Assembly: GCA_026003195.1 (NCBI GenBank)
Contig: BPGU01000001.1
Location: 186,001-250,000, forward strand
DNA from: Armatimonadota bacterium
GTDB taxonomy: Bacteria > Armatimonadota > HRBIN16
Direction: 5' to 3'
DNA length: 64,000 nt
Shown here: one piece after another, positions 1 to 64,000 of the stretch
Layout of the letters: every line of letters begins with the position of its first letter
Numbering within the stretch: position 1 is the first letter of the stretch
Position numbers and translations under genes: made by a program
The notes under the pieces: generated by a model
Seen by the model: the letters and a program-made list of their open reading frames with translations, nothing else
Told to the model about the DNA's origin: nothing
The model's database searches: none

Positions 1-304
1 CCTGTCGATCGGCAGTGTTCTGGTGAACAGGGAAACAACCTGCGCGGCGGATATACCAGCGAAGCACCGGTATCTGGAACAAGGGCGCTTTGCCCATAAA
101 GCAGCACTTTCTAGGCCATGCGGCGTATGCAACCACAGGCGGGTCCAGGTAGCTGGTGTGATTCGGGGCGAGGATGGCTGCGCCCTCCGGGATATTCTCC
201 TTGCCTTCTACCTTCATCCCAAAAAGCACGCTGAAAATGGGAAACAACACCCATTTCGAGACTACGTAGAGGGTGGTGCTTCGTTCGTGAACCGGGCACG
301 GCAT
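1..304 (-). CDS. plsC: 1-acyl-sn-glycerol-3-phosphate acyltransferase, N-terminal part (cut by window edge)
   Basis: The reading frame starts at an ATG (302-304) with a strong GGAGGAGGTG ribosome site just upstream and runs off the left edge, so about 101 residues are visible. It contains NHTSYLDP, the H-x4-D catalytic motif of the PlsC/LPLAT acyltransferases, followed by a GKAPLF-like segment typical of the second conserved block. Enzymes of this family acylate lysophosphatidic acid to phosphatidic acid at the inner membrane. The start lies inside the 3' end of cmk (43 nt overlap), so the two are probably co-translated. The cmk-plsC order is common in bacteria. The rest of the gene is outside the window. 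Confidence 0.9.
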   Translation of the reverse strand, partial: MPCPVHERSTTLYVVSKWVLFPIFSVLFGMKVEGKENIPEGAAILAPNHTSYLDPPVVAYAAWPRKCCFMGKAPLFQIPVLRWYIRRAGCFPVHQNTADRQ

Positions 305-954
305 ATTCTCAGCACCTCCTCCACCACCTCGTCGAGGCTCATGGTATCGGTGTCGATGATCACTGCATCCGGCGCGGGGCGCAGCGGAGCGACGTGGCGT
401 GTGCTATCACGCTGGTCGCGGGCTTCCATGTCCAGCTTCACCTGCTCCAGAGAGATGTTGATGCCCCGCTCCAGCAGCTCCTTGTGGCGACGGCGGGCAC
501 GCTCGTCCAGCGAGGCGGTCAGGAACACCTTCACCTCTGCGTTCGGAAAAACCACTGTGCCTGTGTCGCGCCCTTCCGCCACGGTGCCTCCTTGTTTGCC
601 GAACTCCCGTTGCCAGTCCAGCAGTATCTCGCGCACCTCCGGGATGGCGGAAATGGGCGAGGCGAGATTGCCCACCTCCGGCGTGCGGATGGCTTCGGTG
701 ACATCCTGTCCATCCACCAGCACACGCTGCTCGCCGTTCTGCTGCAACAGCTCCACCCGCGTTTCCCGCGTCATCTCTATAATATACCGTGTGTCTTGTG
801 GACGCAAGCCTCGCTGCAACGCCTTCCATGCCAGGGCACGATACAGCGCCCCGGTATCCAGATACCGATAACCAAGCGACTGAGCTACGCGCTTTGCCAC
901 ACTGCTCTTACCCGCGCCGGCGGGACCGTCTATGGCGATGATCATCTGCTTCAC
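262..954 (-). CDS. cmk: Cytidylate kinase
   Basis: A 230-residue protein, the usual length for bacterial CMP kinase, which makes CDP/dCDP from CMP/dCMP and ATP in the cytosol. The P-loop GPAGAGKS is at residues 10-17, followed by the YLDTGALYRA motif that binds the nucleotide, and GRDTGTVVFP further on. The start is a GTG whose last bases overlap the aroA stop codon (GTGA), a sign of translational coupling; an ATG three codons later is an alternative. It sits fourth in a tight minus-strand operon after aroF, tyrA and aroA, and its 3' end overlaps plsC. Confidence 0.97.
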   Translation of the reverse strand: MKQMIIAIDGPAGAGKSSVAKRVAQSLGYRYLDTGALYRALAWKALQRGLRPQDTRYIIEMTRETRVELLQQNGEQRVLVDGQDVTEAIRTPEVGNLASPISAIPEVREILLDWQREFGKQGGTVAEGRDTGTVVFPNAEVKVFLTASLDERARRRHKELLERGINISLEQVKLDMEARDQRDSTRHVAPLRPAPDAVIIDTDTMSLDEVVEEVLRICRARFTNEAPPST

Positions 955-2252
955 TGCCTACCTCCCTCCAGCTCCTGCAGCTTCTCGAAAAAGCTCGGAA
1001 AGGTCTTCTGCACGCACTCCGGATCGGCAATGGCGATGCCCGGCACACGTAACCCGATAAGCGCGAACGCCATCGCGATACGGTGGTCATTGTAGGTTTG
1101 CACTGTGCCCCCTTGTGGTGTGTCCGGGTAGATTGTTAACCCGTCGATATGTTCTTCCACATCCACGCCCAGCCTGCGCAGTTCGGTGGCAACCGCACTC
1201 ACGCGGTTGCTCTCCTGATAGCGGGCGTGCTCCACCCCTCGGATGCGCGTAGGGCTATCGGCGAAGGGCGCGACCACTGCCAGTGTGATAAAGGTATCCG
1301 AGATGTCCGACATGTTCACATCCACGCCGTGCAGGACGCCTGTACCCTTGACCTCTACTGCGTCCGACAGCCAGCGCACCGAACAACCCATCTGCTGCAG
1401 GATGTCCACGAAGCGGATATCGCCTTGCAGCGAATCGCGATTCAATCCACGCACGCACACACGTCCACCGGTGATGGCGGCGGCAGCGAAAAAGTAGGAG
1501 GCGGCGGTCGCGTCGGGTTCTACGGCATAGGTTGCTCCTCCTGCCAGATGGTACTGTTGTGGAGCGGGAACAGCGAGGTGAGCCTTCTGCTCTTCCCATT
1601 CTGCTTCCACGCCAAACTGCCGCATCATCTGCAGTGTCATCTGCACGAAGGGTGCCGATACCAGCTCGCCCTCAATGCGTATCGTCACAGTGTGTTGGGC
1701 GCAGGGGGCAACCATCATCAGCGCGGAGAGAAACTGACTGCTGATGTCGCCCCGTACCGATACCTCCCCTCCGCGCAATCCCTGCGCCCGCACAATGACC
1801 GGAGGACAACCTGTGCCCAGCTCGGAGACCGCTTCCGCTCCTAACCTGTTTAGAGCGTCCAGCAGAGGCTGAACGGGACGCTGGCGCATACGCGGTGTGC
1901 CGTCTATGCGATAGGTGCCCTCGCCCAGCGCGACCAGTGCGGTCAGGAAACGCGCCGCCGTGCCCGCGTTAGCGACCCACAAGTCGGCTTCTCTGGAGGG
2001 TATCCTGCCACCTTCTCCCTGCACCCGGAAGATGTCGCTCTGGGGTTGTTCCACACGGAAGCCCAGTCTGCGCAGGCTATCACGCATGACCTGAGTGTCT
2101 TCCGAATCGAGAGCATGTGTGACGCTCACCTGTTGCTCACACAAGGCAGCCAGCAGCAGGGCGCGGTTGGTGATACTTTTGGAGCCCGGTACCTCCACAC
2201 ACACATCGGGAGGGGAGGCGAGTAGAGTGATTTCGCGCAGGGTGCTCATCAT
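951..2252 (-). CDS. aroA: 3-phosphoshikimate 1-carboxyvinyltransferase (EPSP synthase)
   Basis: A 433-residue EPSP synthase, which joins shikimate-3-phosphate and phosphoenolpyruvate in the shikimate pathway. The N-terminal PGSKSITNRALLLAAL signature (the S3P-binding segment) is near residue 22, NAGTAARFL is near residue 95, and the DISSQFLSAL and YNDHRIAMAFA blocks follow in order. The ATG overlaps the tyrA stop codon as ATGA, so translation is probably coupled. Its 3' end overlaps the cmk start by 4 nt. Nothing looks truncated. Confidence 0.97.
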   Translation of the reverse strand: MMSTLREITLLASPPDVCVEVPGSKSITNRALLLAALCEQQVSVTHALDSEDTQVMRDSLRRLGFRVEQPQSDIFRVQGEGGRIPSREADLWVANAGTAARFLTALVALGEGTYRIDGTPRMRQRPVQPLLDALNRLGAEAVSELGTGCPPVIVRAQGLRGGEVSVRGDISSQFLSALMMVAPCAQHTVTIRIEGELVSAPFVQMTLQMMRQFGVEAEWEEQKAHLAVPAPQQYHLAGGATYAVEPDATAASYFFAAAAITGGRVCVRGLNRDSLQGDIRFVDILQQMGCSVRWLSDAVEVKGTGVLHGVDVNMSDISDTFITLAVVAPFADSPTRIRGVEHARYQESNRVSAVATELRRLGVDVEEHIDGLTIYPDTPQGGTVQTYNDHRIAMAFALIGLRVPGIAIADPECVQKTFPSFFEKLQELEGGRQ

Positions 2253-3094
2253 CCAAACGCCTGTCGTAAGATGCGTGCTTCGGCGAACAGTCGTTGTATC
2301 GTCTCGGCATCTTCTCCCTCGATGGCCGAGCGCAACTCCTGCAGCTTGCCGATAAACTCATCGATAGCCCACAACACGTTTTCGCGATTATGCAAGAAGA
2401 TGTCCCGCCACAGCTCCGGTGAGCTGGCGGCGACGCGCGTGCCATCACGGAAACTTCCGCCGATCAACTGGGGGTAGGGGGTTTTCTCAGCGACATGCAT
2501 TAGAGCCAGCGCCACTGCGTGAGGCAAATGGCTGGTGAGTGCTACCGCGCGGTCGTGTTCCTCGGGGTCAGCGAGGAGGACCTGCGCACCCACCCCCTGC
2601 GCCAGCGCGGTGACCTTCTGCAGAGCGCTCGGGGAGGTTTTTTCAGCAGGCGTCAGCGCCCAGGTAGTTCCCTCGAACAGGTCGGCGCGGGCGTTGTGTA
2701 CGCCGGTTTGCTCGGAACCTGCCATCGGGTGCCCACCCACGAAACGCTCGCCCAGTACATCGGTGGCTGGCTGCACGATAGCGCTCTTGACAGAGCCGAC
2801 ATCGGTCACCACGCACTCTGGAGAGAGCCACTGGTGCAGCAGCCTGATAGTGGGCACAATCAGTCCTACCGGTGTGCACACCACCACCATATCCGCACCG
2901 GTGACTCCCTCCTGGAGGGAGGTGGTGGCTTCGTTAATCGCGCCCGCTTGCAGGGCGACCTGTAGACGCTCCGCGCTGCGCCCCACGCCCACTACGCGCT
3001 GTGCCAGCCCACGCCGGCACGCCGCCATCCCGATGGAACCACCAATCAACCCCACACCGATAATGCACAGCCTGTTGACCACCGCTTCTGCCAT
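2249..3094 (-). CDS. tyrA: Prephenate dehydrogenase
   Basis: NAD(P)-dependent oxidoreductase that converts prephenate (or arogenate) to the tyrosine precursor. The Rossmann glycine motif GVGLIGGSIG lies about 12 residues from the chosen start, and the VGGHPMAGSEQTGV and LTSHLPHAVA motifs are typical of the family. The frame is open further upstream, but the ATG at 3092-3094 is preceded by AGGAGGGAAAGG and directly follows the aroF stop, so I use it; the product is 281 residues. No ACT domain is seen at the C-terminus. The specificity for prephenate versus arogenate cannot be told from sequence alone. Confidence 0.94.
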   Translation of the reverse strand: MAEAVVNRLCIIGVGLIGGSIGMAACRRGLAQRVVGVGRSAERLQVALQAGAINEATTSLQEGVTGADMVVVCTPVGLIVPTIRLLHQWLSPECVVTDVGSVKSAIVQPATDVLGERFVGGHPMAGSEQTGVHNARADLFEGTTWALTPAEKTSPSALQKVTALAQGVGAQVLLADPEEHDRAVALTSHLPHAVALALMHVAEKTPYPQLIGGSFRDGTRVAASSPELWRDIFLHNRENVLWAIDEFIGKLQELRSAIEGEDAETIQRLFAEARILRQAFG

Positions 3095-3104
3095 CCTTTC
3101 CCTC

Positions 3105-4127
3105 CTAGATGCTGCGCCCCACCGCCAGAGCGATGGCACGCAGACGCTCCATCATTTGCGCAAACGCCTCGAACCGCAGCGACTGCGGACCGTCTTTGAG
3201 GGCGCGTTCGGGATACGGATGCACCTCCACAATGATGCCATCCGCTCCCGCCGCGATGGCTGCAGCAGCAACTGCCGGTACCAGGCTCGCCTTGCCCGTG
3301 CCGTGTGAGGGGTCCGCAATCACAGGCAGGTGCGACAGCTCCTTCGCTACCGGAATGGCGTTGATGTCGAAGGTGTTGCGGGTATAGGTTTCGAAGGTGC
3401 GGATGCCGCGTTCGCACAGGATGATGTTGTAGTTGCCACGCGAGGCGATGTATTCCGCCGCCTGCATCCACTCCTCAATCAGGGACGCCCAACCACGCTT
3501 GAGCAGCACCGGCATGTGGGTGTTGCCAATCTCCTTGAGCAGGGCAAAATTGGTCATATTGCGCGTGCCTACCTGAAAGATGTCGGTGTAGCGCGCGACA
3601 AGCTCCACATCGCGAGTGTCCATCACCTCGGTAACGATGGGGAGCCCTGTCTCCTCGCGCGCCACCGCGAGTAGCTTGAGCCCCTCTTCGCCCATGCCCT
3701 GAAACGAGTAAGGCGAAGTGCTGGGTTTGTATGCTCCGCCACGCAGGATATGCGCCCCCGCTTCCTTCACAAAACGGGCAGTCTGCATCAGCTGCTCTTC
3801 CGACTCGATGGTGCACGGACCCGCCATCACCGTCAAGCGGTCTCCTCCAATGGGCACGCCGCGCACCTCGATCACGGTGCCTTCTGGGCGGAAAGCGCGT
3901 CCCACCAGCTTGTACGGCTTGGAGATGATAACCACCCGTTCCACGTAGGGTAACGCCTGCAGCTGCTCGGAAAGGTCCGCCTTCTCGGTGTCCAGCACGC
4001 CGATACAGCCGACGATGGTGCGCTCGACCCCGCGCGAGACATGCACGCCGAACCCGCGCGACTTCAGGTTATCGGTCAACTCCTCCAGGTCTTTCTCCGT
4101 TGCCTGAGGTGTGAGTACGATAATCAA
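3105..4127 (-). CDS. aroF: 3-deoxy-7-phosphoheptulonate synthase (DAHP synthase, AroF/Thermotoga type)
   Basis: A 340-residue DAHP synthase, the first enzyme of the shikimate pathway (phosphoenolpyruvate plus erythrose-4-phosphate). Residues 1-70 form a ferredoxin-like domain (MIIVLTPQATEKDLEEL...), the N-terminal regulatory domain of the Thermotoga-type enzymes. The barrel follows with MAGPCTIESEEQL, LRGGAYKPSTSPYSFQG, and near the C-terminus ADPSHGTGKASLV and GIIVEVHPYPE. The start appears to be TTG, with AAGGAGGAG about 12 nt upstream. It is the first gene of the aroF-tyrA-aroA-cmk-plsC operon, which suggests feedback control of the whole branch through this enzyme. Confidence 0.95.
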   Translation of the reverse strand: MIIVLTPQATEKDLEELTDNLKSRGFGVHVSRGVERTIVGCIGVLDTEKADLSEQLQALPYVERVVIISKPYKLVGRAFRPEGTVIEVRGVPIGGDRLTVMAGPCTIESEEQLMQTARFVKEAGAHILRGGAYKPSTSPYSFQGMGEEGLKLLAVAREETGLPIVTEVMDTRDVELVARYTDIFQVGTRNMTNFALLKEIGNTHMPVLLKRGWASLIEEWMQAAEYIASRGNYNIILCERGIRTFETYTRNTFDINAIPVAKELSHLPVIADPSHGTGKASLVPAVAAAAIAAGADGIIVEVHPYPERALKDGPQSLRFEAFAQMMERLRAIALAVGRSI

Positions 4128-4177
4128 GACGACAACGCTCCTCCTTCAGCAGCTTTGCGATAGGGGTTAGTGAAGGA

Positions 4178-4207
4178 ATTATACAGGAATCAGGGGAGAA
4201 ACGTCAA
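4178..4207 (-). promoter_or_regulatory. Predicted sigma-70 promoter of the aroF operon
   Basis: On the minus strand TTGACG (4202-4207) and TATAAT (4178-4183) are separated by 18 nt, about 50 nt upstream of the aroF start. This is a near-consensus housekeeping promoter. No RNA-binding T-box or other leader element was recognised in the short 5' region. Confidence 0.75.
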
Positions 4208-4214
4208 CCGCTAT

Positions 4215-4242
4215 TGGAAGGCGAGGCTCCCACCGAGCCGTT
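4215..4242. repeat. Dispersed intergenic repeat, copy 1
   Basis: A 28-nt sequence with the core GCGAGGCTCCCRCCGAGCCG, nearly identical (two differences) to 40475-40502 elsewhere in this window. Both copies are intergenic and contain a GGCTC...GAGCC-like partial palindrome. This suggests a genome-wide dispersed repeat family. Confidence 0.6.
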
Positions 4243-4255
4243 GGTGTCTGAACCG

Positions 4256-4378
4256 ACCCCCCCAACCCCCTTCCCTACAAGGGAAGGGGGAAACAATTAT
4301 ACACCCCTCTCCTCGTAGGAGCGGGGACGGGGGAGAGGTGGAATCTTGCGAAAAAATCTTTCCCCCCACCCCCGCCCA
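4256..4378. repeat. C/G-tract low-complexity intergenic element
   Basis: A run of homopolymeric C and G tracts with short inverted repeats: CCCCTTCCCT facing AGGGAAGGGGG near 4265-4290, then CCCTCTCC facing GGGAGAGG near 4306-4340, ending in C-rich sequence. It fills most of the 368-nt gap between aroF and the Rhs leader and encodes no protein that I can support. Elements of this look are probably repetitive intergenic sequences. Confidence 0.5.
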
Positions 4379-4383
4379 AATGC

Positions 4384-4412
4384 TTGACAACCACGCAAGG
4401 ATGTGATATTGT
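4384..4412 (+). promoter_or_regulatory. Predicted sigma-70 promoter driving the Rhs gene
   Basis: TTGACA (4384-4389), a 17-nt spacer, then TATTGT (4407-4412), about 85 nt upstream of the ATG at 4496 that begins the signal peptide. No comparable promoter was found in front of the orphan tip modules downstream. Confidence 0.7.
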
Positions 4413-4495
4413 GTCACCAGTAGCGCAGCTCCCGCAGTGTGGCGAAAATCTCCAGAGGGCTTTTCATCACAACACAAAGGAGGGGGCTTACCAAA

Positions 4496-4796
4496 ATGTT
4501 ACGACGCTTTCCGTCTCTGCGCACACTGGCTACCGTGTGCATCCTGAGCCTCACCGTGCAGGTAGCCGCTCCGCTCTTCGCCTCCTCCGACATGAGGGGT
4601 GGGAGTAGAAAGGACAGTTTCCTCCCTTTCCACTGACAACAATCCCTCTTCCAGCAAACTGCTCGCCTGGACAAACGGGCTATGGAACCTCATCCTCTCC
4701 CATTTGCAATCGGGTGCACCACCCCTGCAACCTGCTCGGGGTTCCCCACAGCCCTGGCAACCCGCTTACCCCGTCTACAGCGGAGTAGCGAGGTGA
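4496..4796 (+). pseudogene. Signal-peptide leader of the Rhs gene, out of frame with the repeat region
   Basis: An ATG at 4496 with AAAGGAGGGGG upstream starts a classic Sec signal peptide (MLRRFPSLRT..., hydrophobic ATVCILSLTVQVAAPLFASS), but the frame stops at 4634-4636. A second frame (4599-4796) carries a hydrophilic, protein-like segment containing KLLAWTNGLWNL, and the YD repeats begin in the first frame again around 4790. The start of the Rhs gene therefore looks like a patchwork of frames. It may be a real frameshifted or partly deleted 5' end, a sequencing error in the GGGG runs, or decay. Intact Rhs genes of this type would fuse this signal peptide to the repeats. Confidence 0.55.
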
Positions 4797-6559
4797 CGGC
4801 GGTGACCGACCCGATGGGCAGGCAGACGCAGTTCACGTATGATGCCACAGGCAACCTGACGCAGGTGCGTGACCCGCTGGGCAACACCACCCGTTACAGT
4901 GACCAGTGCTGTCGGGTGACGCAGCGCACGGACGCATTGGGCAGAGTGACCACCTACAGTTACGACGGTTGGGGCAGGCTGGTGGGGATAGACTACCCGC
5001 AGAGCGCGGACGTGTCGTTGCAGTATGATGCGGAGGGCAGATTGATACAGTCGGTGGACGGCACGGGCACGCGCACCTTCAGTTACGACAGTTGGGGCAG
5101 GCGGGTGCAGCAGGTCTCTCCTGCGGGCACGACGACGGCGACGTATGATGGGGCAGGCAGGCTCACCCGCCAGACAGACGTGACGGGCAGGCAGATAACC
5201 TACAGTTACGACGGCGCAGGCAGGCTGGTTCGGGTGTCGGACCCCACGAGTTGGGTGCAGTATACGTATAACGCCAACAGTGCGGTCACCCGTGAGGTAT
5301 ATTCCAACAACACGCGGGTGGATTACACTTACGACAGCGCGGGCAGGGTGACGAGCGTGCAGCATCGGGTGCACTCCACGGGAGCGCTGATCATTGGCTA
5401 CGCGGTGACGTATGACAGTGCTGGCAGGGTGACGCGCATCACCGAGAGCCCCACGAACGCGGTGACCACCTACCAGTATGACGGGGCTGGCAGGCTGTTG
5501 CGCGAGGAGCGGACGGTGAACCGCCCCTACTTGGGAGAGTATCAGTATGACGCTTCCGGCAACCGCACCTATGCTCGTCGTGTGGAGAACGGTGTAGAGA
5601 CGCATCGTGGCACGTATACGTATGACGGCGCAGGCAGGCTGGTTCAGGTAGTGGATGCAGCCACCAACACGACCGAGACGTATGTGTGGAACACGGACGG
5701 CACGTTGGCGAGTTTTCCGGGTCCGGGTTACACGCGGTTCCTGGAGTATGACGAGGAGGGGAGGCTCATCCGCATTCGCCGGGATTACGGTGGTGGCAAC
5801 GTGCAGTTGGCATACGAATACGCCTACGGTTTTGACGGCGGCAGGCGGTGGCGCAAAGACTACGTGAACGGTGTCTGGACACGGTATCCCTGTGGTGTGG
5901 CGTGCGGAGCGGGTGAGCTGGTAGAGCAGCAGAAGCCGCTGGAGGGTGGCAGCTGGACGACGAGTGCCCTGTATCTGCAGGGTATCTCTTTGGTGCGTCG
6001 AAACAGTGAGTGGCATCACTTTGACCCGCTGGGCACGGCGGGGGTGATCACGAACGGTTCTGCTAGTGTCATCAGCAACAACCTGTATGATGTGTTCGGG
6101 GTGTTACGGTATCAGCAGGGCAGTGCGCAAACGCCGTGGAGGTGGTGGCTCCAAGGCGCAGAGGAGTATTACCTATATATCGCCGGGATGGGCATTGTTT
6201 ACAACAGCAAACACACATCAAGCAGCCTACTGCGCTATTACTCCACTACGGCGACGTTCCGTCACAGGTCGGCCAGGCTACCCAAGTTCCCCAAACTCAA
6301 CCCTGCATGTTTGGGATGTTTACTTGGTGTTCCACTATTTATACCCTACTTCGCAGATTGCGGCTGGCCTTGGACGCCAGGCTGGCGCGATTGCATTAAC
6401 ACGTACTGGGATGCTTTTTACGAGGAGTGTACCAGTGACGTCTTTTGTAAGGCAGCGATAGCAGGTTGTCTTTTCGCTTGTGGGCTAGATGCGCCGGATG
6501 TAGTGAAGTGGCTAAGGCGCGTGTTGAAGGTCATCGGTGCGAGCCCTTCTGAACACTGA
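4682..6559 (+). CDS. Rhs/YD-repeat protein with variable C-terminal tip (tip 0)
   Basis: A 625-residue open frame. From about residue 38 there are roughly a dozen YD repeats (YDATGNL, YDGWGRL, YDAEGRL, YDSWGRR, YDGAGRL, YDSAGRV, YDASGNR and so on) that build the Rhs shell. The core ends with HHFDPLGT near residue 445 and the NNLYDVFGVLRYQQGS...TPWRWW junction near residues 465-488. The last ~137 residues are a different, cysteine-rich hydrophobic tail with eight Cys. It is short for an Rhs protein and its first ~35 residues are probably not native, because the true signal peptide (4496) is in a broken frame. Rhs proteins usually deliver C-terminal toxins to neighbouring cells; a 5-TM protein follows directly as the likely immunity partner. 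Confidence 0.85.
   Translation: MEPHPLPFAIGCTTPATCSGFPTALATRLPRLQRSSEVTAVTDPMGRQTQFTYDATGNLTQVRDPLGNTTRYSDQCCRVTQRTDALGRVTTYSYDGWGRLVGIDYPQSADVSLQYDAEGRLIQSVDGTGTRTFSYDSWGRRVQQVSPAGTTTATYDGAGRLTRQTDVTGRQITYSYDGAGRLVRVSDPTSWVQYTYNANSAVTREVYSNNTRVDYTYDSAGRVTSVQHRVHSTGALIIGYAVTYDSAGRVTRITESPTNAVTTYQYDGAGRLLREERTVNRPYLGEYQYDASGNRTYARRVENGVETHRGTYTYDGAGRLVQVVDAATNTTETYVWNTDGTLASFPGPGYTRFLEYDEEGRLIRIRRDYGGGNVQLAYEYAYGFDGGRRWRKDYVNGVWTRYPCGVACGAGELVEQQKPLEGGSWTTSALYLQGISLVRRNSEWHHFDPLGTAGVITNGSASVISNNLYDVFGVLRYQQGSAQTPWRWWLQGAEEYYLYIAGMGIVYNSKHTSSSLLRYYSTTATFRHRSARLPKFPKLNPACLGCLLGVPLFIPYFADCGWPWTPGWRDCINTYWDAFYEECTSDVFCKAAIAGCLFACGLDAPDVVKWLRRVLKVIGASPSEH
6074..6147 (+). repeat. Rhs junction repeat, copy 0 (in the main gene)
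   Basis: The junction that separates the Rhs core from its variable tip, encoding SNNLYDVFGVLRYQQGSAQTPWRWW. Near-identical DNA recurs at 7204-7278, 8572-8646, 10567-10639 and 11551-11622, each followed by unrelated sequence. Such homology is what recombination would use to swap tips into the main gene. Confidence 0.9.
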
Positions 6560-6614
6560 GACCTAGAAAGTTACACAGTAGTCTTTCGTTCATTACGGTT
6601 AGAGGAGGGTTCAA

Positions 6615-7160
6615 ATGAAGAGGCATCTTTACCTATTATGGCTTGATATACTGTTCGCCTTACCGGTGTTGGTTGTCTATCTGCTTTGGGACATGCGAGA
6701 GATAGAACGCGGCCTGACAACGGCTCGGCACTTGGTGCTTGCGACAGCTCTCGCTGTGTTGGTTGGGCTACCTTTGAGATTTTTGTATCACCATCTACCG
6801 TTCCGGGTTGCCGAGGTTTACGCACGTGCCGTGTGGCTGTCTGCTGGGATATTGATGTATTCTGGATGGGTTGGGCCCAGTATGTTGGCTGTACTTGCCA
6901 CGTCTCCCTTTGTAGCAATGAGGTTGGCTCATTTCACGTACTTCGACCGAACATGGCTTGTTCTAAACGCGTACTATTTTGTTACGCTCAGCGTATACTC
7001 TGGCATTGGTGTGAATCGCGATGCTCAAGTAATAGCGAATACCGTCTGTGGATTAATGTTGATTGTTATTTCGTTCGGTAAGGCACTGCGAAAGGTCTTT
7101 GCGCGCTTGCAAGGGGAAGATGCGGCGAGGGACCAGCAGCATACGAAACAATTCGCCTGA
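6615..7160 (+). CDS. Multi-spanning membrane protein, candidate immunity protein for tip 0
   Basis: A 181-residue integral membrane protein with about five predicted hydrophobic helices (starting MKRHLYLLWLDILFALPVLVVY). The start has a strong AGAGGAGGG ribosome site. It lies 55 nt after the Rhs tip 0 stop codon, the position normally taken by an immunity gene. I recognise no family. The membrane location suggests that tip 0 acts on or through the inner membrane. The charged C-terminus (LQGEDAARDQQH) would be cytoplasmic or periplasmic depending on topology. The immunity role is inferred from context only. Confidence 0.7.
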   Translation: MKRHLYLLWLDILFALPVLVVYLLWDMREIERGLTTARHLVLATALAVLVGLPLRFLYHHLPFRVAEVYARAVWLSAGILMYSGWVGPSMLAVLATSPFVAMRLAHFTYFDRTWLVLNAYYFVTLSVYSGIGVNRDAQVIANTVCGLMLIVISFGKALRKVFARLQGEDAARDQQHTKQFA

Positions 7161-7176
7161 ATATACAGCGGATGTG

Positions 7177-7722
7177 ATGACGAACGGGAGTGCACAGGTG
7201 ATGAGCAACAACCTGTATGACCTGTCCGGGGTGTTGCGCTACCAGCAGGGCAGTGCGGAAACGCCGTGGAGGTGGAGGCACATTTCCATAGGTGAAGACG
7301 GTATGCAGGTCGTTCCTACAAGCGCTTGCTGGATAGTGGCTTCAGCCAGTGCGTCCTCCGCACCGCACTGTAACAATCCTCACTGCGGGCGCATAATACC
7401 ACCACCGAGCCACTACCCGTTTCATGACCCAATATGGCGTGGTCCCTGCTGGTGGGTGTGCTCAATGCTTGCTGGCGCGTTAGCGCTAGGCTGGATTAAC
7501 TGCTCAAACAGGGGGCTTCAGTGGACGCAGTTCGTAGAGTGCGTTCTTTGTGACGTCCTCACCTCTAACCGCAACCTCACCTTAGGAGGATGCTTAGCAT
7601 GTCTTTGCGGGCACTGGGGACCTTGGGCGGCGGCTATCTGCGGTATAGTTGGGTCGTTAGGCGGTTACCTATACTGTCGCCTGCGGGGATACGGCGGCCC
7701 TTTAGTAATAGGGTATCGCTGA
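7177..7722 (+). CDS. Orphan Rhs C-terminal tip 1 (cysteine-rich)
   Basis: The ORF opens with an Rhs junction segment (MTNGSAQVMSNNLYDLSGV...TPWRWR), matching the main Rhs core from the residue after DPLGTAGV, so this is a displaced Rhs tip and not an independent gene. The match extends about 27 nt further upstream than in the other orphan copies. After the junction come about 147 residues with 13 cysteines, including the HCNNPHCGR and GGCLACLCGH motifs, in glycine- and tryptophan-rich hydrophobic context. There is an ATG at 7177 but no convincing ribosome site or promoter, as expected for a silent cassette. Its 5' end follows the tip 0 immunity gene by 16 nt. Confidence 0.75.
   Translation: MTNGSAQVMSNNLYDLSGVLRYQQGSAETPWRWRHISIGEDGMQVVPTSACWIVASASASSAPHCNNPHCGRIIPPPSHYPFHDPIWRGPCWWVCSMLAGALALGWINCSNRGLQWTQFVECVLCDVLTSNRNLTLGGCLACLCGHWGPWAAAICGIVGSLGGYLYCRLRGYGGPLVIGYR
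7204..7278 (+). repeat. Rhs junction repeat, copy 1
   Basis: Second copy of the ~75-nt junction; differs from the main copy mainly in GACCTGTCC for GATGTGTTC and GGAAAC for GCAAAC. Homology continues upstream to about 7177. Confidence 0.9.
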
Positions 7723-7745
7723 TACCGTAGACGGAGGAAGACGCT

Positions 7746-8510
7746 ATGTTTCTGTGGTGGCGTCAAAAGCAGCGAGAGAGACAGTTCTTCGAGAGCTTAA
7801 GGACGATGGGAGGGAACAGACAGTCCTTTCAGGGTGAGGCTGATGTATCACTGTTGCTGAAGGGGCTGTTCCACCGCGATCCTGACGTAGTGCGCGCCTG
7901 TGCAGAAAGGTTAAGGGAGGTACCTAGCGAGCGAATAGCTGAGGTCTCGCGTCGCTATCTACGGAGCGAGATGAAAACCCTCCCAGGGCTACCCCGCAAC
8001 GCTCGCAGTGTTCGTGCCTATCTACACATTGTGGACCTTTTGTCTACCAATCCTGGGGTACATGCCATAGAGGTACTTGTACACCTCGGTTCCACTGAGG
8101 GAGGCGAGGTTCGCAGGAGAACTGCTGAAGTACTACAACGGCTTATTGGAACCCAACAGCAGGATATAGTGGCTCTCATGCTATTACTAAAAGAGCGAGA
8201 TGCACACTGGATACCAAAGATGTGGAGAGCCTATGATATTGCTGGCATTTCGTTTGGCTTGATAGCCTACATGTGTTATTTGTTGATAGAGAAGATCATA
8301 GTCGTGACTGACCTACAAAGGTTTGCAGTGATGCTCGGGGCAAGTGCTTTTGCGCTTGTCTTGATGGTACTGATCTTCCGACCTGTGCGGACCAGTAAAA
8401 ATGCCATGCGAGGCCTTCACGATTTTCTTTTCACACTATTCCGGCAGTTAATGGACAGGAGGGATCTTTGCTCAGCATTACGCACATATATGACGGAGCG
8501 TTTGCCTTAA
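7746..8510 (+). CDS. HEAT-like membrane-anchored protein, candidate immunity protein for tip 1
   Basis: A 254-residue protein with a GGAGGA ribosome site. Residues ~28-150 are an alpha-helical, HEAT/ARM-like region (repeated blocks such as LLLKGLFHRDPDVVRACAERL and VRRRTAEVLQRLIG). Residues ~160-210 hold two hydrophobic segments (ISFGLIAYMCYLLI and FAVMLGASAFALVLMVLIF), so the repeat region likely faces the cytosol. It begins 24 nt after tip 1. The position fits an immunity gene; no specific family was recognised. Confidence 0.65.
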   Translation: MFLWWRQKQRERQFFESLRTMGGNRQSFQGEADVSLLLKGLFHRDPDVVRACAERLREVPSERIAEVSRRYLRSEMKTLPGLPRNARSVRAYLHIVDLLSTNPGVHAIEVLVHLGSTEGGEVRRRTAEVLQRLIGTQQQDIVALMLLLKERDAHWIPKMWRAYDIAGISFGLIAYMCYLLIEKIIVVTDLQRFAVMLGASAFALVLMVLIFRPVRTSKNAMRGLHDFLFTLFRQLMDRRDLCSALRTYMTERLP

Positions 8511-8565
8511 CTAAGGCACTCGTGTCGAGACGGCTACAAGTGCCAGCGTCCTGACCAGGTGGCGT

Positions 8566-9096
8566 GTGAGCAGCAACAACCTGTATGATGTGTTCGGGGT
8601 GTTGCGCTACCAGCAGGGCAGTGCGGAAACGCCGTGGAGGTGGAGAAAGGCACAAACGACTGACGAAACGATGCTTTTGGTGACACCTACAACAGTTGTT
8701 ATTCCCAATCGCGCGATGCACCAGAAGGCTGGTGCTGACACTATTTATGCTCAGATGGCATGCTTTGGTCTCGGTACGCCCATAATCGGCGGCGGTGCTT
8801 TCTTGGCCGTGCCGGCGTCGGTATGGAGGTGGTTCGAGTGCCGTATGGTGTATTATGCCTGCCTTGCTGTAGGATTAGCGGCGTTTGCTGCATGTATCGC
8901 GGTGGTCACTTTGCTGGTTACCCTATGTCTGGGATCTTGTGCACTCGTGCCTCCCCCTTATAACCTACTCTGCTTCTCAGGGTGTGCCGCTCTTGCTGCT
9001 GCTGGGCTAGCTGCATGTACTTATTTGTGGGCGGAATGGAAGGGATGGTGCCGACAGGAGTTCCAAATGTGCCTGCGAACTGGGAGGTCACCATGA
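8566..9096 (+). CDS. Orphan Rhs C-terminal tip 2 (very hydrophobic, cysteine-rich)
   Basis: The frame begins at the Rhs junction (MSSNNLYDVFGV...TPWRWR) with a GTG at 8566 and no good ribosome site, so it is probably silent unless recombined into the main gene. The ~150-residue tail has 11 cysteines and several long hydrophobic stretches (PIIGGGAFLAV, ACLAVGLAAFAACIAVVTLLVTLCLGSC, CAALAAAGLAACTYLW), which would suit a membrane-inserting or pore-forming toxin. Its stop codon overlaps the start of the next gene as ATGA. I recognise no toxin family. Confidence 0.72.
   Translation: MSSNNLYDVFGVLRYQQGSAETPWRWRKAQTTDETMLLVTPTTVVIPNRAMHQKAGADTIYAQMACFGLGTPIIGGGAFLAVPASVWRWFECRMVYYACLAVGLAAFAACIAVVTLLVTLCLGSCALVPPPYNLLCFSGCAALAAAGLAACTYLWAEWKGWCRQEFQMCLRTGRSP
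8572..8646 (+). repeat. Rhs junction repeat, copy 2
   Basis: Third copy of the junction DNA. It encodes the same NNLYDVFGV...TPWRW peptide as the main gene. The repeat begins abruptly; the ~55 nt before it (8511-8565) hold no recognisable Rhs sequence. Confidence 0.9.
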
Positions 9097-9431
9097 AACG
9101 GGTACAGTGGATAACCTGGGCTACAGTGGGCTGGGTGGTTCTGGCTACCGCATGGGTGGTGTATCACGCTTGCGCAGGATACACCTTTGTAAGTAGATAT
9201 AGTATCCATCTTGCGGGTGTATACCTTTCGTCCAGTTTACTGGCGATTGCCAACTGCTTTATCCTCGTGGTAATTCTCGCTAAGGACGCGCAACGAACCT
9301 CTTTTTCACGTCGGACGCTGCTGCTGCTCGGAGTGACAACAGCTTTGCTCGTTGTATTGGCGTTGATAAACTTGGCCAAGGCTTATTCCATCTATACGGA
9401 GATGAGAACAAGCGTCTTCGGCAAATCTTGA
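9093..9431 (+). CDS. Small multi-TM protein, candidate immunity protein for tip 2
   Basis: A 112-residue protein starting MKRVQWITWATVGWVVL, at an ATG that overlaps the tip 2 stop codon (ATGA), with GGGAGGTCACC as ribosome site. Three hydrophobic helices are visible (TWATVGWVVLATAWVVY, LSSSLLAIANCFILVVILA, TLLLLGVTTALLVVLAL). The translational coupling to the tip is the strongest tip-immunity link in this array. A longer frame exists upstream but runs through the tip, so I reject it. No family recognised. Confidence 0.7.
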   Translation: MKRVQWITWATVGWVVLATAWVVYHACAGYTFVSRYSIHLAGVYLSSSLLAIANCFILVVILAKDAQRTSFSRRTLLLLGVTTALLVVLALINLAKAYSIYTEMRTSVFGKS

Positions 9432-9437
9432 CATATT

Positions 9438-9452
9438 TAGGAGTTACGCAGT
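9438..9452 (+). repeat. Left terminal inverted repeat of the IS
   Basis: TAGGAGTTACGCAGT, exactly complementary to the right end of the element. Confidence 0.9.
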
Positions 9453-10430
9453 CGGCTGCACGACAGAGAGGGGATGCCTCCAATAGGCACGTATCACATC
9501 CCGAATGATGCGCTGCTTCGCCTCATACCAACTCACCCCGCTGCGTAAACGATACGACTCCAACCGTCAAAAGGCACGTAACGCACACTGCAAGTGCCCC
9601 AACCAGGACACCACCTGACGAACCTGCGCGCGCTCCACCCCGCAACACTGCTTCAAAGCACGATGGTATTCCTCTATACCCCAACCCATCTGTTCCCACT
9701 TCGCACGCTGTGCCTCCGTCATCTCTCAGTCGTCCGTCGCCCAGTATTCCACGTCTCCGTTGGAGGAAACTGTCCGAAATACTTTGACGAAACCGAACGC
9801 CTTCAGATGAACTATCCGACCCTGCGCGCCTATCTCTACCGTGCCCAGAGGCACGTTCCCTTTCCCATCGGGGTTCACCAAGCGGTTGCTCTTGAGCCTC
9901 GTCAGAAAGTGCCAGCCCAAAGTGCGTATCGCCTTCAGGTTCTCTACCCCACAATACCAACTGTCCATCTGAACATACTTGGGTGTGAAACCGCGAGCGG
10001 GCGCTACCCCAAGCATCGCCCGAAAGAACTCGTTCTTCGTCTCCCTCTTGGTATACACCCAATAGTCACAGGGAACGAGCGCCTCCCCTTGTGTCCACAG
10101 CAACGTCAACAGGCAAATGCCTTGGACCACGCGACGGTGTTTGCCACTCCAGTGGTCACAGACCAACTCCATCTGCTGCGCATAGGGCTTGTCTAAGATG
10201 GTGTCGTCTAAAACCAGTATCCCCTTCTGCTTGTCTATCCACTGCTGTGCTTGTTGCCACAACGCCTCCGTATCGCAAGACTGTCTTGCCAGCAGGCGGG
10301 TGCAGGCATCGTGCGCGGCTGTGCCCTGTGTATCGGGTTGGCATCGGGCGGCTTCCGTGCAGGTGAACACCCTTTGGCTGGCGATGAGGAAGTGGGTGTA
10401 GTCCGTGTCATCACATTGGGGTGGGTTCAC
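9444..10430 (-). pseudogene. IS701-family transposase, interrupted by two TGA codons
   Basis: The uninterrupted frame would be 328 residues. Residues 1-234 (9726-10430) include LVLDDTILDKPYAQ and YVQMDSWYCGVENLK, which carry two catalytic aspartates. After a TGA (9726-9728) the same frame continues with GWGIEEYHRALKQCCGVERAQ, which holds the catalytic glutamate. A second TGA (9567-9569) follows, before the final TAA at 9444. In relatives as I remember them both TGA positions are leucine (ATNDLEMTE and RAFLRLE), so each is a single-step TTA/TTG-type change. The enzyme is almost certainly dead because its glutamate lies beyond the first stop. Confidence 0.85.
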
Positions 10431-10502
10431 GCTGGTTCACTCCTGTTGACTGGATTGGCATGGTTGTGGTAGTCTGATACTCAGAAAAAGGATTTTACGT
10501 CA

Positions 10503-10517
10503 ACTGCGTAACTCCTA
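10503..10517 (-). repeat. Right terminal inverted repeat of the IS
   Basis: ACTGCGTAACTCCTA on the plus strand, the exact reverse complement of the left end. Confidence 0.9.
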
Positions 10518-10566
10518 ATCCTATAGCACGTGATAGTATGAAGAACGGTAAAGCAGTCAGCAGTAT

Positions 10567-10639
10567 GGCAACAACCTGGTTGACCTGTTCGGGGTGTTGC
10601 GGTATCAGCAGGGCAGTGCGGAAACGCCGTGGAGGTGGC
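10567..10639 (+). repeat. Rhs junction repeat, copy 3
   Basis: Fourth junction copy, slightly diverged at its start (GGCAACAACCTGGTTGACCTG). An in-frame TAA (10549-10551) lies just upstream and there is no start codon before the repeat. Confidence 0.88.
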
Positions 10640-11118
10640 AGAGTGCGATCTTAGCGGAAGAAGGGTTTTCTCCATCCGAGGGACTATTTATACTGCCCAG
10701 TGTGGGAATATTTACCGACAGGATGATACTACCTGGTATTTTCATCGGGATTAGCATTTGTCTGCTGCAGGCGTGGCGATATGTCACTCAGTTTGACTTT
10801 GGTAGTGGATTCCCAGAAGTGGACAAAGACAAATTGCAGCACTGCTTTCTGTGTTGCCGAATCGTGAAATGCACATTACTGCTTGGTCCAGATATGGCGT
10901 TCAGATTGCAGGTGCTGTGGGAGATCATTGGTCCCCTGCTTGGAAGAGTCCGGTTCGACCTGGAGGACGCTCTCAGGGATACCGCAGCCTGTGCAAGGGG
11001 TATCGGAATTGGGTATATAATCACCGAGTCTTGTCTCACAGGCTGTGCTCGCTCGCTGAATAGACCTGTCCAAGTTGCGACGCCGCTTGTAACACTCGCA
11101 CAGCCTTGCAGATACTGA
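10594..11118 (+). CDS. Orphan Rhs C-terminal tip 3
   Basis: The homologous frame begins at 10567 inside the junction repeat; the first possible start is a GTG at 10594, without a ribosome site, so this is likely a silent displaced tip. The tail after TPWRWQ is about 159 residues: a hydrophobic part (ILPGIFIGISICLLQAW), then a cysteine cluster (HCFLCCRIVKC), and near the end ACARGIGIGYIITESCLTGCARS. It has nine cysteines in all. No toxin family was recognised. The IS element sits directly upstream. Confidence 0.68.
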   Translation: MLRYQQGSAETPWRWQSAILAEEGFSPSEGLFILPSVGIFTDRMILPGIFIGISICLLQAWRYVTQFDFGSGFPEVDKDKLQHCFLCCRIVKCTLLLGPDMAFRLQVLWEIIGPLLGRVRFDLEDALRDTAACARGIGIGYIITESCLTGCARSLNRPVQVATPLVTLAQPCRY

Positions 11119-11192
11119 GAGCACTTATGCGTGCACGACGCAGCGCACCAAAGACAAATGGTAACCAGAACAACAGGGTATTGGAGTCGAAA

Positions 11193-11519
11193 ATGAACCC
11201 AAGATGTCTCATTCCGTTAGCAGTACTGGTAGTGTATGCAACGTGGAGTTTGCCTGTTTTGTACCTTCGGGGAGAACTCTTAGCCCTGACCGGAGGTATA
11301 CGCCCCGGTATGACGCAACAGGAGGTGCTTCGAATCGCAGGTAAGCCAAAAGGTGTCTACACTGCAGAACAAATGGACAGCGTTTACAGGGGCTACCATC
11401 CCGTTCCGCTTATCCAGGCGGAGGGTGATCTCTGGATATATGACGTACTCATGTTCCGTGTGATTGTGCATTTCGATAAAGCGGGCAAGGTACGCTGTAC
11501 AGATATGGTATACACCTGA
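11193..11519 (+). CDS. Membrane-anchored BamE/SmpA-like small protein, candidate immunity protein for tip 3
   Basis: A 108-residue protein starting MNPRCLIPLAVLVVYATWSLPVLY, a membrane anchor or signal peptide without lipobox. The remainder resembles the BamE/SmpA (OmlA) fold: GIRPGMTQQEVLRIAGKP, a predicted WIYD strand, then VIVHFDKAGKVRCTDMVYT. That fold is known in envelope proteins and in beta-lactamase inhibitors, where it binds protein partners. I chose the ATG at 11193 (GGAGTC upstream) over an upstream in-frame start that overlaps the tip. The gene follows tip 3 by 74 nt, so an immunity role is plausible. Confidence 0.62.
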   Translation: MNPRCLIPLAVLVVYATWSLPVLYLRGELLALTGGIRPGMTQQEVLRIAGKPKGVYTAEQMDSVYRGYHPVPLIQAEGDLWIYDVLMFRVIVHFDKAGKVRCTDMVYT

Positions 11520-11550
11520 GTGAGGGACGAAGCCAACAGAATCGGTGGTC

Positions 11551-11622
11551 AGCCATAACCTGTATGACCGGTTCGGGGTGTTGCGGTATCAATAGGGCAG
11601 TGGGAAACGCCGTGGAGGTGGA
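11551..11622 (+). repeat. Rhs junction repeat, copy 4 (damaged)
   Basis: Fifth junction copy. CAGCAG has become CAATAG, which puts a stop in the core frame, and one base is missing in the GTGCGGAAAC part (GTGGGAAAC), which shifts the frame before ETPWRW. The tip can still be used if recombination takes place downstream of these lesions. Confidence 0.88.
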
Positions 11623-11969
11623 GCCAGCATGCAGAGGAAACCTTTCCACCTGGTTTCATGCACTATGCTATCGCGGGATGTGGCAAAGGAATCTTCGAAG
11701 GAGGCGGCACCAACGAGGAGAAACTGTATGACCGGGCTCAACAGTGGGAGTGCGTGATAGTGGTGGTTACCGAGCATGAGAAACGCTGTGTTTGTTCCTA
11801 TGGTGCTTGGCAGAAAGAGGATTGGGAGGATCACTACCGATACCGTTTGTACAACAACTGCAAGCATTTCGTACTCGACGTCTTGCAGGCATGTCTATTC
11901 AAACCGCCAAAGGACCTGCCCGCGCTGTACAGGTTGTTCGGCGACGGCAAGTGCCGAGCTTTATGGTGA
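11551..11969 (+). pseudogene. Orphan Rhs C-terminal tip 4 with LRAT-like domain
   Basis: After the damaged junction the frame is open from the ETPWRW motif to 11969. An ATG at 11658 gives 103 residues. The tail has HYAIAGCGKGIFEGG near its start and YNNCKHFVLDVLQACL near residue 75. The order His ... Asn-Cys-x-His-Phe-Val matches the LRAT/H-Rev107 type of permuted NlpC/P60 fold, in which this His and Cys are catalytic and the NCEHFV motif is the hallmark. Enzymes of this fold cleave or transfer acyl groups on lipids or amides. The junction mutations silence it in place; the domain itself looks intact. Confidence 0.65.
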
Positions 11970-12000
11970 CCCCGTGAGTGTCCGGACGGTATAACAGGTC

Positions 12001-13011
12001 ATGCGGTGGCGTTGGTGCATCATCAGTTTGTGCGCGGTTGTGGTGCTGGCTGGCTTCGCTTGGTTTCTCTGGAGTAGAACGGCGCCGATCACCATGACGC
12101 AGGGCGCTGTCCTGTGGGGTGCGAACGCTGTGCCACAGCCGCGGCGGTCTAATATGTCTTTCGTAAGCGGGGCGGCCGGTAGAGGGATATATATCCTTCA
12201 GTTGGACTCGTTGGAGCCGCCGCGGCTGGTGTATGCGACTTCGGGCACTCAGCCTGTGGTATTCTCTGTAGACAAGAGTACTGTGGTTGTTGTCAGAGAC
12301 AAGCCTCAGGCGCACGCAGCTCGAAAGCCTTTGTCGTCAACCCCGCGGGTACAACACTCTTACCTTTTGCTGGATTGGCGTACTGGGCATACCAAGCCCA
12401 TCGTAGTACCGGATGGGGAACTGCTGTCTTTGCATCTCGGCAGGTTGTTGGCACTGTTGCGCAAGGACGCACATGTGTTTCGAGTGCAGGTCCACGTCGA
12501 GCCGTCCCGAATCGTCATATTGCCGACAAATCGCCGGCTCCTGTCGCCGTTGCCGGATTGGGCAGGCGCCACCTTGTCCCCGAAGGGGAGGTACGTTCTT
12601 ATTCATGATCGCGGGCATGGGTCAGGCGGACATGCTACAGTACGCTCTGCGAGCGACGGCATGATAGTCACCGACTTTGCGGCGAGCTCGGCACAGTTTC
12701 TCAAGGAAGGGAAGGATTGGTTTCAGGTCGTGTACACCAGCCGCGGGCGACTGTTTCTTTTCGACAGCAGAGGAAGACTGCCTCGCGTGCTCTCAACCGA
12801 TGTCGGCAATGAGCGGTTGGTCGCTGCTTCTCCAGATGGAAGGTGGGTTGTTACAGCATTCCGCACAGCCGACTTCCGGGAGTTGTTGAAAGGGTATCCC
12901 TACTTGGAACACGCCAAGTTACGCATACGTTCTGCAGAGGACGGCAAGGTGTGGAGAACATGGACAGCGGGGAACTCGGTGGGCGGAGTCGTAGCGGCAT
13001 TATCAGAGTGA
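12001..13011 (+). CDS. Membrane-anchored beta-propeller-like protein, candidate partner of tip 4
   Basis: A 336-residue protein with one N-terminal transmembrane anchor (CIISLCAVVVLAGFAWFLW) and a large extracytoplasmic part. Repeated segments such as GRGIYILQLDS, HSYLLLDWRTG, ATLSPKGRYVLIHD, GRLFLFDSRGR and VAASPDGRWVVTAF are typical of WD40/TolB-like propeller blades. It follows tip 4 by 31 nt. The gene may encode the immunity protein of tip 4, or be an unrelated propeller; no family was identified. The start has only a weak ribosome site (ACAGG). Confidence 0.6.
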   Translation: MRWRWCIISLCAVVVLAGFAWFLWSRTAPITMTQGAVLWGANAVPQPRRSNMSFVSGAAGRGIYILQLDSLEPPRLVYATSGTQPVVFSVDKSTVVVVRDKPQAHAARKPLSSTPRVQHSYLLLDWRTGHTKPIVVPDGELLSLHLGRLLALLRKDAHVFRVQVHVEPSRIVILPTNRRLLSPLPDWAGATLSPKGRYVLIHDRGHGSGGHATVRSASDGMIVTDFAASSAQFLKEGKDWFQVVYTSRGRLFLFDSRGRLPRVLSTDVGNERLVAASPDGRWVVTAFRTADFRELLKGYPYLEHAKLRIRSAEDGKVWRTWTAGNSVGGVVAALSE

Positions 13012-13229
13012 GACACAGATTCCCGAGAAGGCGACCGATCGATCGTCCGATCCTTGCCTGGTCACGCATCGTGCCTGCTGTGATAGCGTGCGTGTCACTG
13101 ATTCATCTACTCGTGTGTCAACCGTTCCACTCTCTAGCCACGTTGGTGTTACTCTTTGTCACCGTGCTTGCAGGCTTAACGGCTTGTGCTGCTGGCGATT
13201 TGTCCTCTGCGAGTACGTCCTTTGCATGA
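12960..13229 (+). CDS. Small two-TM hypothetical protein at the end of the Rhs island
   Basis: An 89-residue frame starting MDSGELGG, overlapping the end of the propeller gene by 52 nt in another frame. The basic N-terminus (RVRHRFPRRRPIDRP) is followed by two hydrophobic stretches (VPAVIACVSLIHLLV and ATLVLLFVTVLAGLTACAAG). No clear ribosome site. It may be a real small membrane protein or a chance frame; it ends 85 nt before the lon stop codon on the other strand. Confidence 0.35.
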   Translation: MDSGELGGRSRSGIIRVRHRFPRRRPIDRPILAWSRIVPAVIACVSLIHLLVCQPFHSLATLVLLFVTVLAGLTACAAGDLSSASTSFA

Positions 13230-13314
13230 GTGTCCAACACCCCGGAAGGCTCTTGCTGGGCGCACACTGGCTCGGCGGGAGATTCGCGATCCACAACAGG
13301 CAAGGAAAGGAGGG

Positions 13315-15750
13315 TTATTTGTCTACCAGCGCAATCTGTAGCACCTCGTCCATGTGGCGCACAAAGCGGAACTCGATGTCGTTCAGCACTTGCTGGGGGA
13401 TTTCGTCCATGTCGCGCCGGTTCTCTTCAGGCAGGATGACCACGCGGATGCCCGCACGGTGCGCTGCCAGCACCTTTTCCTTCACCCCGCCGATGGGCAG
13501 GATGCGCCCGCGCAGGGTGATCTCACCCGTCATCGCCACGTCACGCCGCACAGGGCGCCCCGTAAACGCCGATGCCAGCGCAGTGGCAATGGTGATGCCG
13601 GCAGAGGGTCCGTCTTTAGGCACCGCGCCCTCCGGCACGTGGATATGGATGTCCGCGTTTCGGGTGAACTCCGGGTCTATCTGCAGCTGGCTGGCACGGG
13701 AGCGGATGTAGGTGAGCGCGGCTTGTGCCGACTCTTTCATCACCTCACCCAGCTGACCGGTAAGCAGCAGTTGTCCCTTGGTGGCGGGCAGCACGCTCAC
13801 CTCGATGGACACGATGTCCCCGCCGAACTGCGTCACCACCAGCCCCGTCGCCGCGCCGACCTCGTCTTTCTCCTCTGCCATGCCGTAGTGGTACTTGCGT
13901 GCGCCCAGATATACGGGGATGTCTTCCGGCATAACCGTTTGGGATTCTATCTGTCCTTCCGCCACCGCGCGCGCTACCTTGCGACACACCGAGGCGATTT
14001 CGCGCTCCAGATTACGCACACCCGCCTCGCGCGTGTACTCGCGCAGGATGAGCTGTATCGCCGCGTCGGTGAACTGGCACTGTTCGGGGGTTAAGCCGTG
14101 CTCCTTCAGCTGCTTGGGCACCAGAAAGCCCTTCGCGATGTGCATCTTCTCGTCTTCGGTATAGCCGGGGAAGACGATGACCTCCATGCGGTCGCGCAGA
14201 GCAGGGGGAATGGGATCCAGCAGGTTGGCAGTGGTGATGAACATCACCTCACGCAGGTTGAAGGGTACCTCCAGATAGTGGTCGGAGAAGGCGTAGTTCT
14301 GCTCGGGGTCCAGCGCCTCCAGCAGGGCGGAAGAGGGGTCGCCGCGAAAGTCCATGCCCAGCTTGTCTATCTCGTCCAGCATAAACACCGGATTGCGCGA
14401 GCCTGCTTGTCGGATACCCTGAATAATGCGCCCGGGCAGTGCGCCCACGTAGGTGCGCCGGTGACCGCGAATCTCCGCTTCATCCCGCACGCCGCCCAGG
14501 GATACCCGCACGAACTTGCGTCCCAACGCACGAGCGATAGACCTGCCGATGGAGGTTTTACCCACGCCCGGCGGTCCTACAAAGCACAAGATGGGTCCTT
14601 TCATCGCGCTGCCTGCCAGCTTGCGCACCGCAAGGAACTCCAGGATACGCTCCTTCACCTTCTGCAAGCCGTAATGGTCTTCGTCCAGCACCTGCGCGGC
14701 GGCGGCGATGTCCAGATTGTCCTCCGTGACCGTGCTCCAGGGCAACGACACCAGCCAATCCAGATAGTTGCGCACTACCACGCCCTCTGGCGCGGCGAAG
14801 GGCATCTTTTCCAGTCGCTCCAGCTCCTTGAAGGCGCGCTCCTGCACCTCTTCGGGCATCCCCGCGGCGAGGATTTTCTGGCGGAACTCCTCCACCTCGC
14901 TGGCGCGTTCGTCGCGCTCGCCCAGCTCCTGCTGGATCACCTTCAGCTGTTCGCGCAGGAAGAACTCACGCTGGGTATCGCCCATCTCCTTCTCCACGCG
15001 CGAGCGGATGGTCTTCTGCAGCTCCAGGATTTCTATCTCCTTGCGCATGATGACCACCAGTCGCTCGAGCCGCTCGCGCACGCTCACCATCTCCAGTATC
15101 TGCTGTTTCTCCTCCACGCGAACGGGCAGATAGGGCGTGACCGTGTTGATGATGCGTTCAGGGTCGCTCTGGTTGCTGACGCTCAGCAGCACTTCGGGCG
15201 GGATGTTCTTGCCCGCGTTCACCAGCTGCTCAAAGAGCGACACCACGATGCCCATCAGCGCCTCGATCTCGAGGTCATGCTGCTTCTGGCTGGGGATGGG
15301 TTCTACTGCCACCAGAATAAAAGGCTCGGTTTGCACATAGCGGGTAACGCGCACCCGCTCGATGCCCTGCAGCATGAGACGCAGGGTTCCATCGGGCATG
15401 CGCAGTACCTGCAGTATCTCCACTACGATGCCCACGTCATAAATGTCTTCAGGCTCGGGCTCTTCGGTGATGACCTCTTTCTGCGCGGCGAGGGCGATCA
15501 GACGGTCGCCTTCCATCGCCTCTTCCAGTGCGCGCACCGAGCGTTCTCTACCCACAAACAGCGGAAACACCATCTGGGGAAAGTACACCTGATCGCGCAC
15601 CGGCACGAGAGGAAGCTGAGAAGGAATAGGCGAACCGATACCTTCCTCTTCCCACTCTGCCTCAGCAGGGCGTGTGCGCCTGCGCCGGGTGGAGCGGCTC
15701 TTTGGCTGCGTTTCGTCGCTCTCTGTTGTCGCCTTGCGTGCTCTGGGCAT
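13315..15750 (-). CDS. lon: ATP-dependent Lon protease
   Basis: An 811-residue bacterial Lon (LonA). After a charged N-terminal tail of about 45 residues comes the substrate-binding LAN domain ([24 protein letters not shown]). A central AAA+ domain follows with Walker [10 protein letters not shown] and Walker B VFMLDEID. The C-terminal protease domain has the catalytic dyad Ser (KDGPSAG, about 714) and Lys (GGVKEKVLA, about 756). It degrades misfolded and regulatory proteins. It is the last gene of the tig-clpP-clpX-lon run, 5 nt after clpX, so probably in the same transcript. The basic RRRR N-terminal extension is longer than in E. coli Lon. Confidence 0.97.
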
Positions 15751-15755
15751 AGTGT

Positions 15756-17024
15756 TTATGATGCCTGCTTGATGTCTTCCGCACGCAGTACCTGCGGTTC
15801 CGTGCGCTCTCTCACCGTTCTCTCGTCCACCACCACCCGCTTGATGTCCTGCGAGGAGGGCACCTCGTACATGATGTTGAGCATAATCTCCTCGATAATG
15901 GCGCGAAGAGCGCGCGCACCCGTTCCTCGCAGCATGGCTTCCTGAGCGATGGCACGCAGTGCACCTTCGGTGAACACCAGGTCCACGCCGTCCATCTCGA
16001 AAAACTTCTGGTATTGCTTGACCAAGGCGTTCTTCGGCTCCACCAGAATGCGCATCAAAGTCTCTTCGTCCAGCGGTTCCAGGGTGGTGACCACCGGCAG
16101 TCGCCCGATGAACTCCGGGATGAAGCCGAACTTGAGCAGGTCTTCGGGGATGACATTTGCCAGCAGTTCGCCGTAGCTGAGCTTCTTCTTGCCCTCCAGC
16201 GAGGCGCGGAAGCCCATCGTCTGGTTGCCCAGCCGTTGCGCGATAATCTTGTCCAGTCCCTCGAACGCTCCCCCGCAGATGAACAGGATGTTGGTGGTAT
16301 CCACCTGAATGAACTCTTGCTGCGGATGCTTGCGTCCACCCTGCGGTGGCACGTTGGCGATGGTTCCTTCCAGAATCTTCAGCAGTGCCTGCTGTACGCC
16401 TTCGCCCGAAACGTCGCGCGTGATGGAGGGGTTATCTGCTTTACGTGCGATTTTGTCGATCTCGTCGATGTATACAATACCACGTTGTGCGTTGCGCACG
16501 GTTTCCTGAAGGGAAGTGCCGGTGTCGGCAGCCTGTAGCAGGCGAAGCAGAATATTCTCCACGTCTTCGCCAACGTACCCCGCTTCGGTGAGAGAGGTAG
16601 CGTCTGCAATCGCAAAGGGCACGTTCAGAATCTTGGCTAACGTCTGCGCCAGCAGGGTCTTTCCGCTCCCTGTGGGACCGATCAGCAGGATATTGCTCTT
16701 TTGCAGTTCCACATCGTTGTCGCGTGAGGTGTGCTGGATACGCTTATAGTGGTTGTACACCGCTACCGACAGGGCACGCTTGGCGCGCTCCTGTCCCACC
16801 ACGTACTGGCTGAGGATGCGGTATATCTCTTTGGGCTTAGGAACGCTGGGTAGCCCATAGGAGGCGGTGCGTTCATGGCGCGCCACCTGCGACTGGATGA
16901 GTTCGTTGGCGTACTGGATGCAATCGATGCATACCCCGCCATGCATACCCTGTATCAAGCGCGGGCGTATCTTCCCACAGAGTACACAACGCCCTTCCAA
17001 AGGCTCAAATCCTGTTCGTGCCAC
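15756..17024 (-). CDS. clpX: ATP-dependent Clp protease ATP-binding subunit ClpX
   Basis: A 422-residue AAA+ unfoldase. The N-terminal zinc-binding domain has C13, C16, C32 and C35 (CVLC ... CIDC). Walker A GPTGSGKT is at residues 116-123, followed by [20 protein letters not shown], and IVYIDEIDK is Walker B. ClpX unfolds tagged substrates and feeds them into ClpP, whose gene lies directly upstream in the operon. The IGF-type loop region (NQTMGFRA) that contacts ClpP is present. No anomalies. Confidence 0.97.
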
Positions 17025-17053
17025 CGGTTCGCTCCTCTATGTTGAAGAATGGT

Positions 17054-17665
17054 TTAGCGTGCGCCACGCGACAGTATCTCGTCGATGATGCCGTATTCCT
17101 TCGCCTCTTGCGCCGACATAAAGTAGTCGCGCTGAGTATCTTGCTCCACCCGTTCGATGGGCTGTCCGGTGTGGTAGGCGAGGATTTCGTTCAGCATCCG
17201 GTTATAGCGCAGCACCTCTTGCGCTTGAATATTGATGTCTATCGCTGTGCCCTGGAAACCTGCACTCACCTGGTGGATCATCACGCGAGCATGCTCCAGA
17301 CAATAGCGTTTGCCTTTCGTGCCCGCTGCGAGCAGAACCGCCGCCATCGATGCCGCCTGTCCCACACAGATGGTGGCAATTTCGCACTTGAGCACCTGCA
17401 TAGTGTCGTAGATCGCCAGCCCTGCCGAGACACTACCGCCCGGCGAGTTGATATACAGTTCGATGTCGCGGTTGGGGTCTTCCTTTTCCAGGAAGAGCAT
17501 CTCCGCGATGACCAGGTTGGACACATGGTCGTCAATCGGTTCGCCGATGAAGATGATGCGGTCTTTCAGCAGACGCGAGTAGATGTCGTAAGCGCGTTCA
17601 CCGCGCGCCGTCTGCTCTACCACCATGGGTATCAACGAGTTGTGAATGCCGCGCAACCTGTTCAT
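17054..17665 (-). CDS. clpP: ATP-dependent Clp protease proteolytic subunit ClpP
   Basis: A 203-residue serine protease with the catalytic triad S106 (GQAASMAA), H131 (RVMIHQ) and D175 (EQDTQRD). The [16 protein letters not shown] block marks the family. ClpP forms the tetradecameric chamber that works with ClpX. The gene starts 3 nt after the tig stop and clpX follows 29 nt later, the classical tig-clpP-clpX arrangement. Confidence 0.97.
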
Positions 17666-17668
17666 CTT

Positions 17669-18988
17669 CTACTCCTCATTATCGGTCTGCTCGCTTTGGG
17701 ACTGGATGCGGAACTCCTCTTCTGTAACATCGGCAACATCCCACAGAAACTGCAGGGTTTTCTCGAGGAGAAGGTCCGCCATCCTGTCTTCCGCTTCTTC
17801 CGACTCTTTCGCCGTCTGGAAGTCTACCTGATCCTCTTCGGCGATTTGCTGGATCACCTGATGGCGCTCCTCTTCGGTGATCTCAATACCCTCGTGTTTG
17901 GCAATCTCCTTGAGTATCAGCCCGTACAGGATATCGGAGGCGGTTCGCTCGTACCAGTAATCGGCGAACTCCGATTCGCTCATGCCGTAGCTGTTGGCAT
18001 ATTCTTCCAGCGAATATCCTGACCGACGCAACCGTTCATTGAGGATCGCGAGCGACTCGCGAGTTCGCGCCGCAATGATAATGGGCGAGATGTCCACCTG
18101 CGCCGCCTGCAGCACCGCCCGCCGCATACTGTTGCTGGATGCCCGTTCCGCATGTTGGGTGAGCTCTTCTGTCAAAGCCTTTCGTACTTGCTCGCGCAGC
18201 TCCTCCATCGACTCAACGCGCAACTGCTTCAACAGCTCTTCATCATCGGGCATCTTCATCTTGGAGACGCCATGCACCGTGACCTGCAGCTTCGCCGTTT
18301 TGCCACGCAGCTCCGCATCGGGGTCTGTGTCGGGGAACTGTATCGTCTCCTCTTTCACATCGCCCGCTTTCGTGCCCAGCAGCATCTTGCCCAAGGGGTG
18401 AGCCAGCATCTCTTCCGTCAAGTGTATCAGATTGCGCCGGGTAGAGAGTGGGTTCGGTTCCCCCACAATGTGGGGCACCATGGTCACAAAGAGCACATCT
18501 CCCACCTGCGCTTCACGGTCTACTCGCTCGTATCGGGTGAACTGGCGTCGGCGCGACTCGATCTCTGCCGTGACATCCTCTTCGGTCACCACTGGCTTGT
18601 AGCGAGTGACCTTCAAGCCGCGATACTCGCCGAGATCCACCTTGGGCTCCAGCGGTACCTTCAAGGAGTAGAGCATGGGCTTGCCCTCTTCCAGCTGCTG
18701 CACATCCAGCTCGGGTGGGGCGCCGTAGGGCTCGACCTGCGCCTGCTGCAAGGCGCTGTTCATCGTCTCTTTCAGAATCTGCTCCAGCACGCGCTCGCGC
18801 ACATAGTCCTCGCGTAGCGCCTGGCGCACCAGCCCCAGCGGTGCCTTGCCCGGACGAAAACCCGGTACCTCCACGTATTTGCTCAGCTGTCGGTAGACCC
18901 GCTCAAAAACCTGGTTGACGCGCTCCGGCTCGACCTCTACCTGCAGGGCTACCGTCTGGTTTTCCAGTGCGTGTGTTGTAACTTGCAT
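17669..18988 (-). CDS. tig: Trigger factor (ribosome-associated chaperone and peptidyl-prolyl isomerase)
   Basis: A 439-residue protein. The ribosome-binding N-terminal domain contains the VPGFRPGKAPLGLV signature near residue 45; the PPIase (FKBP-like) domain lies around residues 150-240 (QVGDVLFVTMVPHI, then DEELRGK); the C-terminal part is helical. Trigger factor binds nascent chains at the ribosome exit tunnel. I chose the ATG at 18986-18988, with GAGG upstream, over an in-frame start six codons earlier. A promoter and a stem-loop lie in the ~160-nt leader. The C-terminal tail is acidic (TEEEFRIQSQSEQTDNEE). Confidence 0.93.
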   Translation of the reverse strand: MQVTTHALENQTVALQVEVEPERVNQVFERVYRQLSKYVEVPGFRPGKAPLGLVRQALREDYVRERVLEQILKETMNSALQQAQVEPYGAPPELDVQQLEEGKPMLYSLKVPLEPKVDLGEYRGLKVTRYKPVVTEEDVTAEIESRRRQFTRYERVDREAQVGDVLFVTMVPHIVGEPNPLSTRRNLIHLTEEMLAHPLGKMLLGTKAGDVKEETIQFPDTDPDAELRGKTAKLQVTVHGVSKMKMPDDEELLKQLRVESMEELREQVRKALTEELTQHAERASSNSMRRAVLQAAQVDISPIIIAARTRESLAILNERLRRSGYSLEEYANSYGMSESEFADYWYERTASDILYGLILKEIAKHEGIEITEEERHQVIQQIAEEDQVDFQTAKESEEAEDRMADLLLEKTLQFLWDVADVTEEEFRIQSQSEQTDNEE

Positions 18989-19040
18989 GGTACCTCTATG
19001 CCTCACCGACTTATTGACGACAATTTCTCAACCTTTTCGC

Positions 19041-19097
19041 AAAAAGAAGGATACAATCCGCTCCTCCGAGAGCACGCCGGGAGCGGGTTGCATCCTT
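19041..19097 (-). terminator. Long stem-loop with U-run in the tig leader (attenuator-like)
   Basis: On the minus strand an 18-bp stem (one G-T pair, one mismatch) with a 15-nt loop is followed by CTTTTT. This is the shape of an intrinsic terminator. It sits between the predicted tig promoter and the tig start, about 50 nt upstream of the ATG, so transcripts would have to read through it to reach tig-clpP-clpX-lon. The fold would be a regulated attenuator or the end of a small leader RNA. Confidence 0.6.
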
Positions 19098-19147
19098 CCT
19101 CTTCCGCTGAAGACCATCGCAAACTTGCTTTCTGTGGTCACGGTGCT

Positions 19148-19176
19148 AGTGTACCACACGCGGGGGAGGCTGTCAA
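19148..19176 (-). promoter_or_regulatory. Predicted promoter of the tig-clpP-clpX-lon operon
   Basis: Minus-strand TTGACA (19171-19176), 17-nt spacer, TACACT (19148-19153). It lies about 160 nt upstream of the tig start, leaving a leader long enough for the stem-loop described above. Confidence 0.72.
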
Positions 19177-19273
19177 GGTAACGGGGCAAGTCCGTGTGTC
19201 TGCTTTCTCCACCGCATCGCGGACAGCCTTGCTGCATCACTGCGAAATTTTTTCAAAATCTGCTCCAAAACCC

Positions 19274-19303
19274 TTGACACCCCTATATCTTGTGTGATAT
19301 AAA
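19274..19303 (+). promoter_or_regulatory. Predicted nrdR promoter
   Basis: TTGACA (19274-19279), 18-nt spacer, TATAAA (19298-19303), 55 nt upstream of the nrdR GTG start. A NrdR box fills most of the spacer, so NrdR binding would block RNA polymerase. Confidence 0.72.
19280..19295 (+). promoter_or_regulatory. NrdR box 1
   Basis: A 16-mer (CCCCTATATCTTGTGT) that matches the NrdR consensus acaCwAtATaTwGtgt at about 13 positions. It overlaps the promoter spacer. Confidence 0.6.
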
Positions 19304-19310
19304 TGGATTA

Positions 19311-19326
19311 GCCCAATATCTGGGCA
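19311..19326 (+). promoter_or_regulatory. NrdR box 2
   Basis: A weaker 16-mer containing GCCCAATATCTGGGC, a perfect 5-bp inverted repeat around ATATC. It starts exactly 31 nt after box 1 (15-nt linker). NrdR sites are known to come in pairs about three helical turns apart. Confidence 0.5.
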
Positions 19327-19358
19327 ATACCCCATTGCCGGCAAGGGGGAGTCACAAC

Positions 19359-19823
19359 GTGAAGTGCCCATACTGCGGTCACCCCGAGGACAGGGTGCTT
19401 GACTCGCGTCCGATACGCGATGGCGAGGCGATTAAACGACGGCGCGAATGCCTGGCGTGCGGTCGTCGCTTCACCACCTTCGAGGAGATTGAAGAGTTGA
19501 AGTTGATGGTGGTCAAGAACGACGGACGGCGAGAGCCGTTTGACCGCAACAAGGTACTGCGCGGGATGCAGGTCGCCTGCGAAAAGCGCCCTATTTCTAT
19601 CGACGCCCTCGAGGAGATCGCCAACGACATCGAGCAGGTGCTCATCAATCGCGGAGAGCGTGAGGTGAAGTCCTCGGAGATCGGGGAACTGGTGATGGAA
19701 CGGCTGAAGCAGCTGGATCAGGTGGCGTACGTGCGCTTTGCCTCGGTGTATCGCCAGTTCGAGGACGCGACGCAGTTCCGCGAGCTGGTGAACATGCTCA
19801 CCCGTCAGCGGCGGCAGAAATAG
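19359..19823 (+). CDS. nrdR: Transcriptional repressor NrdR
   Basis: A 154-residue regulator with an N-terminal zinc ribbon (C3, C6, C31, C34) and an ATP-cone domain from about residue 49 (VVKNDGRREPFDRNKVLRGM). NrdR senses ATP/dATP and represses ribonucleotide reductase genes. The frame is open further upstream, but GTG at 19359 is the standard NrdR start (MKCPYCG) and has AGGGGGAG upstream. It lies 44 nt ahead of nrdJ and behind tandem NrdR boxes, so it probably represses both itself and nrdJ. Confidence 0.96.
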   Translation: MKCPYCGHPEDRVLDSRPIRDGEAIKRRRECLACGRRFTTFEEIEELKLMVVKNDGRREPFDRNKVLRGMQVACEKRPISIDALEEIANDIEQVLINRGEREVKSSEIGELVMERLKQLDQVAYVRFASVYRQFEDATQFRELVNMLTRQRRQK

Positions 19824-19867
19824 CCCCGCGCCGATGCTCAGTTTGGATAAGGAGGAGTGCTTTATCT

Positions 19868-22648
19868 ATGGAACCGACGAAGGAACACTTCGAGCTGGAG
19901 ATTATCGAGGAGACTTCCCCGCCGGCGGAAGACGTGGTGTCTACTGTTCAGGAGAAGCGCGCCCCCGGTTTGCGCTTTGAGCGCTACTTCACCCGACCCG
20001 GTGTGCATCCTTTCGACGAGGTGCGCTGGGAGCTGCGCACCGCCTCTATCACCGGCGAACGCGGTGAGGTCATTTTTGAACAGAAAGATGTGGAAGTACC
20101 GGAGTTCTGGAGCCAGCTGGCGACGAACGTGGTGGCTTCCAAATACTTCCGAGGACTGCTGGGCAGCCCCCAGCGCGAGCGCAGCGTACGACAGCTCATC
20201 TCCCGTGTCGCCGATACTATCGCCACATGGGGGCGCAAAGACGGCTACTTCGCCACCGAGGAGGACGCCGATACCTTTCACAAAGAACTGGTCCATCTCT
20301 TGCTGATGCAGAAGGCGTCGTTCAATAGTCCCGTGTGGTTCAACGTGGGCGTGCCGGGCGAGCGACCACAAGCCAGCGCGTGCTTCATCAACTCCGTGCA
20401 GGACAGCATGGAGAGCATCCTGGACCTGGTCAAGACCGAAGGCATGTTGTTCAAGTACGGTTCGGGCACAGGCACCAACTTCTCCCGTCTGCGCTCCTCG
20501 CGTGAGCATCTGCAGGGCGGGGGCACGGCGTCGGGTCCTGTCTCCTTCATGCGCGGCTTCGACGCCTTCGCAGGCGTCATTAAAAGCGGTGGCAAAACGC
20601 GCCGCGCCGCCAAGATGGTCATCCTGAACGCCGACCATCCCGACATCCTGGCATTCATCCGCAGCAAGGCGGAAGAGGAGAAGAAGGCATGGGCATTGAT
20701 CGAAGCGGGTTACGACGGCAGCTTCAACGTGCCCGGTGGCGCATACGATAGCGTCTCCTATCAGAACGCCAACCACTCGGTGCGCGTGTCCGATGCCTTC
20801 ATGGAGGCAGCCATCAAAGGTTTGCCCTGGCAGACGCGATATATCACTACGGGTGAAGTCGCGGACACCTACAACGCCCGCGACCTGCTGCGCGAAATCG
20901 CTGAAGCCACCTGGATTTGTGGGGACCCCGGCTTACAGTATGACGATACCATCAATAAGTGGCATACTTGTAAGAACACGGACAGAATATATGCAAGTAA
21001 CCCTTGTTCGGAGTTCGTCTTTCTCGACGACACATCCTGTAACCTCGCCAGCCTGAACCTGATGGCGTTCCGCAAGCCCGATGGCGAGTTTGATATCGAG
21101 GCGTTCCGACACGCGGTACGCATCATGATTACCGCACAGGAGATTATCGTGGATAACGCGGCGTACCCCACGCCCAAAATCACCCAGAATAGCCACGATT
21201 ACCGTCCACTCGGGCTGGGCTACGCGAATCTGGGCGCACTGCTGATGGCTCGCGGGCTGCCATACGATAGCGACGCCGGACGCGCCTACGCTGCTGCCAT
21301 CACTGCCATCATGACCGGCGAGGCGTACGCGCAATCCGCCGTCATCGCGCGCGACTGTGGCGGTCCCTTCCCGGGCTACGCCCGTAACCGCGAGCCGATG
21401 CTGGACGTGATTCGGATGCACCGCGCGCACGTGGACCAGATTGAGGCGAAGGAGACCGTGCCGCCCGACCTGTTGCGCGCCGCCACCGAGTGCTGGGATA
21501 ACGCCCTGTCACTGGGTGAACAGTACGGTTACCGCAACGCGCAGGTGACTGTACTTGCCCCCACCGGAACCATCGCTTTCATGATGGACTGCGACACCAC
21601 CGGCGTGGAACCCGACATCGCGCTGGTGAAGTACAAAACGCTGGTGGGCGGCGGCATGATGAAGATTGTGAACCGCACCGTGCCGGAAGCGTTGCAGCGA
21701 CTGGGCTACTCGCAGGAGCAGATTGAGGACATCATGGCGTATATCGAGCGCACCGATACCATCGAGGGCGCACCACACCTGAAGCCCGAACACCTGCCCG
21801 TGTTCGACTGCGCCTTCAAGCCCGCCAATGGTCAGCGCAGTATCCACTACATGGGGCACATCAAGATGATGGGCGCGGTGCAACCTTTCCTTTCGGGCGC
21901 GATTTCCAAGACGGTGAACATGCCCAACGACGCCACCGTGGAAGACATCATGGAGGCGTACATCGCGGCGTGGAAGCTGGGCGTGAAAGCGATCGCTATC
22001 TACCGCGACGGCTCCAAGCGCACGCAGCCGCTCAGCACCAAGAAGACCAGTGAGCAGCTGGAAAAACAGCCCGTGCAGGAGGCACGCCCGGTACGCCGCA
22101 AACTGCCCGATGAGCGACAGAGTATCACCCACAAGTTCAGCGTGGGCGGGCACGAGGGCTACATCACCGTCGGGCTTTACCCGGACGGCACGCCCGGCGA
22201 GATATTTATCACCATGAGCAAAGAGGGCTCGGTGGTGTCGGGGCTGATGGATAGCTTCGCCACTGCCATCTCGCTGGCGTTGCAGTACGGCGTGCCGCTG
22301 GAAACGCTGGTGAACAAGTTCGCGCACATGCGCTTCGAGCCGTCTGGCGTGACCAACAACCCGCAGATACGCTTCGCCAAGTCCATTATGGACTACATCT
22401 TCCGCTGGCTCGCGCTCAAGTTCCTCCCACCGGAGCAGCAGCCTGCGGGCGAGGTGGCATCTATTGAAAACCACACCGGTCTTGCGGAGAAGGCGCCAGA
22501 ACCGGCACGAACGTTGCGAGAGGCGGAGCAGCTGGTCTTCCAGTTACAGGCAGATGCACCGCCCTGTCCCGAATGCGGCTCCATCATGGTGCGTAATGGC
22601 GCATGTTACAAGTGCCTGAACTGTGGCGCGACTTCGGGATGCTCTTAA
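19868..22648 (+). CDS. nrdJ: Adenosylcobalamin-dependent (class II) ribonucleoside-diphosphate reductase
   Basis: A 926-residue reductase that makes deoxyribonucleotides using adenosylcobalamin. Visible features are NSPVWFNVGV, the QASACFINSVQDS substrate cysteine, GSGTGTNFSRLR, SNPCSEFVFLDDTSCNLASLNLM (the radical cysteine and catalytic residues), and LAPTGTIAFMMDCDTTGVEPD. The C-terminus ends in a zinc ribbon (CPECGS ... CLNCG) of the type found in the NrdJ family. The start ATG follows GGAGGAG. A perfect terminator follows 18 nt downstream. Use of the B12 enzyme means oxygen-independent dNTP synthesis. Confidence 0.96.
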   Translation: MEPTKEHFELEIIEETSPPAEDVVSTVQEKRAPGLRFERYFTRPGVHPFDEVRWELRTASITGERGEVIFEQKDVEVPEFWSQLATNVVASKYFRGLLGSPQRERSVRQLISRVADTIATWGRKDGYFATEEDADTFHKELVHLLLMQKASFNSPVWFNVGVPGERPQASACFINSVQDSMESILDLVKTEGMLFKYGSGTGTNFSRLRSSREHLQGGGTASGPVSFMRGFDAFAGVIKSGGKTRRAAKMVILNADHPDILAFIRSKAEEEKKAWALIEAGYDGSFNVPGGAYDSVSYQNANHSVRVSDAFMEAAIKGLPWQTRYITTGEVADTYNARDLLREIAEATWICGDPGLQYDDTINKWHTCKNTDRIYASNPCSEFVFLDDTSCNLASLNLMAFRKPDGEFDIEAFRHAVRIMITAQEIIVDNAAYPTPKITQNSHDYRPLGLGYANLGALLMARGLPYDSDAGRAYAAAITAIMTGEAYAQSAVIARDCGGPFPGYARNREPMLDVIRMHRAHVDQIEAKETVPPDLLRAATECWDNALSLGEQYGYRNAQVTVLAPTGTIAFMMDCDTTGVEPDIALVKYKTLVGGGMMKIVNRTVPEALQRLGYSQEQIEDIMAYIERTDTIEGAPHLKPEHLPVFDCAFKPANGQRSIHYMGHIKMMGAVQPFLSGAISKTVNMPNDATVEDIMEAYIAAWKLGVKAIAIYRDGSKRTQPLSTKKTSEQLEKQPVQEARPVRRKLPDERQSITHKFSVGGHEGYITVGLYPDGTPGEIFITMSKEGSVVSGLMDSFATAISLALQYGVPLETLVNKFAHMRFEPSGVTNNPQIRFAKSIMDYIFRWLALKFLPPEQQPAGEVASIENHTGLAEKAPEPARTLREAEQLVFQLQADAPPCPECGSIMVRNGACYKCLNCGATSGCS

Positions 22649-22666
22649 TAACCGGGCTGCCACATT

Positions 22667-22704
22667 GGTTGCGAGGGTGGCGGCACCCTCGCAACCCCTT
22701 TTTC
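22667..22704 (+). terminator. Intrinsic terminator of nrdR-nrdJ
   Basis: A perfect 13-bp stem (GGTTGCGAGGGTG paired with CACCCTCGCAACC) with a GCGG loop, followed by CCTTTTTC. Confidence 0.92.
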
Positions 22705-22721
22705 CTTTGGGGAGGTGTCTC

Positions 22722-23105
22722 ATGTTTCGCGTGATCGGGGTGGAAACGGGGGACCATCCGCGCAGGGAGTTTGTGGTCATTCGTAATCAGTCTCTGCGTT
22801 ACGAGAACCTGCGTGGCTGGGCGGTGACCGATGAAAGCTACTTCTGCGCCGACCCGCGCACACTGGCAGAACGCCTCTACATCTTCCGTGACGACCTGAT
22901 GGTGGAACCCGGGGCTTATGTCGCCCTCTGCACCGGCGTGGGAGAGAACCACTGGACGCGCGCGGCGGACGGACGCAACGTGTACGTGGTCTACTGGGGC
23001 AAAGAGCGTTGTATCTGGTGCGATAGCCAGCGCGTGATGCTGATACAGGTGGCGCATATCGCTCCCTCTACGGTGATGACACGAACGCAGCAAGCCAGAG
23101 GATAG
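22722..23105 (+). CDS. Lamin-tail-domain-like protein
   Basis: A 127-residue protein starting at an ATG (22722) with GGGGAGGTG upstream; an earlier in-frame start lies inside nrdJ and is rejected. The pattern (VIGVETGDHPRREFVVIRNQS, then NLRGWAVTDE, then VEPGAYVALCTGVGEN, then VYVVYWGKERCIW) matches the small beta-sandwich lamin tail domain (LTD). In bacteria LTDs are often found on secreted or nuclease proteins, but here there is no signal peptide or partner domain, so the function is unknown. The gene stands alone after the nrdJ terminator. Confidence 0.65.
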   Translation: MFRVIGVETGDHPRREFVVIRNQSLRYENLRGWAVTDESYFCADPRTLAERLYIFRDDLMVEPGAYVALCTGVGENHWTRAADGRNVYVVYWGKERCIWCDSQRVMLIQVAHIAPSTVMTRTQQARG

Positions 23106-23204
23106 TGATCTCCTGCCGATAATTCTGAAGGGGAGATACCTCGTGACGACATCGCTTGCTCAAAACGGTATCTCCACCACGTCTCGCCCGAGCGGGAGGA
23201 AAGT

Positions 23205-23801
23205 ATGGACATTTTGAAACAGTGGGCTTTTCATCTTGTGGAAAACTACGGCATGTGGGGGCTGTTTACGGTTGCCTTCATGGAATCGTCTTTTTTTCCG
23301 ATCCCTCCAGATGTCATCCTTATCGGCATGATTTTCACCCCGCAAGCGCCTCATACGGCGTGGATAGCCACTGTGTGTACGGCGGGCAGTGTGCTGGGAG
23401 CCGTTCTGGGATGGTGGATAGGAGCATATGGTGGTCATCCTCTCCTTCACCGCTGGTTTGGCGAGGAGAAGGCACAGCGGGTGGAGCAGCTGTATCAACG
23501 ATATGGTGTATATGCGGTGCTGGTAGCTGCTTTCACTCCGATTCCTTACAAGGTGTTTACGATCGCTAGCGGAGTGTTTCGCTTCAACATCTGGTCCATG
23601 CTGGGTGCCAGCGTCATCGGCAGAGGCGCCCGATTCTTTCTGGTAGCCTATATTACTGAATGGCTCGGCAAAGAGGCACTGAAGCGCCTGGATATAGTCA
23701 TGTTAGCACTGCTGGCGATAGGCACATTGCTGATCGCAGCTTCTCTTTACTGGAGATACCGTCGCAAAATCTACACTCAATCCGCAGAACCACATGCATA
23801 A
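23205..23801 (+). CDS. DedA/VTT-family membrane protein (YqaA-like)
   Basis: A 198-residue integral membrane protein. Key features are the MESSFFPIPPDVILIG segment and, in the second half, FTPIPYKVFTIASGVFRFN and a GRGARFFLVAY motif, typical of the DedA/VTT family. Such proteins flip or scramble lipids (for example undecaprenyl phosphate or phosphatidylethanolamine) in the inner membrane. About five hydrophobic segments are seen; the tail is basic (RYRRK). It is followed by the sigma factor with 48 nt between. Confidence 0.88.
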   Translation: MDILKQWAFHLVENYGMWGLFTVAFMESSFFPIPPDVILIGMIFTPQAPHTAWIATVCTAGSVLGAVLGWWIGAYGGHPLLHRWFGEEKAQRVEQLYQRYGVYAVLVAAFTPIPYKVFTIASGVFRFNIWSMLGASVIGRGARFFLVAYITEWLGKEALKRLDIVMLALLAIGTLLIAASLYWRYRRKIYTQSAEPHA

Positions 23802-23849
23802 GCCTCCCTGATTGAACTTCTCGTCCGCCTGTTGCATCCAACATACGGA

Positions 23850-24410
23850 ATGGAGTGGGCATGGGGGACGGCGGTGTGCGACGAGGCATCCTGCAACGGG
23901 CATCAGCAACCGATCTGCGAGGGGGACACCGAGCAGTTCTTCGCGCAGCTGCTGCGTCGCTACCGCAACCCGATAGTGAATCTCGCCTACCAGATGCTCG
24001 GCGACCGCGAGGAGGCGGAGGATGTGGCGCAGGAGACCTTTGTGCAGGCGTTTGTACACCTCAGACGCTTTCGCGGGCAGTCCAGCCTGTTCACGTGGCT
24101 CTATCGCATTGCGGTCAACGCCTGCCGGATGCGCCTGCGCCAGAGGCGTCTCCTCCCTTTGCTGGACGAGCGTTATGCTGACGACGCCGACTTCGACGAG
24201 CGAGCGTGGATGCTGAAGCAGCAGGTAGACGAGACACTGCGCCAGCTGCCCGAACCTTTGCGCGAGGTGCTGATTCTGCGCGAGATGCACGAGCTGAGCT
24301 ACGAGCAAATCGCGCAGGTGCTGGGGGTGCCGGTGGGCACGGTGCGCTCGCGCCTGCACACCGCCCGTCAACGGTTTGCGCAACTGTGGGAGCAACAGCA
24401 GAAGGAGTAA
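23850..24410 (+). CDS. ECF-type RNA polymerase sigma factor
   Basis: A sigma-70 family factor of about 186 residues. Region 2 is seen around DREEAEDVAQETFVQAF and TWLYRIAVNACR, and region 4 around LPEPLREVLILREMHELSYEQIAQVLGVPVGTVRSRL. There is no region 1 or 3, so it is of the ECF group. The start is uncertain: ATG 23850 is used here, GTG 23874 has the better ribosome site (GGGGGAC), and a TTG at 23832 is also in frame. Its 3' neighbour encodes a zinc-finger anti-sigma factor, 6 nt away, so this pair is likely an ECF/anti-sigma unit. Confidence 0.88.
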   Translation: MEWAWGTAVCDEASCNGHQQPICEGDTEQFFAQLLRRYRNPIVNLAYQMLGDREEAEDVAQETFVQAFVHLRRFRGQSSLFTWLYRIAVNACRMRLRQRRLLPLLDERYADDADFDERAWMLKQQVDETLRQLPEPLREVLILREMHELSYEQIAQVLGVPVGTVRSRLHTARQRFAQLWEQQQKE

Positions 24411-24416
24411 ACCTCT

Positions 24417-24842
24417 ATGCGCTGCCATCAAGCACAGCAATGGATGAACCTGTGGCTCGACGACCAGCTCGCCACCGACCGGCAGGTGCAGCTGCAACAG
24501 CATCTGGATGCTTGCCCGCGCTGCCGCCAGCTGGCGGAGCAGTGGCTTCGTGCTCGTGAGGCGTTGCGCTCTTACCCCGCTATCACCCCTGCGCCCGACT
24601 TTGACACCCGGGTGTGGCAGGCGATAGCACAAAGGCAACGAACGTCGTGGACGCCCTCGCCGCTGGTGCGAATAGCCACCTCCGCGGCGACAGGGATGCT
24701 GGTAGCCATCATCCTGCTGGTGGTGATGTGGCTGAACACGCCACGGGAGCGCACGCCATTGCCAGTGTGGTGGGGCGGTCGCGAGGCAATGGAATGGGCA
24801 CAGCTTCTGTGGGGAACGGAAGGGGGAAAAGGCAAATGGTAA
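24417..24842 (+). CDS. Zinc-finger (zf-HC2) anti-sigma factor
   Basis: A 141-residue protein. The N-terminal domain has the HLDACPRC motif (H-x3-C-x2-C) of zf-HC2 anti-sigma factors, and an N-terminal CH pair (MRCHQAQQWM). One transmembrane helix lies near residues 85-105 (ATGMLVAIILLVVMW). It should bind and hold the sigma factor at the membrane until a signal releases it. The ribosome site is AGGAG. The stop overlaps the next gene by 7 nt, so all three are co-translated. Confidence 0.87.
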   Translation: MRCHQAQQWMNLWLDDQLATDRQVQLQQHLDACPRCRQLAEQWLRAREALRSYPAITPAPDFDTRVWQAIAQRQRTSWTPSPLVRIATSAATGMLVAIILLVVMWLNTPRERTPLPVWWGGREAMEWAQLLWGTEGGKGKW

Positions 24843-26761
24843 GACGGTTCCTCGTCACGCTCGTTCTTGCCCTTCTGCCTGTGGTGGCGGTGCTAGTGCA
24901 CCCCGAGTTGAGGCGAGTGGCAAGGCAAGATATTTCCGTGCTATTCGGTGTACACGCCGGATTGCATACGCTGCCTCACGATACCGCCGAACGGCGGGAG
25001 ATACTTCGTCTGGAAAAAGTGCCTGGGGAAGCAGGAACATGGCAGCGCGTGCGGGAGTATGCCCGTATGGCACGCGAGAGAAGCCAACCCTACCTGTACG
25101 CTGCTGCACTGCGAGATGGTATGCAATTCCGCATCCATCCGCGCATACCCAGAGGGATGCCCTCTCCCGGCAATAACGAAAGGACCCGCCATATGGCGCA
25201 ACAGTTATCAGCCATCGCAGACGAAATGCTTGCTATAGATGCGGATAACGCTTTCCCTCATCTGACAAAGGCGTGCGCTCTGTTCGCTTTGGGGCAGGAG
25301 GAGAAAGCATTGGCGAGTTTTCTGGTCGCAGCCGCTTGCTCACGCTACGACGATTATGTGCTGGACTGGTCGCGTGTGCTGGCTCCTCCATCCTTAGCTG
25401 CTGAAGAGCGCACGTTGTTGACTGCTGGTGTGCTCTTCCCTCATCTGTCATGCTTTCGAGAGACTGCCCTCTATCTGGTCTTCCTCGCACAGCAACAGAC
25501 AAAGAAGGGCAACCATGCTCGTGCCATTGCCCTGCGAGAGGCGACCGCTGAGATCGGGAGGAAGATGCGCGATTCGCGAGGCTCTCTGATCACCGCACTA
25601 GTAGGTGTTGCTATACAAAAGATAGCATGGGACGGACGCAGCGTATCTGCTTCCTCCGAGGGCAATAGACAGAATGACGACCTTCTGGATGCAGCCTCGC
25701 GGTTTGCTGCCTATGCCCGCCAGCACGGACATGCAGACCTGGCACAAAAAGCGTTGCAGGAAGCAGCTATCAGCAAGGAGCTGAGGCGAAAGGTGATGGA
25801 ATATTCGCATCAGAACGGCGTGCTGGAGCTGGGATGGCTGCAACCTAATCAGCGTGTGATGGGTATGCGTATGGCAGGTGTCATGCTTCTGTTGTGGTCG
25901 TTCGCTATGTTGTTCCTGCTGGGGTCTGCTCTGGTACTCTCTCCCCTGTGGAAAGACACAGAAACCTCTCCAGACTGGACAGCATCCCTGACTTCTTCGC
26001 TCATCGTAGCGGGTTTTTTTGTGGCGGTGGCAGTTGGCGGGGCGTTTGTGCTGGATGGGTTCCGTAGCACATGGGAGGACTGGCTCAAGGGATCTCTGCT
26101 GGAGGAACGGATACCGTCCAGCCTGTTCACGGATAAACAGTTCACTATACTCCATGCGAGCGCCTGCGCGATACTCTGCTTGCTGGCTGCAGTGGCGTTC
26201 ATCATCCCCCTTGTTCGTGTGAGCAGAGCCACAGGGCAATCATCGCCGGTATGGCTTATCACGCTGGGTATACTGCTGGCTTTATCGATGGCTGCCTCAG
26301 GGGGCACTCAAGAGTTAGGCACCACGGGCTACAATATGGTTCTTGTTGCGCTGGCAGTCGCCGTAGCTACCGGCGGTTTGGCAGGGCTTCTTGCCTCACC
26401 GTTTTACGCCTTTGTGCTGCACAAACCGCTTCCTGAACCGCTTCGCGGGGGGATCGCCGCGCTCTGGGGGCTGGCGTCGATAGTCGCGTGGACAGGTTTT
26501 CTGACCGAAACCGCTCTCTGGCTGGCTGCCGGACTACTGCTATGGCTGATATGGGGCAGAAGCCTGCCTGAAGATGCCCGTTTGGAGACGCAACGTACTG
26601 TGTATCGCTTCGGCATGTCCGCGCTGATACTCGCGATATTCGGACTGTGGCTGTACGCCATTCTGGGATACACCAGTCTGCCCGCACGCGCCCAGCAACA
26701 CGCTTATCTGGACCAGATGATCAAACACGGCGAGATGAGTCTGCTGGAGCGGATGCGGTGA
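24836..26761 (+). CDS. Multi-spanning membrane protein of the sigma/anti-sigma operon
   Basis: A 641-residue protein. It starts at ATG 24836, overlapping the anti-sigma stop, with GGAAGGGGGA upstream; an N-terminal signal anchor (FLVTLVLALLPVVAVLV) is visible. Residues ~100-290 are soluble and TPR-like (SAIADEMLAIDADNAFPHLTKACALFALGQEEKAL). Then come about eight to ten hydrophobic segments from ~340 to 620. I recognise no named family. It could be the sensor for the anti-sigma factor or its regulated target. Confidence 0.7.
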   Translation: MVRRFLVTLVLALLPVVAVLVHPELRRVARQDISVLFGVHAGLHTLPHDTAERREILRLEKVPGEAGTWQRVREYARMARERSQPYLYAAALRDGMQFRIHPRIPRGMPSPGNNERTRHMAQQLSAIADEMLAIDADNAFPHLTKACALFALGQEEKALASFLVAAACSRYDDYVLDWSRVLAPPSLAAEERTLLTAGVLFPHLSCFRETALYLVFLAQQQTKKGNHARAIALREATAEIGRKMRDSRGSLITALVGVAIQKIAWDGRSVSASSEGNRQNDDLLDAASRFAAYARQHGHADLAQKALQEAAISKELRRKVMEYSHQNGVLELGWLQPNQRVMGMRMAGVMLLLWSFAMLFLLGSALVLSPLWKDTETSPDWTASLTSSLIVAGFFVAVAVGGAFVLDGFRSTWEDWLKGSLLEERIPSSLFTDKQFTILHASACAILCLLAAVAFIIPLVRVSRATGQSSPVWLITLGILLALSMAASGGTQELGTTGYNMVLVALAVAVATGGLAGLLASPFYAFVLHKPLPEPLRGGIAALWGLASIVAWTGFLTETALWLAAGLLLWLIWGRSLPEDARLETQRTVYRFGMSALILAIFGLWLYAILGYTSLPARAQQHAYLDQMIKHGEMSLLERMR

Positions 26762-26791
26762 CAACGCATCGAAAAACCTTCCTGACCGTCT

Positions 26792-26822
26792 GGCGGCAGG
26801 CACAAACCTGCCGCCTCTTTTT
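26792..26822 (+). terminator. Intrinsic terminator of the sigma factor operon
   Basis: A perfect 9-bp GC-rich stem (GGCGGCAGG with CCTGCCGCC), a CACAAA loop, then TCTTTTT. It lies 30 nt after the membrane protein gene and just before the end of the next, convergent gene. Confidence 0.9.
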
Positions 26823-26830
26823 GGTGAACC

Positions 26831-29800
26831 TCACCTGACCTGCACCACACAGCCTACCCCGTGTGGCGGCAGGCTCACGGACAGGATCGCCTTGCCCCCC
26901 GAAAGCACAGGTTGCAACGGTTTGCCGTTCCAGGCGTCCAGATAGCGCGCGCCCGGTACGTGGGGGACGGCAATCACTCGCCCCTGCACGCTGCGCCAGT
27001 TCGCATTGTAGAGTGTCCACATGCTCTTGCGTCCATCGGCGGAGGTGAAGCGGTTGGCGAACACGCCTTCCTGCAGAGTGGGCACCAGCGGCTCGCAGTC
27101 GTCGCTGGCGAAGGCGTCGGCATGCTCGCGCAGGGCACGGATACACCTGCGCAGGGTTGCCCGCGTTTCAGGAGTGAACCACGTTTCGGGGTTGCCCTGC
27201 AGCCAGTAGCCATCGCCGTTGAAGAACACTTGCCGAACCGCCTCCTCGTTGCTGCCTGTCGGATAGTCGCACACGATAATCTGGAACACCTTGAAATCGG
27301 GGAAGGCGAAGCGCGACAGACGCAAGGGCAGAGGTGTCCAGTTGTGGGCAATGTTCTGGTAGTAGTGGATGGCGTAGTCGAAGCTACCGTCCTGCAGCAC
27401 GGTGTGGATATCCGGCGGGAAGTTCTCGGTGTACAGCGCCGCTTCGGGGGGCAACGCCTGGCGGATGCGACGGGTCATTTTCCCCTCAGCAGGCAAAAGA
27501 TGCCAGCCTGCGGGATGCTCATGCCCCTGTGCGAAGCAATCGCGGTCGCAGAAACCGAACTCGTCGATGTAGAAGCCCATCGCTCCCGTCTGTGCGCTCA
27601 CGCGCCGGTAGGTCTCGGTCAGGTACTGTTGCCACCCCTCTGCGCCCGGGCACATGAAGAACTCCGGCGAACCGGGCGACCAGCGGAGTACCTGTCCATC
27701 GCGTCCTCGCCAGCCCCATTCTTGCAGGTGCGCCTGCGCCACCTTCGAGCGCATATCCGCCAGATAGCCCTCGATGTACAGCCCGACTGGCACGCCCTGC
27801 GCCTGCGTCTGCTGTACCGCTTGTCGGAAAACCTCTGCGGAGGTGAGGGGGTTGCCCCACGGGTCATAGTCCCCTACCCGTCCGAGAGGGGTGGTTCCCC
27901 AGTCGAAGAGGTGCAGGTAATCGCACGCGCCGAAAGCCTTCCGCGCCATCTCGATGCGTTCCCCGAAGTGGTAGGTCTGACTGCCGAAGTCGTATAGCCC
28001 TTCGGCAATATAGTCCTGTCGGAAGGCGAACACGTTTCGGAACCACCCTTTGCGCGGTGCGAGAGGGCGATACCATGTGCCCACCCAGCTTTTGTAGTGG
28101 GCGAAGGTCTGCCTCCAGTCGCCCGCATGCGCTATCAGCTCTATCTGCAGTTCTTTGCTTTCGCCGGGCTGAAGCGGGTCACAACGCCAGTCGGTGCTCA
28201 TGGTGGTCACCGCGCCCCGCCGCGTGAGGTGCAGGTAACGGTCGGTGCCGGTCAAGTCGGTCATCACCATGCCGATGCCAGCGCCCAGCGTGTGGTTGCT
28301 CACGTCCAGCATTTGCAAGGGCAGGGTGCCGCTGTAGCGGAATCGCCAGTCGCCGTCGCGCTGGCTCAGCAGCAGGGTGCGCAGAGGATAAGCGTACACA
28401 TCCCCGTTGCCGATGCGCAATGCCCATGCATGCGGCAGGGAGACAACCCAGCGGCGGTCGACCTGCTCGCGGTTCTGTACGGTCGCCACGATGCGCAGGC
28501 AGTCGCGGTTATCCAGATGCAACTGCAGGCGCACGCCGGGCAAATCTCTGCGGGGCGGCACACACTCCAGTCTCACCGAATCCGTCTGGATGGAAATATC
28601 CGCCAGCTGGTACTCACGGCTGGTTACAGTATCCGCACCATCCCACGCGCGCACCGCAAAAAGAGGCACAGACTGTGTCCACACGTTGCGGCGGATGGGT
28701 AGCAGGGTGAACTCTGTCCACTGCACTCCCTGCGCAACCTCCAGCCGCACACGCACGTTCGCGTTCTGCAGGATGACGCTACCGTCTACCTGTCGTACTT
28801 CCGTTCGGGAGGGCGGATTCCACGTGCCGCAACGTCCGCTCACGGGCACCGCCGCTGTCCACAGGGAAGTTTCAAAACGTCGTTTGCCCGTGTTCAGGGT
28901 GAGTGCGCACAGAGCAAACTCCCCCAGGCGCATCCGATCGTGCAGGCGTACCTCTCGCAGGCGTCCCCTGACAGGCACCACATATACATCGGCGCCTGCC
29001 ACCACCTCGTGCCGCCGCGTGGCGACGCGCAGCGGGAACACTTCCTCCGCCGTACCGTCCGCGTAGAGCAGCTGCACCACAAAACGATGTGGATGCCGCA
29101 CCCGGTAGAGCGTGCCCCCGCCGTAGGAAGGCTCCTCCCACTGCGGGAAATCGGCGGCGAGTAGCAGGTATATCTCGCTCGGCGGCTGCCTTTGCAGAGA
29201 GGACGGAACAGGCACGCGGATATTGCCGACCTCACCTGCCACCGATAGCGCATGACGCTCGCCGATGCTCACCCGAAAAGGTACTCCCGCTGCAACTATC
29301 CGCTCTTTACGAAACCGATAACTACTCAGTGGCAAGCCCGGAGCGACCTGTTTCAAGCTGAGGTTGTAGCGCGCGCTCAGGTCTACCGGCAAGAATCCCG
29401 CTGACACTGCCGCTCGTGGCTCAGGCAGTTCGTCCTCCAGGGAGAGCCTCTGCTCGCGCGGCTGAGAGGCGAATCGGATGGAGCGTATCACTACCTCTGC
29501 GTTCGGCTCGCCTGCCTGCACCTGAACCGCCACGGTAGCCAGCCCGTCCAGCGTGGCTTCGGGCACACGGGCTATCAGCGTGCGCCATTTGCGTAGGGAT
29601 ACCAGCTCCTGGAGGCGCAGCGGCGTGTATCGCTCCTGCGGCAGGGCAGGTTGCTGGGGCGCCAGGTAGAGGAAGTAGTCCCCGCTGTTGGCGACGCCTG
29701 TAGCGCGATACTGCACGATAACGTAGGGCGTCTCACGCAGGCGCAGGGGTTCCCGCAGGTTCAGGCTCCATTTCATGCCTCGTCCCGCCTCCGGTACGCG

Positions 29801-30475
29801 CAGGTGCACCCCGTCGGACGCCGATAGCACCGAAGCCTGCGCGGATGGGTTGCCCAGCCAATCGGGTTGTGCCTGCAGGCGCGCCAGTTCCGACTGGGGC
29901 AACACCAGCTCACGGTACGGTGCGCTTGCTTTGCGCGTTGTGGGCGCATCTTCTGGGGGCGTATCCCGAAACGACAGGTCGGCGATGACCACCTCCGCAT
30001 TTGGCTCTGCCGCTTGAACCTGCAGAGCGAGTTGTTTGAGGTAGGGACGTATCTGCCACTGGCGCAGGTCTACCGTTGCCCAGTGCCACTCCCCGTCGGC
30101 ACGCAGGTCCGAGAGAGGAAGCAGATAGCGCGACGTGTCAGGAAGTTCGCTACTATCGTCCAGATAGAGAAAGTAGTCGCCCGGATGGGGAGAGATGCCT
30201 CGCGCCCGGTAACGCACCACCAGATAGCGAAATCGCTGTGTGTTCACCCAGCGCGCGGGGAGAAGCCATTTCATTCCCTTGCCTGCCTCGGGCACCACGA
30301 ATCGCAATCCCTCTCCGGTCGATTGCACCCGAGCACTGGGCGAAGGATTACCCAGCCAGCCCGGCATCGGCTGCCACAGGGCGGGCTGATTCGTATCCAC
30401 CCGCCAGCCCACCTGCGCTTGCGCGGTGCCCATCATTACGAGCATCACCCATCCGACCGTCGCGATCTTTGCCAT
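26831..30475 (-). CDS. Large secreted putative glycoside hydrolase (DUF6259-like)
   Basis: A 1214-residue secreted protein. The ATG at 30473-30475 has GAGGAGG upstream and starts a signal peptide (MAKIATVGWVMLVMMGTAQAQ); the frame is open for 74 residues more, which I reject. Two tandem copies of a carbohydrate-binding-like module follow, each with WLGNPS...V.S...G...VPEAG(K/R)GMKW. The barrel lies at about 800-1120, with YLHLFDWGTTPLG, GVPVGLYIEGYLADM, GFYIDEFGFCDRDC and ALYTENFPPD, as in the DUF6259/alpha-galactosidase-like barrels. Substrate unknown. The next gene is divergent. Confidence 0.75.
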   Translation of the reverse strand: MAKIATVGWVMLVMMGTAQAQVGWRVDTNQPALWQPMPGWLGNPSPSARVQSTGEGLRFVVPEAGKGMKWLLPARWVNTQRFRYLVVRYRARGISPHPGDYFLYLDDSSELPDTSRYLLPLSDLRADGEWHWATVDLRQWQIRPYLKQLALQVQAAEPNAEVVIADLSFRDTPPEDAPTTRKASAPYRELVLPQSELARLQAQPDWLGNPSAQASVLSASDGVHLRVPEAGRGMKWSLNLREPLRLRETPYVIVQYRATGVANSGDYFLYLAPQQPALPQERYTPLRLQELVSLRKWRTLIARVPEATLDGLATVAVQVQAGEPNAEVVIRSIRFASQPREQRLSLEDELPEPRAAVSAGFLPVDLSARYNLSLKQVAPGLPLSSYRFRKERIVAAGVPFRVSIGERHALSVAGEVGNIRVPVPSSLQRQPPSEIYLLLAADFPQWEEPSYGGGTLYRVRHPHRFVVQLLYADGTAEEVFPLRVATRRHEVVAGADVYVVPVRGRLREVRLHDRMRLGEFALCALTLNTGKRRFETSLWTAAVPVSGRCGTWNPPSRTEVRQVDGSVILQNANVRVRLEVAQGVQWTEFTLLPIRRNVWTQSVPLFAVRAWDGADTVTSREYQLADISIQTDSVRLECVPPRRDLPGVRLQLHLDNRDCLRIVATVQNREQVDRRWVVSLPHAWALRIGNGDVYAYPLRTLLLSQRDGDWRFRYSGTLPLQMLDVSNHTLGAGIGMVMTDLTGTDRYLHLTRRGAVTTMSTDWRCDPLQPGESKELQIELIAHAGDWRQTFAHYKSWVGTWYRPLAPRKGWFRNVFAFRQDYIAEGLYDFGSQTYHFGERIEMARKAFGACDYLHLFDWGTTPLGRVGDYDPWGNPLTSAEVFRQAVQQTQAQGVPVGLYIEGYLADMRSKVAQAHLQEWGWRGRDGQVLRWSPGSPEFFMCPGAEGWQQYLTETYRRVSAQTGAMGFYIDEFGFCDRDCFAQGHEHPAGWHLLPAEGKMTRRIRQALPPEAALYTENFPPDIHTVLQDGSFDYAIHYYQNIAHNWTPLPLRLSRFAFPDFKVFQIIVCDYPTGSNEEAVRQVFFNGDGYWLQGNPETWFTPETRATLRRCIRALREHADAFASDDCEPLVPTLQEGVFANRFTSADGRKSMWTLYNANWRSVQGRVIAVPHVPGARYLDAWNGKPLQPVLSGGKAILSVSLPPHGVGCVVQVR

Positions 30476-30752
30476 CTGTACCTCCTCGTCCTGTGTAGGG
30501 ATGTGTTCAGAGCCAATGGGTCGGTATCTGCTCGCGTTTTCGCGCCCCGCCTTTCTGGCTCCTGCCAGCTTGTCGAGAGTATCTTCCCTGTGCTCCTGCG
30601 TGAATAGCTGGGGTAGGGGACACCCGCCGGTCGCCCTGCCGATTTCGGTCATGGATACTCTGTACGTGATACAACCTGCAGGCTTCTGCAGGAACAAAAG
30701 GCTCCGTCACGAATTGGAAAGAGTAAAAGTCTGTTGTCAGGGAGGAATCGCC

Positions 30753-31532
30753 ATGCGTGTCGCCTGCTGTGCCTATTCGTATCGGGACCTGCTGACCAGC
30801 CGCAAGATGAGCCTGCAGGATTTTATCCGCACCTGCGCCGAGATGGGGCTGGATGGTGTGGAACTGACCGCCTACTATTTCCCCAACACCGAACGCGCGA
30901 CGCTGAACGACATCAAGCGCACCTGCTTCCAGTACGGCATGCACATCTCGGGAACGGCAGTGGGCAATAACTTCGCTCAGGCAGACCCAGCCAAGCGCCG
31001 CGAGCACGTGGAGATGACCAAACAGTGGATCGAGAACGCGGTCATCCTGGGGGCGCCTTGCATCCGGGTCTTCGCCGGACCGGTGCCCGATGGGCACACG
31101 GAAGAGGAGGCGTTCGGCTGGGTGGTGGAATGCCTGCGTGAGGTGATCGATTATGGAGCGCAGCGGGGGGTGGTGGTGGCTCTGGAGAATCACGGGGGTA
31201 TCACCTCCACCGCAGAGCAAGTACTGCGCCTCTATAAAGCGGTGCAACATCCCTGGTTCGGCTTGAACCTGGACCTGGGCAACTTCACCGGTGATATCTA
31301 CGCCCAGTTCGAGCAAGTCGCCCCTTATGTGGTCACTACCCACGCCAAGACTCACTATCGCGGCAACGGAGGCAAGCACACTGAGGTGGACTACGAGCGT
31401 GCCCTGCGCATCCTGCAGAAAGCCGGTTACAAGGGCTATGTGTCCATCGAGTACGAGTACACCGAGCCGGCGGAACAGGCGGTGCCGCGCTTCGCCCGAC
31501 ACCTGAAACAATTGCTGCAACGTATCGCGTAG
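30753..31532 (+). CDS. Sugar phosphate isomerase/epimerase (AP endonuclease 2-like barrel)
   Basis: A 259-residue TIM-barrel protein. The ATG at 30753 has GGGAGGA upstream; a longer upstream frame is not used. Motifs: MGLDGVELTAYYFP, VVALENHGGITS (metal ligand Glu), GLNLDLGNFTGD, VVTTHAKTHYRG and GYVSIEYEYTEP. Enzymes of this Xylose-isomerase-like family act on sugars or inositols and often accompany Gfo/Idh/MocA oxidoreductases. It is 9 nt upstream of a putative glycosidase, so the two are co-transcribed. Confidence 0.88.
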   Translation: MRVACCAYSYRDLLTSRKMSLQDFIRTCAEMGLDGVELTAYYFPNTERATLNDIKRTCFQYGMHISGTAVGNNFAQADPAKRREHVEMTKQWIENAVILGAPCIRVFAGPVPDGHTEEEAFGWVVECLREVIDYGAQRGVVVALENHGGITSTAEQVLRLYKAVQHPWFGLNLDLGNFTGDIYAQFEQVAPYVVTTHAKTHYRGNGGKHTEVDYERALRILQKAGYKGYVSIEYEYTEPAEQAVPRFARHLKQLLQRIA

Positions 31533-31541
31533 GAGGCAAAG

Positions 31542-33752
31542 ATGGCTGAACTGCAACCGCCCATCTCGGACAACCGTCCGTTGCGCCTGCTTTCCGTCAC
31601 GCCCAGCCGCACGCAGGTGCCTCGCTACGACCTGGTAGAGTTTCGCCTGAACCTGCAAGCCACCTACCAGAACGCCTTTGACCCCGAGCAGATAGCGGTG
31701 GAGGGCATCTTCACCACCCCTTCCGGTGGCAAGGTGCAGGTTCCCGGCTTCTTCTACCGTGCTTACAGCCGCAAGCTGGAGGGGCGTGAGGAACGCCTGT
31801 CTCCTGCCGGTGAACCCGACTGGCGCATCCGCTTCGCTCCCTCTCAGGTGGGCAAGTACCAGATGGTGGTTACCGTACGCGACCGCACAGGCAAGACGGT
31901 GCGCTCGCAGCCTGTTGTTTTCCGGTGCGTTGCCTCGCAGCAACCCGGTTTCGTGCGTCTCAGCAAGGATGACCGGCGGTACTTTGTCTTCGACAACGGT
32001 CAGCCCTATCTCCCCATCGGGGCAAACGTGTGCTGGGGTGGTAGCCGTGGAACATTCGACTATGACGACTGGCTGCCCCGTTACGCACAGGCGGGCGGGA
32101 ACTACTTCCGGGTATGGCTGGGACCTTCCTGGGTAACCTTCGGACTGGAGCGAACCGGCGAACCGCGCGAACGCTATGGAGTGGGCAAAATAGACCTTGC
32201 CAACGCCTGGCGTCTGGACTACGTGCTGAACCTGGCGCGTCAGCTGGGCATGTACGTGATGCTGTGCTTCGACAGTTTCAACGAGCTGCGCAAACGGCAA
32301 TACGGAGGCTTTCCCTTCTGGGAAGAGACACCGCATAACGCCGCCAACGGCGGTCCGCTCAAGGAGCCCATCGAGTTCTGGACGCATCCCGAAATGCTGC
32401 GCGCCTACCGCAACAAGCTGCGCTATCTGGTAGCCCGATACGGATGGTGCACGAACGTGTTGTGCTGGGAGTTCTGGAACGAGGTGGATATCGTCGGACC
32501 CGATGCCTACAATCTGGAACTCATTACCCGGTGGCACCGTGAGATGGGCGACTACCTGCGGCGTTTAGACCCGTGGAAACACCTCATCACCACCAGCTTC
32601 GCCGACTCGAATGGGCGCGAGGTGATTGACCGCCTGCCGCAGATAGAGTTCTCGCAGACCCACAACTACGGCTCGCGCGATGTTTCCTCTGCCTTAACCT
32701 TCTTCCATCGCAAGAAAGAGGCTTACGGCAAACCGCATCTGGTAGGCGAGTTCGGAGCAGGCGCGATGGGGGAGGACCCTTCCGTAGACCCCACCGGCAT
32801 CGCTCTGCATAGTGGTATCTGGAGTACCGTGATGGATGGCTCGGCGGGCACAGCGATGCTCTGGTGGTGGGATAACCATATCCACCCCCATGACCTGTAC
32901 TTCCACTTTGCCGCGCTGAGCCGATTCCTTCGGGGAGTGAACTTCCCCAAAGAGGGATTCCGCAGGGTGGAAAAAGCTACGTTTACCCTGAAACAACCCG
33001 CCGCATCACCCGTCTACAGCGACCTCGCCCTGCAGGGACCCACCTCCTGGGAACCGCATCCTTCGAATCGCCCCACTACCGTGCAGATAGATGCCGAAGG
33101 AAGGGTGACCATTCGGGAGCAGGTTGCCGGTCTACTGCATGGCTTGCGGAACCATCGCGATAAGCACAACCCGCTGACCCTCGAGACGAACTTGCCTCAT
33201 CCCACGCGCCTGCACATCTTCGTCACCGGCGTCTCGGGACATGGCGGGGCACATCTCATCGTGGAGCGCAACGGCGTGCGCGTGCTGGACAAAGACATGC
33301 CCGACCCCGATGATACCGAAAAAACGGACACTCTGAACCAGTACAATGGCGAATATATCGTGGAGATACCTGCCGGCCAGCAGACCGTGAAGGTAGAGAA
33401 CATCGGCAACGACTGGTTGTTCGTCTCCTACGTGCTGGAAAAGGCGGTGAAGCAGACGCAGCCACCGCTTCGCCTGTTCGGCTTGCATGGCAGGAAGACC
33501 TCTTTGCTGTATATCGAGCACGCACAGCACACGTGGTATCAGGTGAACGTGGTCAAACGACCACCTGAGCCCGTGCCACCCACTGTGTTGCACATCGCCG
33601 ATTGGACGCCCGGTCGTTACCGGGTGCAGATTTGGGATACCTACGAGGGCAAGCCTGTGCGGACACAAACGGTAACGGTAGACGGGGCAGGGCTGAGGCT
33701 GGACGTGCCCCGAGTGGAACGAGACCTTGCGGTGAGGCTGGAAAGAGTATAA
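31542..33752 (+). CDS. DUF5060/GH5-like glycoside hydrolase
   Basis: A 736-residue protein. Residues ~10-115 form the DUF5060 beta-sandwich. The GH5-like TIM barrel spans ~120-470, with the likely acid/base E314 in CWEFWNEVDI and the nucleophile E403 in LVGEFGAG. C-terminal beta-domains follow (a jelly-roll around 550-640, then a short Ig-like tail). There is no signal peptide, although the substrate is probably an extracellular or imported glycan, so the enzyme may be cytosolic or its true start may differ. It has GGAGG before the ATG and lies in a two-gene operon with the isomerase. Confidence 0.85.
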   Translation: MAELQPPISDNRPLRLLSVTPSRTQVPRYDLVEFRLNLQATYQNAFDPEQIAVEGIFTTPSGGKVQVPGFFYRAYSRKLEGREERLSPAGEPDWRIRFAPSQVGKYQMVVTVRDRTGKTVRSQPVVFRCVASQQPGFVRLSKDDRRYFVFDNGQPYLPIGANVCWGGSRGTFDYDDWLPRYAQAGGNYFRVWLGPSWVTFGLERTGEPRERYGVGKIDLANAWRLDYVLNLARQLGMYVMLCFDSFNELRKRQYGGFPFWEETPHNAANGGPLKEPIEFWTHPEMLRAYRNKLRYLVARYGWCTNVLCWEFWNEVDIVGPDAYNLELITRWHREMGDYLRRLDPWKHLITTSFADSNGREVIDRLPQIEFSQTHNYGSRDVSSALTFFHRKKEAYGKPHLVGEFGAGAMGEDPSVDPTGIALHSGIWSTVMDGSAGTAMLWWWDNHIHPHDLYFHFAALSRFLRGVNFPKEGFRRVEKATFTLKQPAASPVYSDLALQGPTSWEPHPSNRPTTVQIDAEGRVTIREQVAGLLHGLRNHRDKHNPLTLETNLPHPTRLHIFVTGVSGHGGAHLIVERNGVRVLDKDMPDPDDTEKTDTLNQYNGEYIVEIPAGQQTVKVENIGNDWLFVSYVLEKAVKQTQPPLRLFGLHGRKTSLLYIEHAQHTWYQVNVVKRPPEPVPPTVLHIADWTPGRYRVQIWDTYEGKPVRTQTVTVDGAGLRLDVPRVERDLAVRLERV

Positions 33753-33787
33753 CCACATCCAGAAGCGGGGTGTGGCACAGGCTACGG

Positions 33788-34651
33788 TTACACGGGCGTG
33801 CTTCGTGCCCGCACCGCCACATCGGGATTATCGGTAATCACGCCGTCCACACCGTATCGCCAGAACATGCGCCTGACCGCTTCCTCGTCTTGTCCCATCG
33901 TCCAGACGAAGAGGTTCAATCCCCTCTCATGGCACTCTGCCGCCAGAAGTCCCTCGTTGACGGGGTTGCCTTCCCCGTCTTCAAGAAGCCAGCGTTGCGC
34001 GGAGATGCCGTCCGCATAGGAGGCGACCTCGTCGATCTGCTCTTGCGTCAGCGCGTGTCCTGTCAGCTGGTAAATGGGTAAGGCGGTGCGCAGCTCATGG
34101 CGCAGTCTCTGCAGGCTGTGGGCATCGAAACTCTGCAAGATGACCCCACAGTCGGCGGTGGTGCAGCCGTAACGCTCCAGCACCTGCAAGACGGCTTCCT
34201 CCAGCGGCTTGCCCTGCTCCCGATGAAACTGCGGGGCTTTCAGCTCCACCAGCAGCACGAAGCGCTTGCCGGTAGTACGGTACAGGTACTGCCGAAGCCG
34301 CAGGAGGTCCTCCAGAGTGACCACATGCATTCGAGGAACCTCCGTGCGCTCTGCGTGGCTCACTCTTCCGAAGGCGCGTAGCTGCACGATTTGCTCGGCA
34401 GTGAACTCTATCGCGTAGTAGTGTCCATCCGAGCGCGACCGCCCATCATAGTGTTCGGCGACATCGGTGGTGGTTTCCAGCCAGAGGTCGTGCAAACAGA
34501 GGGGTACTCCGTCCGCGCTGAGCAACACATCGGTCTCGATGCCGTCCGCCCCCTGTCCAAGCGCCAGAGCGTACGCCGCCAGAGTGTGCTCCGGCAGATA
34601 CGCACTGGCGCCCCGATGCGCAATCACCAGTCGGGATGAAGACCGGTTCAT
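33788..34651 (-). CDS. Glycerophosphodiester phosphodiesterase family protein
   Basis: A 287-residue GDPD. The catalytic motifs are HRGASAYLPEHTLAAY near residue 12, then GADGIETDVLLSADGVPLCLHD, with Glu/Asp metal ligands and His48-type base region. The end block GVDGVITDNPDV is typical. It hydrolyses glycerophosphodiesters to glycerol-3-phosphate and alcohol. No signal peptide is seen, so it is likely cytosolic. The ATG lies 1 nt after the stop of the DUF1080 gene, so the two form one transcription unit with the PHP protein gene upstream. Confidence 0.92.
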   Translation of the reverse strand: MNRSSSRLVIAHRGASAYLPEHTLAAYALALGQGADGIETDVLLSADGVPLCLHDLWLETTTDVAEHYDGRSRSDGHYYAIEFTAEQIVQLRAFGRVSHAERTEVPRMHVVTLEDLLRLRQYLYRTTGKRFVLLVELKAPQFHREQGKPLEEAVLQVLERYGCTTADCGVILQSFDAHSLQRLRHELRTALPIYQLTGHALTQEQIDEVASYADGISAQRWLLEDGEGNPVNEGLLAAECHERGLNLFVWTMGQDEEAVRRMFWRYGVDGVITDNPDVAVRARSTPV

Positions 34652-34652
34652 G

Positions 34653-35336
34653 CTAATCCTTCAAAGGTCGTATCCAGATGTTGCGGTACTGGACGGGATT
34701 GCCATGGTCCTGCAGCAGGATGGGTCCCTTCTGGCGCATCTTGTTGTCTATCCCGCCCGCGGTGATGTGCGGTATCTCTACATTGTCGTGCACCAGCACG
34801 CCGTTCCAGCGCACCGTGACGCGAGGTTTGGCAATGACTTTGCCTTCGCTGTCGAACCTCGGGGCGATGAAGGTGATGTCGTATGTTTGCCACTGCCCCG
34901 GCGGTTTAGCGGCGTTTTTATCCGGGTCTTTGATTCCGTAAATGGCTGCGCAGCCACCCTTCGCGTAGGTCTCGTTCTGGTAGGAATCGAGAACCTGCAG
35001 CTCATACAATCCATGCAGATAGACGCCACTGTTGCCTCGTCCCTGTCCACTGGCTTGCGGCATCGGCGGGATGTTGAATTCGATGTGCAGCTGGAAGCTG
35101 CCGAACTCGTCGCGGGTCATGATGTCGCCCGTTCCCGCTTTGACCTGCATGGCTCCGTCGGGAGTAATCTCCCATCGGGCAGGCGATTTGCCGTCTCGCG
35201 AGACCCATTGGGACAGGTCCTTGCCGTCGAACAACACGATAGCTCCCCGGGGCGGTTTAGCAGGCTTTTGCTGTGCCAGGCACATCCCCGCCACCGCTAC
35301 CGCGAGGAGTAGAGCAACCGTCCTTCTCCACCACAT
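34653..35336 (-). CDS. Secreted DUF1080 (3-keto-disaccharide hydrolase-like) protein
   Basis: A 227-residue secreted protein: signal peptide MWWRRTVALLLAVAVAGMCLA, then the DUF1080 jelly-roll with AIVLFDGKDLSQWVSRDG, GSFQLHIEF, GRGNSGVYLHG, YDITFIAPRF and ILLQDHGNPVQYRNIWIRPL. Members of this family have been linked to 3-keto-glycoside cleavage and to carbohydrate binding. The ATG at 35336 has AAGGAGG upstream; the longer frame is rejected. It stands between the PHP metallohydrolase and GDPD genes. Confidence 0.85.
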   Translation of the reverse strand: MWWRRTVALLLAVAVAGMCLAQQKPAKPPRGAIVLFDGKDLSQWVSRDGKSPARWEITPDGAMQVKAGTGDIMTRDEFGSFQLHIEFNIPPMPQASGQGRGNSGVYLHGLYELQVLDSYQNETYAKGGCAAIYGIKDPDKNAAKPPGQWQTYDITFIAPRFDSEGKVIAKPRVTVRWNGVLVHDNVEIPHITAGGIDNKMRQKGPILLQDHGNPVQYRNIWIRPLKD

Positions 35337-35379
35337 GGAAGCGATGGACCTCCTTTTTCGCGTGTGTTTCCAGCAAATC

Positions 35380-37992
35380 TTACGGCGTGGTAGTAGAGAG
35401 TTCCTGCCTGCCGGGAGGCTGCCAGCCGTTGCCGTCGACATCGATGTAAATCGGATTGGTGAAGGAAGTGGGACGCACGCCCGGATACAGCGCGGTGAAC
35501 CCCTCCCCTTCCGCCAGCACCACCAGCCACGAATCCTTCTCCACCCGCAGAGGCACGGTCTGTTGCCAGTTCAACGGCTTGCCTTGAGGATGCTCTACGG
35601 GCAGTGTCTGAGCCACCGAACCGTTGACGTAGAGCTTCACCCGGTTCACCCGCACCCACGATGGCGCTGCCAGACGTATCTGCACCTGCACCGTGCCCCC
35701 GTTGGCGACTACGGTGGAACCCATCGGCTGATTCCCTTGTGCTTTCACTTCTATCAGAGGTCCTCCGCACACCAGCACGTTGCCACTGCGTATTGCCCGC
35801 ACCACCTGCTGGGGAGTGACGCGCTGAACCTGTTCCTGCCCGAAGTAGAGATAGGTGCGGGGAAAGCCGGGTTCCAGCTGGTAGGCGTGGTGACTGTCGG
35901 TATTGCCGATGGCAATGTATCGGCGTCCTGTGTTCAGGAAATAGAACCAGTCGGGCAGGGTCTCTTCCAGCTGTCTGCTGTCCACACCGTTGTACACCTC
36001 GATGGCGTCGAAGTTGGGGGAGAACTGTTCGGGGCGGGAGATGGTGCCCTCTGCTGGATTCAATCCCACCCAGCGGAAGTATCCTGCATCTGGGCTACGC
36101 GGGTGGTTGATTTGCACAATCGTATCCCCGCTGTTGTTCGCGCGCGCGGCAGCGAATATCTGCTCCGCCGTCAGGTCGTACCATTCTATCGCGCCGTTGT
36201 TGGGCTTGTTGGGGTCGTAGCGCTGCGGATAGGCGTTGAAGTGTCCTAAACCGAAGTTCGGCGTGATTTCGCATCCCACCACCGAGGTGATCCACCGCTC
36301 GGCACGCAGGGAACGAATCACCGGCTGGTAGTCGGTGAGCACATCGTGGTCGGTGGCGGTGAGTATCTGCACCCCCATCGCCGCATATGCCTTCACCTTG
36401 TCTGCCAGGGGGTCGTTCGAGTCGGGCGAAGGCAGGGCGTGCACGTGGAAATCTCCCGACAGATAGCCCGGTAGCCGGGCGGTGCGTTCCAGTGTTGTCC
36501 GCCAGACGATTTTGGCATCCGGCTGTAAGTCCAATTCGCGCTGTTCTATCTCGTACTCAAACCCGCGCGTCAGGGTGATGCGGTATCGTCCCGGTTCCAC
36601 CGGAATAGTCTCGTTGCCGGACAGGCTGTAAGAGACGCGGTCAAAGCGTCCATAGTCACCCTGTTCGCCATAGCGCATCCGTTCGCTGTTGGGCAGTGCA
36701 CCGGAGAGCCTCTCGAAAACCAGCGCACAGGGCAGAAACGTTCCCTGCTCATCTCGGACCGCAATCTGCAGATGCGCAGGTGGCTGCAGGGTGATGTCCG
36801 CTTCCCCTTTGAGCGAAGCACTGGCAGGTGCATAACCGTCGGCAAACACTACCGCGCGGTATTCGCTCTGCGGGACTTTCGCCTCGAAACGCCCCCGGCT
36901 GTCGGTGCGGGTCACCGTGTGCATCTGCCCATCCCCCTCACCCTGCTGGATCAGGTACACGCGCGCATCCGGCACGGGGCGGCGACCGGCGGTGAGCACC
37001 CTGCCCCGTATGGTGGAAAGGGGTTCGGACTGCCGGCGCAGGCGGCGCATCTCCGCTCGCAGAGGCTCCATATCCCCGTCACTGACGGACAGAGCCAGCT
37101 GGATTTGCGCCTTCTGACCGGCGGGGAGGTTGAGCGCGCGCCCTATCATCATCAGGTAGATGTTGGAGGCGTTCATCACCTGCGAAATCGCTTCTTGCTG
37201 GACGATGAAACCGTATGCCAGGCGCGAGCCTATCGCCGACACCATCGGGATAGGACCGGGCAGCGTTTGAACCAGACCCATGAGAGGGGGACCTCCTGCC
37301 TTCTGGAACGCATAGTCCACACTGCCCCATGGTGGGATGAAAGTGGTTAATCCGTCCCCCAGAATCTGCCCCCAGAAAAGAGAATAGACCTTCGCCTGCT
37401 GGGTGCTGTTGTTCAACGCGCAGATGATTTCCAGCGTGGGGCTATCGGGAGAGAGGATATAATCTATGGTAACCTGTAGACCCTGTGGGCTGCTGGGTAT
37501 ACGGATGGTGGTGTCCACCACGGGGAAGCGGTCGTCCACCGCATGGACGCGCAGATGGGCAGGCTTTCCTTTGCCTCCTGCCGAGAGGATTTCTGCCCGA
37601 ACGGCTCGCAATACGCGCAGATTCAGAAGGCTTTTCTCATCGGCGGTGGCGAAGAAGATTTCGCCGAGCATATCCTCGTCGTGCCCGGCTTCGTTCAGCA
37701 CTGCATCCAGCACCCGCCCGCCATAGCGCGAATACCCTCCCGCCATACGCGGCGCAGCAACCACAAAGGTTGCCTCGTGATTTCTCAGTATATAGTCGCC
37801 CGGCTTACCCTGCGCCTTCGCGCCACCGGGAAGATCGCGGGCAGTTGCCACCACGCATTGCGCTGTGCCCACCTCGGGAACGGGCATCTGTGGATTGTGC
37901 AGTTTACCGATTTCATGGGGTAAGGCGACACTGAGGGTCAACAGGATCATACCAGCCATCAGGCAAAAGGTAGTTCGCTTGCTTGTCCGCAT
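35380..37992 (-). CDS. Secreted CehA/McbA-family PHP metallohydrolase
   Basis: An 870-residue protein with an N-terminal signal peptide. A carboxypeptidase-regulatory-like beta domain is near residues 330-400 (IRGRVLTAGRRPVPDARVY). The PHP metallohydrolase part begins at about 500 with GDFHVHALPSPDS, then ILTATDHDVLTDY, and later FNAYPQRYDP and GNTDSHHAYQ. CehA/McbA enzymes hydrolyse phosphoesters or carbamates with metal ions. The C-terminal ~80 residues look like a beta-sandwich. The substrate is not predictable. It has AAGGAG before the ATG. Confidence 0.85.
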   Translation of the reverse strand: MRTSKRTTFCLMAGMILLTLSVALPHEIGKLHNPQMPVPEVGTAQCVVATARDLPGGAKAQGKPGDYILRNHEATFVVAAPRMAGGYSRYGGRVLDAVLNEAGHDEDMLGEIFFATADEKSLLNLRVLRAVRAEILSAGGKGKPAHLRVHAVDDRFPVVDTTIRIPSSPQGLQVTIDYILSPDSPTLEIICALNNSTQQAKVYSLFWGQILGDGLTTFIPPWGSVDYAFQKAGGPPLMGLVQTLPGPIPMVSAIGSRLAYGFIVQQEAISQVMNASNIYLMMIGRALNLPAGQKAQIQLALSVSDGDMEPLRAEMRRLRRQSEPLSTIRGRVLTAGRRPVPDARVYLIQQGEGDGQMHTVTRTDSRGRFEAKVPQSEYRAVVFADGYAPASASLKGEADITLQPPAHLQIAVRDEQGTFLPCALVFERLSGALPNSERMRYGEQGDYGRFDRVSYSLSGNETIPVEPGRYRITLTRGFEYEIEQRELDLQPDAKIVWRTTLERTARLPGYLSGDFHVHALPSPDSNDPLADKVKAYAAMGVQILTATDHDVLTDYQPVIRSLRAERWITSVVGCEITPNFGLGHFNAYPQRYDPNKPNNGAIEWYDLTAEQIFAAARANNSGDTIVQINHPRSPDAGYFRWVGLNPAEGTISRPEQFSPNFDAIEVYNGVDSRQLEETLPDWFYFLNTGRRYIAIGNTDSHHAYQLEPGFPRTYLYFGQEQVQRVTPQQVVRAIRSGNVLVCGGPLIEVKAQGNQPMGSTVVANGGTVQVQIRLAAPSWVRVNRVKLYVNGSVAQTLPVEHPQGKPLNWQQTVPLRVEKDSWLVVLAEGEGFTALYPGVRPTSFTNPIYIDVDGNGWQPPGRQELSTTTP

Positions 37993-38028
37993 TCAGTTTC
38001 TCCTTCCGCGACGTCATCTTCCTGAAGC

Positions 38029-38157
38029 AGGGATAGACACGCAGTCTGCCCCTGCCATCACGCATCCCGTACACCTAATAGGGACAGACACGCAGGTCTG
38101 CCCCTGTCATCACGTATCTTGCGCGCCTAGTAGGAACAGACACACAGGTCTGCCCCT
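38029..38157. repeat. Tandem repeat, 2.5 units of 51-52 nt
   Basis: Units start at 38029, 38080 and 38132 with AGGGAYAGACACGCAG-like sequence followed by GTCTGCCCCTG(C/T)CATCAC. The third unit is cut short at CTGCCCCT and touches the end of the small gene at 38156. It lies between the small membrane protein gene and the PHP gene and fills this gap of ~160 nt; no ORF is seen in it. Confidence 0.8.
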
Positions 38158-38380
38158 ACTTGTTTGCGTGTTCCGCACGGTCGCGCGCCAGCAGCTCCTG
38201 CACTTCCTTCTGGAATTGCACAGGGTCTTTCGTCGCCTTGCTGAAATCCAGATCGCTTTGCTTGCGTCCCTGCCCCGGCGGCACGCTCTGTGGCAGGTTC
38301 TTCCATATCACTGCCCCCACCACAGCGATAAACACCACGATGATGATGACCGCCAGCACCGGGTGGATTTGCTTATTCAT
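38156..38380 (-). CDS. Small single-TM protein next to the prepilin-like gene
   Basis: A 74-residue protein: MNKQIHPVLAV then a hydrophobic helix (IIIVVFIAVVGAVIWKNL) and a charged tail. It starts 10 nt after the prepilin-like gene with GGAGG upstream, so the two are co-transcribed. I do not recognise the family; its small size, single helix and place suggest an accessory protein of the pilin-like protein. Confidence 0.75.
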   Translation of the reverse strand: MNKQIHPVLAVIIIVVFIAVVGAVIWKNLPQSVPPGQGRKQSDLDFSKATKDPVQFQKEVQELLARDRAEHANK

Positions 38381-38390
38381 GCTTCCCTCC

Positions 38391-39176
38391 TTACTGTCGC
38401 AGAGGCTCCATCACCATACGCACCAGGTCCAGGAACTTGCCCTTCTTGTAAAGGGCATGTCCGTCCACCATCACCGCGTAGGTGGCTCCGACAGCCTCCT
38501 TGCCGTTGCCTCCGAAGACGGCAGGTACGACGTCCGAGTCGCCATAGCCCTCGTGCGAGCCGTACGAGTTACAGAAAGCGATGATGGACTTGGCGGGTGA
38601 GCCGACTGCCGCCAGTGGCTGTCCAGCGATGTAGTAATCTTGCGGGTTGCCAGTGTTATAGGGTGGTCCCAGCATCGGACCCAGGATGCGTACGAACAGC
38701 TCCAAGGGGGTCATGCGGGGTGAGGGAACTTGTCCTACCCCACCGTATGCATAGCCGTACGAGCCAAACTGGTTGAGCGGTAGTCCGTCAGAACCCAGAC
38801 GTACCGGGTCGGACCCCAGCGTGGGGCAGGCGAACAGCCCATGGTTTTTGATGTAGGGGTAGAAGGCGTACTCCATAAACAGCCCGCGCTTGTTGTTCAG
38901 GTCTACCGACCAGTTGGGGGGACCGCTGGGCATGCCGCGGCTCAAGCCTGTGTTGTCATCGTTGTTGCGTCCATCCTGCATCAGCCATGGGAAGGTCTCA
39001 TCGTAGTCCTGTACGTACATGAGTGCTGCCGTGCCAATCTGCTTCAGATTGGATAAGCAGGTGGTTTTACGTGCCTGCTCGCGGGCGCGAGCAAACACAG
39101 GGAACAGGATCGCCGCCAGTATCGCGATAATCGCGATAACTACCAGCAGCTCAATCAATGTGAAAGCGCGTCTCAT
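38391..39176 (-). CDS. Prepilin-type protein with N-terminal methylation motif (DUF1559-like)
   Basis: A 261-residue protein. The N-terminus ([32 protein letters not shown]) is a type IV pilin/pseudopilin leader with the conserved F-T-L-I-E cleavage and methylation site. The body is an alpha/beta DUF1559-type domain. The family is very abundant in Planctomycetes and Armatimonadota, where it is thought to form envelope-associated fibres. The ATG has GGAGGC upstream, and a near-consensus promoter is present. Confidence 0.9.
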
Positions 39177-39229
39177 TCTTCGTTCGCCTCCGTAGTGATT
39201 GATTATTCGCTTAAGCGAGATTTGCCTCC

Positions 39230-39258
39230 ATTGTACAATCAGTCGCGTGAGGTGTCAA
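39230..39258 (-). promoter_or_regulatory. Predicted promoter of the prepilin-like gene
   Basis: Minus-strand TTGACA (39253-39258), 17-nt spacer, TACAAT (39230-39235), about 50 nt upstream of the start. Confidence 0.78.
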
Positions 39259-39299
39259 CTCGTATTTTTACATGTGCGTTCACTGCGGATTCGTTTCGC

Positions 39300-39977
39300 T
39301 CACTTCAGGATGGGTGTCAGCCGGATGTTGCGGAAATGTATCTCTGCTCCTTCCGACTGCAGGCAGATTTTACCCGGCACCACTTCCGCTCCTGTGCCTT
39401 CGTTGACGATTTGCCCGTTAATCTTCAGCACCACGTGCTCACCGTCCACGATAATCTCGTATTCGTTCCATTCGCCGATGGGCTTCTCCGCCATCTTCGC
39501 TTTGATGCGGTTCGTCGGCGCGTTGGGATTGATGCGGGCAGGGTCAGTATCCAGTTTCACCCCGTCAATCAGCCAGAAGTCACCCGCGCTACCGCTCATC
39601 AGCTGCGCTTCAATGGATTTGGGCCATATCTTATCTTCCCCACGCATCCGCAGAAGCACACCACTGTTACGTCCACCTTTGTCCTCTGGAGCCCAGCGCC
39701 ACTCCAGCTTCAAGATGTAGTTGGTAAAGTCTGCCACTGTGCGGATGTAGCCCGCCGGTCTACCTTTGCAGATCAGGACCCCCTTGTCGCCGTCGATGCT
39801 CCACACGTCTTCCATCTTCACGTTCGGGTCGGCAAGGAAGTACGTCCACCCGCAGAAGTCCTTGCCGTTGAACAGCTGTATCTCCTTGCCCAGTTTGCCT
39901 TCTATCTTCACCTTTTGCGCTGGCGCCGACAGGGTGCACATCACGAGCATCAGCGCCATGACCCACTTTGTCTTCAT
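39300..39977 (-). CDS. Second secreted DUF1080 protein
   Basis: A 225-residue protein with a signal peptide (MKTKWVMALMLVMCTLSAPAQ). The DUF1080 fold is recognised by IQLFNGKDFCGWTYFL, the LICKGRPAGYIRT and GGRNSGVLLRM strands, and EIHFRNIRLTPI. It is related to 34653-35336 but only in motifs. It is probably a standalone gene between tRNA-Asn and the prepilin-like gene; SD GGAGGAG is upstream. It may act on 3-keto sugars with the Gfo/Idh/MocA dehydrogenase at 44871. Confidence 0.86.
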   Translation of the reverse strand: MKTKWVMALMLVMCTLSAPAQKVKIEGKLGKEIQLFNGKDFCGWTYFLADPNVKMEDVWSIDGDKGVLICKGRPAGYIRTVADFTNYILKLEWRWAPEDKGGRNSGVLLRMRGEDKIWPKSIEAQLMSGSAGDFWLIDGVKLDTDPARINPNAPTNRIKAKMAEKPIGEWNEYEIIVDGEHVVLKINGQIVNEGTGAEVVPGKICLQSEGAEIHFRNIRLTPILK

Positions 39978-40103
39978 CTTCTCCTCCTGAACTCCAGAGT
40001 GCTGTCGTATCCTTCGCCATGTTGGCGCATTTTCCTGCTAACCGTGGGTGAACACTTCTCAGAAGGAGGAGATTTGTGGGGACTTTTTTTACTGGGCGCA
40101 CCC

Positions 40104-40132
40104 TTGACAAAAGCGCGGATTTCTGGTAGATT
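40104..40132 (+). promoter_or_regulatory. Predicted promoter of tRNA-Asn
   Basis: TTGACA (40104-40109), 17-nt spacer, TAGATT (40127-40132), 14 nt upstream of the mature tRNA 5' end. Confidence 0.65.
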
Positions 40133-40146
40133 CTATTCCGCGAGGT

Positions 40147-40222
40147 TCCCCGGTAGCTCAGTCGGCAGAGCGGGTGGCTGTTAACCACTAGGTCGCAGGT
40201 TCGAGTCCTGCCCGGGGAGCCA
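40147..40222 (+). tRNA. tRNA-Asn (anticodon GTT)
   Basis: A 76-nt cloverleaf: acceptor stem TCCCCGG paired with CCGGGGA, D arm, anticodon loop CTGTTAA with GTT at 40180-40182, T arm GCAGG-TTCGAGT-CCTGC, and an encoded CCA end (40220-40222) followed by a T-run. The anticodon reads AAC and AAU. Confidence 0.98.
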
Positions 40223-40317
40223 TTTTTTACATCCCCTCGTACATCTGCTCAATGTCCACCGGCAGTAACTTTTACCCTCTGCCTGTGCTCGTGCTTTGTG
40301 GAGATATGATTGGTGGA

Positions 40318-40606
40318 TGATGCCGAGGCGGTCTCGCCTCGCTGTTGTTCTGGGTGCAAGCGAAGAATCTCCGTGAGCGTTTGCGGCTGAAGCCGCACCC
40401 CTTCAGACAAAGCCAGCCTTCGCTGGCTGAATACGGAGGGGATTGCTTCGCTCACGCTCGCAAGGACACCGCACTGGAGGGCGAGGCTCCCGCCGAGCCG
40501 TTTTTCGTGTCCTTGCGAGGCACGCCGTGCCGAAGCCATCTCCTGCAATAACAGGTGGGGGATTGCTTCGCTCCTTCGTCGCTCGCAAGGACACGGGTTG
40601 TGCTGC
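40318..40606. repeat. Repeat-rich gap with REP-like element in three copies
   Basis: The gap between tRNA-Asn and the next gene holds several hairpins (GAGGCG-gtct-CGCCTC, GCGGC-tgaa-GCCGC, AGCCAGC-cttc-GCTGGCT) near 40325-40425. After these a ~32-36-nt element, GATTGCTTCG...CTCGCAAGGACAC, occurs three times: 40438-40469 and 40558-40594 in plus, and 40507-40543 inverted. The first (40223-40317) part shows nothing recognisable. No protein gene is supported. Confidence 0.8.
40475..40502. repeat. Dispersed intergenic repeat, copy 2
   Basis: Matches 4215-4242 with two mismatches (GCGAGGCTCCCGCCGAGCCG core). It is embedded between two copies of the REP-like element. Confidence 0.65.
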
Positions 40607-42238
40607 TTACTTCAACGGGAACGCCACCACCTTGCCGTTTGTCGACGCTGCCACGATCACGTCGTCTGGCGACAGACCCGAAATGCTGGGCGAGCGCACG
40701 AACGACTCGCCGGCGTTGCTGCCGTCGTACAGGTAGAACTCCTGTGGGTTGTCGGCATTGATGGCGTAGAACTTGCCGTTGTCGCTGCCGATGTAGATGT
40801 AGGGGGTGTTGCTGCCCTGCTTGCGCACCACGATGGGCATCGCCAGGAACCGGCCTGCATCACGCGGCTGGATGGGGTAGCCTGATTTCGCTGTGCCATC
40901 GGCGGCTTTGACTGCGTGAATCTTGCCGTCCGCCGTGCCGAAGTACACCACCTTCTCCACCCAGTCGAAGAAGGGACTGCCCACGATGGGTGCACCGGCA
41001 TTGTACATCCAGCGCACGTGCGGCACTGTGGGGTCAGGGGTGGCGTTCATGGCGTAGAGAAAACCGTTCTGCCCACCAATGAACAGCGTATTGGTGACGA
41101 GGTCAATCCATGGAGAGCTGGTCACCGGCTGTCCGGGTGATACCATCTCCATCCAGACGCCTTGCAGGTCGCTGGAGCGGAAGCACACCACAAAGCCGTC
41201 GCCCGTTCCCGCCCACAGGTGCGTGGTGCCCGGCGCGGATGGGGTAGAAGAGAACTCGCTTCCCCACTGGGCAGACACGGCAAGCGGCATCCCGTTGGCG
41301 TCGAAGGCGCGGATGCGTCCGTCCTGCGCGGGTACGAACAGGATGCCGTTCTGAACCACCGGCGATGCAGCGATGCTCACCCCACTGGCGACGGTGCGGG
41401 TTCCCTGAACGGTGCCGGAGTGGAGGTCTACCAGTTGCACACGCCCGTCGGCGGTAGGCACGAACAGGGTGCTACCCCGCGCCGAGACCCGCCCGGGCAT
41501 GGCGGCTCCCAGGTTGACCGGAGTGTCCCAGGCGGTGGTGCCTGCGTTCTGCCCCTTCACCCAGTAGGTATACAGTTGTCCCAAACCGGAGCCCACGATG
41601 GCTTTACCTGCCGTGATGGTGACATCACCCTGCACGCCGCCGGGTACGCTGGCTGTCCACAGGGGCGAGAAGGGGTTCACCACGTCCGCTGCCACACTGT
41701 TCAGAGCGTACTTCTGGTTATCGAAGTTGGAGGTCACGCGGAAGGGAAGCTCTTGCACCGAGCTCCCTGTCACCGGATCGGGTGGGGCGGTGACCGTCAC
41801 GAGCAGTTTGTATTCCTCACCCATACGCAGCGTAGGGGTGCGGCTGATGGTAGTATTCTCGTTGCTGTCGCGTTGACCATTGCCGTTCGTGTCCTCCACA
41901 AAGACCACGGACCATCCGGCAGGTAGCGTGCCCGTGCTCAGCCGATAGTAGTCATCGCCGTTGCCGGTGTTTTTCACGGTGACCGGGAAGTGGTAGGAAC
42001 CGCCCGGATTGAGTGTGGCGTTCTGAACGGCGAGAGTGACCTGCACGTCCGCCACCTGCGCCACGGTGAGCGTCACCGTGTTGGAGACGGCAGTGTATGA
42101 ATTGCCGCTGCTATCGGTGTACGTAGCGGTTGCCTGCAGTTGTATCTGCGTGCCTGCAGGTGTCATCTGGGCAGAAGTGTTTATACTGAACGCACACCAG
42201 AAGGCTATCACTAGCCATAAGCGACGGGTTGTCCTCAT
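40607..42238 (-). CDS. Secreted PQQ-like beta-propeller protein
   Basis: A 543-residue protein. The ATG at 42236-42238 has AAGGAG upstream and starts a signal peptide (RRLWLVIAFWCAFSINTSAQ). Residues ~30-215 are one or two Ig-like/NEW3-type beta domains (LAVQNATLNPGGSYHFPVTVKNTGNGDDYYRLS). From ~220 there are six or so PQQ-like blades (GRVSARGSTLFVPTADGRV, SPVVQNGILFVPAQDGRI, SSPWIDLVTNTLFIGGQNGF, VYFGTADGKIHAV, YIYIGSDNGKFYAI). Such proteins are usually surface or periplasmic scaffolds; no catalytic residue is obvious. The start further upstream lies across the next, divergent gene and is rejected. Confidence 0.82.
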   Translation of the reverse strand: MRTTRRLWLVIAFWCAFSINTSAQMTPAGTQIQLQATATYTDSSGNSYTAVSNTVTLTVAQVADVQVTLAVQNATLNPGGSYHFPVTVKNTGNGDDYYRLSTGTLPAGWSVVFVEDTNGNGQRDSNENTTISRTPTLRMGEEYKLLVTVTAPPDPVTGSSVQELPFRVTSNFDNQKYALNSVAADVVNPFSPLWTASVPGGVQGDVTITAGKAIVGSGLGQLYTYWVKGQNAGTTAWDTPVNLGAAMPGRVSARGSTLFVPTADGRVQLVDLHSGTVQGTRTVASGVSIAASPVVQNGILFVPAQDGRIRAFDANGMPLAVSAQWGSEFSSTPSAPGTTHLWAGTGDGFVVCFRSSDLQGVWMEMVSPGQPVTSSPWIDLVTNTLFIGGQNGFLYAMNATPDPTVPHVRWMYNAGAPIVGSPFFDWVEKVVYFGTADGKIHAVKAADGTAKSGYPIQPRDAGRFLAMPIVVRKQGSNTPYIYIGSDNGKFYAINADNPQEFYLYDGSNAGESFVRSPSISGLSPDDVIVAASTNGKVVAFPLK

Positions 42239-42552
42239 CAGACTGCTCCTTGGGTATGGAGTCTCGTTGAGGTTGTTCCACAGGCTCGGAAGGCGACTAG
42301 CTGATAAATCTATCAGGAGGCTCCATTTCTGGTACCAATGCCGATGGTAGGAGTACGGGCTGATGGGGAGAAGAATGTAGCGTATGCGCTGGGTATGCGG
42401 AGGGAACGCTGTGATGAAAGCGGCGATGGTGATAGCGATGCAGTGGATGCTTTTCGCGTCTGGCGTCAGCGCACCGGATGGCTGAAATCTTCCGCTGGCA
42501 CAAAAGGCGGAGCGATTCGAGCAGTATATCTTGACCAAAGGAGCACACCAAC

Positions 42553-44760
42553 ATGACTGAATGGTTCTCACGATGGCGTCTGCTGGGCATGGTCAGCGTG
42601 ATAGCAGGATTCCTGCTTGTAGCGGTTCCCTCTGCCCGCGCGTTTTCAGGCGAGGACATCCTGCGTGGCAATCCCTGGTACCACCAGTTGCTCACTGAGA
42701 GGGCGGCGCGTGCCTGCGGCTTCTCCGAACCCGCGACGAACACCCTCAAATGGCACGCCGATTATATCGACTCCTACGGTTACAATCCGCTGTGGTGGGC
42801 GGCAGGAGGTTTCAACCGCCTGAAGGTATCTCTGGCAACTCAAGGCGAACTGGCGAAACTCCATTTCGACGACCTGTTCTCCACCCTGCAGGTGGAGGCG
42901 AACTGGAAGCGCATTCTGGCGGGCACGCTGGTGGGGCTTCTCTGGGCGAAGGAGCAGAACGATGTGTCGGCGGCACAGAATATCCTCGGCATTTCGCTGC
43001 ACGCCATTCAGGACTTCTACGCGCATTCCAACTGGGTAGATGCTCCTGACAGACGCAACCGCACCTGGTTCGAGGTGCCGCCAGAGGAGCGCAAACGCAT
43101 GAGCCTCTGGACAGGAGCCTACGAAAAACCGGTGCAGCTTGGCGTCAAGCCGCACGGCAAGATGGAACCGGCAGCCACTCTGCTCAAAATGTCCGGGGTG
43201 GCGGAAATAATGCCCGTCGTTTGCTCGCCCTTCTCGCCGTTGAGCAACAGTGGTTTGTGTCAGCAGTGGAAGAATGTGCAGGACGGTACTCCCATCCAGC
43301 CGCAGGTACTCGGCGTGCGCGTGCCGGATAACGCGGTGTATCTGTCGCCGCCGGGCATTGCGCTGGACAGCCGATGGGTGGCGAACATCGCAGTGCAGGT
43401 GCGCGGGATTACCGATGTCACCGGAGAGCAGCTCTTCGAGACCGCTCTTGCGCTGGCAGAGCGCACTTCTGTGCAGTGGTTGACCATTCTTGAAGAGAAG
43501 ATGAACGCGCTGGGAGCGGGCGAGTTCTGGCAACGTGTGAAGACGACGGGATTCGCCGAATCCGAACGCACCAGACAGTTTGAACGCTACCACAATCTTC
43601 CCTACACCTTCCTGAGCGCAGGAGCGTATCCAACGCCTGCTTTTCGAGCAGCGGGTGACAATCAGTTCTTCCTGCGCGTACGCCTGAAGACTGCTTCGCA
43701 GACGGGTTCTGGCACGGACGCGGATATCTACCTCGAGGCGGGTGGGCAAAAGTTCCTGCTGGACTACGCACCTCGAACGAACCCCATTCTGGCGGTCAAT
43801 GACTTCGAGGCAGGAGACGATATGGTATATGTCGTCGGTCCGCTTCCCAGCCTGCCGGAGAGTATCACCCTGCGCAACGATGCAGCCACAGGCTGGGAGG
43901 TGGTCGAATCGCTGGGCAGAGCCTTTGTGGAGGGCGTGGAATGGGCGGTCTCGAACGCACGCACCTTCCTGCTGAGCCTGATTGGTGGCAACGCAGACCA
44001 CGTAGCCACCAGCAAGAAGGTGTGGACGGCAGAGGAACTGGCTCGGGTTGGTGCTGGAGGCTCGGAGTTTTCGGTCTCTCTCAACGGTGGTGGCGAGGGC
44101 AAATACACCGTGTACGGCACAATACGTCAAGTACAGCAAGGCAGCGACGCCACCGGCGAGTGGGCGGAGTATCGCGTCAGCCTGGACCGCCTGTACTGCA
44201 ACGACGAAAGCAAATGGGACCGCGGCAGCGATTCCGATGAGCCTTTCGTGCTGGCGTTGCTTGTCCCTCTCCCCGGTAATGTGCAGAAACACCGGGCAGG
44301 TCCGTACAGCGATGTGGATGACAAGGAGTCGCGCAACATCGGTCACGTCTTCCAGACGGTGCGCATTCCAAAAGGCTCCGGGATGCTGAGCCTTGCGCTT
44401 TCGCTGTGGGAAAGCGATGACGAGAGCGCAGCCGACCGCGACAATTTGCTGAATAAGTTCGCTGGGGAGACCGACGCTAAAACCGAGACGCCACGCCGCG
44501 GCTTTCTGGACACGCTGGGGGCGGCGATAGCAGCGGACTGGCGTCCGGCGCATATCGAGGTATACGCCTTCTCGAGGGTGGATAGCTTGCGCAGTGGCAA
44601 GGTGCTGGATACGTCGGTAAACCAGTGGGTCAAAGCGGATAAGAGCATCACCTTCCGCCTGAACCGTTCGGCAGTGCGTGATTGGCGAGTGTCACCTTCC
44701 GCACTGGAACAGTTGCCTGTGCGTTTACCGGTGTTCCATCCGCCGGTGATGAGACAGTAG
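42553..44760 (+). CDS. Secreted Het-C/phospholipase C-like protein with PLAT-like domain
   Basis: A 735-residue protein with a signal peptide (GMVSVIAGFLLVAVPSARAF). The N-terminal domain has LLTERAAR, HADYID and SLHAIQDFYAHSNWVD, the His/Asp zinc-ligand pattern of the zinc-dependent phospholipase C / Het-C family. Around residues 370-430, FFLRVRLKTASQTGSGTDADIYLEAGG is a PLAT/LH2 type lipid-binding beta-sandwich. The ~200-residue C-terminal half (DDESAADRDNLL and so on) is unrecognised. It is likely an extracellular lipase or phospholipase. It is divergent from the propeller gene. Confidence 0.78.
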   Translation: MTEWFSRWRLLGMVSVIAGFLLVAVPSARAFSGEDILRGNPWYHQLLTERAARACGFSEPATNTLKWHADYIDSYGYNPLWWAAGGFNRLKVSLATQGELAKLHFDDLFSTLQVEANWKRILAGTLVGLLWAKEQNDVSAAQNILGISLHAIQDFYAHSNWVDAPDRRNRTWFEVPPEERKRMSLWTGAYEKPVQLGVKPHGKMEPAATLLKMSGVAEIMPVVCSPFSPLSNSGLCQQWKNVQDGTPIQPQVLGVRVPDNAVYLSPPGIALDSRWVANIAVQVRGITDVTGEQLFETALALAERTSVQWLTILEEKMNALGAGEFWQRVKTTGFAESERTRQFERYHNLPYTFLSAGAYPTPAFRAAGDNQFFLRVRLKTASQTGSGTDADIYLEAGGQKFLLDYAPRTNPILAVNDFEAGDDMVYVVGPLPSLPESITLRNDAATGWEVVESLGRAFVEGVEWAVSNARTFLLSLIGGNADHVATSKKVWTAEELARVGAGGSEFSVSLNGGGEGKYTVYGTIRQVQQGSDATGEWAEYRVSLDRLYCNDESKWDRGSDSDEPFVLALLVPLPGNVQKHRAGPYSDVDDKESRNIGHVFQTVRIPKGSGMLSLALSLWESDDESAADRDNLLNKFAGETDAKTETPRRGFLDTLGAAIAADWRPAHIEVYAFSRVDSLRSGKVLDTSVNQWVKADKSITFRLNRSAVRDWRVSPSALEQLPVRLPVFHPPVMRQ

Positions 44761-44870
44761 AGGGCATATTACAGGGGGTAGTTGCGTTCCTGTCAAACGA
44801 CTGGCACAGGCAGGAAGTCGTCTTTCTCTGCCGAAGCATAGCGGTGATTCTATCCTGTGGAGGGCATGCG

Positions 44871-46034
44871 ATGTCAGCAAAGGTTACACTGGCAATCGTC
44901 GGATGCGGCGGTATTGCGGGCGCGCACCGCGAGGGACTGCGCAAGCTGTGGGAAGCCGGTATTCGTGATTTCGAGGTTATCGCCACGGTGGATATCGACC
45001 GCTCCCGCGCCGAAAAGATGGCGGACCAGGTGGCGGAGTTTCAGGGCAAGCGCCCCACACCCTACCAGCATCTGGAAGAGGTGCTCCAGACCGAGAAGAA
45101 TCTGGATGCGGTGGACATCTGCTCGCTTCACCGTAATCATCATACGCTGGCGATACCCTGCTTTGAGGCAGGCAAGCACGTGACCATCGAGAAACCGCTT
45201 GCGCTCACGCTGAAGGCGGGGAGGCTCATGCTGGCGGCGGCACAGAAAGCAGGCACCGTGTTTCAAGTGGCGGAGAACTATCGCCGCGCTCCCGAACATC
45301 GCGCCATCCACTGGACGGTACGGCAGGGCGACATCGGCGAGATTCGCATGATATTCTGGCTGGACGTAGGCGAGAGGTTGTGGTACTGGACGTGGCGCGA
45401 GCACCGCATGGACGCAGGTGGTGGCTGGGTGCTGGACGGCGGGGTGCACTTTGCCGACCTGTTCCGCTACCATGTGGGCGAGGTGGATACCGTCGCCGCG
45501 CGCGCTCACGCCTTCCATCCCTACCGCTACGGCAAGCCCGAAACGCTGGAAGACCCTATCCCCGTCGACGTAGAGGACACCGTGATGGCGACGCTCACCT
45601 TCGAAAACGGTGCGATGGGGCAATGGACCTCCGTCTCTGCCGCGCCGGGCAAAAGCTTTAGCCAGCGTGTGCTGTACGGCGAGCACGGCTCCATCGATTT
45701 CAGTAGCGGTCTGAAGACTCGCTCCGGGCGCGAGGAGAGCCTGCAGGAGATGGTGGCTCGCTTCCGCAAAGCGATTGGCGAGGATGGTTGGGAACAGATG
45801 TTCCCGCGCGGTGTCACCGATACCATCGCTACCGAGCTGTGGGAGTTTATCCAGGCAGTGCAGGGCAAGATGCGGGTGGAGATTGATGGTGTAGAGGGCT
45901 ACAAGGACGAAGCCATCTGCATGGCGCTGTACGAGTCCAGCTGGCTGAACGGTAGTACGGTGGTTGTCGCCGACGTGGAGGCGGGAGCGATTGCCAACTA
46001 TCAGCGCGACCTGGACGAGGCGTTAGGGTTGTAG
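44871..46034 (+). CDS. Gfo/Idh/MocA family oxidoreductase
   Basis: A 387-residue NAD(P)-dependent dehydrogenase. Rossmann motif VGCGGIAGAHREG, then the EKPLALTLKAG motif, and the second half with LGGGVHFAD-type segment (WVLDGGVHFADLFRY). The GXGXXG motif binds NAD. ATG at 44871 with GGAGGG is used; the frame runs back into the previous gene and is rejected. Enzymes of this family oxidise sugars at C3 in the 3-keto-glycoside route; the two DUF1080 genes nearby are consistent with that. Confidence 0.9.
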   Translation: MSAKVTLAIVGCGGIAGAHREGLRKLWEAGIRDFEVIATVDIDRSRAEKMADQVAEFQGKRPTPYQHLEEVLQTEKNLDAVDICSLHRNHHTLAIPCFEAGKHVTIEKPLALTLKAGRLMLAAAQKAGTVFQVAENYRRAPEHRAIHWTVRQGDIGEIRMIFWLDVGERLWYWTWREHRMDAGGGWVLDGGVHFADLFRYHVGEVDTVAARAHAFHPYRYGKPETLEDPIPVDVEDTVMATLTFENGAMGQWTSVSAAPGKSFSQRVLYGEHGSIDFSSGLKTRSGREESLQEMVARFRKAIGEDGWEQMFPRGVTDTIATELWEFIQAVQGKMRVEIDGVEGYKDEAICMALYESSWLNGSTVVVADVEAGAIANYQRDLDEALGL

Positions 46035-46147
46035 GAGCAACCCTTCTCCAGCGAGGTGGCAAACCCATTCCCGTACAATTACCGTGTGCATTCTCCATCG
46101 GATTGCCAGAATAGAGTGTACGGGATATCAGGGATGGAGTTCGCAGG

Positions 46148-46372
46148 ATGCCCAGTCGAAAATGGACACCCCTCTTGTTTCCACATAGCTGGCAGGTGGT
46201 GGTGGTGGAAGTGCCCGCCGACCAGCTGGAGCACGTTTCCCGTCGCAACCGCCAGATATGGCGGCAGCTGGCGCACGTGGACCCCGAGCTGGCTCGTGAG
46301 GTAGAACCGTTCCTGAATTTCTGCCTCGCGAAGGGCGACTCCACGGGCGAAAGAGCTCACAACACGCTGTAG
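46148..46372 (+). CDS. Small hypothetical protein
   Basis: A 74-residue frame, MPSRKWTPLLFPHSWQVVVVEVPADQLEHVSRRN..., that overlaps the last 16 nt of priA on the other strand. Hydrophilic, no recognisable family, a weak ribosome site. It could be a genuine small protein downstream of the oxidoreductase or a chance frame. Confidence 0.35.
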   Translation: MPSRKWTPLLFPHSWQVVVVEVPADQLEHVSRRNRQIWRQLAHVDPELAREVEPFLNFCLAKGDSTGERAHNTL

Positions 46373-48843
46373 GGGTCTATATCCACCTGCAGTACGCCTC
46401 CCTGTGGACAGGACACTCCATCCAGTGCATCGCGCAGCAAATCGGGCAGTACCTCCGGCTGATAACACTTCACCAGACAATGCCATCTCCATAAGCCGCG
46501 CAAACGAGGGATGGGCGCCTGCACCGGTCCAAGAACCTCCGCATCAATCCGCTCCGCCGCGATGACTTCACGCAGCCGCTCCGCTGCACGATGGCAGGTC
46601 TCTTCCGCTTTCGCCTCTTCGGGGTGTGTGGCAAGGATGTTTGCCAGTCGGGAAAACGGCGGATAGCGCAGCTCCTCGCGGTGCAGGATTTCGCGCTCGT
46701 AAAACTGCAGGTAGTCGTGTGTGGCGGCGGTCTGTATCGCCTCGTGTTCGGGGTTGAAGGTTTGCACCACCACCTCGCCCGGCTGCTGCGCCCGCCCCGC
46801 TCTGCCCGCCACCTGCGTCAGCAGCTGGAATGCCCGCTCAGCGGCACGGAAGTCCGGGATGTGCAACGCCGTATCCGCGCTCACCACGCCCACCAGCGTC
46901 ACTTTCGGGAAGTCCAGCCCCTTCGCCACCATCTGCGTGCCGATGAGCACGTCTGCCTCATGCGCCCGGAAGCGAGCCAGCAACACGTGATGCGCCCCCT
47001 TGCGGGTGGTGGTGTCCCGGTCCATGCGCAGCAGGCGCGCTTCGGGGAACAGCTGCTGCATCTCCTCCTCTACCCTCTGCGTGCCCAGCCCAAAGGGGTA
47101 GATATGCACCGCGCCACACGATGGACATTTGGCGGGCACGCTCTGGCGGTAGTCGCAGTGGTGGCAGCGCAGGGAATGGTCTACCTTGTGATAAGAGAGC
47201 GACACTTCACACCGACGGCACTTCACCACATAGCCACACTTGCGACACAGCACAAAGGAAGCGTAAGCCCGCCGATTGAGGAAGAGGATGACCTGCTCGC
47301 CTCGTTCCAAACGCTCTGCAATCGCCTCCGCCATCTGCTGGCTGAAGACGCCCCCTCGCGCGCGGGGGGACTGGCGCATATCCACCACATGCACCTTCGG
47401 CAGGGGGCGTCCCTCCACGCGGGTGGGCAGGTGCAACAGCATGTGCATTCCCCGCCTCGCTTGATAGAAGGTCTCCACGGAGGGTGTTGCGCTGCCCATC
47501 AGCAACACCGCCCCCTCCCGTCGCGCCCTTTCTAAAGCCACCGTGCGGGCATGGTAACGCGGCACATGCTCCTGCTGTTTGTAAGCGCCCTCATGCTCCT
47601 CGTCGATAACAATAAGTCCCAGATGGTCCAGCGGAGCAAACACCGCCGAACGCGCTCCCACCACCACACGCGCCCGCTGCTCACGCGCTCTGCGCCACTC
47701 ATCGAACCGCTCGCCCGCCGACAGCGCGCTGTGCAGCACCGCCACCAGATTGCCAAAACGCGCCTTCACCGCCTCTACCACCTGTGCTGCCAGAGCGATC
47801 TCGGGTACCAAAATCAGTGCGCTGCGCCCGCGTGCGAGAGTGATGGACACCGCCCGCAGATACACCTCCGTCTTGCCGCTGCCCGTCACCCCGAACAGCA
47901 GGAAACTGCGATGCTCGCCCGACTCGATCGCCTGCCCGATTTCCCCCAAGCATCGCTCCTGGTCGGGCGTCATCTGCAAGACCGCGTCCGCCTGCGAGAG
48001 GTTTATCCTGCCGAACGGGGAGCGGTACACGGGCACGTCGGCGAAATCCACCACCCCGCGCATCTGCAGGCTCTTCAACGCGCTGGCGGAGACGCCCACC
48101 TGCCGCAGCAGCTCCGCCATCGGCAGCATCTCCTCTTCCGCTACCGCCAGCGCACGCAATAACGCCGCCTGTGCCGGAGCGCGCGGCGCACACGCTTCCG
48201 CCAGACTCTCCGCCTGCTCCGGCGAGATGTTCAGCCGAACGTGACGCAACACGCGCGCTCTGGCGGTGGCAGCCTCCAGCACGTTCTTCCCCTCCACCAG
48301 CCCACGACGCTTGAGACGATAGATGGCGGTGTTGAATAGCGTCGCGCCCAGCTGCGCCTTTGCCGTTGCCTCGGGCAGTTGACCGCCCGCCGACTGCAGC
48401 AACTCCAGCAGGCGACGTTCGGGAGCGTTCGGGGAGAGTTCCCACAGCTCCTGTTGTTGCGCCTGCGGCGTCAGGCGAAGCACGCGCTGCACCTTCGCGA
48501 CCATCTCGGTGGGGGCAAGCAAACGCACTGCCGCCGCTAGCCCGCAGCGGTACTCCCGCGCCAGCCACTCCGCCAGCGCCAGGCGGTTTTCATCCAGAGG
48601 CAAGCTTCCTTCCACCACATCGGCGACCTGCTTGAGCTTACCTGCCTCGCGAGCGTCTAACACATAACGACGCGCAACGTAGCCCAGCACCTCCTGACCG
48701 CTGAACGGGACCAGCACGCAACTGCCCACCTGCACCTTCGCCTCTAAGGGACGCGGCAGCAGGTAGGTGAACACCTCCTGCAACGCCGCAGGCAGGTCTA
48801 TCACCACGTCGACCACAGGTTGTAGGGAGACATCTGTGTTCAA
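46357..48843 (-). CDS. priA: Primosomal replication protein N' (PriA helicase)
   Basis: About 828 residues. An N-terminal DNA-binding part is followed by the helicase core: Walker A GVTGSGKTEVYL, LVPEIALAAQ, DEEHEGAYKQ (Walker B), then a zinc-binding insertion with paired Cys (CRKCG...CRRCE...CHHCDY...CPSCG), and QMVAKGLDFPKV and QVAGRAGRA near the C-terminus. PriA restarts stalled replication forks. The start is not certain: TTG 48843 has GAGGAG at a good distance and gives MNTDVSLQPVVDVVIDLP; GTG 48864 and TTG 48933 are also in frame. Confidence 0.92.
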   Translation of the reverse strand: MNTDVSLQPVVDVVIDLPAALQEVFTYLLPRPLEAKVQVGSCVLVPFSGQEVLGYVARRYVLDAREAGKLKQVADVVEGSLPLDENRLALAEWLAREYRCGLAAAVRLLAPTEMVAKVQRVLRLTPQAQQQELWELSPNAPERRLLELLQSAGGQLPEATAKAQLGATLFNTAIYRLKRRGLVEGKNVLEAATARARVLRHVRLNISPEQAESLAEACAPRAPAQAALLRALAVAEEEMLPMAELLRQVGVSASALKSLQMRGVVDFADVPVYRSPFGRINLSQADAVLQMTPDQERCLGEIGQAIESGEHRSFLLFGVTGSGKTEVYLRAVSITLARGRSALILVPEIALAAQVVEAVKARFGNLVAVLHSALSAGERFDEWRRAREQRARVVVGARSAVFAPLDHLGLIVIDEEHEGAYKQQEHVPRYHARTVALERARREGAVLLMGSATPSVETFYQARRGMHMLLHLPTRVEGRPLPKVHVVDMRQSPRARGGVFSQQMAEAIAERLERGEQVILFLNRRAYASFVLCRKCGYVVKCRRCEVSLSYHKVDHSLRCHHCDYRQSVPAKCPSCGAVHIYPFGLGTQRVEEEMQQLFPEARLLRMDRDTTTRKGAHHVLLARFRAHEADVLIGTQMVAKGLDFPKVTLVGVVSADTALHIPDFRAAERAFQLLTQVAGRAGRAQQPGEVVVQTFNPEHEAIQTAATHDYLQFYEREILHREELRYPPFSRLANILATHPEEAKAEETCHRAAERLREVIAAERIDAEVLGPVQAPIPRLRGLWRWHCLVKCYQPEVLPDLLRDALDGVSCPQGGVLQVDIDPYSVL

Positions 48844-48967
48844 CGGGCTCTCCTCGCTCTCCACATGCTTCTTATTGTATCGAATTCGAACACAGCACGC
48901 AAAGGGAGTTTCCTGTAATGCATTCCTCCCCAAAAGCGTCTATAATAGTGAGTGGAGGAGGGACGCC

Positions 48968-50965
48968 ATGCGCGGTGCGATTGTGCTGCTCATAATTAGC
49001 GTGCTGATAGCGTGGTTACCAGCGGCGGCGCAGCAACCGGCAAATGTGCCTGCGGCGCTGTCGGGTGGGGATTCGTCTCAACTCAGCTATACCGACGTGT
49101 TCATGGGGCGCAACACGCGCGGTCCCTACCTGCTTTCCTGGAAAGGCATCCGTGTACGCAGTGAGCGTGTGGCGGTGGATGGGCGCACCTTCCGCCGCGA
49201 CGAGGAGTACACGATAGATTACACCGCAGGGACGCTAGTGTTTGTGCAACCGTTGCGCAACGGCAGCATGGCGCAGGTGACCTACGAGATAGACTCCAAA
49301 ACCGCGCAGCGCAACCCCAGGACCCTGCAGATGCCTCTGGATATGGAGCTGCTCAATGCCGCGCGTGGCAAGCTCGCGCTGACGGGAGCGTACTCCGCGC
49401 CGCTGGATAAACCCGGCAAAGAGACTACTCTGCTGGGGTTGACGGGCGAGCTGCTGCCGACAGGAAGCACGCAGGTCTCTGCCACTTTCCTGACCGATGT
49501 GAACGCGCGCGGTCGGCTGGAGGAGAAGAGCGGATTGCGCCTGCAGGCGACCTCCAAAAGCGAACTCGCAGAGTGGACTCTCAGCTACCTGACCGCCGGG
49601 CGCGATTTTTCCGGTGCGCAGGCGTGGAAGGTGAAACCAGACACCGATGCCTTCAGCACGTCGCTCAAACTGCTGTTGAGCCAGCGCATGAATGTATCGC
49701 TGGGCTTCCAGCAGAGCGAGACCGGCGGAGCGCGTGCCGGAGCCACCTCTGCCTCGCTGGCGTACGATGTCTCTGAGGGCGTGCGGGCGGTGGTATCTTA
49801 TCTGAATCAGGAGAACCCGCTGGCAACCGTGACCACCACCTCTACGGCGGTAACCATGCATCGTGGCGCGCTGGCGGCGGGTATCGAGCGGCGCACCCAG
49901 CAGCAGGAGGGCTTGCTTCAGGGTCGTTCGGAAGTGACCACCGACCGCCTGACCGCGCAGGTGAACATCACCCCCAACACACAGGCACAGGCTCTGCTGG
50001 AGCAGCAGCGGCTGGAGGGTGTGCAGGGTGCTAACGAACGCTCCACCGCCTCGCTGGGTGTCACGACCTCGCCCAGGCAGGGGGTGCAGCTGCGTACGGG
50101 TATCCGCTACGACGAAATCGGCGAAAAACAGCAGACGGAGCTGAGCCTCGGACTGGAGGCGAAACCCTCTTCTGCCTATCGATTGCTAGGCAGCTATGTG
50201 CAGAGGCAGGGCGAACTGGGAGAGCGCGCCACTACCACCAGCGTGCGCGTGGTCGGCACTCCTCGCCAGACCCTGCAGCTGGAGACCGGCGCGTTGCTGG
50301 AAACAACGGGCGAGCAGGCGTCGTTGAAACAGGATGTTTTGCTGGCGCTGCAGCCGTGGCAGGGTATTCGCCTCGAGACCGGTGTGCAGGGCATGTACGC
50401 GGGCGACCGTGAGGGGTACGTGCGCACCCTGCGAGCGCAGCTGGCTCCCAACCGCACGTGGCGGGTGGATGCCATGCATCGCCTGCGCCTGACAGATAGC
50501 GGTGCGCCGCCGGAGACATGGGGGGTGGCTTTGAGTGTCACTCCTTCGCAGTCGCTCAGCCTGACGGGCAGCTACACGCGCAACCCGGAAGACAATAAGG
50601 GCAATATCAAGCAGGAGGAGCAGGCGGAGCTGAAACTGCAGGCGAGGCTGAGTGCGCTCACTCTGCAAGGGAGTATGGGCGTACGGCGCGACCTGCTGAG
50701 CAACACGAATATCACACTGGCGGATGTGGCTCTCATCTACCGCCTCTCGCCGCTGATGGAGCTGATGACTGGCTATCGCCTGAACCGCCAGCTAACCACC
50801 AGCGAGCTGGCAGCACACACCTACCGTCTGGGCTACCGCTACGCGCTGAGCGACATCTTCAATATCAGCCTGGAAGGCAACCTCACCACCTATCAGCGCG
50901 ACCGCATCTTCCAGCCCAACCAGACCGAGTACGAAGCGCGGCTGAAGCTGGGAGTAAAGTTCTAG
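48968..50965 (+). CDS. Outer-membrane beta-barrel protein (unknown function)
   Basis: A 665-residue protein with signal peptide MRGAIVLLIISVLIAWLPAAAQ. The mature part starts with a small domain that includes VDGRTFRRDEEYTIDYTAGTLVFVQPL, then many alternating beta strands (LSLGFQQSETGGARAGATSASLAYDV, RTGIRYDEIGEKQQTELSLGLEAK), ending in VKF with a C-terminal Phe as in outer-membrane proteins. The dominance of Leu-Thr-Gly-rich strands resembles a TonB- or porin-like barrel. No plug or TonB box seen. The ATG has TGGAGGAGG upstream, and TATAAT is present in the gap to priA. Confidence 0.72.
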   Translation: MRGAIVLLIISVLIAWLPAAAQQPANVPAALSGGDSSQLSYTDVFMGRNTRGPYLLSWKGIRVRSERVAVDGRTFRRDEEYTIDYTAGTLVFVQPLRNGSMAQVTYEIDSKTAQRNPRTLQMPLDMELLNAARGKLALTGAYSAPLDKPGKETTLLGLTGELLPTGSTQVSATFLTDVNARGRLEEKSGLRLQATSKSELAEWTLSYLTAGRDFSGAQAWKVKPDTDAFSTSLKLLLSQRMNVSLGFQQSETGGARAGATSASLAYDVSEGVRAVVSYLNQENPLATVTTTSTAVTMHRGALAAGIERRTQQQEGLLQGRSEVTTDRLTAQVNITPNTQAQALLEQQRLEGVQGANERSTASLGVTTSPRQGVQLRTGIRYDEIGEKQQTELSLGLEAKPSSAYRLLGSYVQRQGELGERATTTSVRVVGTPRQTLQLETGALLETTGEQASLKQDVLLALQPWQGIRLETGVQGMYAGDREGYVRTLRAQLAPNRTWRVDAMHRLRLTDSGAPPETWGVALSVTPSQSLSLTGSYTRNPEDNKGNIKQEEQAELKLQARLSALTLQGSMGVRRDLLSNTNITLADVALIYRLSPLMELMTGYRLNRQLTTSELAAHTYRLGYRYALSDIFNISLEGNLTTYQRDRIFQPNQTEYEARLKLGVKF

Positions 50966-51085
50966 GGGGCTCACCAGCGGGAGAAGGCGAGACCTCCCGT
51001 CTCCTCGTCACTGCTTGAACCGCCAGAGGACACCTCTGCTCCCCCGGAGAACTTCCATACCCAAGAATGTGCACGGAGGACGAAG

Positions 51086-52366
51086 ATGGTGAAGCTTCCC
51101 GTAATCTGCATCCTCGTGATTCTGCTGGGAGGAGTGTCGGCTATGGCACAGACCGACTTCTGGAACGTGCGCGACTTCGGCGCGAAGGGCGATGGCAAGA
51201 CCGACGATACCGCCGCCTTTCAACGCGCACTGGACGAAGCAGGTAGGGCAGGCGGGGGCGTGGTTTTTGCCCCGCGTGGAAACTACTTGTTCAAAGGTCA
51301 TCTGGTGGTGCCGAACGGCGTTACCCTGAAGGGCGTGTGGGAATCGGTTCCGGCGCATAACGGCATCCGTGATGCAGGGCTACCCAAGCCCACCGATGAC
51401 GGCACAACCTTTCTCATCACCGAAGGAGCCGGCAGTGAAGAAGGAGCACCGTTTATCACTTTGAACACCAACAGTACGCTCAAGGGTGTGGTGCTCTACT
51501 ACCCCGACCAGAAGACCGACGATGTGCCTGTCCCTTATCCCTGGGCGATTGCCATGCGTGGCAAGAACCCTGCCGTGCTGGACGTGGAGATATTGAACCC
51601 CTACAACGGCATCGACGCCACGCAAAACGAACGCCACCTGATACGCAACGTACACGGACAGCCGTTGCGGCGCGGTGTGCTGGTAGACCAGATATACGAC
51701 ATCGGGCGCATCGAGAACGTGCATTTCAACCCGTGGTTCAGCATGAAGCCCAAACTCTTCGAGTGGCAGATGCAAAACGGCGAGGCGTTCATCTTCGGGC
51801 GCAGCGACTGGCAATACGTGCTGAACACCTTCTGCTACGGCTATAAGGTCGGCTATCTTTTCACGCAGACGAAAGCAGGCGTGTGCAACGGCAACTTTCT
51901 GGGTATCGGCGCGGACGACTGCCTGGTGGCGGTGCTGGTAGAGCAGACCGCTCCGATGGGGGTTCTCATCACGAACGGCGAGTTCGTTTCCTTTCGGGGC
52001 AACAACCCCACGATGGTGCGAGTTGCATCTACCCATTCGGGCACAGTGCGCTTTGTGAACTGCGCCTACTGGGGACCGAACAAGCAGATTGCGGTGATCG
52101 AAGGTAGCGGAACGGTGGGCTTTTCGGACTGTACCTTCATGCAGTGGGATAAGGATCAGGAAGGGCGTTCGGCGATCCAGGCACGAGGCGGCACCGTGCT
52201 GGTACGTGGTTGTGAGTTCCGCAGCGACCGTCCGCAGGTGGAAATCGACGAGGGGGTGGTGCGCGCGGTGGTGACGGACAACGTGGTAACCGGTGAGGTG
52301 CGCATCACGAACCGTTCTCGCGGAGCGGTGCAGATTAGCGGCAACGTGGGCACGGCGTCGCGATAG
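51086..52366 (+). CDS. Secreted right-handed beta-helix protein (pectate lyase 3 / polygalacturonase-like)
   Basis: A 426-residue protein with a signal peptide. It begins the mature part with the motif WNVRDFGAKGDGKTDDTAAFQRALDEAG, the standard N-terminal motif of pectate-lyase-3/GH28-like beta-helix proteins. Repeated beta strands follow. No catalytic residues are identified, and the substrate is unknown. A ribosome site (GGAGGACG) precedes the ATG. Its neighbour downstream is the ceramidase-like protein, with about 100 nt between. Confidence 0.78.
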   Translation: MVKLPVICILVILLGGVSAMAQTDFWNVRDFGAKGDGKTDDTAAFQRALDEAGRAGGGVVFAPRGNYLFKGHLVVPNGVTLKGVWESVPAHNGIRDAGLPKPTDDGTTFLITEGAGSEEGAPFITLNTNSTLKGVVLYYPDQKTDDVPVPYPWAIAMRGKNPAVLDVEILNPYNGIDATQNERHLIRNVHGQPLRRGVLVDQIYDIGRIENVHFNPWFSMKPKLFEWQMQNGEAFIFGRSDWQYVLNTFCYGYKVGYLFTQTKAGVCNGNFLGIGADDCLVAVLVEQTAPMGVLITNGEFVSFRGNNPTMVRVASTHSGTVRFVNCAYWGPNKQIAVIEGSGTVGFSDCTFMQWDKDQEGRSAIQARGGTVLVRGCEFRSDRPQVEIDEGVVRAVVTDNVVTGEVRITNRSRGAVQISGNVGTASR

Positions 52367-52468
52367 CGCCCTTTGCGGAAGCCCCAAGCCTTCTGGCAGG
52401 AATCCGGCCGCCGCTGAAGAACAGCACATCAGGAAGTATCACCTTGAGGAGGGGAGGAAACAGCATCC

Positions 52469-54046
52469 ATGTTCCGTTGGACACCCGTATGTACCATGGC
52501 TATCCTGTTTGTCCTGTTGCCCCTGTCTGCGTCATGGTCACAGAGCCTCCAGGCAGGTGCAGCTCGCGTGAAGATAACCCCGGAAAAGCTGCCTTACCTG
52601 GCAGGCTACAGCGCCAACCGTCGTGCGGAGGAGATACATGATGACGTGTATGCCAGCGCGGTGGTCATTCAGGCGGGTGAGACGAAAATGGCTATCGTCT
52701 CCTGCGACTTGCTTGGTCTGCTGTATCCGGCGGTGCAGGAGATACGCAGCAAAGTGACCTCCGTACCATCAGCGAACATCATCATTGCAGCCACCCATAC
52801 GCACAGCGGCCCCGACAGCATTGGTCTGTGGGGACAGCCAGAGCAGGGAGTGTCGGGCGTGGATAAAGAGTGGTACGCCCAGATGAAGCAGAGGGTGGTG
52901 GACGCGATTGAGGAGGCGGCGAAGAAGCTACAGCCAGCGGTACTGCGTGTCGCCAGCGCAGAGGGCGTGAAGGGCGTCTCTCGCAACGTGCGCGTGGCGG
53001 AGATACTGGATACGTCTATCGCGGTGCTGCAACTGCGCAGTGCGAGCGACAATAAGACCATCGCCACGGTGGTGAACTATGCGGTGCATCCCGAGCTGAT
53101 GAATACCCGCTCTCTGACCTCCGACATCGTGCACTATATGCGCCAGACGATTGAGGGTGCAGAGGGTGGTATTGCCCTCTTCCTGAATGGCGCACTGGGC
53201 GGCATGGTCACCGTGGACTCGCCCGGCAACGACTGGAAAGAGTGCGAACGAGTAGGCAATGCGCTGGGGCAGGCAGCTCTGGACGCGCTGAAGAACGCTA
53301 CCGAGCTGAAAGAGGCGCCTCTTGCCGTGCAGCGTGCCGAAATCACTATTCCGGTGGACAACGAGCAGTTCAAGATGGCGGCGAAAGCCGGACTGTTCCC
53401 CGAACCGGTTCTGCAGACCGACGAGGTTGTCACCGAGGTGATGCACGTCACCCTGGGACCGGCGGAGATGGTCACTCTACCCGGCGAGGCGTTGCCCAAT
53501 ATCGGCTTCCAGATCAAGCGGCACATGAAGGGCAACCCCAAGCTGGTGATCGGTCTGGCAAATGACGAGCTGGGCTACATCCTCTCTGAGGCGGACTACG
53601 GACTTTCGTTGTATCGCTATGAAACCAGCATGAGCGTTGGCGAGAAAGCGGGACGATTAACCGCCGACGCGCTGATCGCGATGGCGAAGCAGTCACCTCC
53701 TGCGGTAGCAGGTACTGGCGCCAAATCGCCGGTAGCCGCTTTCTTTGACAACCTGCCTTCTCGCTTCCGCCCCGAGCGGGCATACGGAGTCAAGGTGCTG
53801 TACCGCATCACGATTACCGGAGAGGGCGGTGGTGTGTGGGAGATTGAGATCGCCAACAACAAGTGCAACATCCGCCGCGGTGTATCCGGTGCACAGGCGG
53901 ATGTGACCATTACCACCAATGCGCAGACGTTCCTCGCGCTGGTGGAGGGCAGGATGGGACCGGAGCAGGCGTACATGAGCGGGCAGCTGGTGGTGGACGG
54001 TGACCTGTTCCTCGCCCAGCGCATGGCGGACTTCTTCGCGTTCTAA
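52469..54046 (+). CDS. Neutral/alkaline ceramidase-like protein fused to a C-terminal SCP2-like domain
   Basis: A 525-residue secreted protein. After a signal peptide, the ceramidase N-terminal domain shows QAGAARVKITPEKLPYLAGY, DDVYASAVVIQAGETKMAIVSCDLLGL, the AATHTHSGPDS motif (zinc ligands) and VVNYAVHPELM. From about residue 405 an SCP2 sterol-carrier-like domain follows (FFDNLPSRFRPERAYG, TITTNAQTFLALVEGRMGPEQAYMSGQLVVDGD). Ceramidases hydrolyse ceramide; the fused lipid-carrier domain would help present lipid. The gene is alone. The enzyme specificity is not established. Confidence 0.82.
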   Translation: MFRWTPVCTMAILFVLLPLSASWSQSLQAGAARVKITPEKLPYLAGYSANRRAEEIHDDVYASAVVIQAGETKMAIVSCDLLGLLYPAVQEIRSKVTSVPSANIIIAATHTHSGPDSIGLWGQPEQGVSGVDKEWYAQMKQRVVDAIEEAAKKLQPAVLRVASAEGVKGVSRNVRVAEILDTSIAVLQLRSASDNKTIATVVNYAVHPELMNTRSLTSDIVHYMRQTIEGAEGGIALFLNGALGGMVTVDSPGNDWKECERVGNALGQAALDALKNATELKEAPLAVQRAEITIPVDNEQFKMAAKAGLFPEPVLQTDEVVTEVMHVTLGPAEMVTLPGEALPNIGFQIKRHMKGNPKLVIGLANDELGYILSEADYGLSLYRYETSMSVGEKAGRLTADALIAMAKQSPPAVAGTGAKSPVAAFFDNLPSRFRPERAYGVKVLYRITITGEGGGVWEIEIANNKCNIRRGVSGAQADVTITTNAQTFLALVEGRMGPEQAYMSGQLVVDGDLFLAQRMADFFAF

Positions 54047-54211
54047 GCAAAAAGGGGCAGGACGGCGGCGCCCGACGTTCTCCACCGGCTCTTCCGCCTT
54101 CCTGCCCACCGCATCGGCTGCGTGGCGCGTAGCCACTTCTATCTTAGGATATTCGACAACGCCCGATAGCTGTGCAAAGTACGGTATTTTGGCGTCGGAG
54201 GAGGACGAAAA

Positions 54212-55108
54212 TTGCCCCGAGCGGTAGTGGTTCATAACGTGGTCAAAATGCACGCCCAGCCCGACGGTGAGAGCGAGCAGGTCTCTCAGACGATACTGGG
54301 ACATACCCTGTTGCTGCCAAGCGCGCCCGATGCCGGGCAAGACTGGGTGAGCGTACAGACGGACGACGGTTACACGGGGTGGGTACGGGCGAAGCAGATA
54401 CGCCTGCTCGCTGAAGGGGAGGAGTATCCTGTACCCGGGCAGGTTTACCGCGTCAACGCGCTATGGGCTTTTGTCCGCGAGAGACCCGACGCCAATGCTC
54501 CCCACCTGACCATTGCTCCCATGGGAGCCTGGCTGGAGGGGAACGAGTGGTATGAGGATTGGCTGCAGGTTGTTCTGCCGGACGGACGTACGGGCTGGGT
54601 GGGGGCGCAGGATATGACCCCGCAGTGGGTCATGGTCACCCGCGCTGGCTCGTTGCGTGTCGAGGGAATGGTTCTTCTGCAGGGAAAAACTGCAGAGCCT
54701 TACCGCGTGCCCCGCATAGGCTGGCAAAACGCTCTGGTATACACCGCCAAAAGGCTGCTGGGCGTTCCCTACCTGTGGGGAGGCAGTTCGCCTTTTGGAC
54801 TGGACTGCTCGGGCTTTGTGCAGCTGGTGTATCGGATGTGTGGGGTGGTGATACCACGAGATGCCGACCTGCAGGCGGATTTTGCCCGAACCACCGAGGT
54901 GGAGCTGGCGCAAGCGCAACCGGGCGACCTCATCTTTTTCGCAGGGGGCAACGACCCTCACCGGCGCACCGTGACACACGTGGGGATGGTTGTGGACCCG
55001 GAGCACTTTATCCACTCTGCGGGCGGTGTGGGCGTCCACATCACTCGTCTGGACGAGCCCTATTACCGCTCCATCCTGTGGGGGATGCGGAGAGTGCTGG
55101 ACCCTTAG
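54212..55108 (+). CDS. NlpC/P60-family cell-wall hydrolase with SH3 domains
   Basis: A 298-residue protein. Two SH3-like domains (residues 1-70 and 75-150, with GYTGWVRAKQIRL and GRTGWVGAQDM) precede the NlpC/P60 catalytic domain: Cys199 in GLDCSGFV, His256 in THVGMVV, and a third residue near HFIHSAG. It cleaves peptide links in peptidoglycan. The start is TTG at 54212 with GGAGGAGG upstream. No signal peptide is seen, so export may need a different start or pathway, or the protein works on imported peptides. Confidence 0.86.
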   Translation: MPRAVVVHNVVKMHAQPDGESEQVSQTILGHTLLLPSAPDAGQDWVSVQTDDGYTGWVRAKQIRLLAEGEEYPVPGQVYRVNALWAFVRERPDANAPHLTIAPMGAWLEGNEWYEDWLQVVLPDGRTGWVGAQDMTPQWVMVTRAGSLRVEGMVLLQGKTAEPYRVPRIGWQNALVYTAKRLLGVPYLWGGSSPFGLDCSGFVQLVYRMCGVVIPRDADLQADFARTTEVELAQAQPGDLIFFAGGNDPHRRTVTHVGMVVDPEHFIHSAGGVGVHITRLDEPYYRSILWGMRRVLDP

Positions 55109-55948
55109 CTAACGCACCCCTGTCATGCGGTCCAGTTGACGCGCCCAGGGAGTGTTCTCTATCCACTGGCTGAGCGAGACACGCTCCGCCACAAGGTGCA
55201 GCATTGCCAGCAAGAAAAGCACTATCGCCTGCGCCCACAGGGGCAAACCTGCTGCCAGTGATACACCCAGCACCCCGCCCAGCAGGTTGGAACCCACATC
55301 GCCCATCATCGCCTCGCCCGCCGCGTCGCGCCGGCGGAGCAAAAGCGCCGCCGCCATCAGGAAGCCCAGCAATGCCGCCGTCAACGCCTGTTCGGTGCGC
55401 AACAGGTAAATCACCACCACCACCGACAACACCAGAAACACGGAAACCGCCCTGCCGGGGCGCATGTCCAGCAGATTCATCGCGTTGGCCATCAGCGCGA
55501 TGAGCAAACCTCCCACCAGCACCGCCCAGCCGGTCTGCAACAGAGAGGCGGTGACCAACGCCAGAGCGAGCCCTCCTGCCGCCTTCAGCAGCCCTGTGGT
55601 CACCTTGCCCTGTCGGAGAGCACGCAGATGTCCTCGTAATCCTTTGAACTCCGTGCTGCCCTGCAGGTCGTCTACCAGCCCCAGCAGTCCGAAGCCAAAC
55701 GCCGAGAGCCAGAACGCCGTCGGCAACGGGCGTGTTTCAGTGTCTGCCGTCCATGCCAGCTCCGCGTACAGCACACTGCAAAACGCCCACCAGATAACCC
55801 CGTAGCTGCAGGGCACGACCTTCCCACGATAGTTCACCTTCAGCCAGTTCCAGCGACGACAGAGTCTGGGGAAGGTGGCAATACCGCCTAGCAGCACCAC
55901 GAAGGGCGCCGCCACAAAGAGGATGACCGCTACCAGTCTTCCGTCCAT
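55109..55948 (-). CDS. Glycosyltransferase family 4 (MraY/WecA-like) membrane protein
   Basis: About 279 residues with nine to ten hydrophobic helices. Motifs: FGLLGLVDDLQG (metal-binding DD motif near residue 95), the NAMNLLDMRPGRA region (N-x-x-N-x-x-D-like) and GDVGSNLLGGVLG, all typical of the polyprenyl-phosphate N-acetylhexosamine-1-phosphate transferases. The product is an undecaprenyl-linked sugar. Start MDGRL (55948) is chosen; a GTG at 55966 is also in frame. It overlaps the GT2 gene by 19 nt, and forms the end of the steA-steB-GT2-GT4 cluster. Confidence 0.82.
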   Translation of the reverse strand: MDGRLVAVILFVAAPFVVLLGGIATFPRLCRRWNWLKVNYRGKVVPCSYGVIWWAFCSVLYAELAWTADTETRPLPTAFWLSAFGFGLLGLVDDLQGSTEFKGLRGHLRALRQGKVTTGLLKAAGGLALALVTASLLQTGWAVLVGGLLIALMANAMNLLDMRPGRAVSVFLVLSVVVVIYLLRTEQALTAALLGFLMAAALLLRRRDAAGEAMMGDVGSNLLGGVLGVSLAAGLPLWAQAIVLFLLAMLHLVAERVSLSQWIENTPWARQLDRMTGVR

Positions 55949-56631
55949 AGCTGCACACGCCTCCATCCCATGCTGGCAAGCAACACCTGCCAGCCCTGTC
56001 TCGCCCGGTGCAGGAAACCTTGCCAGCTTCTGCCCGTGTAGCGATGCGTCATGCGCACCTCCACTTCCTGCACACGCGCGCCCCGGTGCATCAGGTCAAT
56101 GGTCAATCCCACCTCTACTCCGAAGCCTTCTGCCAGTGCGTCCAGCTGCTGGATCACTTTCCAGCGAATGGCTCGCTGACCGCTCAGGGGGGCGCGAAAC
56201 CGTCTGCCTGTTCGGCGTCGCAATACCCATCGCGCGAACTTTGCCACCAGCCCGAAACCGCCATGCCGACCCGCGGGTGGGAGCACACCGACAGCCATGT
56301 CCGCGTCACCGTCCAGCACGGTTTGCAACAGGTGCACTGCTTCGCCGGCGCTGGAACCCACGTCGGCATCTATCAGTAACACCACGTCCTCGTCGGAAGG
56401 TTTCTGCGACCGCACACCTTGCAAGCCCTTTGCCAGCGCACGTGCCTTATCCCCACGTCCCTCTCGCACCAACACCGTCGCACCAGCCTCCCGAGCGCAT
56501 TCAGCGGTGTCGTCACTGCAGGCATCGGCAACAACCAGCACCTCCGCAGGCAACCTCATCAGCGCCCGCACCGTCTCTGCCACCGTTGGCGATTCGTTGT
56601 GTGCCGGAACTATGGCGAAGATACGCCTCAT
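55930..56631 (-). CDS. Family 2 glycosyltransferase
   Basis: A 233-residue GT2. IVPAHNESPTVAETV at the N-terminus is the nucleotide-sugar site, VVADACSDDTAE follows, and VVLLIDADVG is the DxD metal site. No TM segments are seen, except a short hydrophobic tail. It overlaps the steB-like gene by 4 nt and the GT4 gene by 19 nt, so all four genes are co-translated. It likely adds a sugar to a lipid-linked intermediate for the envelope. Confidence 0.85.
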   Translation of the reverse strand: MRRIFAIVPAHNESPTVAETVRALMRLPAEVLVVADACSDDTAECAREAGATVLVREGRGDKARALAKGLQGVRSQKPSDEDVVLLIDADVGSSAGEAVHLLQTVLDGDADMAVGVLPPAGRHGGFGLVAKFARWVLRRRTGRRFRAPLSGQRAIRWKVIQQLDALAEGFGVEVGLTIDLMHRGARVQEVEVRMTHRYTGRSWQGFLHRARQGWQVLLASMGWRRVQLWTEDW

Positions 56632-57494
56632 CTACCCTCCACAATGGAGGCGGGAAGGACCCTGTCTGCGCTCTCTTTTACCCCGTACGCCTCCGTCTGC
56701 GCTCCAAACAAGAACGGCAGCACCATCTGTCCCAGCGCGATGTCGATGCAGTCCACACTGGCGATATCGGTTTCCCGATACACCGCCACATGCGAAGTCA
56801 CGCAGTCGCTTCTTTCCGCAGCGACCACTTCGATGCCTGTATCCTGCCATTGCCGGATGAGGGGGCGGTCCACCTCTGCCGCACGTGGGCTGTCCGGGGT
56901 AGAGCTCCCTCCCACTATCACCACATAGCGACAGGGTAGTGTGTATTCCCCCGAGGTGCGTAATAGCCCCTCTTGACGCAGTATCTCTACCGTCTGGTCG
57001 TAACCGTACAGCGCGACACCGTTCGCCAGCGCTTTGACGACGGCGGTGAAATCATCGGGCAGATAAGGTTTCAGTCCGCGCAGGCTGCGGATGATACGCT
57101 CTTTCTCCTCGTCGTTCAGTTCCAGCCAGCGGTTCGTGACCACTGTGACCGAGACGATTTCCGCCCCCGCGCCTCGCAATGCTTTCAGGGTATCTGCCAG
57201 CGCGCGATCGTCGTCGCCTGTTTGCACCACTGCTACTCGACGCCCCTTCAGTCGCTGTTTGACCAGATGCGGGGTTAACTCTTTCAGTGCCTGATCCATG
57301 CGATCGAAATCACGACGGTTGCGGTCGCTCTCCGCGGAAATCCGTGCGAGGTCTTCCTGAATGCGTCGAATCAACCGCTGTTGTGTCTCCGTCGGTGCGG
57401 TATTGAGAAATAGCCCCCCGATGAGCATCCCGACGGACAGTGCGAGGAACACCGCCGCCAGGCTGACCAGGTGGTAACGCAGGTCTGCAAACAT
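56628..57494 (-). CDS. steB: SteB/MctB-type protein (copper transporter MctB family)
   Basis: A 288-residue protein with an N-terminal membrane helix (LVSLAAVFLALSVGMLIGG) and an adjoining coiled coil (ETQQRLIRRIQEDLARISAESDRNRRDFDRMDQ). It belongs to the family named for mycobacterial MctB, but next to steA it is the SteB partner. In actinobacteria SteA and SteB interact and promote septal cell-wall hydrolysis at division. It follows steA by 12 nt. The copper role is not supported here by any metal motif. Confidence 0.8.
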   Translation of the reverse strand: MFADLRYHLVSLAAVFLALSVGMLIGGLFLNTAPTETQQRLIRRIQEDLARISAESDRNRRDFDRMDQALKELTPHLVKQRLKGRRVAVVQTGDDDRALADTLKALRGAGAEIVSVTVVTNRWLELNDEEKERIIRSLRGLKPYLPDDFTAVVKALANGVALYGYDQTVEILRQEGLLRTSGEYTLPCRYVVIVGGSSTPDSPRAAEVDRPLIRQWQDTGIEVVAAERSDCVTSHVAVYRETDIASVDCIDIALGQMVLPFLFGAQTEAYGVKESADRVLPASIVEGR

Positions 57495-57506
57495 CCCATC
57501 TTCCCC

Positions 57507-58676
57507 CTAAAAACGCAAGCGCAAGCGCAGCCATACCATGAACAGGCGAACGAGGTCACGCCCTACCGGCGACAGAAGGAACGCCACCACCACCGGCATC
57601 AGAGCCGCCACAAACAGCCATCCGAACTCGCGCCAGGCGAACCGCCGGGGATAGAGCCTGCTCACCCCCTTGGCATCCACCAGTTTGTCGCCCACACGCA
57701 GGCGTGTCAAAAAGGTGCTGGACATCCCTCTGCGCCCTTTTTCCAGAAACTCCAGCAGGCTGAAATGTGTGCCGACCGCAACGATGATCTCTGCTCCCTT
57801 CTCATATGCCAGTAACATGGCGATATCTTCACTGGTGCCCGGAGTTCGCCACACTTGATGAGGCAGCCCCAGTCGCTGTACTCGTTCCAGACCGGGCGAG
57901 ACGCGCTCTGTGCTGGTATACTGATGCACCACCAGCTCCGCACCGCACCGCAACGCCCGGTCGCTGACGCTATCCATATCGCCCACGATGATATCGGGCT
58001 GGAAGCCCATCTCCAGCAGCGCGTCTGCTCCTCCATCCACTCCGATGAGCACCGGGCGCATCTCGCGCAGATAGTTGCGAATGGCAATCAGGTCCTGTTT
58101 GAACCGCTCACCGCGCACGACCACCACCGCATGGCGTCCTGCTATGGGTGTGGTGATTTCAGGCACCTCCAGGACATCCAACAGGGCATCGCTCTCCTCC
58201 TGCAGATATTCCAGTGTGTTCTGTGCGAAAGCGCGCAGTTCGCTCTTCAACCGTTGCTGGGCGAGAAGGAGCAGTTGCTGGGTGCGCTCTTCATCCAGGC
58301 ACTGCAGCGGGAAGCAAGTGTCCGGCAGGTGGCTCAGGTACAGGGTGTTTTCGGAGAGAGTAGCCATCGCCCCCTCCTGCACGACCTCCGCCAGACGGGT
58401 ATCGTGGCATTCGTAGAGGGGTATTCCCGCACGCAAGAGGATGCTCGGTCCCGAGTTGGGATACCGTCCCGTGATAAACGGGGAGAGATTCACGACTGCC
58501 GCTACCTGCCGCGCCGCCAGTGCCTCCGCCGCCACACCGTCGAGGTCGGGGTGGTCGATAATAGCGATGTCGCCTGCGTGCAGCCGCTGCACCAGCCGCT
58601 TGGTTCGCCGGTCAAAGCGAGCTGCACCCTGAATGCCCGGGGTAGAGCGTGGTATGTGGGCAGTAGTGCGTGACAC
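57507..58676 (-). CDS. steA: SteA-like putative cytokinetic ring protein
   Basis: A 389-residue protein related to SteA, a thiamine-pyrophosphokinase-fold protein that localises to the division site. The VDGGADALLEMGFQPDIIVGDMDSVSD segment carries the GDMDS motif. There is a C-terminal transmembrane helix (FVAALMPVVVAFLLS) and a basic tail. It precedes steB, GT2 and GT4 on the minus strand; the order is conserved in actinobacteria. Confidence 0.88.
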   Translation of the reverse strand: MSRTTAHIPRSTPGIQGAARFDRRTKRLVQRLHAGDIAIIDHPDLDGVAAEALAARQVAAVVNLSPFITGRYPNSGPSILLRAGIPLYECHDTRLAEVVQEGAMATLSENTLYLSHLPDTCFPLQCLDEERTQQLLLLAQQRLKSELRAFAQNTLEYLQEESDALLDVLEVPEITTPIAGRHAVVVVRGERFKQDLIAIRNYLREMRPVLIGVDGGADALLEMGFQPDIIVGDMDSVSDRALRCGAELVVHQYTSTERVSPGLERVQRLGLPHQVWRTPGTSEDIAMLLAYEKGAEIIVAVGTHFSLLEFLEKGRRGMSSTFLTRLRVGDKLVDAKGVSRLYPRRFAWREFGWLFVAALMPVVVAFLLSPVGRDLVRLFMVWLRLRLRF

Positions 58677-58802
58677 ACTACATTAGTAACCGAAACAGGG
58701 GAAAAAGTCAAGGTGAGTGCTTTTCCGGAAATGCTTGCTTGGCGGCGTTCAGACGTCGAGGTAATATCTCCTTGCTAGTCTCGGAGGAAGATGGCAGGTG
58801 AG

Positions 58803-59103
58803 ATGCGTCATCCCTTTCTGCCTGTGGCGATACTCTTCTTGCTTTGCACATGCTTGCTGTCACCTGCTGCCCCACGCGCAAGGAGCCTCCGCACGCCACT
58901 TTCCGGTTGATGCATGAGGCGGCCTGCGCATTGTTCTGGGCAAGCTGTTGCCGGAAGAGTGGAGCCTGCTGTTTGCTGGCGAAGAGGTTCTCCTGCTTTC
59001 TCGCACGGTGTCTATTGGCGTCCTTGGCGAGTACGAACCGCTCAGCAGGATTCCGGCTGGGGCAGACGGAATCGGCAAGGAGAGATTGCGAACGAGGTGT
59101 TTC
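58803..59103 (+). pseudogene. Possible decayed secreted protein upstream of pyrK
   Basis: ATG 58803 (CAGGTGAG upstream) begins a signal-peptide-like 35-residue stretch (FLPVAILFLLCTCLLSPAA) that stops at 58910. Directly after, in another frame from 58918, a plausible protein segment (GLRIVLGKLLPEEWSLLFAGEEVLLLS) runs in frame into pyrK. It looks like a small secreted protein with a frameshift. It could also be chance. Confidence 0.3.
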
Positions 59104-59919
59104 ATGCGTTGCGCTGAGTATTGCGAGGTGGTTGCGAACCGACCGGTGGCGACCAACCAGCTGGAAATAGAAATCCATTGCCCAACCGTTGCACTGCACG
59201 CGCAACCCGGGCAGTTTGTGCAGATGCGTGTGCAAAGCGGTTACGAGCCGCTGTTCAGCCGACCGTTCAGCGTGTTCCGCAGGTTCCCCGAGCGGGGAAA
59301 CTTCTCGGTGGTCTATCTGGCGCGAGGTACCTTTACCCGAATGCTTGCCGCCAAGAAGCCGGGCGAAACCGTGTTCGTCGTTGGACCGCTGGGCAACCGC
59401 TTCTCCCTGCGGCAACCTGCGAACGAAATACTCCATGTGCTGGTGGCAGGTGGTGTGGGCGCGCCGCCGCTGTATCTGCTGGCGGAGGAGATGGTGCAAC
59501 AGGGCATTCCTCGCCACAGGATTGTGGTCGTCAACGGAGCGCGTCGGCAGGACCTGCTGGTGTGTCAGGAGCATTTTGCCGAGTTAGGCGTCCATCTGTG
59601 GGCGGTCACGGAAGACGGCAGCCTGGGCGAGCGGGGTAAAGTGACCGATGTGCTCAAGAGCCTGCACCGGCGCGGTGAACTCCCTCATGACCATTGCCAG
59701 ATATACGCCTGCGGACCGACCGCGATGTTGGAGGCGGTGGCACAGTTTGCCCACAAGCACCACCTGCGCTGTCAGGTGTCGATGGAGACGCTGATGCCGT
59801 GTGGGCTGGGGGTATGTTTGGGCTGCGCGGTCAAGGTGCGTACCCCGCAAGGTACAGACTACAAGCGGGCGTGTGTGGACGGTCCCATCTTCGATGCGAC
59901 GGAGGTGGTATGGAAATGA
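59104..59919 (+). CDS. pyrK: Dihydroorotate dehydrogenase electron-transfer subunit
   Basis: A 271-residue FAD/2Fe-2S protein. FAD-binding: FSRPFSVFRR. The NAD-binding domain: LVAGGVGAPPLYLLAEEM. The C-terminal iron-sulfur cluster: C-x4-C-x2-C-x13-C type in MPCGLGVCLGCAVK...RACVDGP. It transfers electrons from PyrD to NAD. ATG 59104 with GAGGTG upstream is preferred; the frame is open upstream. It overlaps pyrD by 4 or 10 nt. Confidence 0.92.
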   Translation: MRCAEYCEVVANRPVATNQLEIEIHCPTVALHAQPGQFVQMRVQSGYEPLFSRPFSVFRRFPERGNFSVVYLARGTFTRMLAAKKPGETVFVVGPLGNRFSLRQPANEILHVLVAGGVGAPPLYLLAEEMVQQGIPRHRIVVVNGARRQDLLVCQEHFAELGVHLWAVTEDGSLGERGKVTDVLKSLHRRGELPHDHCQIYACGPTAMLEAVAQFAHKHHLRCQVSMETLMPCGLGVCLGCAVKVRTPQGTDYKRACVDGPIFDATEVVWK

Positions 59920-60854
59920 GCGCGGTAAAGATGGCGGTACAGCTGGGACCGCTGCGCCTGCAGAACCCCGTGCTGGTGGCGTCGGGCACGTTCGGCTACG
60001 GCAGCGAATACGCCGACCTGGTAGACCTGAACCGCTTGGGCGGTATTATGGTGAAAGGCACTACCCTGCATCCTCGCGCAGGCAACCCCATGCCCCGCAT
60101 GGTGGAGACGGCAGCAGGCTGTCTGAACTCCATCGGCTTGCAGAACGTGGGGGTGGAGGCGTTCGTTCACGAAAAGCTGCCCTTCTTGCGCCAGTATCGT
60201 TGCGCGGTCATCGTGAACATTGCAGGCGACTCTTACGAGGAGTTCGAGCAGCTGGCGGAGCGACTGGACGGGGTAGAGGGCGTACACGCGCTGGAGATGA
60301 ATATCTCCTGTCCCAATCAGGAGAAGGGGGGCATCCACTTCGGCGTAGACCCCGAAGCCACGCGCGAGGTGGTGAGCAGGGTGCGCCAGCGCACACGCCT
60401 GCCGTTGATGGTGAAGCTCTCTCCCAACGTGACGGATATTACCGTGACCGCACGGGCGGCGGTGGACGGCGGCGCGGACATCCTGAGCCTGGTCAACACC
60501 TTCGTGGGTACGGCGATTGACGCCAAAACGCGCCGTTTCAAGCTGGCGAACATCACGGGCGGTCTGTCGGGACCGGCGATTAAGCCCCTTGCGCTGTACA
60601 TGGTCTGGAAAGTGGCGCAGGCGGTGAAAGTGCCCATCGTCGGCATGGGTGGCATCATGAACGCCACCGATGCAGTGGAGTTCCTGCTGGCGGGAGCGTC
60701 GGCGGTGGCAATAGGCACGGCGAACTATGTGAACCCGCGCGTGAGCATCGAAGTGCTGGAGGGGATCGAGCAGTACTTGCTGGAGCAGGGTGAGAAGGAT
60801 GTGGAAGACATCGTCGGCACGGTGAAGCGATGCAAGCCCGAGAGCGAGTTCTGA
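59910..60854 (+). CDS. pyrD: Dihydroorotate dehydrogenase B, catalytic subunit
   Basis: About 314 residues. N-terminal LQNPVLVASGTFGYG, then NISCPNQEKGGIHFG (catalytic-site Cys loop), MVKLSPNVTDI and GMGGIMNATDAVEFLLAGA. It is the NAD-linked class 1B enzyme because pyrK is adjacent; it oxidises dihydroorotate to orotate with FMN. ATG 59910 has GGAGGT 5 nt upstream; ATG 59916 overlaps the pyrK stop (ATGA) and is an alternative. It overlaps pyrF by 25 nt. Confidence 0.95.
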   Translation: MEMSAVKMAVQLGPLRLQNPVLVASGTFGYGSEYADLVDLNRLGGIMVKGTTLHPRAGNPMPRMVETAAGCLNSIGLQNVGVEAFVHEKLPFLRQYRCAVIVNIAGDSYEEFEQLAERLDGVEGVHALEMNISCPNQEKGGIHFGVDPEATREVVSRVRQRTRLPLMVKLSPNVTDITVTARAAVDGGADILSLVNTFVGTAIDAKTRRFKLANITGGLSGPAIKPLALYMVWKVAQAVKVPIVGMGGIMNATDAVEFLLAGASAVAIGTANYVNPRVSIEVLEGIEQYLLEQGEKDVEDIVGTVKRCKPESEF

Positions 60855-61546
60855 TTGCCCTGGACACTTCCGACGCCGAGCAGGCGGTACAGTGGGTGAG
60901 GGTGCTCTCGCCGTATGTGGGCGGATTCAAGGTGGGGCTGGAGCTGGTACACGCCGCAGGCTTCGGTATCTTTGACCAGCTGCGTGAGGCAGGAGCCAGC
61001 CGACTGTTCTACGATGCCAAGCTGCACGACATCCCGAACACGGTCGGGCGGGCGGTGCGTGCCATCGCGCGGATGGGTGTATGGATGGTGAACGTGCACG
61101 CTTCGGGAGGGCGCGCCATGATGGAAGCGGCGGTGGAAGCGGCGCACTCCGCGCCTCAGCCGCCTTTGCTGATTGCGGTCACCGTATTGACCAGCCTTTC
61201 CTCGCAGGAGCTGCGCGAGCAGGTAGGTACGCGGCGTGGGGCGGCGAATCAGGTGGTGCATCTGGCGTTGCTGGCAAAGCAATCGGGTATGGATGGCGTG
61301 GTAGCGTCGGCACAGGAGGCAAGGGCGCTGCGCCAGAGGCTCGGGGGAGAGTTTCTGATTGTCACCCCGGGCATACGATTGACTGGAGACAGTGCAGGCG
61401 ACCAGAGGCGCATCACCACCCCCTCTCAAGCGGTTCGCGCGGGGGCGGATTATCTGGTGATCGGGCGTTCGGTGACGGCGGACGCCGACCCCGTGCGAAA
61501 GGTGCTTCAGGTGGTGGACGAGATAGAAGCCCGGCAAGGTAGTTAG
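60830..61546 (+). CDS. pyrF: Orotidine-5'-phosphate decarboxylase
   Basis: A 238-residue enzyme that makes UMP from OMP. Active-site motif FYDAKLHDIPNTV (D-x-K-x-x-D), then VTVLTSLSSQEL and TPGIRLTGDSAGDQRR, and a phosphate-gripping VIGRSVTADADP near the C-terminus. The start overlaps the pyrD end by 25 nt, so the three pyr genes form one translation unit. Confidence 0.96.
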   Translation: MQARERVLIALDTSDAEQAVQWVRVLSPYVGGFKVGLELVHAAGFGIFDQLREAGASRLFYDAKLHDIPNTVGRAVRAIARMGVWMVNVHASGGRAMMEAAVEAAHSAPQPPLLIAVTVLTSLSSQELREQVGTRRGAANQVVHLALLAKQSGMDGVVASAQEARALRQRLGGEFLIVTPGIRLTGDSAGDQRRITTPSQAVRAGADYLVIGRSVTADADPVRKVLQVVDEIEARQGS

Positions 61547-61561
61547 CAAACTGCCGCTTTG

Positions 61562-61825
61562 TTAGCACGGGTTTGGGGGGTGCTGGTGGACCGGCTCCAC
61601 CAGCCTGTTGTTCTCAGCGCAAGCATCGTGGGGATACCTTTGCTGCAGAGCGCGCAGCAGTTCTTGCTCGTAGTACTCCAGCGCCGCCAGCGTGAACAGT
61701 GTCTGTTCTGCCGATTCGCGCTGCATGTCGCAGAGCAGTCTGGCTGTCGCCGTGGGGCGGCGCTGTGGTTGCTTATCGACGTCTGCGAAAGCTAAGCCGC
61801 TTCCTCTCCCCATAATGCTTTCCAT
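61562..61825 (-). CDS. Hypothetical protein, end of the STAS-like operon
   Basis: An 87-residue frame that begins inside the end of the previous gene (34-nt overlap). Sequence is Gln/Arg/Leu-rich (AEQTLFTLAALEYYEQELLRALQQRYPHD) with a helical middle. No family is recognised. It may be real or the start may lie at a later codon. Confidence 0.45.
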   Translation of the reverse strand: MESIMGRGSGLAFADVDKQPQRRPTATARLLCDMQRESAEQTLFTLAALEYYEQELLRALQQRYPHDACAENNRLVEPVHQHPPNPC

Positions 61826-62007
61826 TCCTCTTCATCCCACTCGGCGTAGTCCCAGTTATCGCAGTCTAAGCGACGGCAATACAGCATCTCTTTGAGACTG
61901 CCGTCCATCAGTTCCACGGTGGCAATATATGCAAAACGACACTCCACGCACAGCGAGGGGTCGATAATACGCACCACTTTCAGGTCGGTGGGTTGTTTCT
62001 GCTCCAT
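61792..62007 (-). CDS. Small acidic protein with cysteine pairs
   Basis: A 71-residue protein (from MEQKQPTD; GATGAGGAG upstream at a good distance; a GTG three codons earlier is in frame). It contains C-x2-C (LCVECRFAY) and a second pair (YCRRLDC), enough for a zinc site, and an acidic Trp-rich tail (WDYAEWDEEEW). No family recognised. It is 12 nt after the STAS-like gene. Confidence 0.55.
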   Translation of the reverse strand: MEQKQPTDLKVVRIIDPSLCVECRFAYIATVELMDGSLKEMLYCRRLDCDNWDYAEWDEEEWKALWGEEAA

Positions 62008-62019
62008 GCGTTTCACTCC

Positions 62020-62424
62020 TCATCCCTGATCTTCTTGCCAGCGCACATGCACGGAGAGCGATGCCTGCAAACTCGCTGCCGGCATCCGGGTAATGTGGCT
62101 CAGCGCCAGAGCTACCGATTGGGCAATCCGTATCCTTTTGGGATGGCGTACTGGCGGACTACTCGCAGGCAACACCACCTCTGCGTGCGTGTGGTCTGGA
62201 AGCATTCTCTCCAGTGTTCGTAAGAGCCTCCACAGTTCGCGTGGGGCAGTGATGGTTGCCCTCTGCAGGTCCAGAACCAGTTCGCGGTATCCACTGTGTG
62301 TCAGCGACTGCAGGATGCGCTCACAGTGCCCCAACCTGGCATTGTCCAGCACACCCTGCCACTGCAGCACGGGCACCCCACAGATAATTTGAGTATCGAT
62401 GACTGTGCTCTGCGGCATCCTCAT
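62020..62424 (-). CDS. STAS-like protein (possible anti-anti-sigma type)
   Basis: A 134-residue protein. The pattern GVPVLQWQGVLDNARLGHCERILQSLTHSGYRELVLDLQRATITA resembles a STAS domain, with the second strand and LDL-type motif, but the phosphorylatable Ser/Thr is unclear (ATITAP may hold it). It may regulate a sigma factor or work with the ParB protein divergently encoded. No clear ribosome site (ATG 62424 or ATG 62418). Confidence 0.55.
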   Translation of the reverse strand: MRMPQSTVIDTQIICGVPVLQWQGVLDNARLGHCERILQSLTHSGYRELVLDLQRATITAPRELWRLLRTLERMLPDHTHAEVVLPASSPPVRHPKRIRIAQSVALALSHITRMPAASLQASLSVHVRWQEDQG

Positions 62425-62566
62425 CGCCCCTTTTCTGAGACTATTATCGGTTGTGAGGATGGGGGAGCAGAGGGTTTCTGCTCAGAAAACCGCAAAGATA
62501 CGGGTTTTCGGGGAGAGAGGGTGTGGAAAGGAATCTGTGAAGAGATACAGGGAGGGACTTCCTGAG

Positions 62567-63751
62567 ATGCCAGACATGCAGATGATACCGCTGGAGCAGA
62601 TTGTTGCCGGGAAAAACCAACCTCGCCAGACCTTTTACGAGGAGAGCCTGCAGGAGCTGGCGCAGTCCATCAAGGAGCGCGGGGTGCTGGAGCCCATCGT
62701 CGTTCGCCCGACGGCGGATGGACGTTACGAAATCGTGATGGGTGAACGTCGCTACCGGGCAGCGCAGATGGCTGGGTTGACCGAAATACCCGCTATTATC
62801 CGCGAGCTGAGCGACGAGGAAGCGGCTGCGGACGCGCTTTTGGAGAACTTCCAGCGCGAGGACCTGAACCCCATCGAGCGAGCGCAAGCTATCCAGAAGC
62901 TGCTGACCATGATGAGCTGGGAGCAGGTAGCGCGCACGCTGGGGGTGAGCGAAACCACTCTGCGCCGCCACCTGGAGTTGCTGGAACTGCCCCAGGTCAT
63001 TCAGCAGGAGCTGATGAAACCCCCCTCGGCAAACGGCAACAACGGTGCGTTTACCGAAGGGCACGCCCGCGCGCTGCTGCCCCTGAATAAAGAGGTCAGC
63101 ACCCAGCTGCGTCTGGTGGAGAAGGTGCGCAACGAGAAACTCTCCATCGGCGACCTGGAAAAAATCGTGAACGCTATTCAGGAATATCCGAACAAGAAAG
63201 AGGCGTTCCTGCGCGTGCCTTTGCACGTCACCGAGGAGATGCTGAAGCATCTGGGAGCGCACCGTGAACGGCAGCGACCCTACAAGCCACAGACCGCCGA
63301 ACAGCACTTGAAGAACCTGCAGAAGGCGTGTTCGGCGGTGTCGGACCTGCTGGATGACCGCGTGATCGAGTTCATCAATACGCAGCAGATGAACCAGCTG
63401 CTGGCAACAACGGGCGAGCTGCAGCATGAGCTGGAGCAATTCAACCAGCGTGTCCGTACCGCCTTGCAGAACAAAGAGTACGGCTTCCGCGAGGTGTACA
63501 TCCACTGCCCGTTGTGCGGGCGTGTGGAGCTGATTGGCAGCCTGCGGTGCAGTGTGTGCTGGACGGTGCTGCGTCGGTGCTACGACTGCGGCAATTACGA
63601 CCGCACCTACGAGCGATGCGCCGTGACGGGAGCGCAGATATTCGTCAGCGAGGCGGAGAACCCGAAAGAGTACTCCAAGTCGTACAAGTGTCCTGATTAC
63701 AAACCGAAGTTCGAGGTCTTAGCCCGCAAACCCCAGCCCAAAGCAGCCTGA
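62567..63751 (+). CDS. ParB/RepB/Spo0J-family DNA-binding protein with C-terminal cysteine-rich region
   Basis: A 394-residue protein. The ParB N-terminal domain has IPLEQIVAGKNQPRQTF, ELAQSIKERGVLEPIVVRP, GERRYRAAQMAGL and ALLENFQREDLNPIERAQA; the HTH is SWEQVARTLGVSETTLRRHLELLELP. ATG 62567 has GGGAGGG upstream. The unusual C-terminal part from ~residue 310 has several Cys (CPLCG at 314-317, CSVCW, CYDCG, then two more), probably two zinc ribbons, not found in ordinary ParB. No parA is nearby. It may act in segregation, or regulate transcription. Confidence 0.82.
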   Translation: MPDMQMIPLEQIVAGKNQPRQTFYEESLQELAQSIKERGVLEPIVVRPTADGRYEIVMGERRYRAAQMAGLTEIPAIIRELSDEEAAADALLENFQREDLNPIERAQAIQKLLTMMSWEQVARTLGVSETTLRRHLELLELPQVIQQELMKPPSANGNNGAFTEGHARALLPLNKEVSTQLRLVEKVRNEKLSIGDLEKIVNAIQEYPNKKEAFLRVPLHVTEEMLKHLGAHRERQRPYKPQTAEQHLKNLQKACSAVSDLLDDRVIEFINTQQMNQLLATTGELQHELEQFNQRVRTALQNKEYGFREVYIHCPLCGRVELIGSLRCSVCWTVLRRCYDCGNYDRTYERCAVTGAQIFVSEAENPKEYSKSYKCPDYKPKFEVLARKPQPKAA

Positions 63752-63767
63752 CCCCTCCCGCCCGCAC

Positions 63768-63801
63768 GGGGGTGCGTCTGCCCAGCGCACCCCCGCTTTT
63801 T
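63768..63801 (+). terminator. Intrinsic terminator after the ParB-family gene
   Basis: A perfect 9-bp stem (GGGGGTGCG with CGCACCCCC), 9-nt loop, then GCTTTTTG. Confidence 0.9.
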
Positions 63802-63802
63802 G

Positions 63803-64000
63803 TTACCGCCAGCAGAAGGTGCATCTCCACGCGCGGAAGCCTGCTCGTCGCAAGCGCGTGAGAGCGCGCTGTGCGGTCACATCATCGGCATACACGCCCA
63901 TCACTCCGGAGCCGCTTCCACACAGCAAGGCAGATTGCGCCCCGGAAGAGATGATATGCAGTTTGGCGCGTTGTATCTCGGGATGTTCGGTCAGCACTAC
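63803..64000 (-). CDS. ispE: 4-diphosphocytidyl-2-C-methyl-D-erythritol kinase, C-terminal end (cut by window edge)
   Basis: The last ~65 residues of a minus-strand gene that continues past the right edge. GAQSALLCGSGSGVMGVYADD is the conserved GHMP-kinase glycine motif of IspE (SGSGSTVFG-like), followed by the usual short helix and end. It phosphorylates CDP-methylerythritol in the MEP isoprenoid pathway. The C-terminus ends in WRCTFCWR. Confidence 0.8.
   Translation of the reverse strand, partial: VVLTEHPEIQRAKLHIISSGAQSALLCGSGSGVMGVYADDVTAQRALTRLRRAGFRAWRCTFCWR

Follow-up and report, generated by a model that had tools for sequence, protein, structure and literature searches.

It is established that Salmonella has orphan rhs-CT/rhsI modules with immunity genes linked to them, whose displaced tips can return to use via recombination with the main rhs gene (PMC3967940). 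Canonical NlpC/P60 domains and several papain-like tips have been described in polymorphic toxins by Zhang et al. (PMC3482391), and the direct characterisation of a lipid-targeting permuted NlpC/P60 toxin came only recently, with an effector of the Salmonella T6SS (PMC12994826). This effector, Tox-Act1, has a permuted NlpC/P60 domain with phospholipase activity on PG and PE, requires both its His and its Cys, and is paired with a membrane-associated immunity protein (PMC12994826). LRAT and its cluster have C-H-H catalytic residues, of which the second His is the third residue, and a GD motif on the first strand (PMC10318531).

Here we consider the last tip of an RHS locus in the window, that is, the whole stretch of 64,000 nucleotides of Armatimonadota DNA that was analysed. 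We propose that 11622-11969 is a displaced orphan RHS tip, that its intact relatives are permuted NlpC/P60 Cys/His domains acting on the envelope, that the next gene provides immunity and that the window copy is silent, and we give this reading, taken as a whole, a probability of about 0.68. The features are the following:

4682 to 6559, + strand: C-terminal part of an RHS core with the present tip, 625 aa, without its own N-terminal half or signal peptide (PF05593, E 2.1e-58).
6095 to 6145, + strand: RHS junction copy 1, in the main frame.
7225 to 7275, + strand: RHS junction copy 2, where an orphan tip starts.
8593 to 8643, + strand: RHS junction copy 3, where an orphan tip starts.
10588 to 10638, + strand: RHS junction copy 4, where an orphan tip starts.
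11509 to 11621, + strand: junction copy 5, with an in-frame stop and a frame shift (repeat pieces 11509-11607 and 11603-11626).
11622 to 11969, + strand: orphan RHS tip, a putative permuted NlpC/P60-like (LRAT-like) Cys/His domain without its first strand (homologs, alignments and a window-free profile test).
12001 to 13011, + strand: partner gene, 336 aa, with one predicted N-terminal membrane segment and then a soluble, possibly beta-propeller domain (homologs in L006, L007 and L008).

The RHS locus consists of a core with its tip, followed by four more junction copies, each before a different tip; a small gene comes, as a rule, after each orphan tip, and the tip at 11622-11969 is the last of them. 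The junction repeat (family D1/D6) is present in five copies, at 6032, 7162, 8530, 10525 and 11509, and the fifth, an RHS core remnant, lies directly 5′ of the tip. Together with the finding that relatives of the tip end RHS proteins, this bears out the original prediction that the domain is an orphan tip of an RHS toxin, which may have been left behind once another tip replaced it at the end of the core. According to the same prediction, the junction silences the tip through a stop and a frame shift; both were indeed found in copy 5, and neither in copies 1 to 4, so that the tip cannot be reached by read-through from the start of the junction. The tip has no start signal of its own, and its first in-frame ATG, at 11658, stands immediately 5′ of the His codon (11661-11663). 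Given this late ATG and the broken junction, it is not evident how the tip could be made where it stands.

Damage is likewise apparent in the main RHS gene, since a signal-peptide-like sequence upstream of the core and in the same frame (MLRRFPSLRTLATVCILSLTVQVAAPLFASS, 4496-4681) is separated from it by a stop, and the N-terminal half of the core is missing. Between orphan tips of the array, the minus strand carries an IS701-family transposase at 9523-10430, split over two frames (NF049921, E 1e-82). Pieces of RHS core and junction (4682-6145) recur at about 28 places in the genome, clustered on four large contigs, and represent many further tip arrays. The other orphan tips of the array and the present tip (7201-9096) are Cys-rich and matched no Pfam family, and the tip at 8566-9096 has four hydrophobic segments; these tips may be membrane-inserting toxins. 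Behind the preceding orphan tip, a gene at 11106-11519 has one membrane segment and weakly resembles the BamE lipoprotein domain (PF04355, E 2.4e-4, slightly short of the cut-off), and may encode an immunity protein.

Both peptides singled out by the original prediction, HYAIAGCGKGIFEGG and YNNCKHFVLDVL, lie in one + strand frame at 11568-11969, which is open from 11568 and ends with the stop codon at 11967-11969. The Cys codon of the YNNC motif is at 11859-11861, downstream of the His codon, confirming the predicted His-then-Cys order and NC.xF motif, which are also conserved in relatives. Single-sequence searches of the tip with phmmer and against Pfam, NCBIfam and the PDB found nothing, which made the relatives essential to the analysis. 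A search of 291 genomes of the phylum, with matches above E 0.005 left out, gave three clear relatives in another family of the phylum, Armatimonadetes JP3_11, Bacterium HR15 and Fimbriimonadales KatS3mg016 (E values of 1.6e-16, 3.3e-15 and 9.9e-15 among the three). A profile of the window tip and these relatives, with matches above E 1e-4 left out, extended the family to the same genome, the same genus and several other families. When a window-free profile was made from ten relatives at other loci, the tip frame was its sole match among the 1176 frames of the window (E 2.4e-14), indicating that the His/Cys motif belongs to a conserved protein family and did not arise by chance. The family matched no Pfam or NCBIfam model, and no tip relatives were found on plasmids or in viral contigs.

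The His is invariant in 12 of 12 aligned members and the Cys of the NC motif in all 11 with a readable 3′ end; L098, with its end out of frame, was left out of the latter count. A Gly and five more cysteines hardly vary across the 12, the cysteines conserved along with His 14 being those at window residues 20, 44, 56, 58, 80 and 91. A conserved His before a conserved Cys in the tip of a polymorphic toxin supports the view that the domain is probably an enzyme, although a thiol enzyme would not usually have five additional conserved cysteines. The cysteines suggest disulfides, and thereby an oxidising compartment. Elsewhere, the tip ends long open RHS proteins of 1189, 1289 and 1317 aa, the first from HR15 and the other two from more distant members, and in intact relatives the domain is the C-terminal end of an RHS protein. 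The 1317-aa frame is intact, lies elsewhere in the window's own genome and begins with a signal-peptide-like sequence. Beside this intact relative, at L041:485-1090, is one more RHS tip, of a different His/Cys type (DHAFIRFDL...TWGFWP); this tip and the membrane gene behind it are found again in locus L042 of the same genus.

The window copy alone lacks a strand that is present in 11 of the 12 aligned members some 10 to 25 residues N-terminal of the His, with the consensus CxRPV (CxRDV or CxRPL in single members). Its junction runs directly into the His region, and it looks shortened at its 5′ end besides being silenced. In a low-confidence AlphaFold model of the HR15 tip, made with three relatives (mean pLDDT 59), CxRPV forms the first strand of the sheet. 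With this strand gone, the window copy is a poor candidate for a return to use. The loss of the strand is new with respect to the original prediction, as is the conserved partner gene that comes next.

This partner gene begins 31 bases downstream of the tip, and its reading frame is intact. A model built from the HR15, JP3_11 and KatS3mg016 partners matches 12001-13011 as its sole match in the window (E 2.8e-8), and the homology to genes behind the same tip, in four genomes in all, runs along the length of the protein. Its synteny with the tip over two families of the phylum makes 12001-13011 a probable immunity gene, whose product would be membrane-anchored with its soluble part outside; weak Pfam hints of propeller-like repeats in the soluble domain come from the relatives only. 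Six more distant tips are followed by partners of other kinds, predicted to have one, four or six membrane segments, and the tip of locus L042, from the same genus, has no partner behind it. All 10 downstream partners examined have at least one predicted membrane segment by a loose test that also counts 16 of 36 ordinary genes of the window (44%), and several of the partners are mutually related, so the membrane segments lend the immunity reading modest support.

An alternative is that the window tip is a decaying fragment only and that selection keeps the partner as a stand-alone protection gene. The missing first strand, the broken junction, the lack of a start signal and the truncated core all agree with decay. 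The partner has an unbroken frame of 336 codons and homology along its length, which agrees with its being kept. However, the tip frame is free of stops and has kept all the invariant residues. We give this alternative an even chance, and it is compatible with the displaced-tip reading rather than opposed to it.

As to the fold, the original prediction had named an LRAT-like domain, and the name holds for the Cys motif and the order of residues, but not for the other hallmarks of that family. The His comes first, followed by the Cys in an NC.HF motif, both in the alignment and in the profile comparison. Compared with the profile of eight bacterial LRAT proteins, the Cys motif scored 31.8, when column shuffles had a mean of 10.9 and a maximum of 19.8 (0 of 150 as high), in a match that spans 17 columns and the Cys motif only. 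Thus, when His and Cys were checked against the LRAT catalytic residues, the Cys motif aligned and the His region did not align to LRAT by profile comparison. No member reached the PF04970 cut-off, the window tip had no match to it, and the best relative gave E 0.067 (13.9 bits against a cut-off of 24.3). The second catalytic His of LRAT is absent, the matching strand reading IFEG or IFEV in the close group and GYG or GFG in most others, and so is the GD motif, at whose place 11 members have CxRPV and the window copy lacks the strand.

The weak Pfam matches of the family are mainly to two families, LRAT and PPPDE, about equally good. In both, which are permuted papain-like families, the His precedes the Cys, and this makes a permuted papain-like fold the fitting reading. 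Canonical NlpC/P60 domains (PF00877) have Cys before His and a DCSGF motif, and do not fit, as the order in the tip is reversed and no Pfam match was obtained; a profile comparison with them (single and doubled) drew on one usable sequence and does not amount to a true control. A canonical NlpC/P60 domain does occur in the window at 54761-55093 (E 3.5e-25) and is unrelated to the tip. A search for Peptidase_C92 in 81 genomes of the phylum gave no match at E 1e-6. We regard as chance both a PADLOC match, to a type IIG enzyme (E 0.035), and the hits on TRPC3 channels in the PDB. AlphaFold gave the window tip alone a mean pLDDT of 47, also low confidence, and the Foldseek and VIA-align lists obtained from the low-confidence models contain no permuted-papain chain, which says nothing either way. 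The order predicted in these models (strand, strand with the His, strands, helix, helix with the Cys) fits a permuted papain fold. The intact domain would most likely have a circularly permuted NlpC/P60 fold, with the His on an early strand and the Cys where the last main helix begins, and "permuted NlpC/P60-like Cys/His enzyme" is a safer name for it than LRAT.

Considering the findings on Tox-Act1, the conserved cysteines and the membrane-located partners, we take the intact members to be, probably, envelope-acting Cys/His enzymes. Such a tip could cleave an acyl bond in the envelope of the target cell, most likely in membrane phospholipids; by analogy, membrane lipid is the likeliest single substrate, though we would put its chances somewhat below even. 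A more particular reading, which we hold tentatively, would make this an Armatimonadota-specific RHS tip family, disulfide-bearing and permuted papain-like, with the CxRPV first strand, a Cys/His pair and a membrane substrate of its own, countered by membrane proteins of several kinds, unrelated to each other, among them a propeller-like protein tethered to the membrane.

The same permuted papain fold could also belong to a PPPDE (Peptidase_C97)-type peptidase or deconjugase, or to a peptidoglycan amidase, rather than to an acyl-acting enzyme. Three sequences have PPPDE as their best, though weak, match in Pfam (E 0.014, 0.0064 and 0.078, the last being the whole protein of the first), a PPPDE domain is the best PDB sequence match (E 0.22), and the tips show a Cys/His pair only, as PPPDE does. 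Yet every match is below the cut-off (for PF05903, 16.8 bits for the best tip against 29.2) and confined to the Cys motif, and the membrane-located partners suit an envelope target better than a cytoplasmic one, leaving this alternative unlikely. Least probable of all is a small Cys-rich toxin outside the papain folds, in which the invariant His and six cysteines would form disulfides or a metal site and NC.xF would be convergent: the conservation of those cysteines with His 14, the Cys-rich nature of the other tips in the array and the lack of a fold match in the low-confidence models speak for it, but the 'Y....NC..FV' stretch matches LRAT above all shuffles, and the predicted order of His strand and Cys helix fits a permuted papain fold.

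If our reading is correct, a phylum that has been little studied and is largely uncultured has a separate permuted NlpC/P60 toxin family on its RHS proteins; intact members of the family are named above, and its candidate immunity proteins are of several kinds. What is of interest is this family rather than the window copy, which is a dead spare. The family is unmatched in Pfam and NCBIfam, yet toxins of the permuted NlpC/P60 kind are already known, as are orphan RHS tips, and the comparison with them is as follows. Like the rhs-CT/rhsI orphans of Salmonella, the window tip is displaced, follows a core remnant, lacks a start signal, has a linked and here probable immunity gene, and recurs on full-length RHS proteins elsewhere; it differs from them in the stop and frame shift of its junction and in the loss of its first strand. 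With LRAT/H-Rev107 (PF04970) the family has in common the His-then-Cys order, a Cys motif like 'Y.LL.NNC.HF' and a significant local profile match, and it differs in staying below the cut-off, in lacking the second His and GD, and in having extra conserved cysteines and the CxRPV strand. PPPDE (PF05903), whose known members are deubiquitinases and deSUMOylases, is alike in the weak Cys-motif matches and the lone Cys/His pair, and differs in that the matches fall below the cut-off. By analogy, the family is more safely assigned to the same general type as Tox-Act1 and TseH, both permuted NlpC/P60 toxins. Tox-Act1, likened here by type and not by sequence comparison, resembles it in the polymorphic-toxin context, the His before the Cys and a downstream membrane-associated immunity protein, to which the partners with predicted membrane segments would correspond, and differs in being delivered by a T6SS, whereas the tip family rides an RHS core with a signal peptide.
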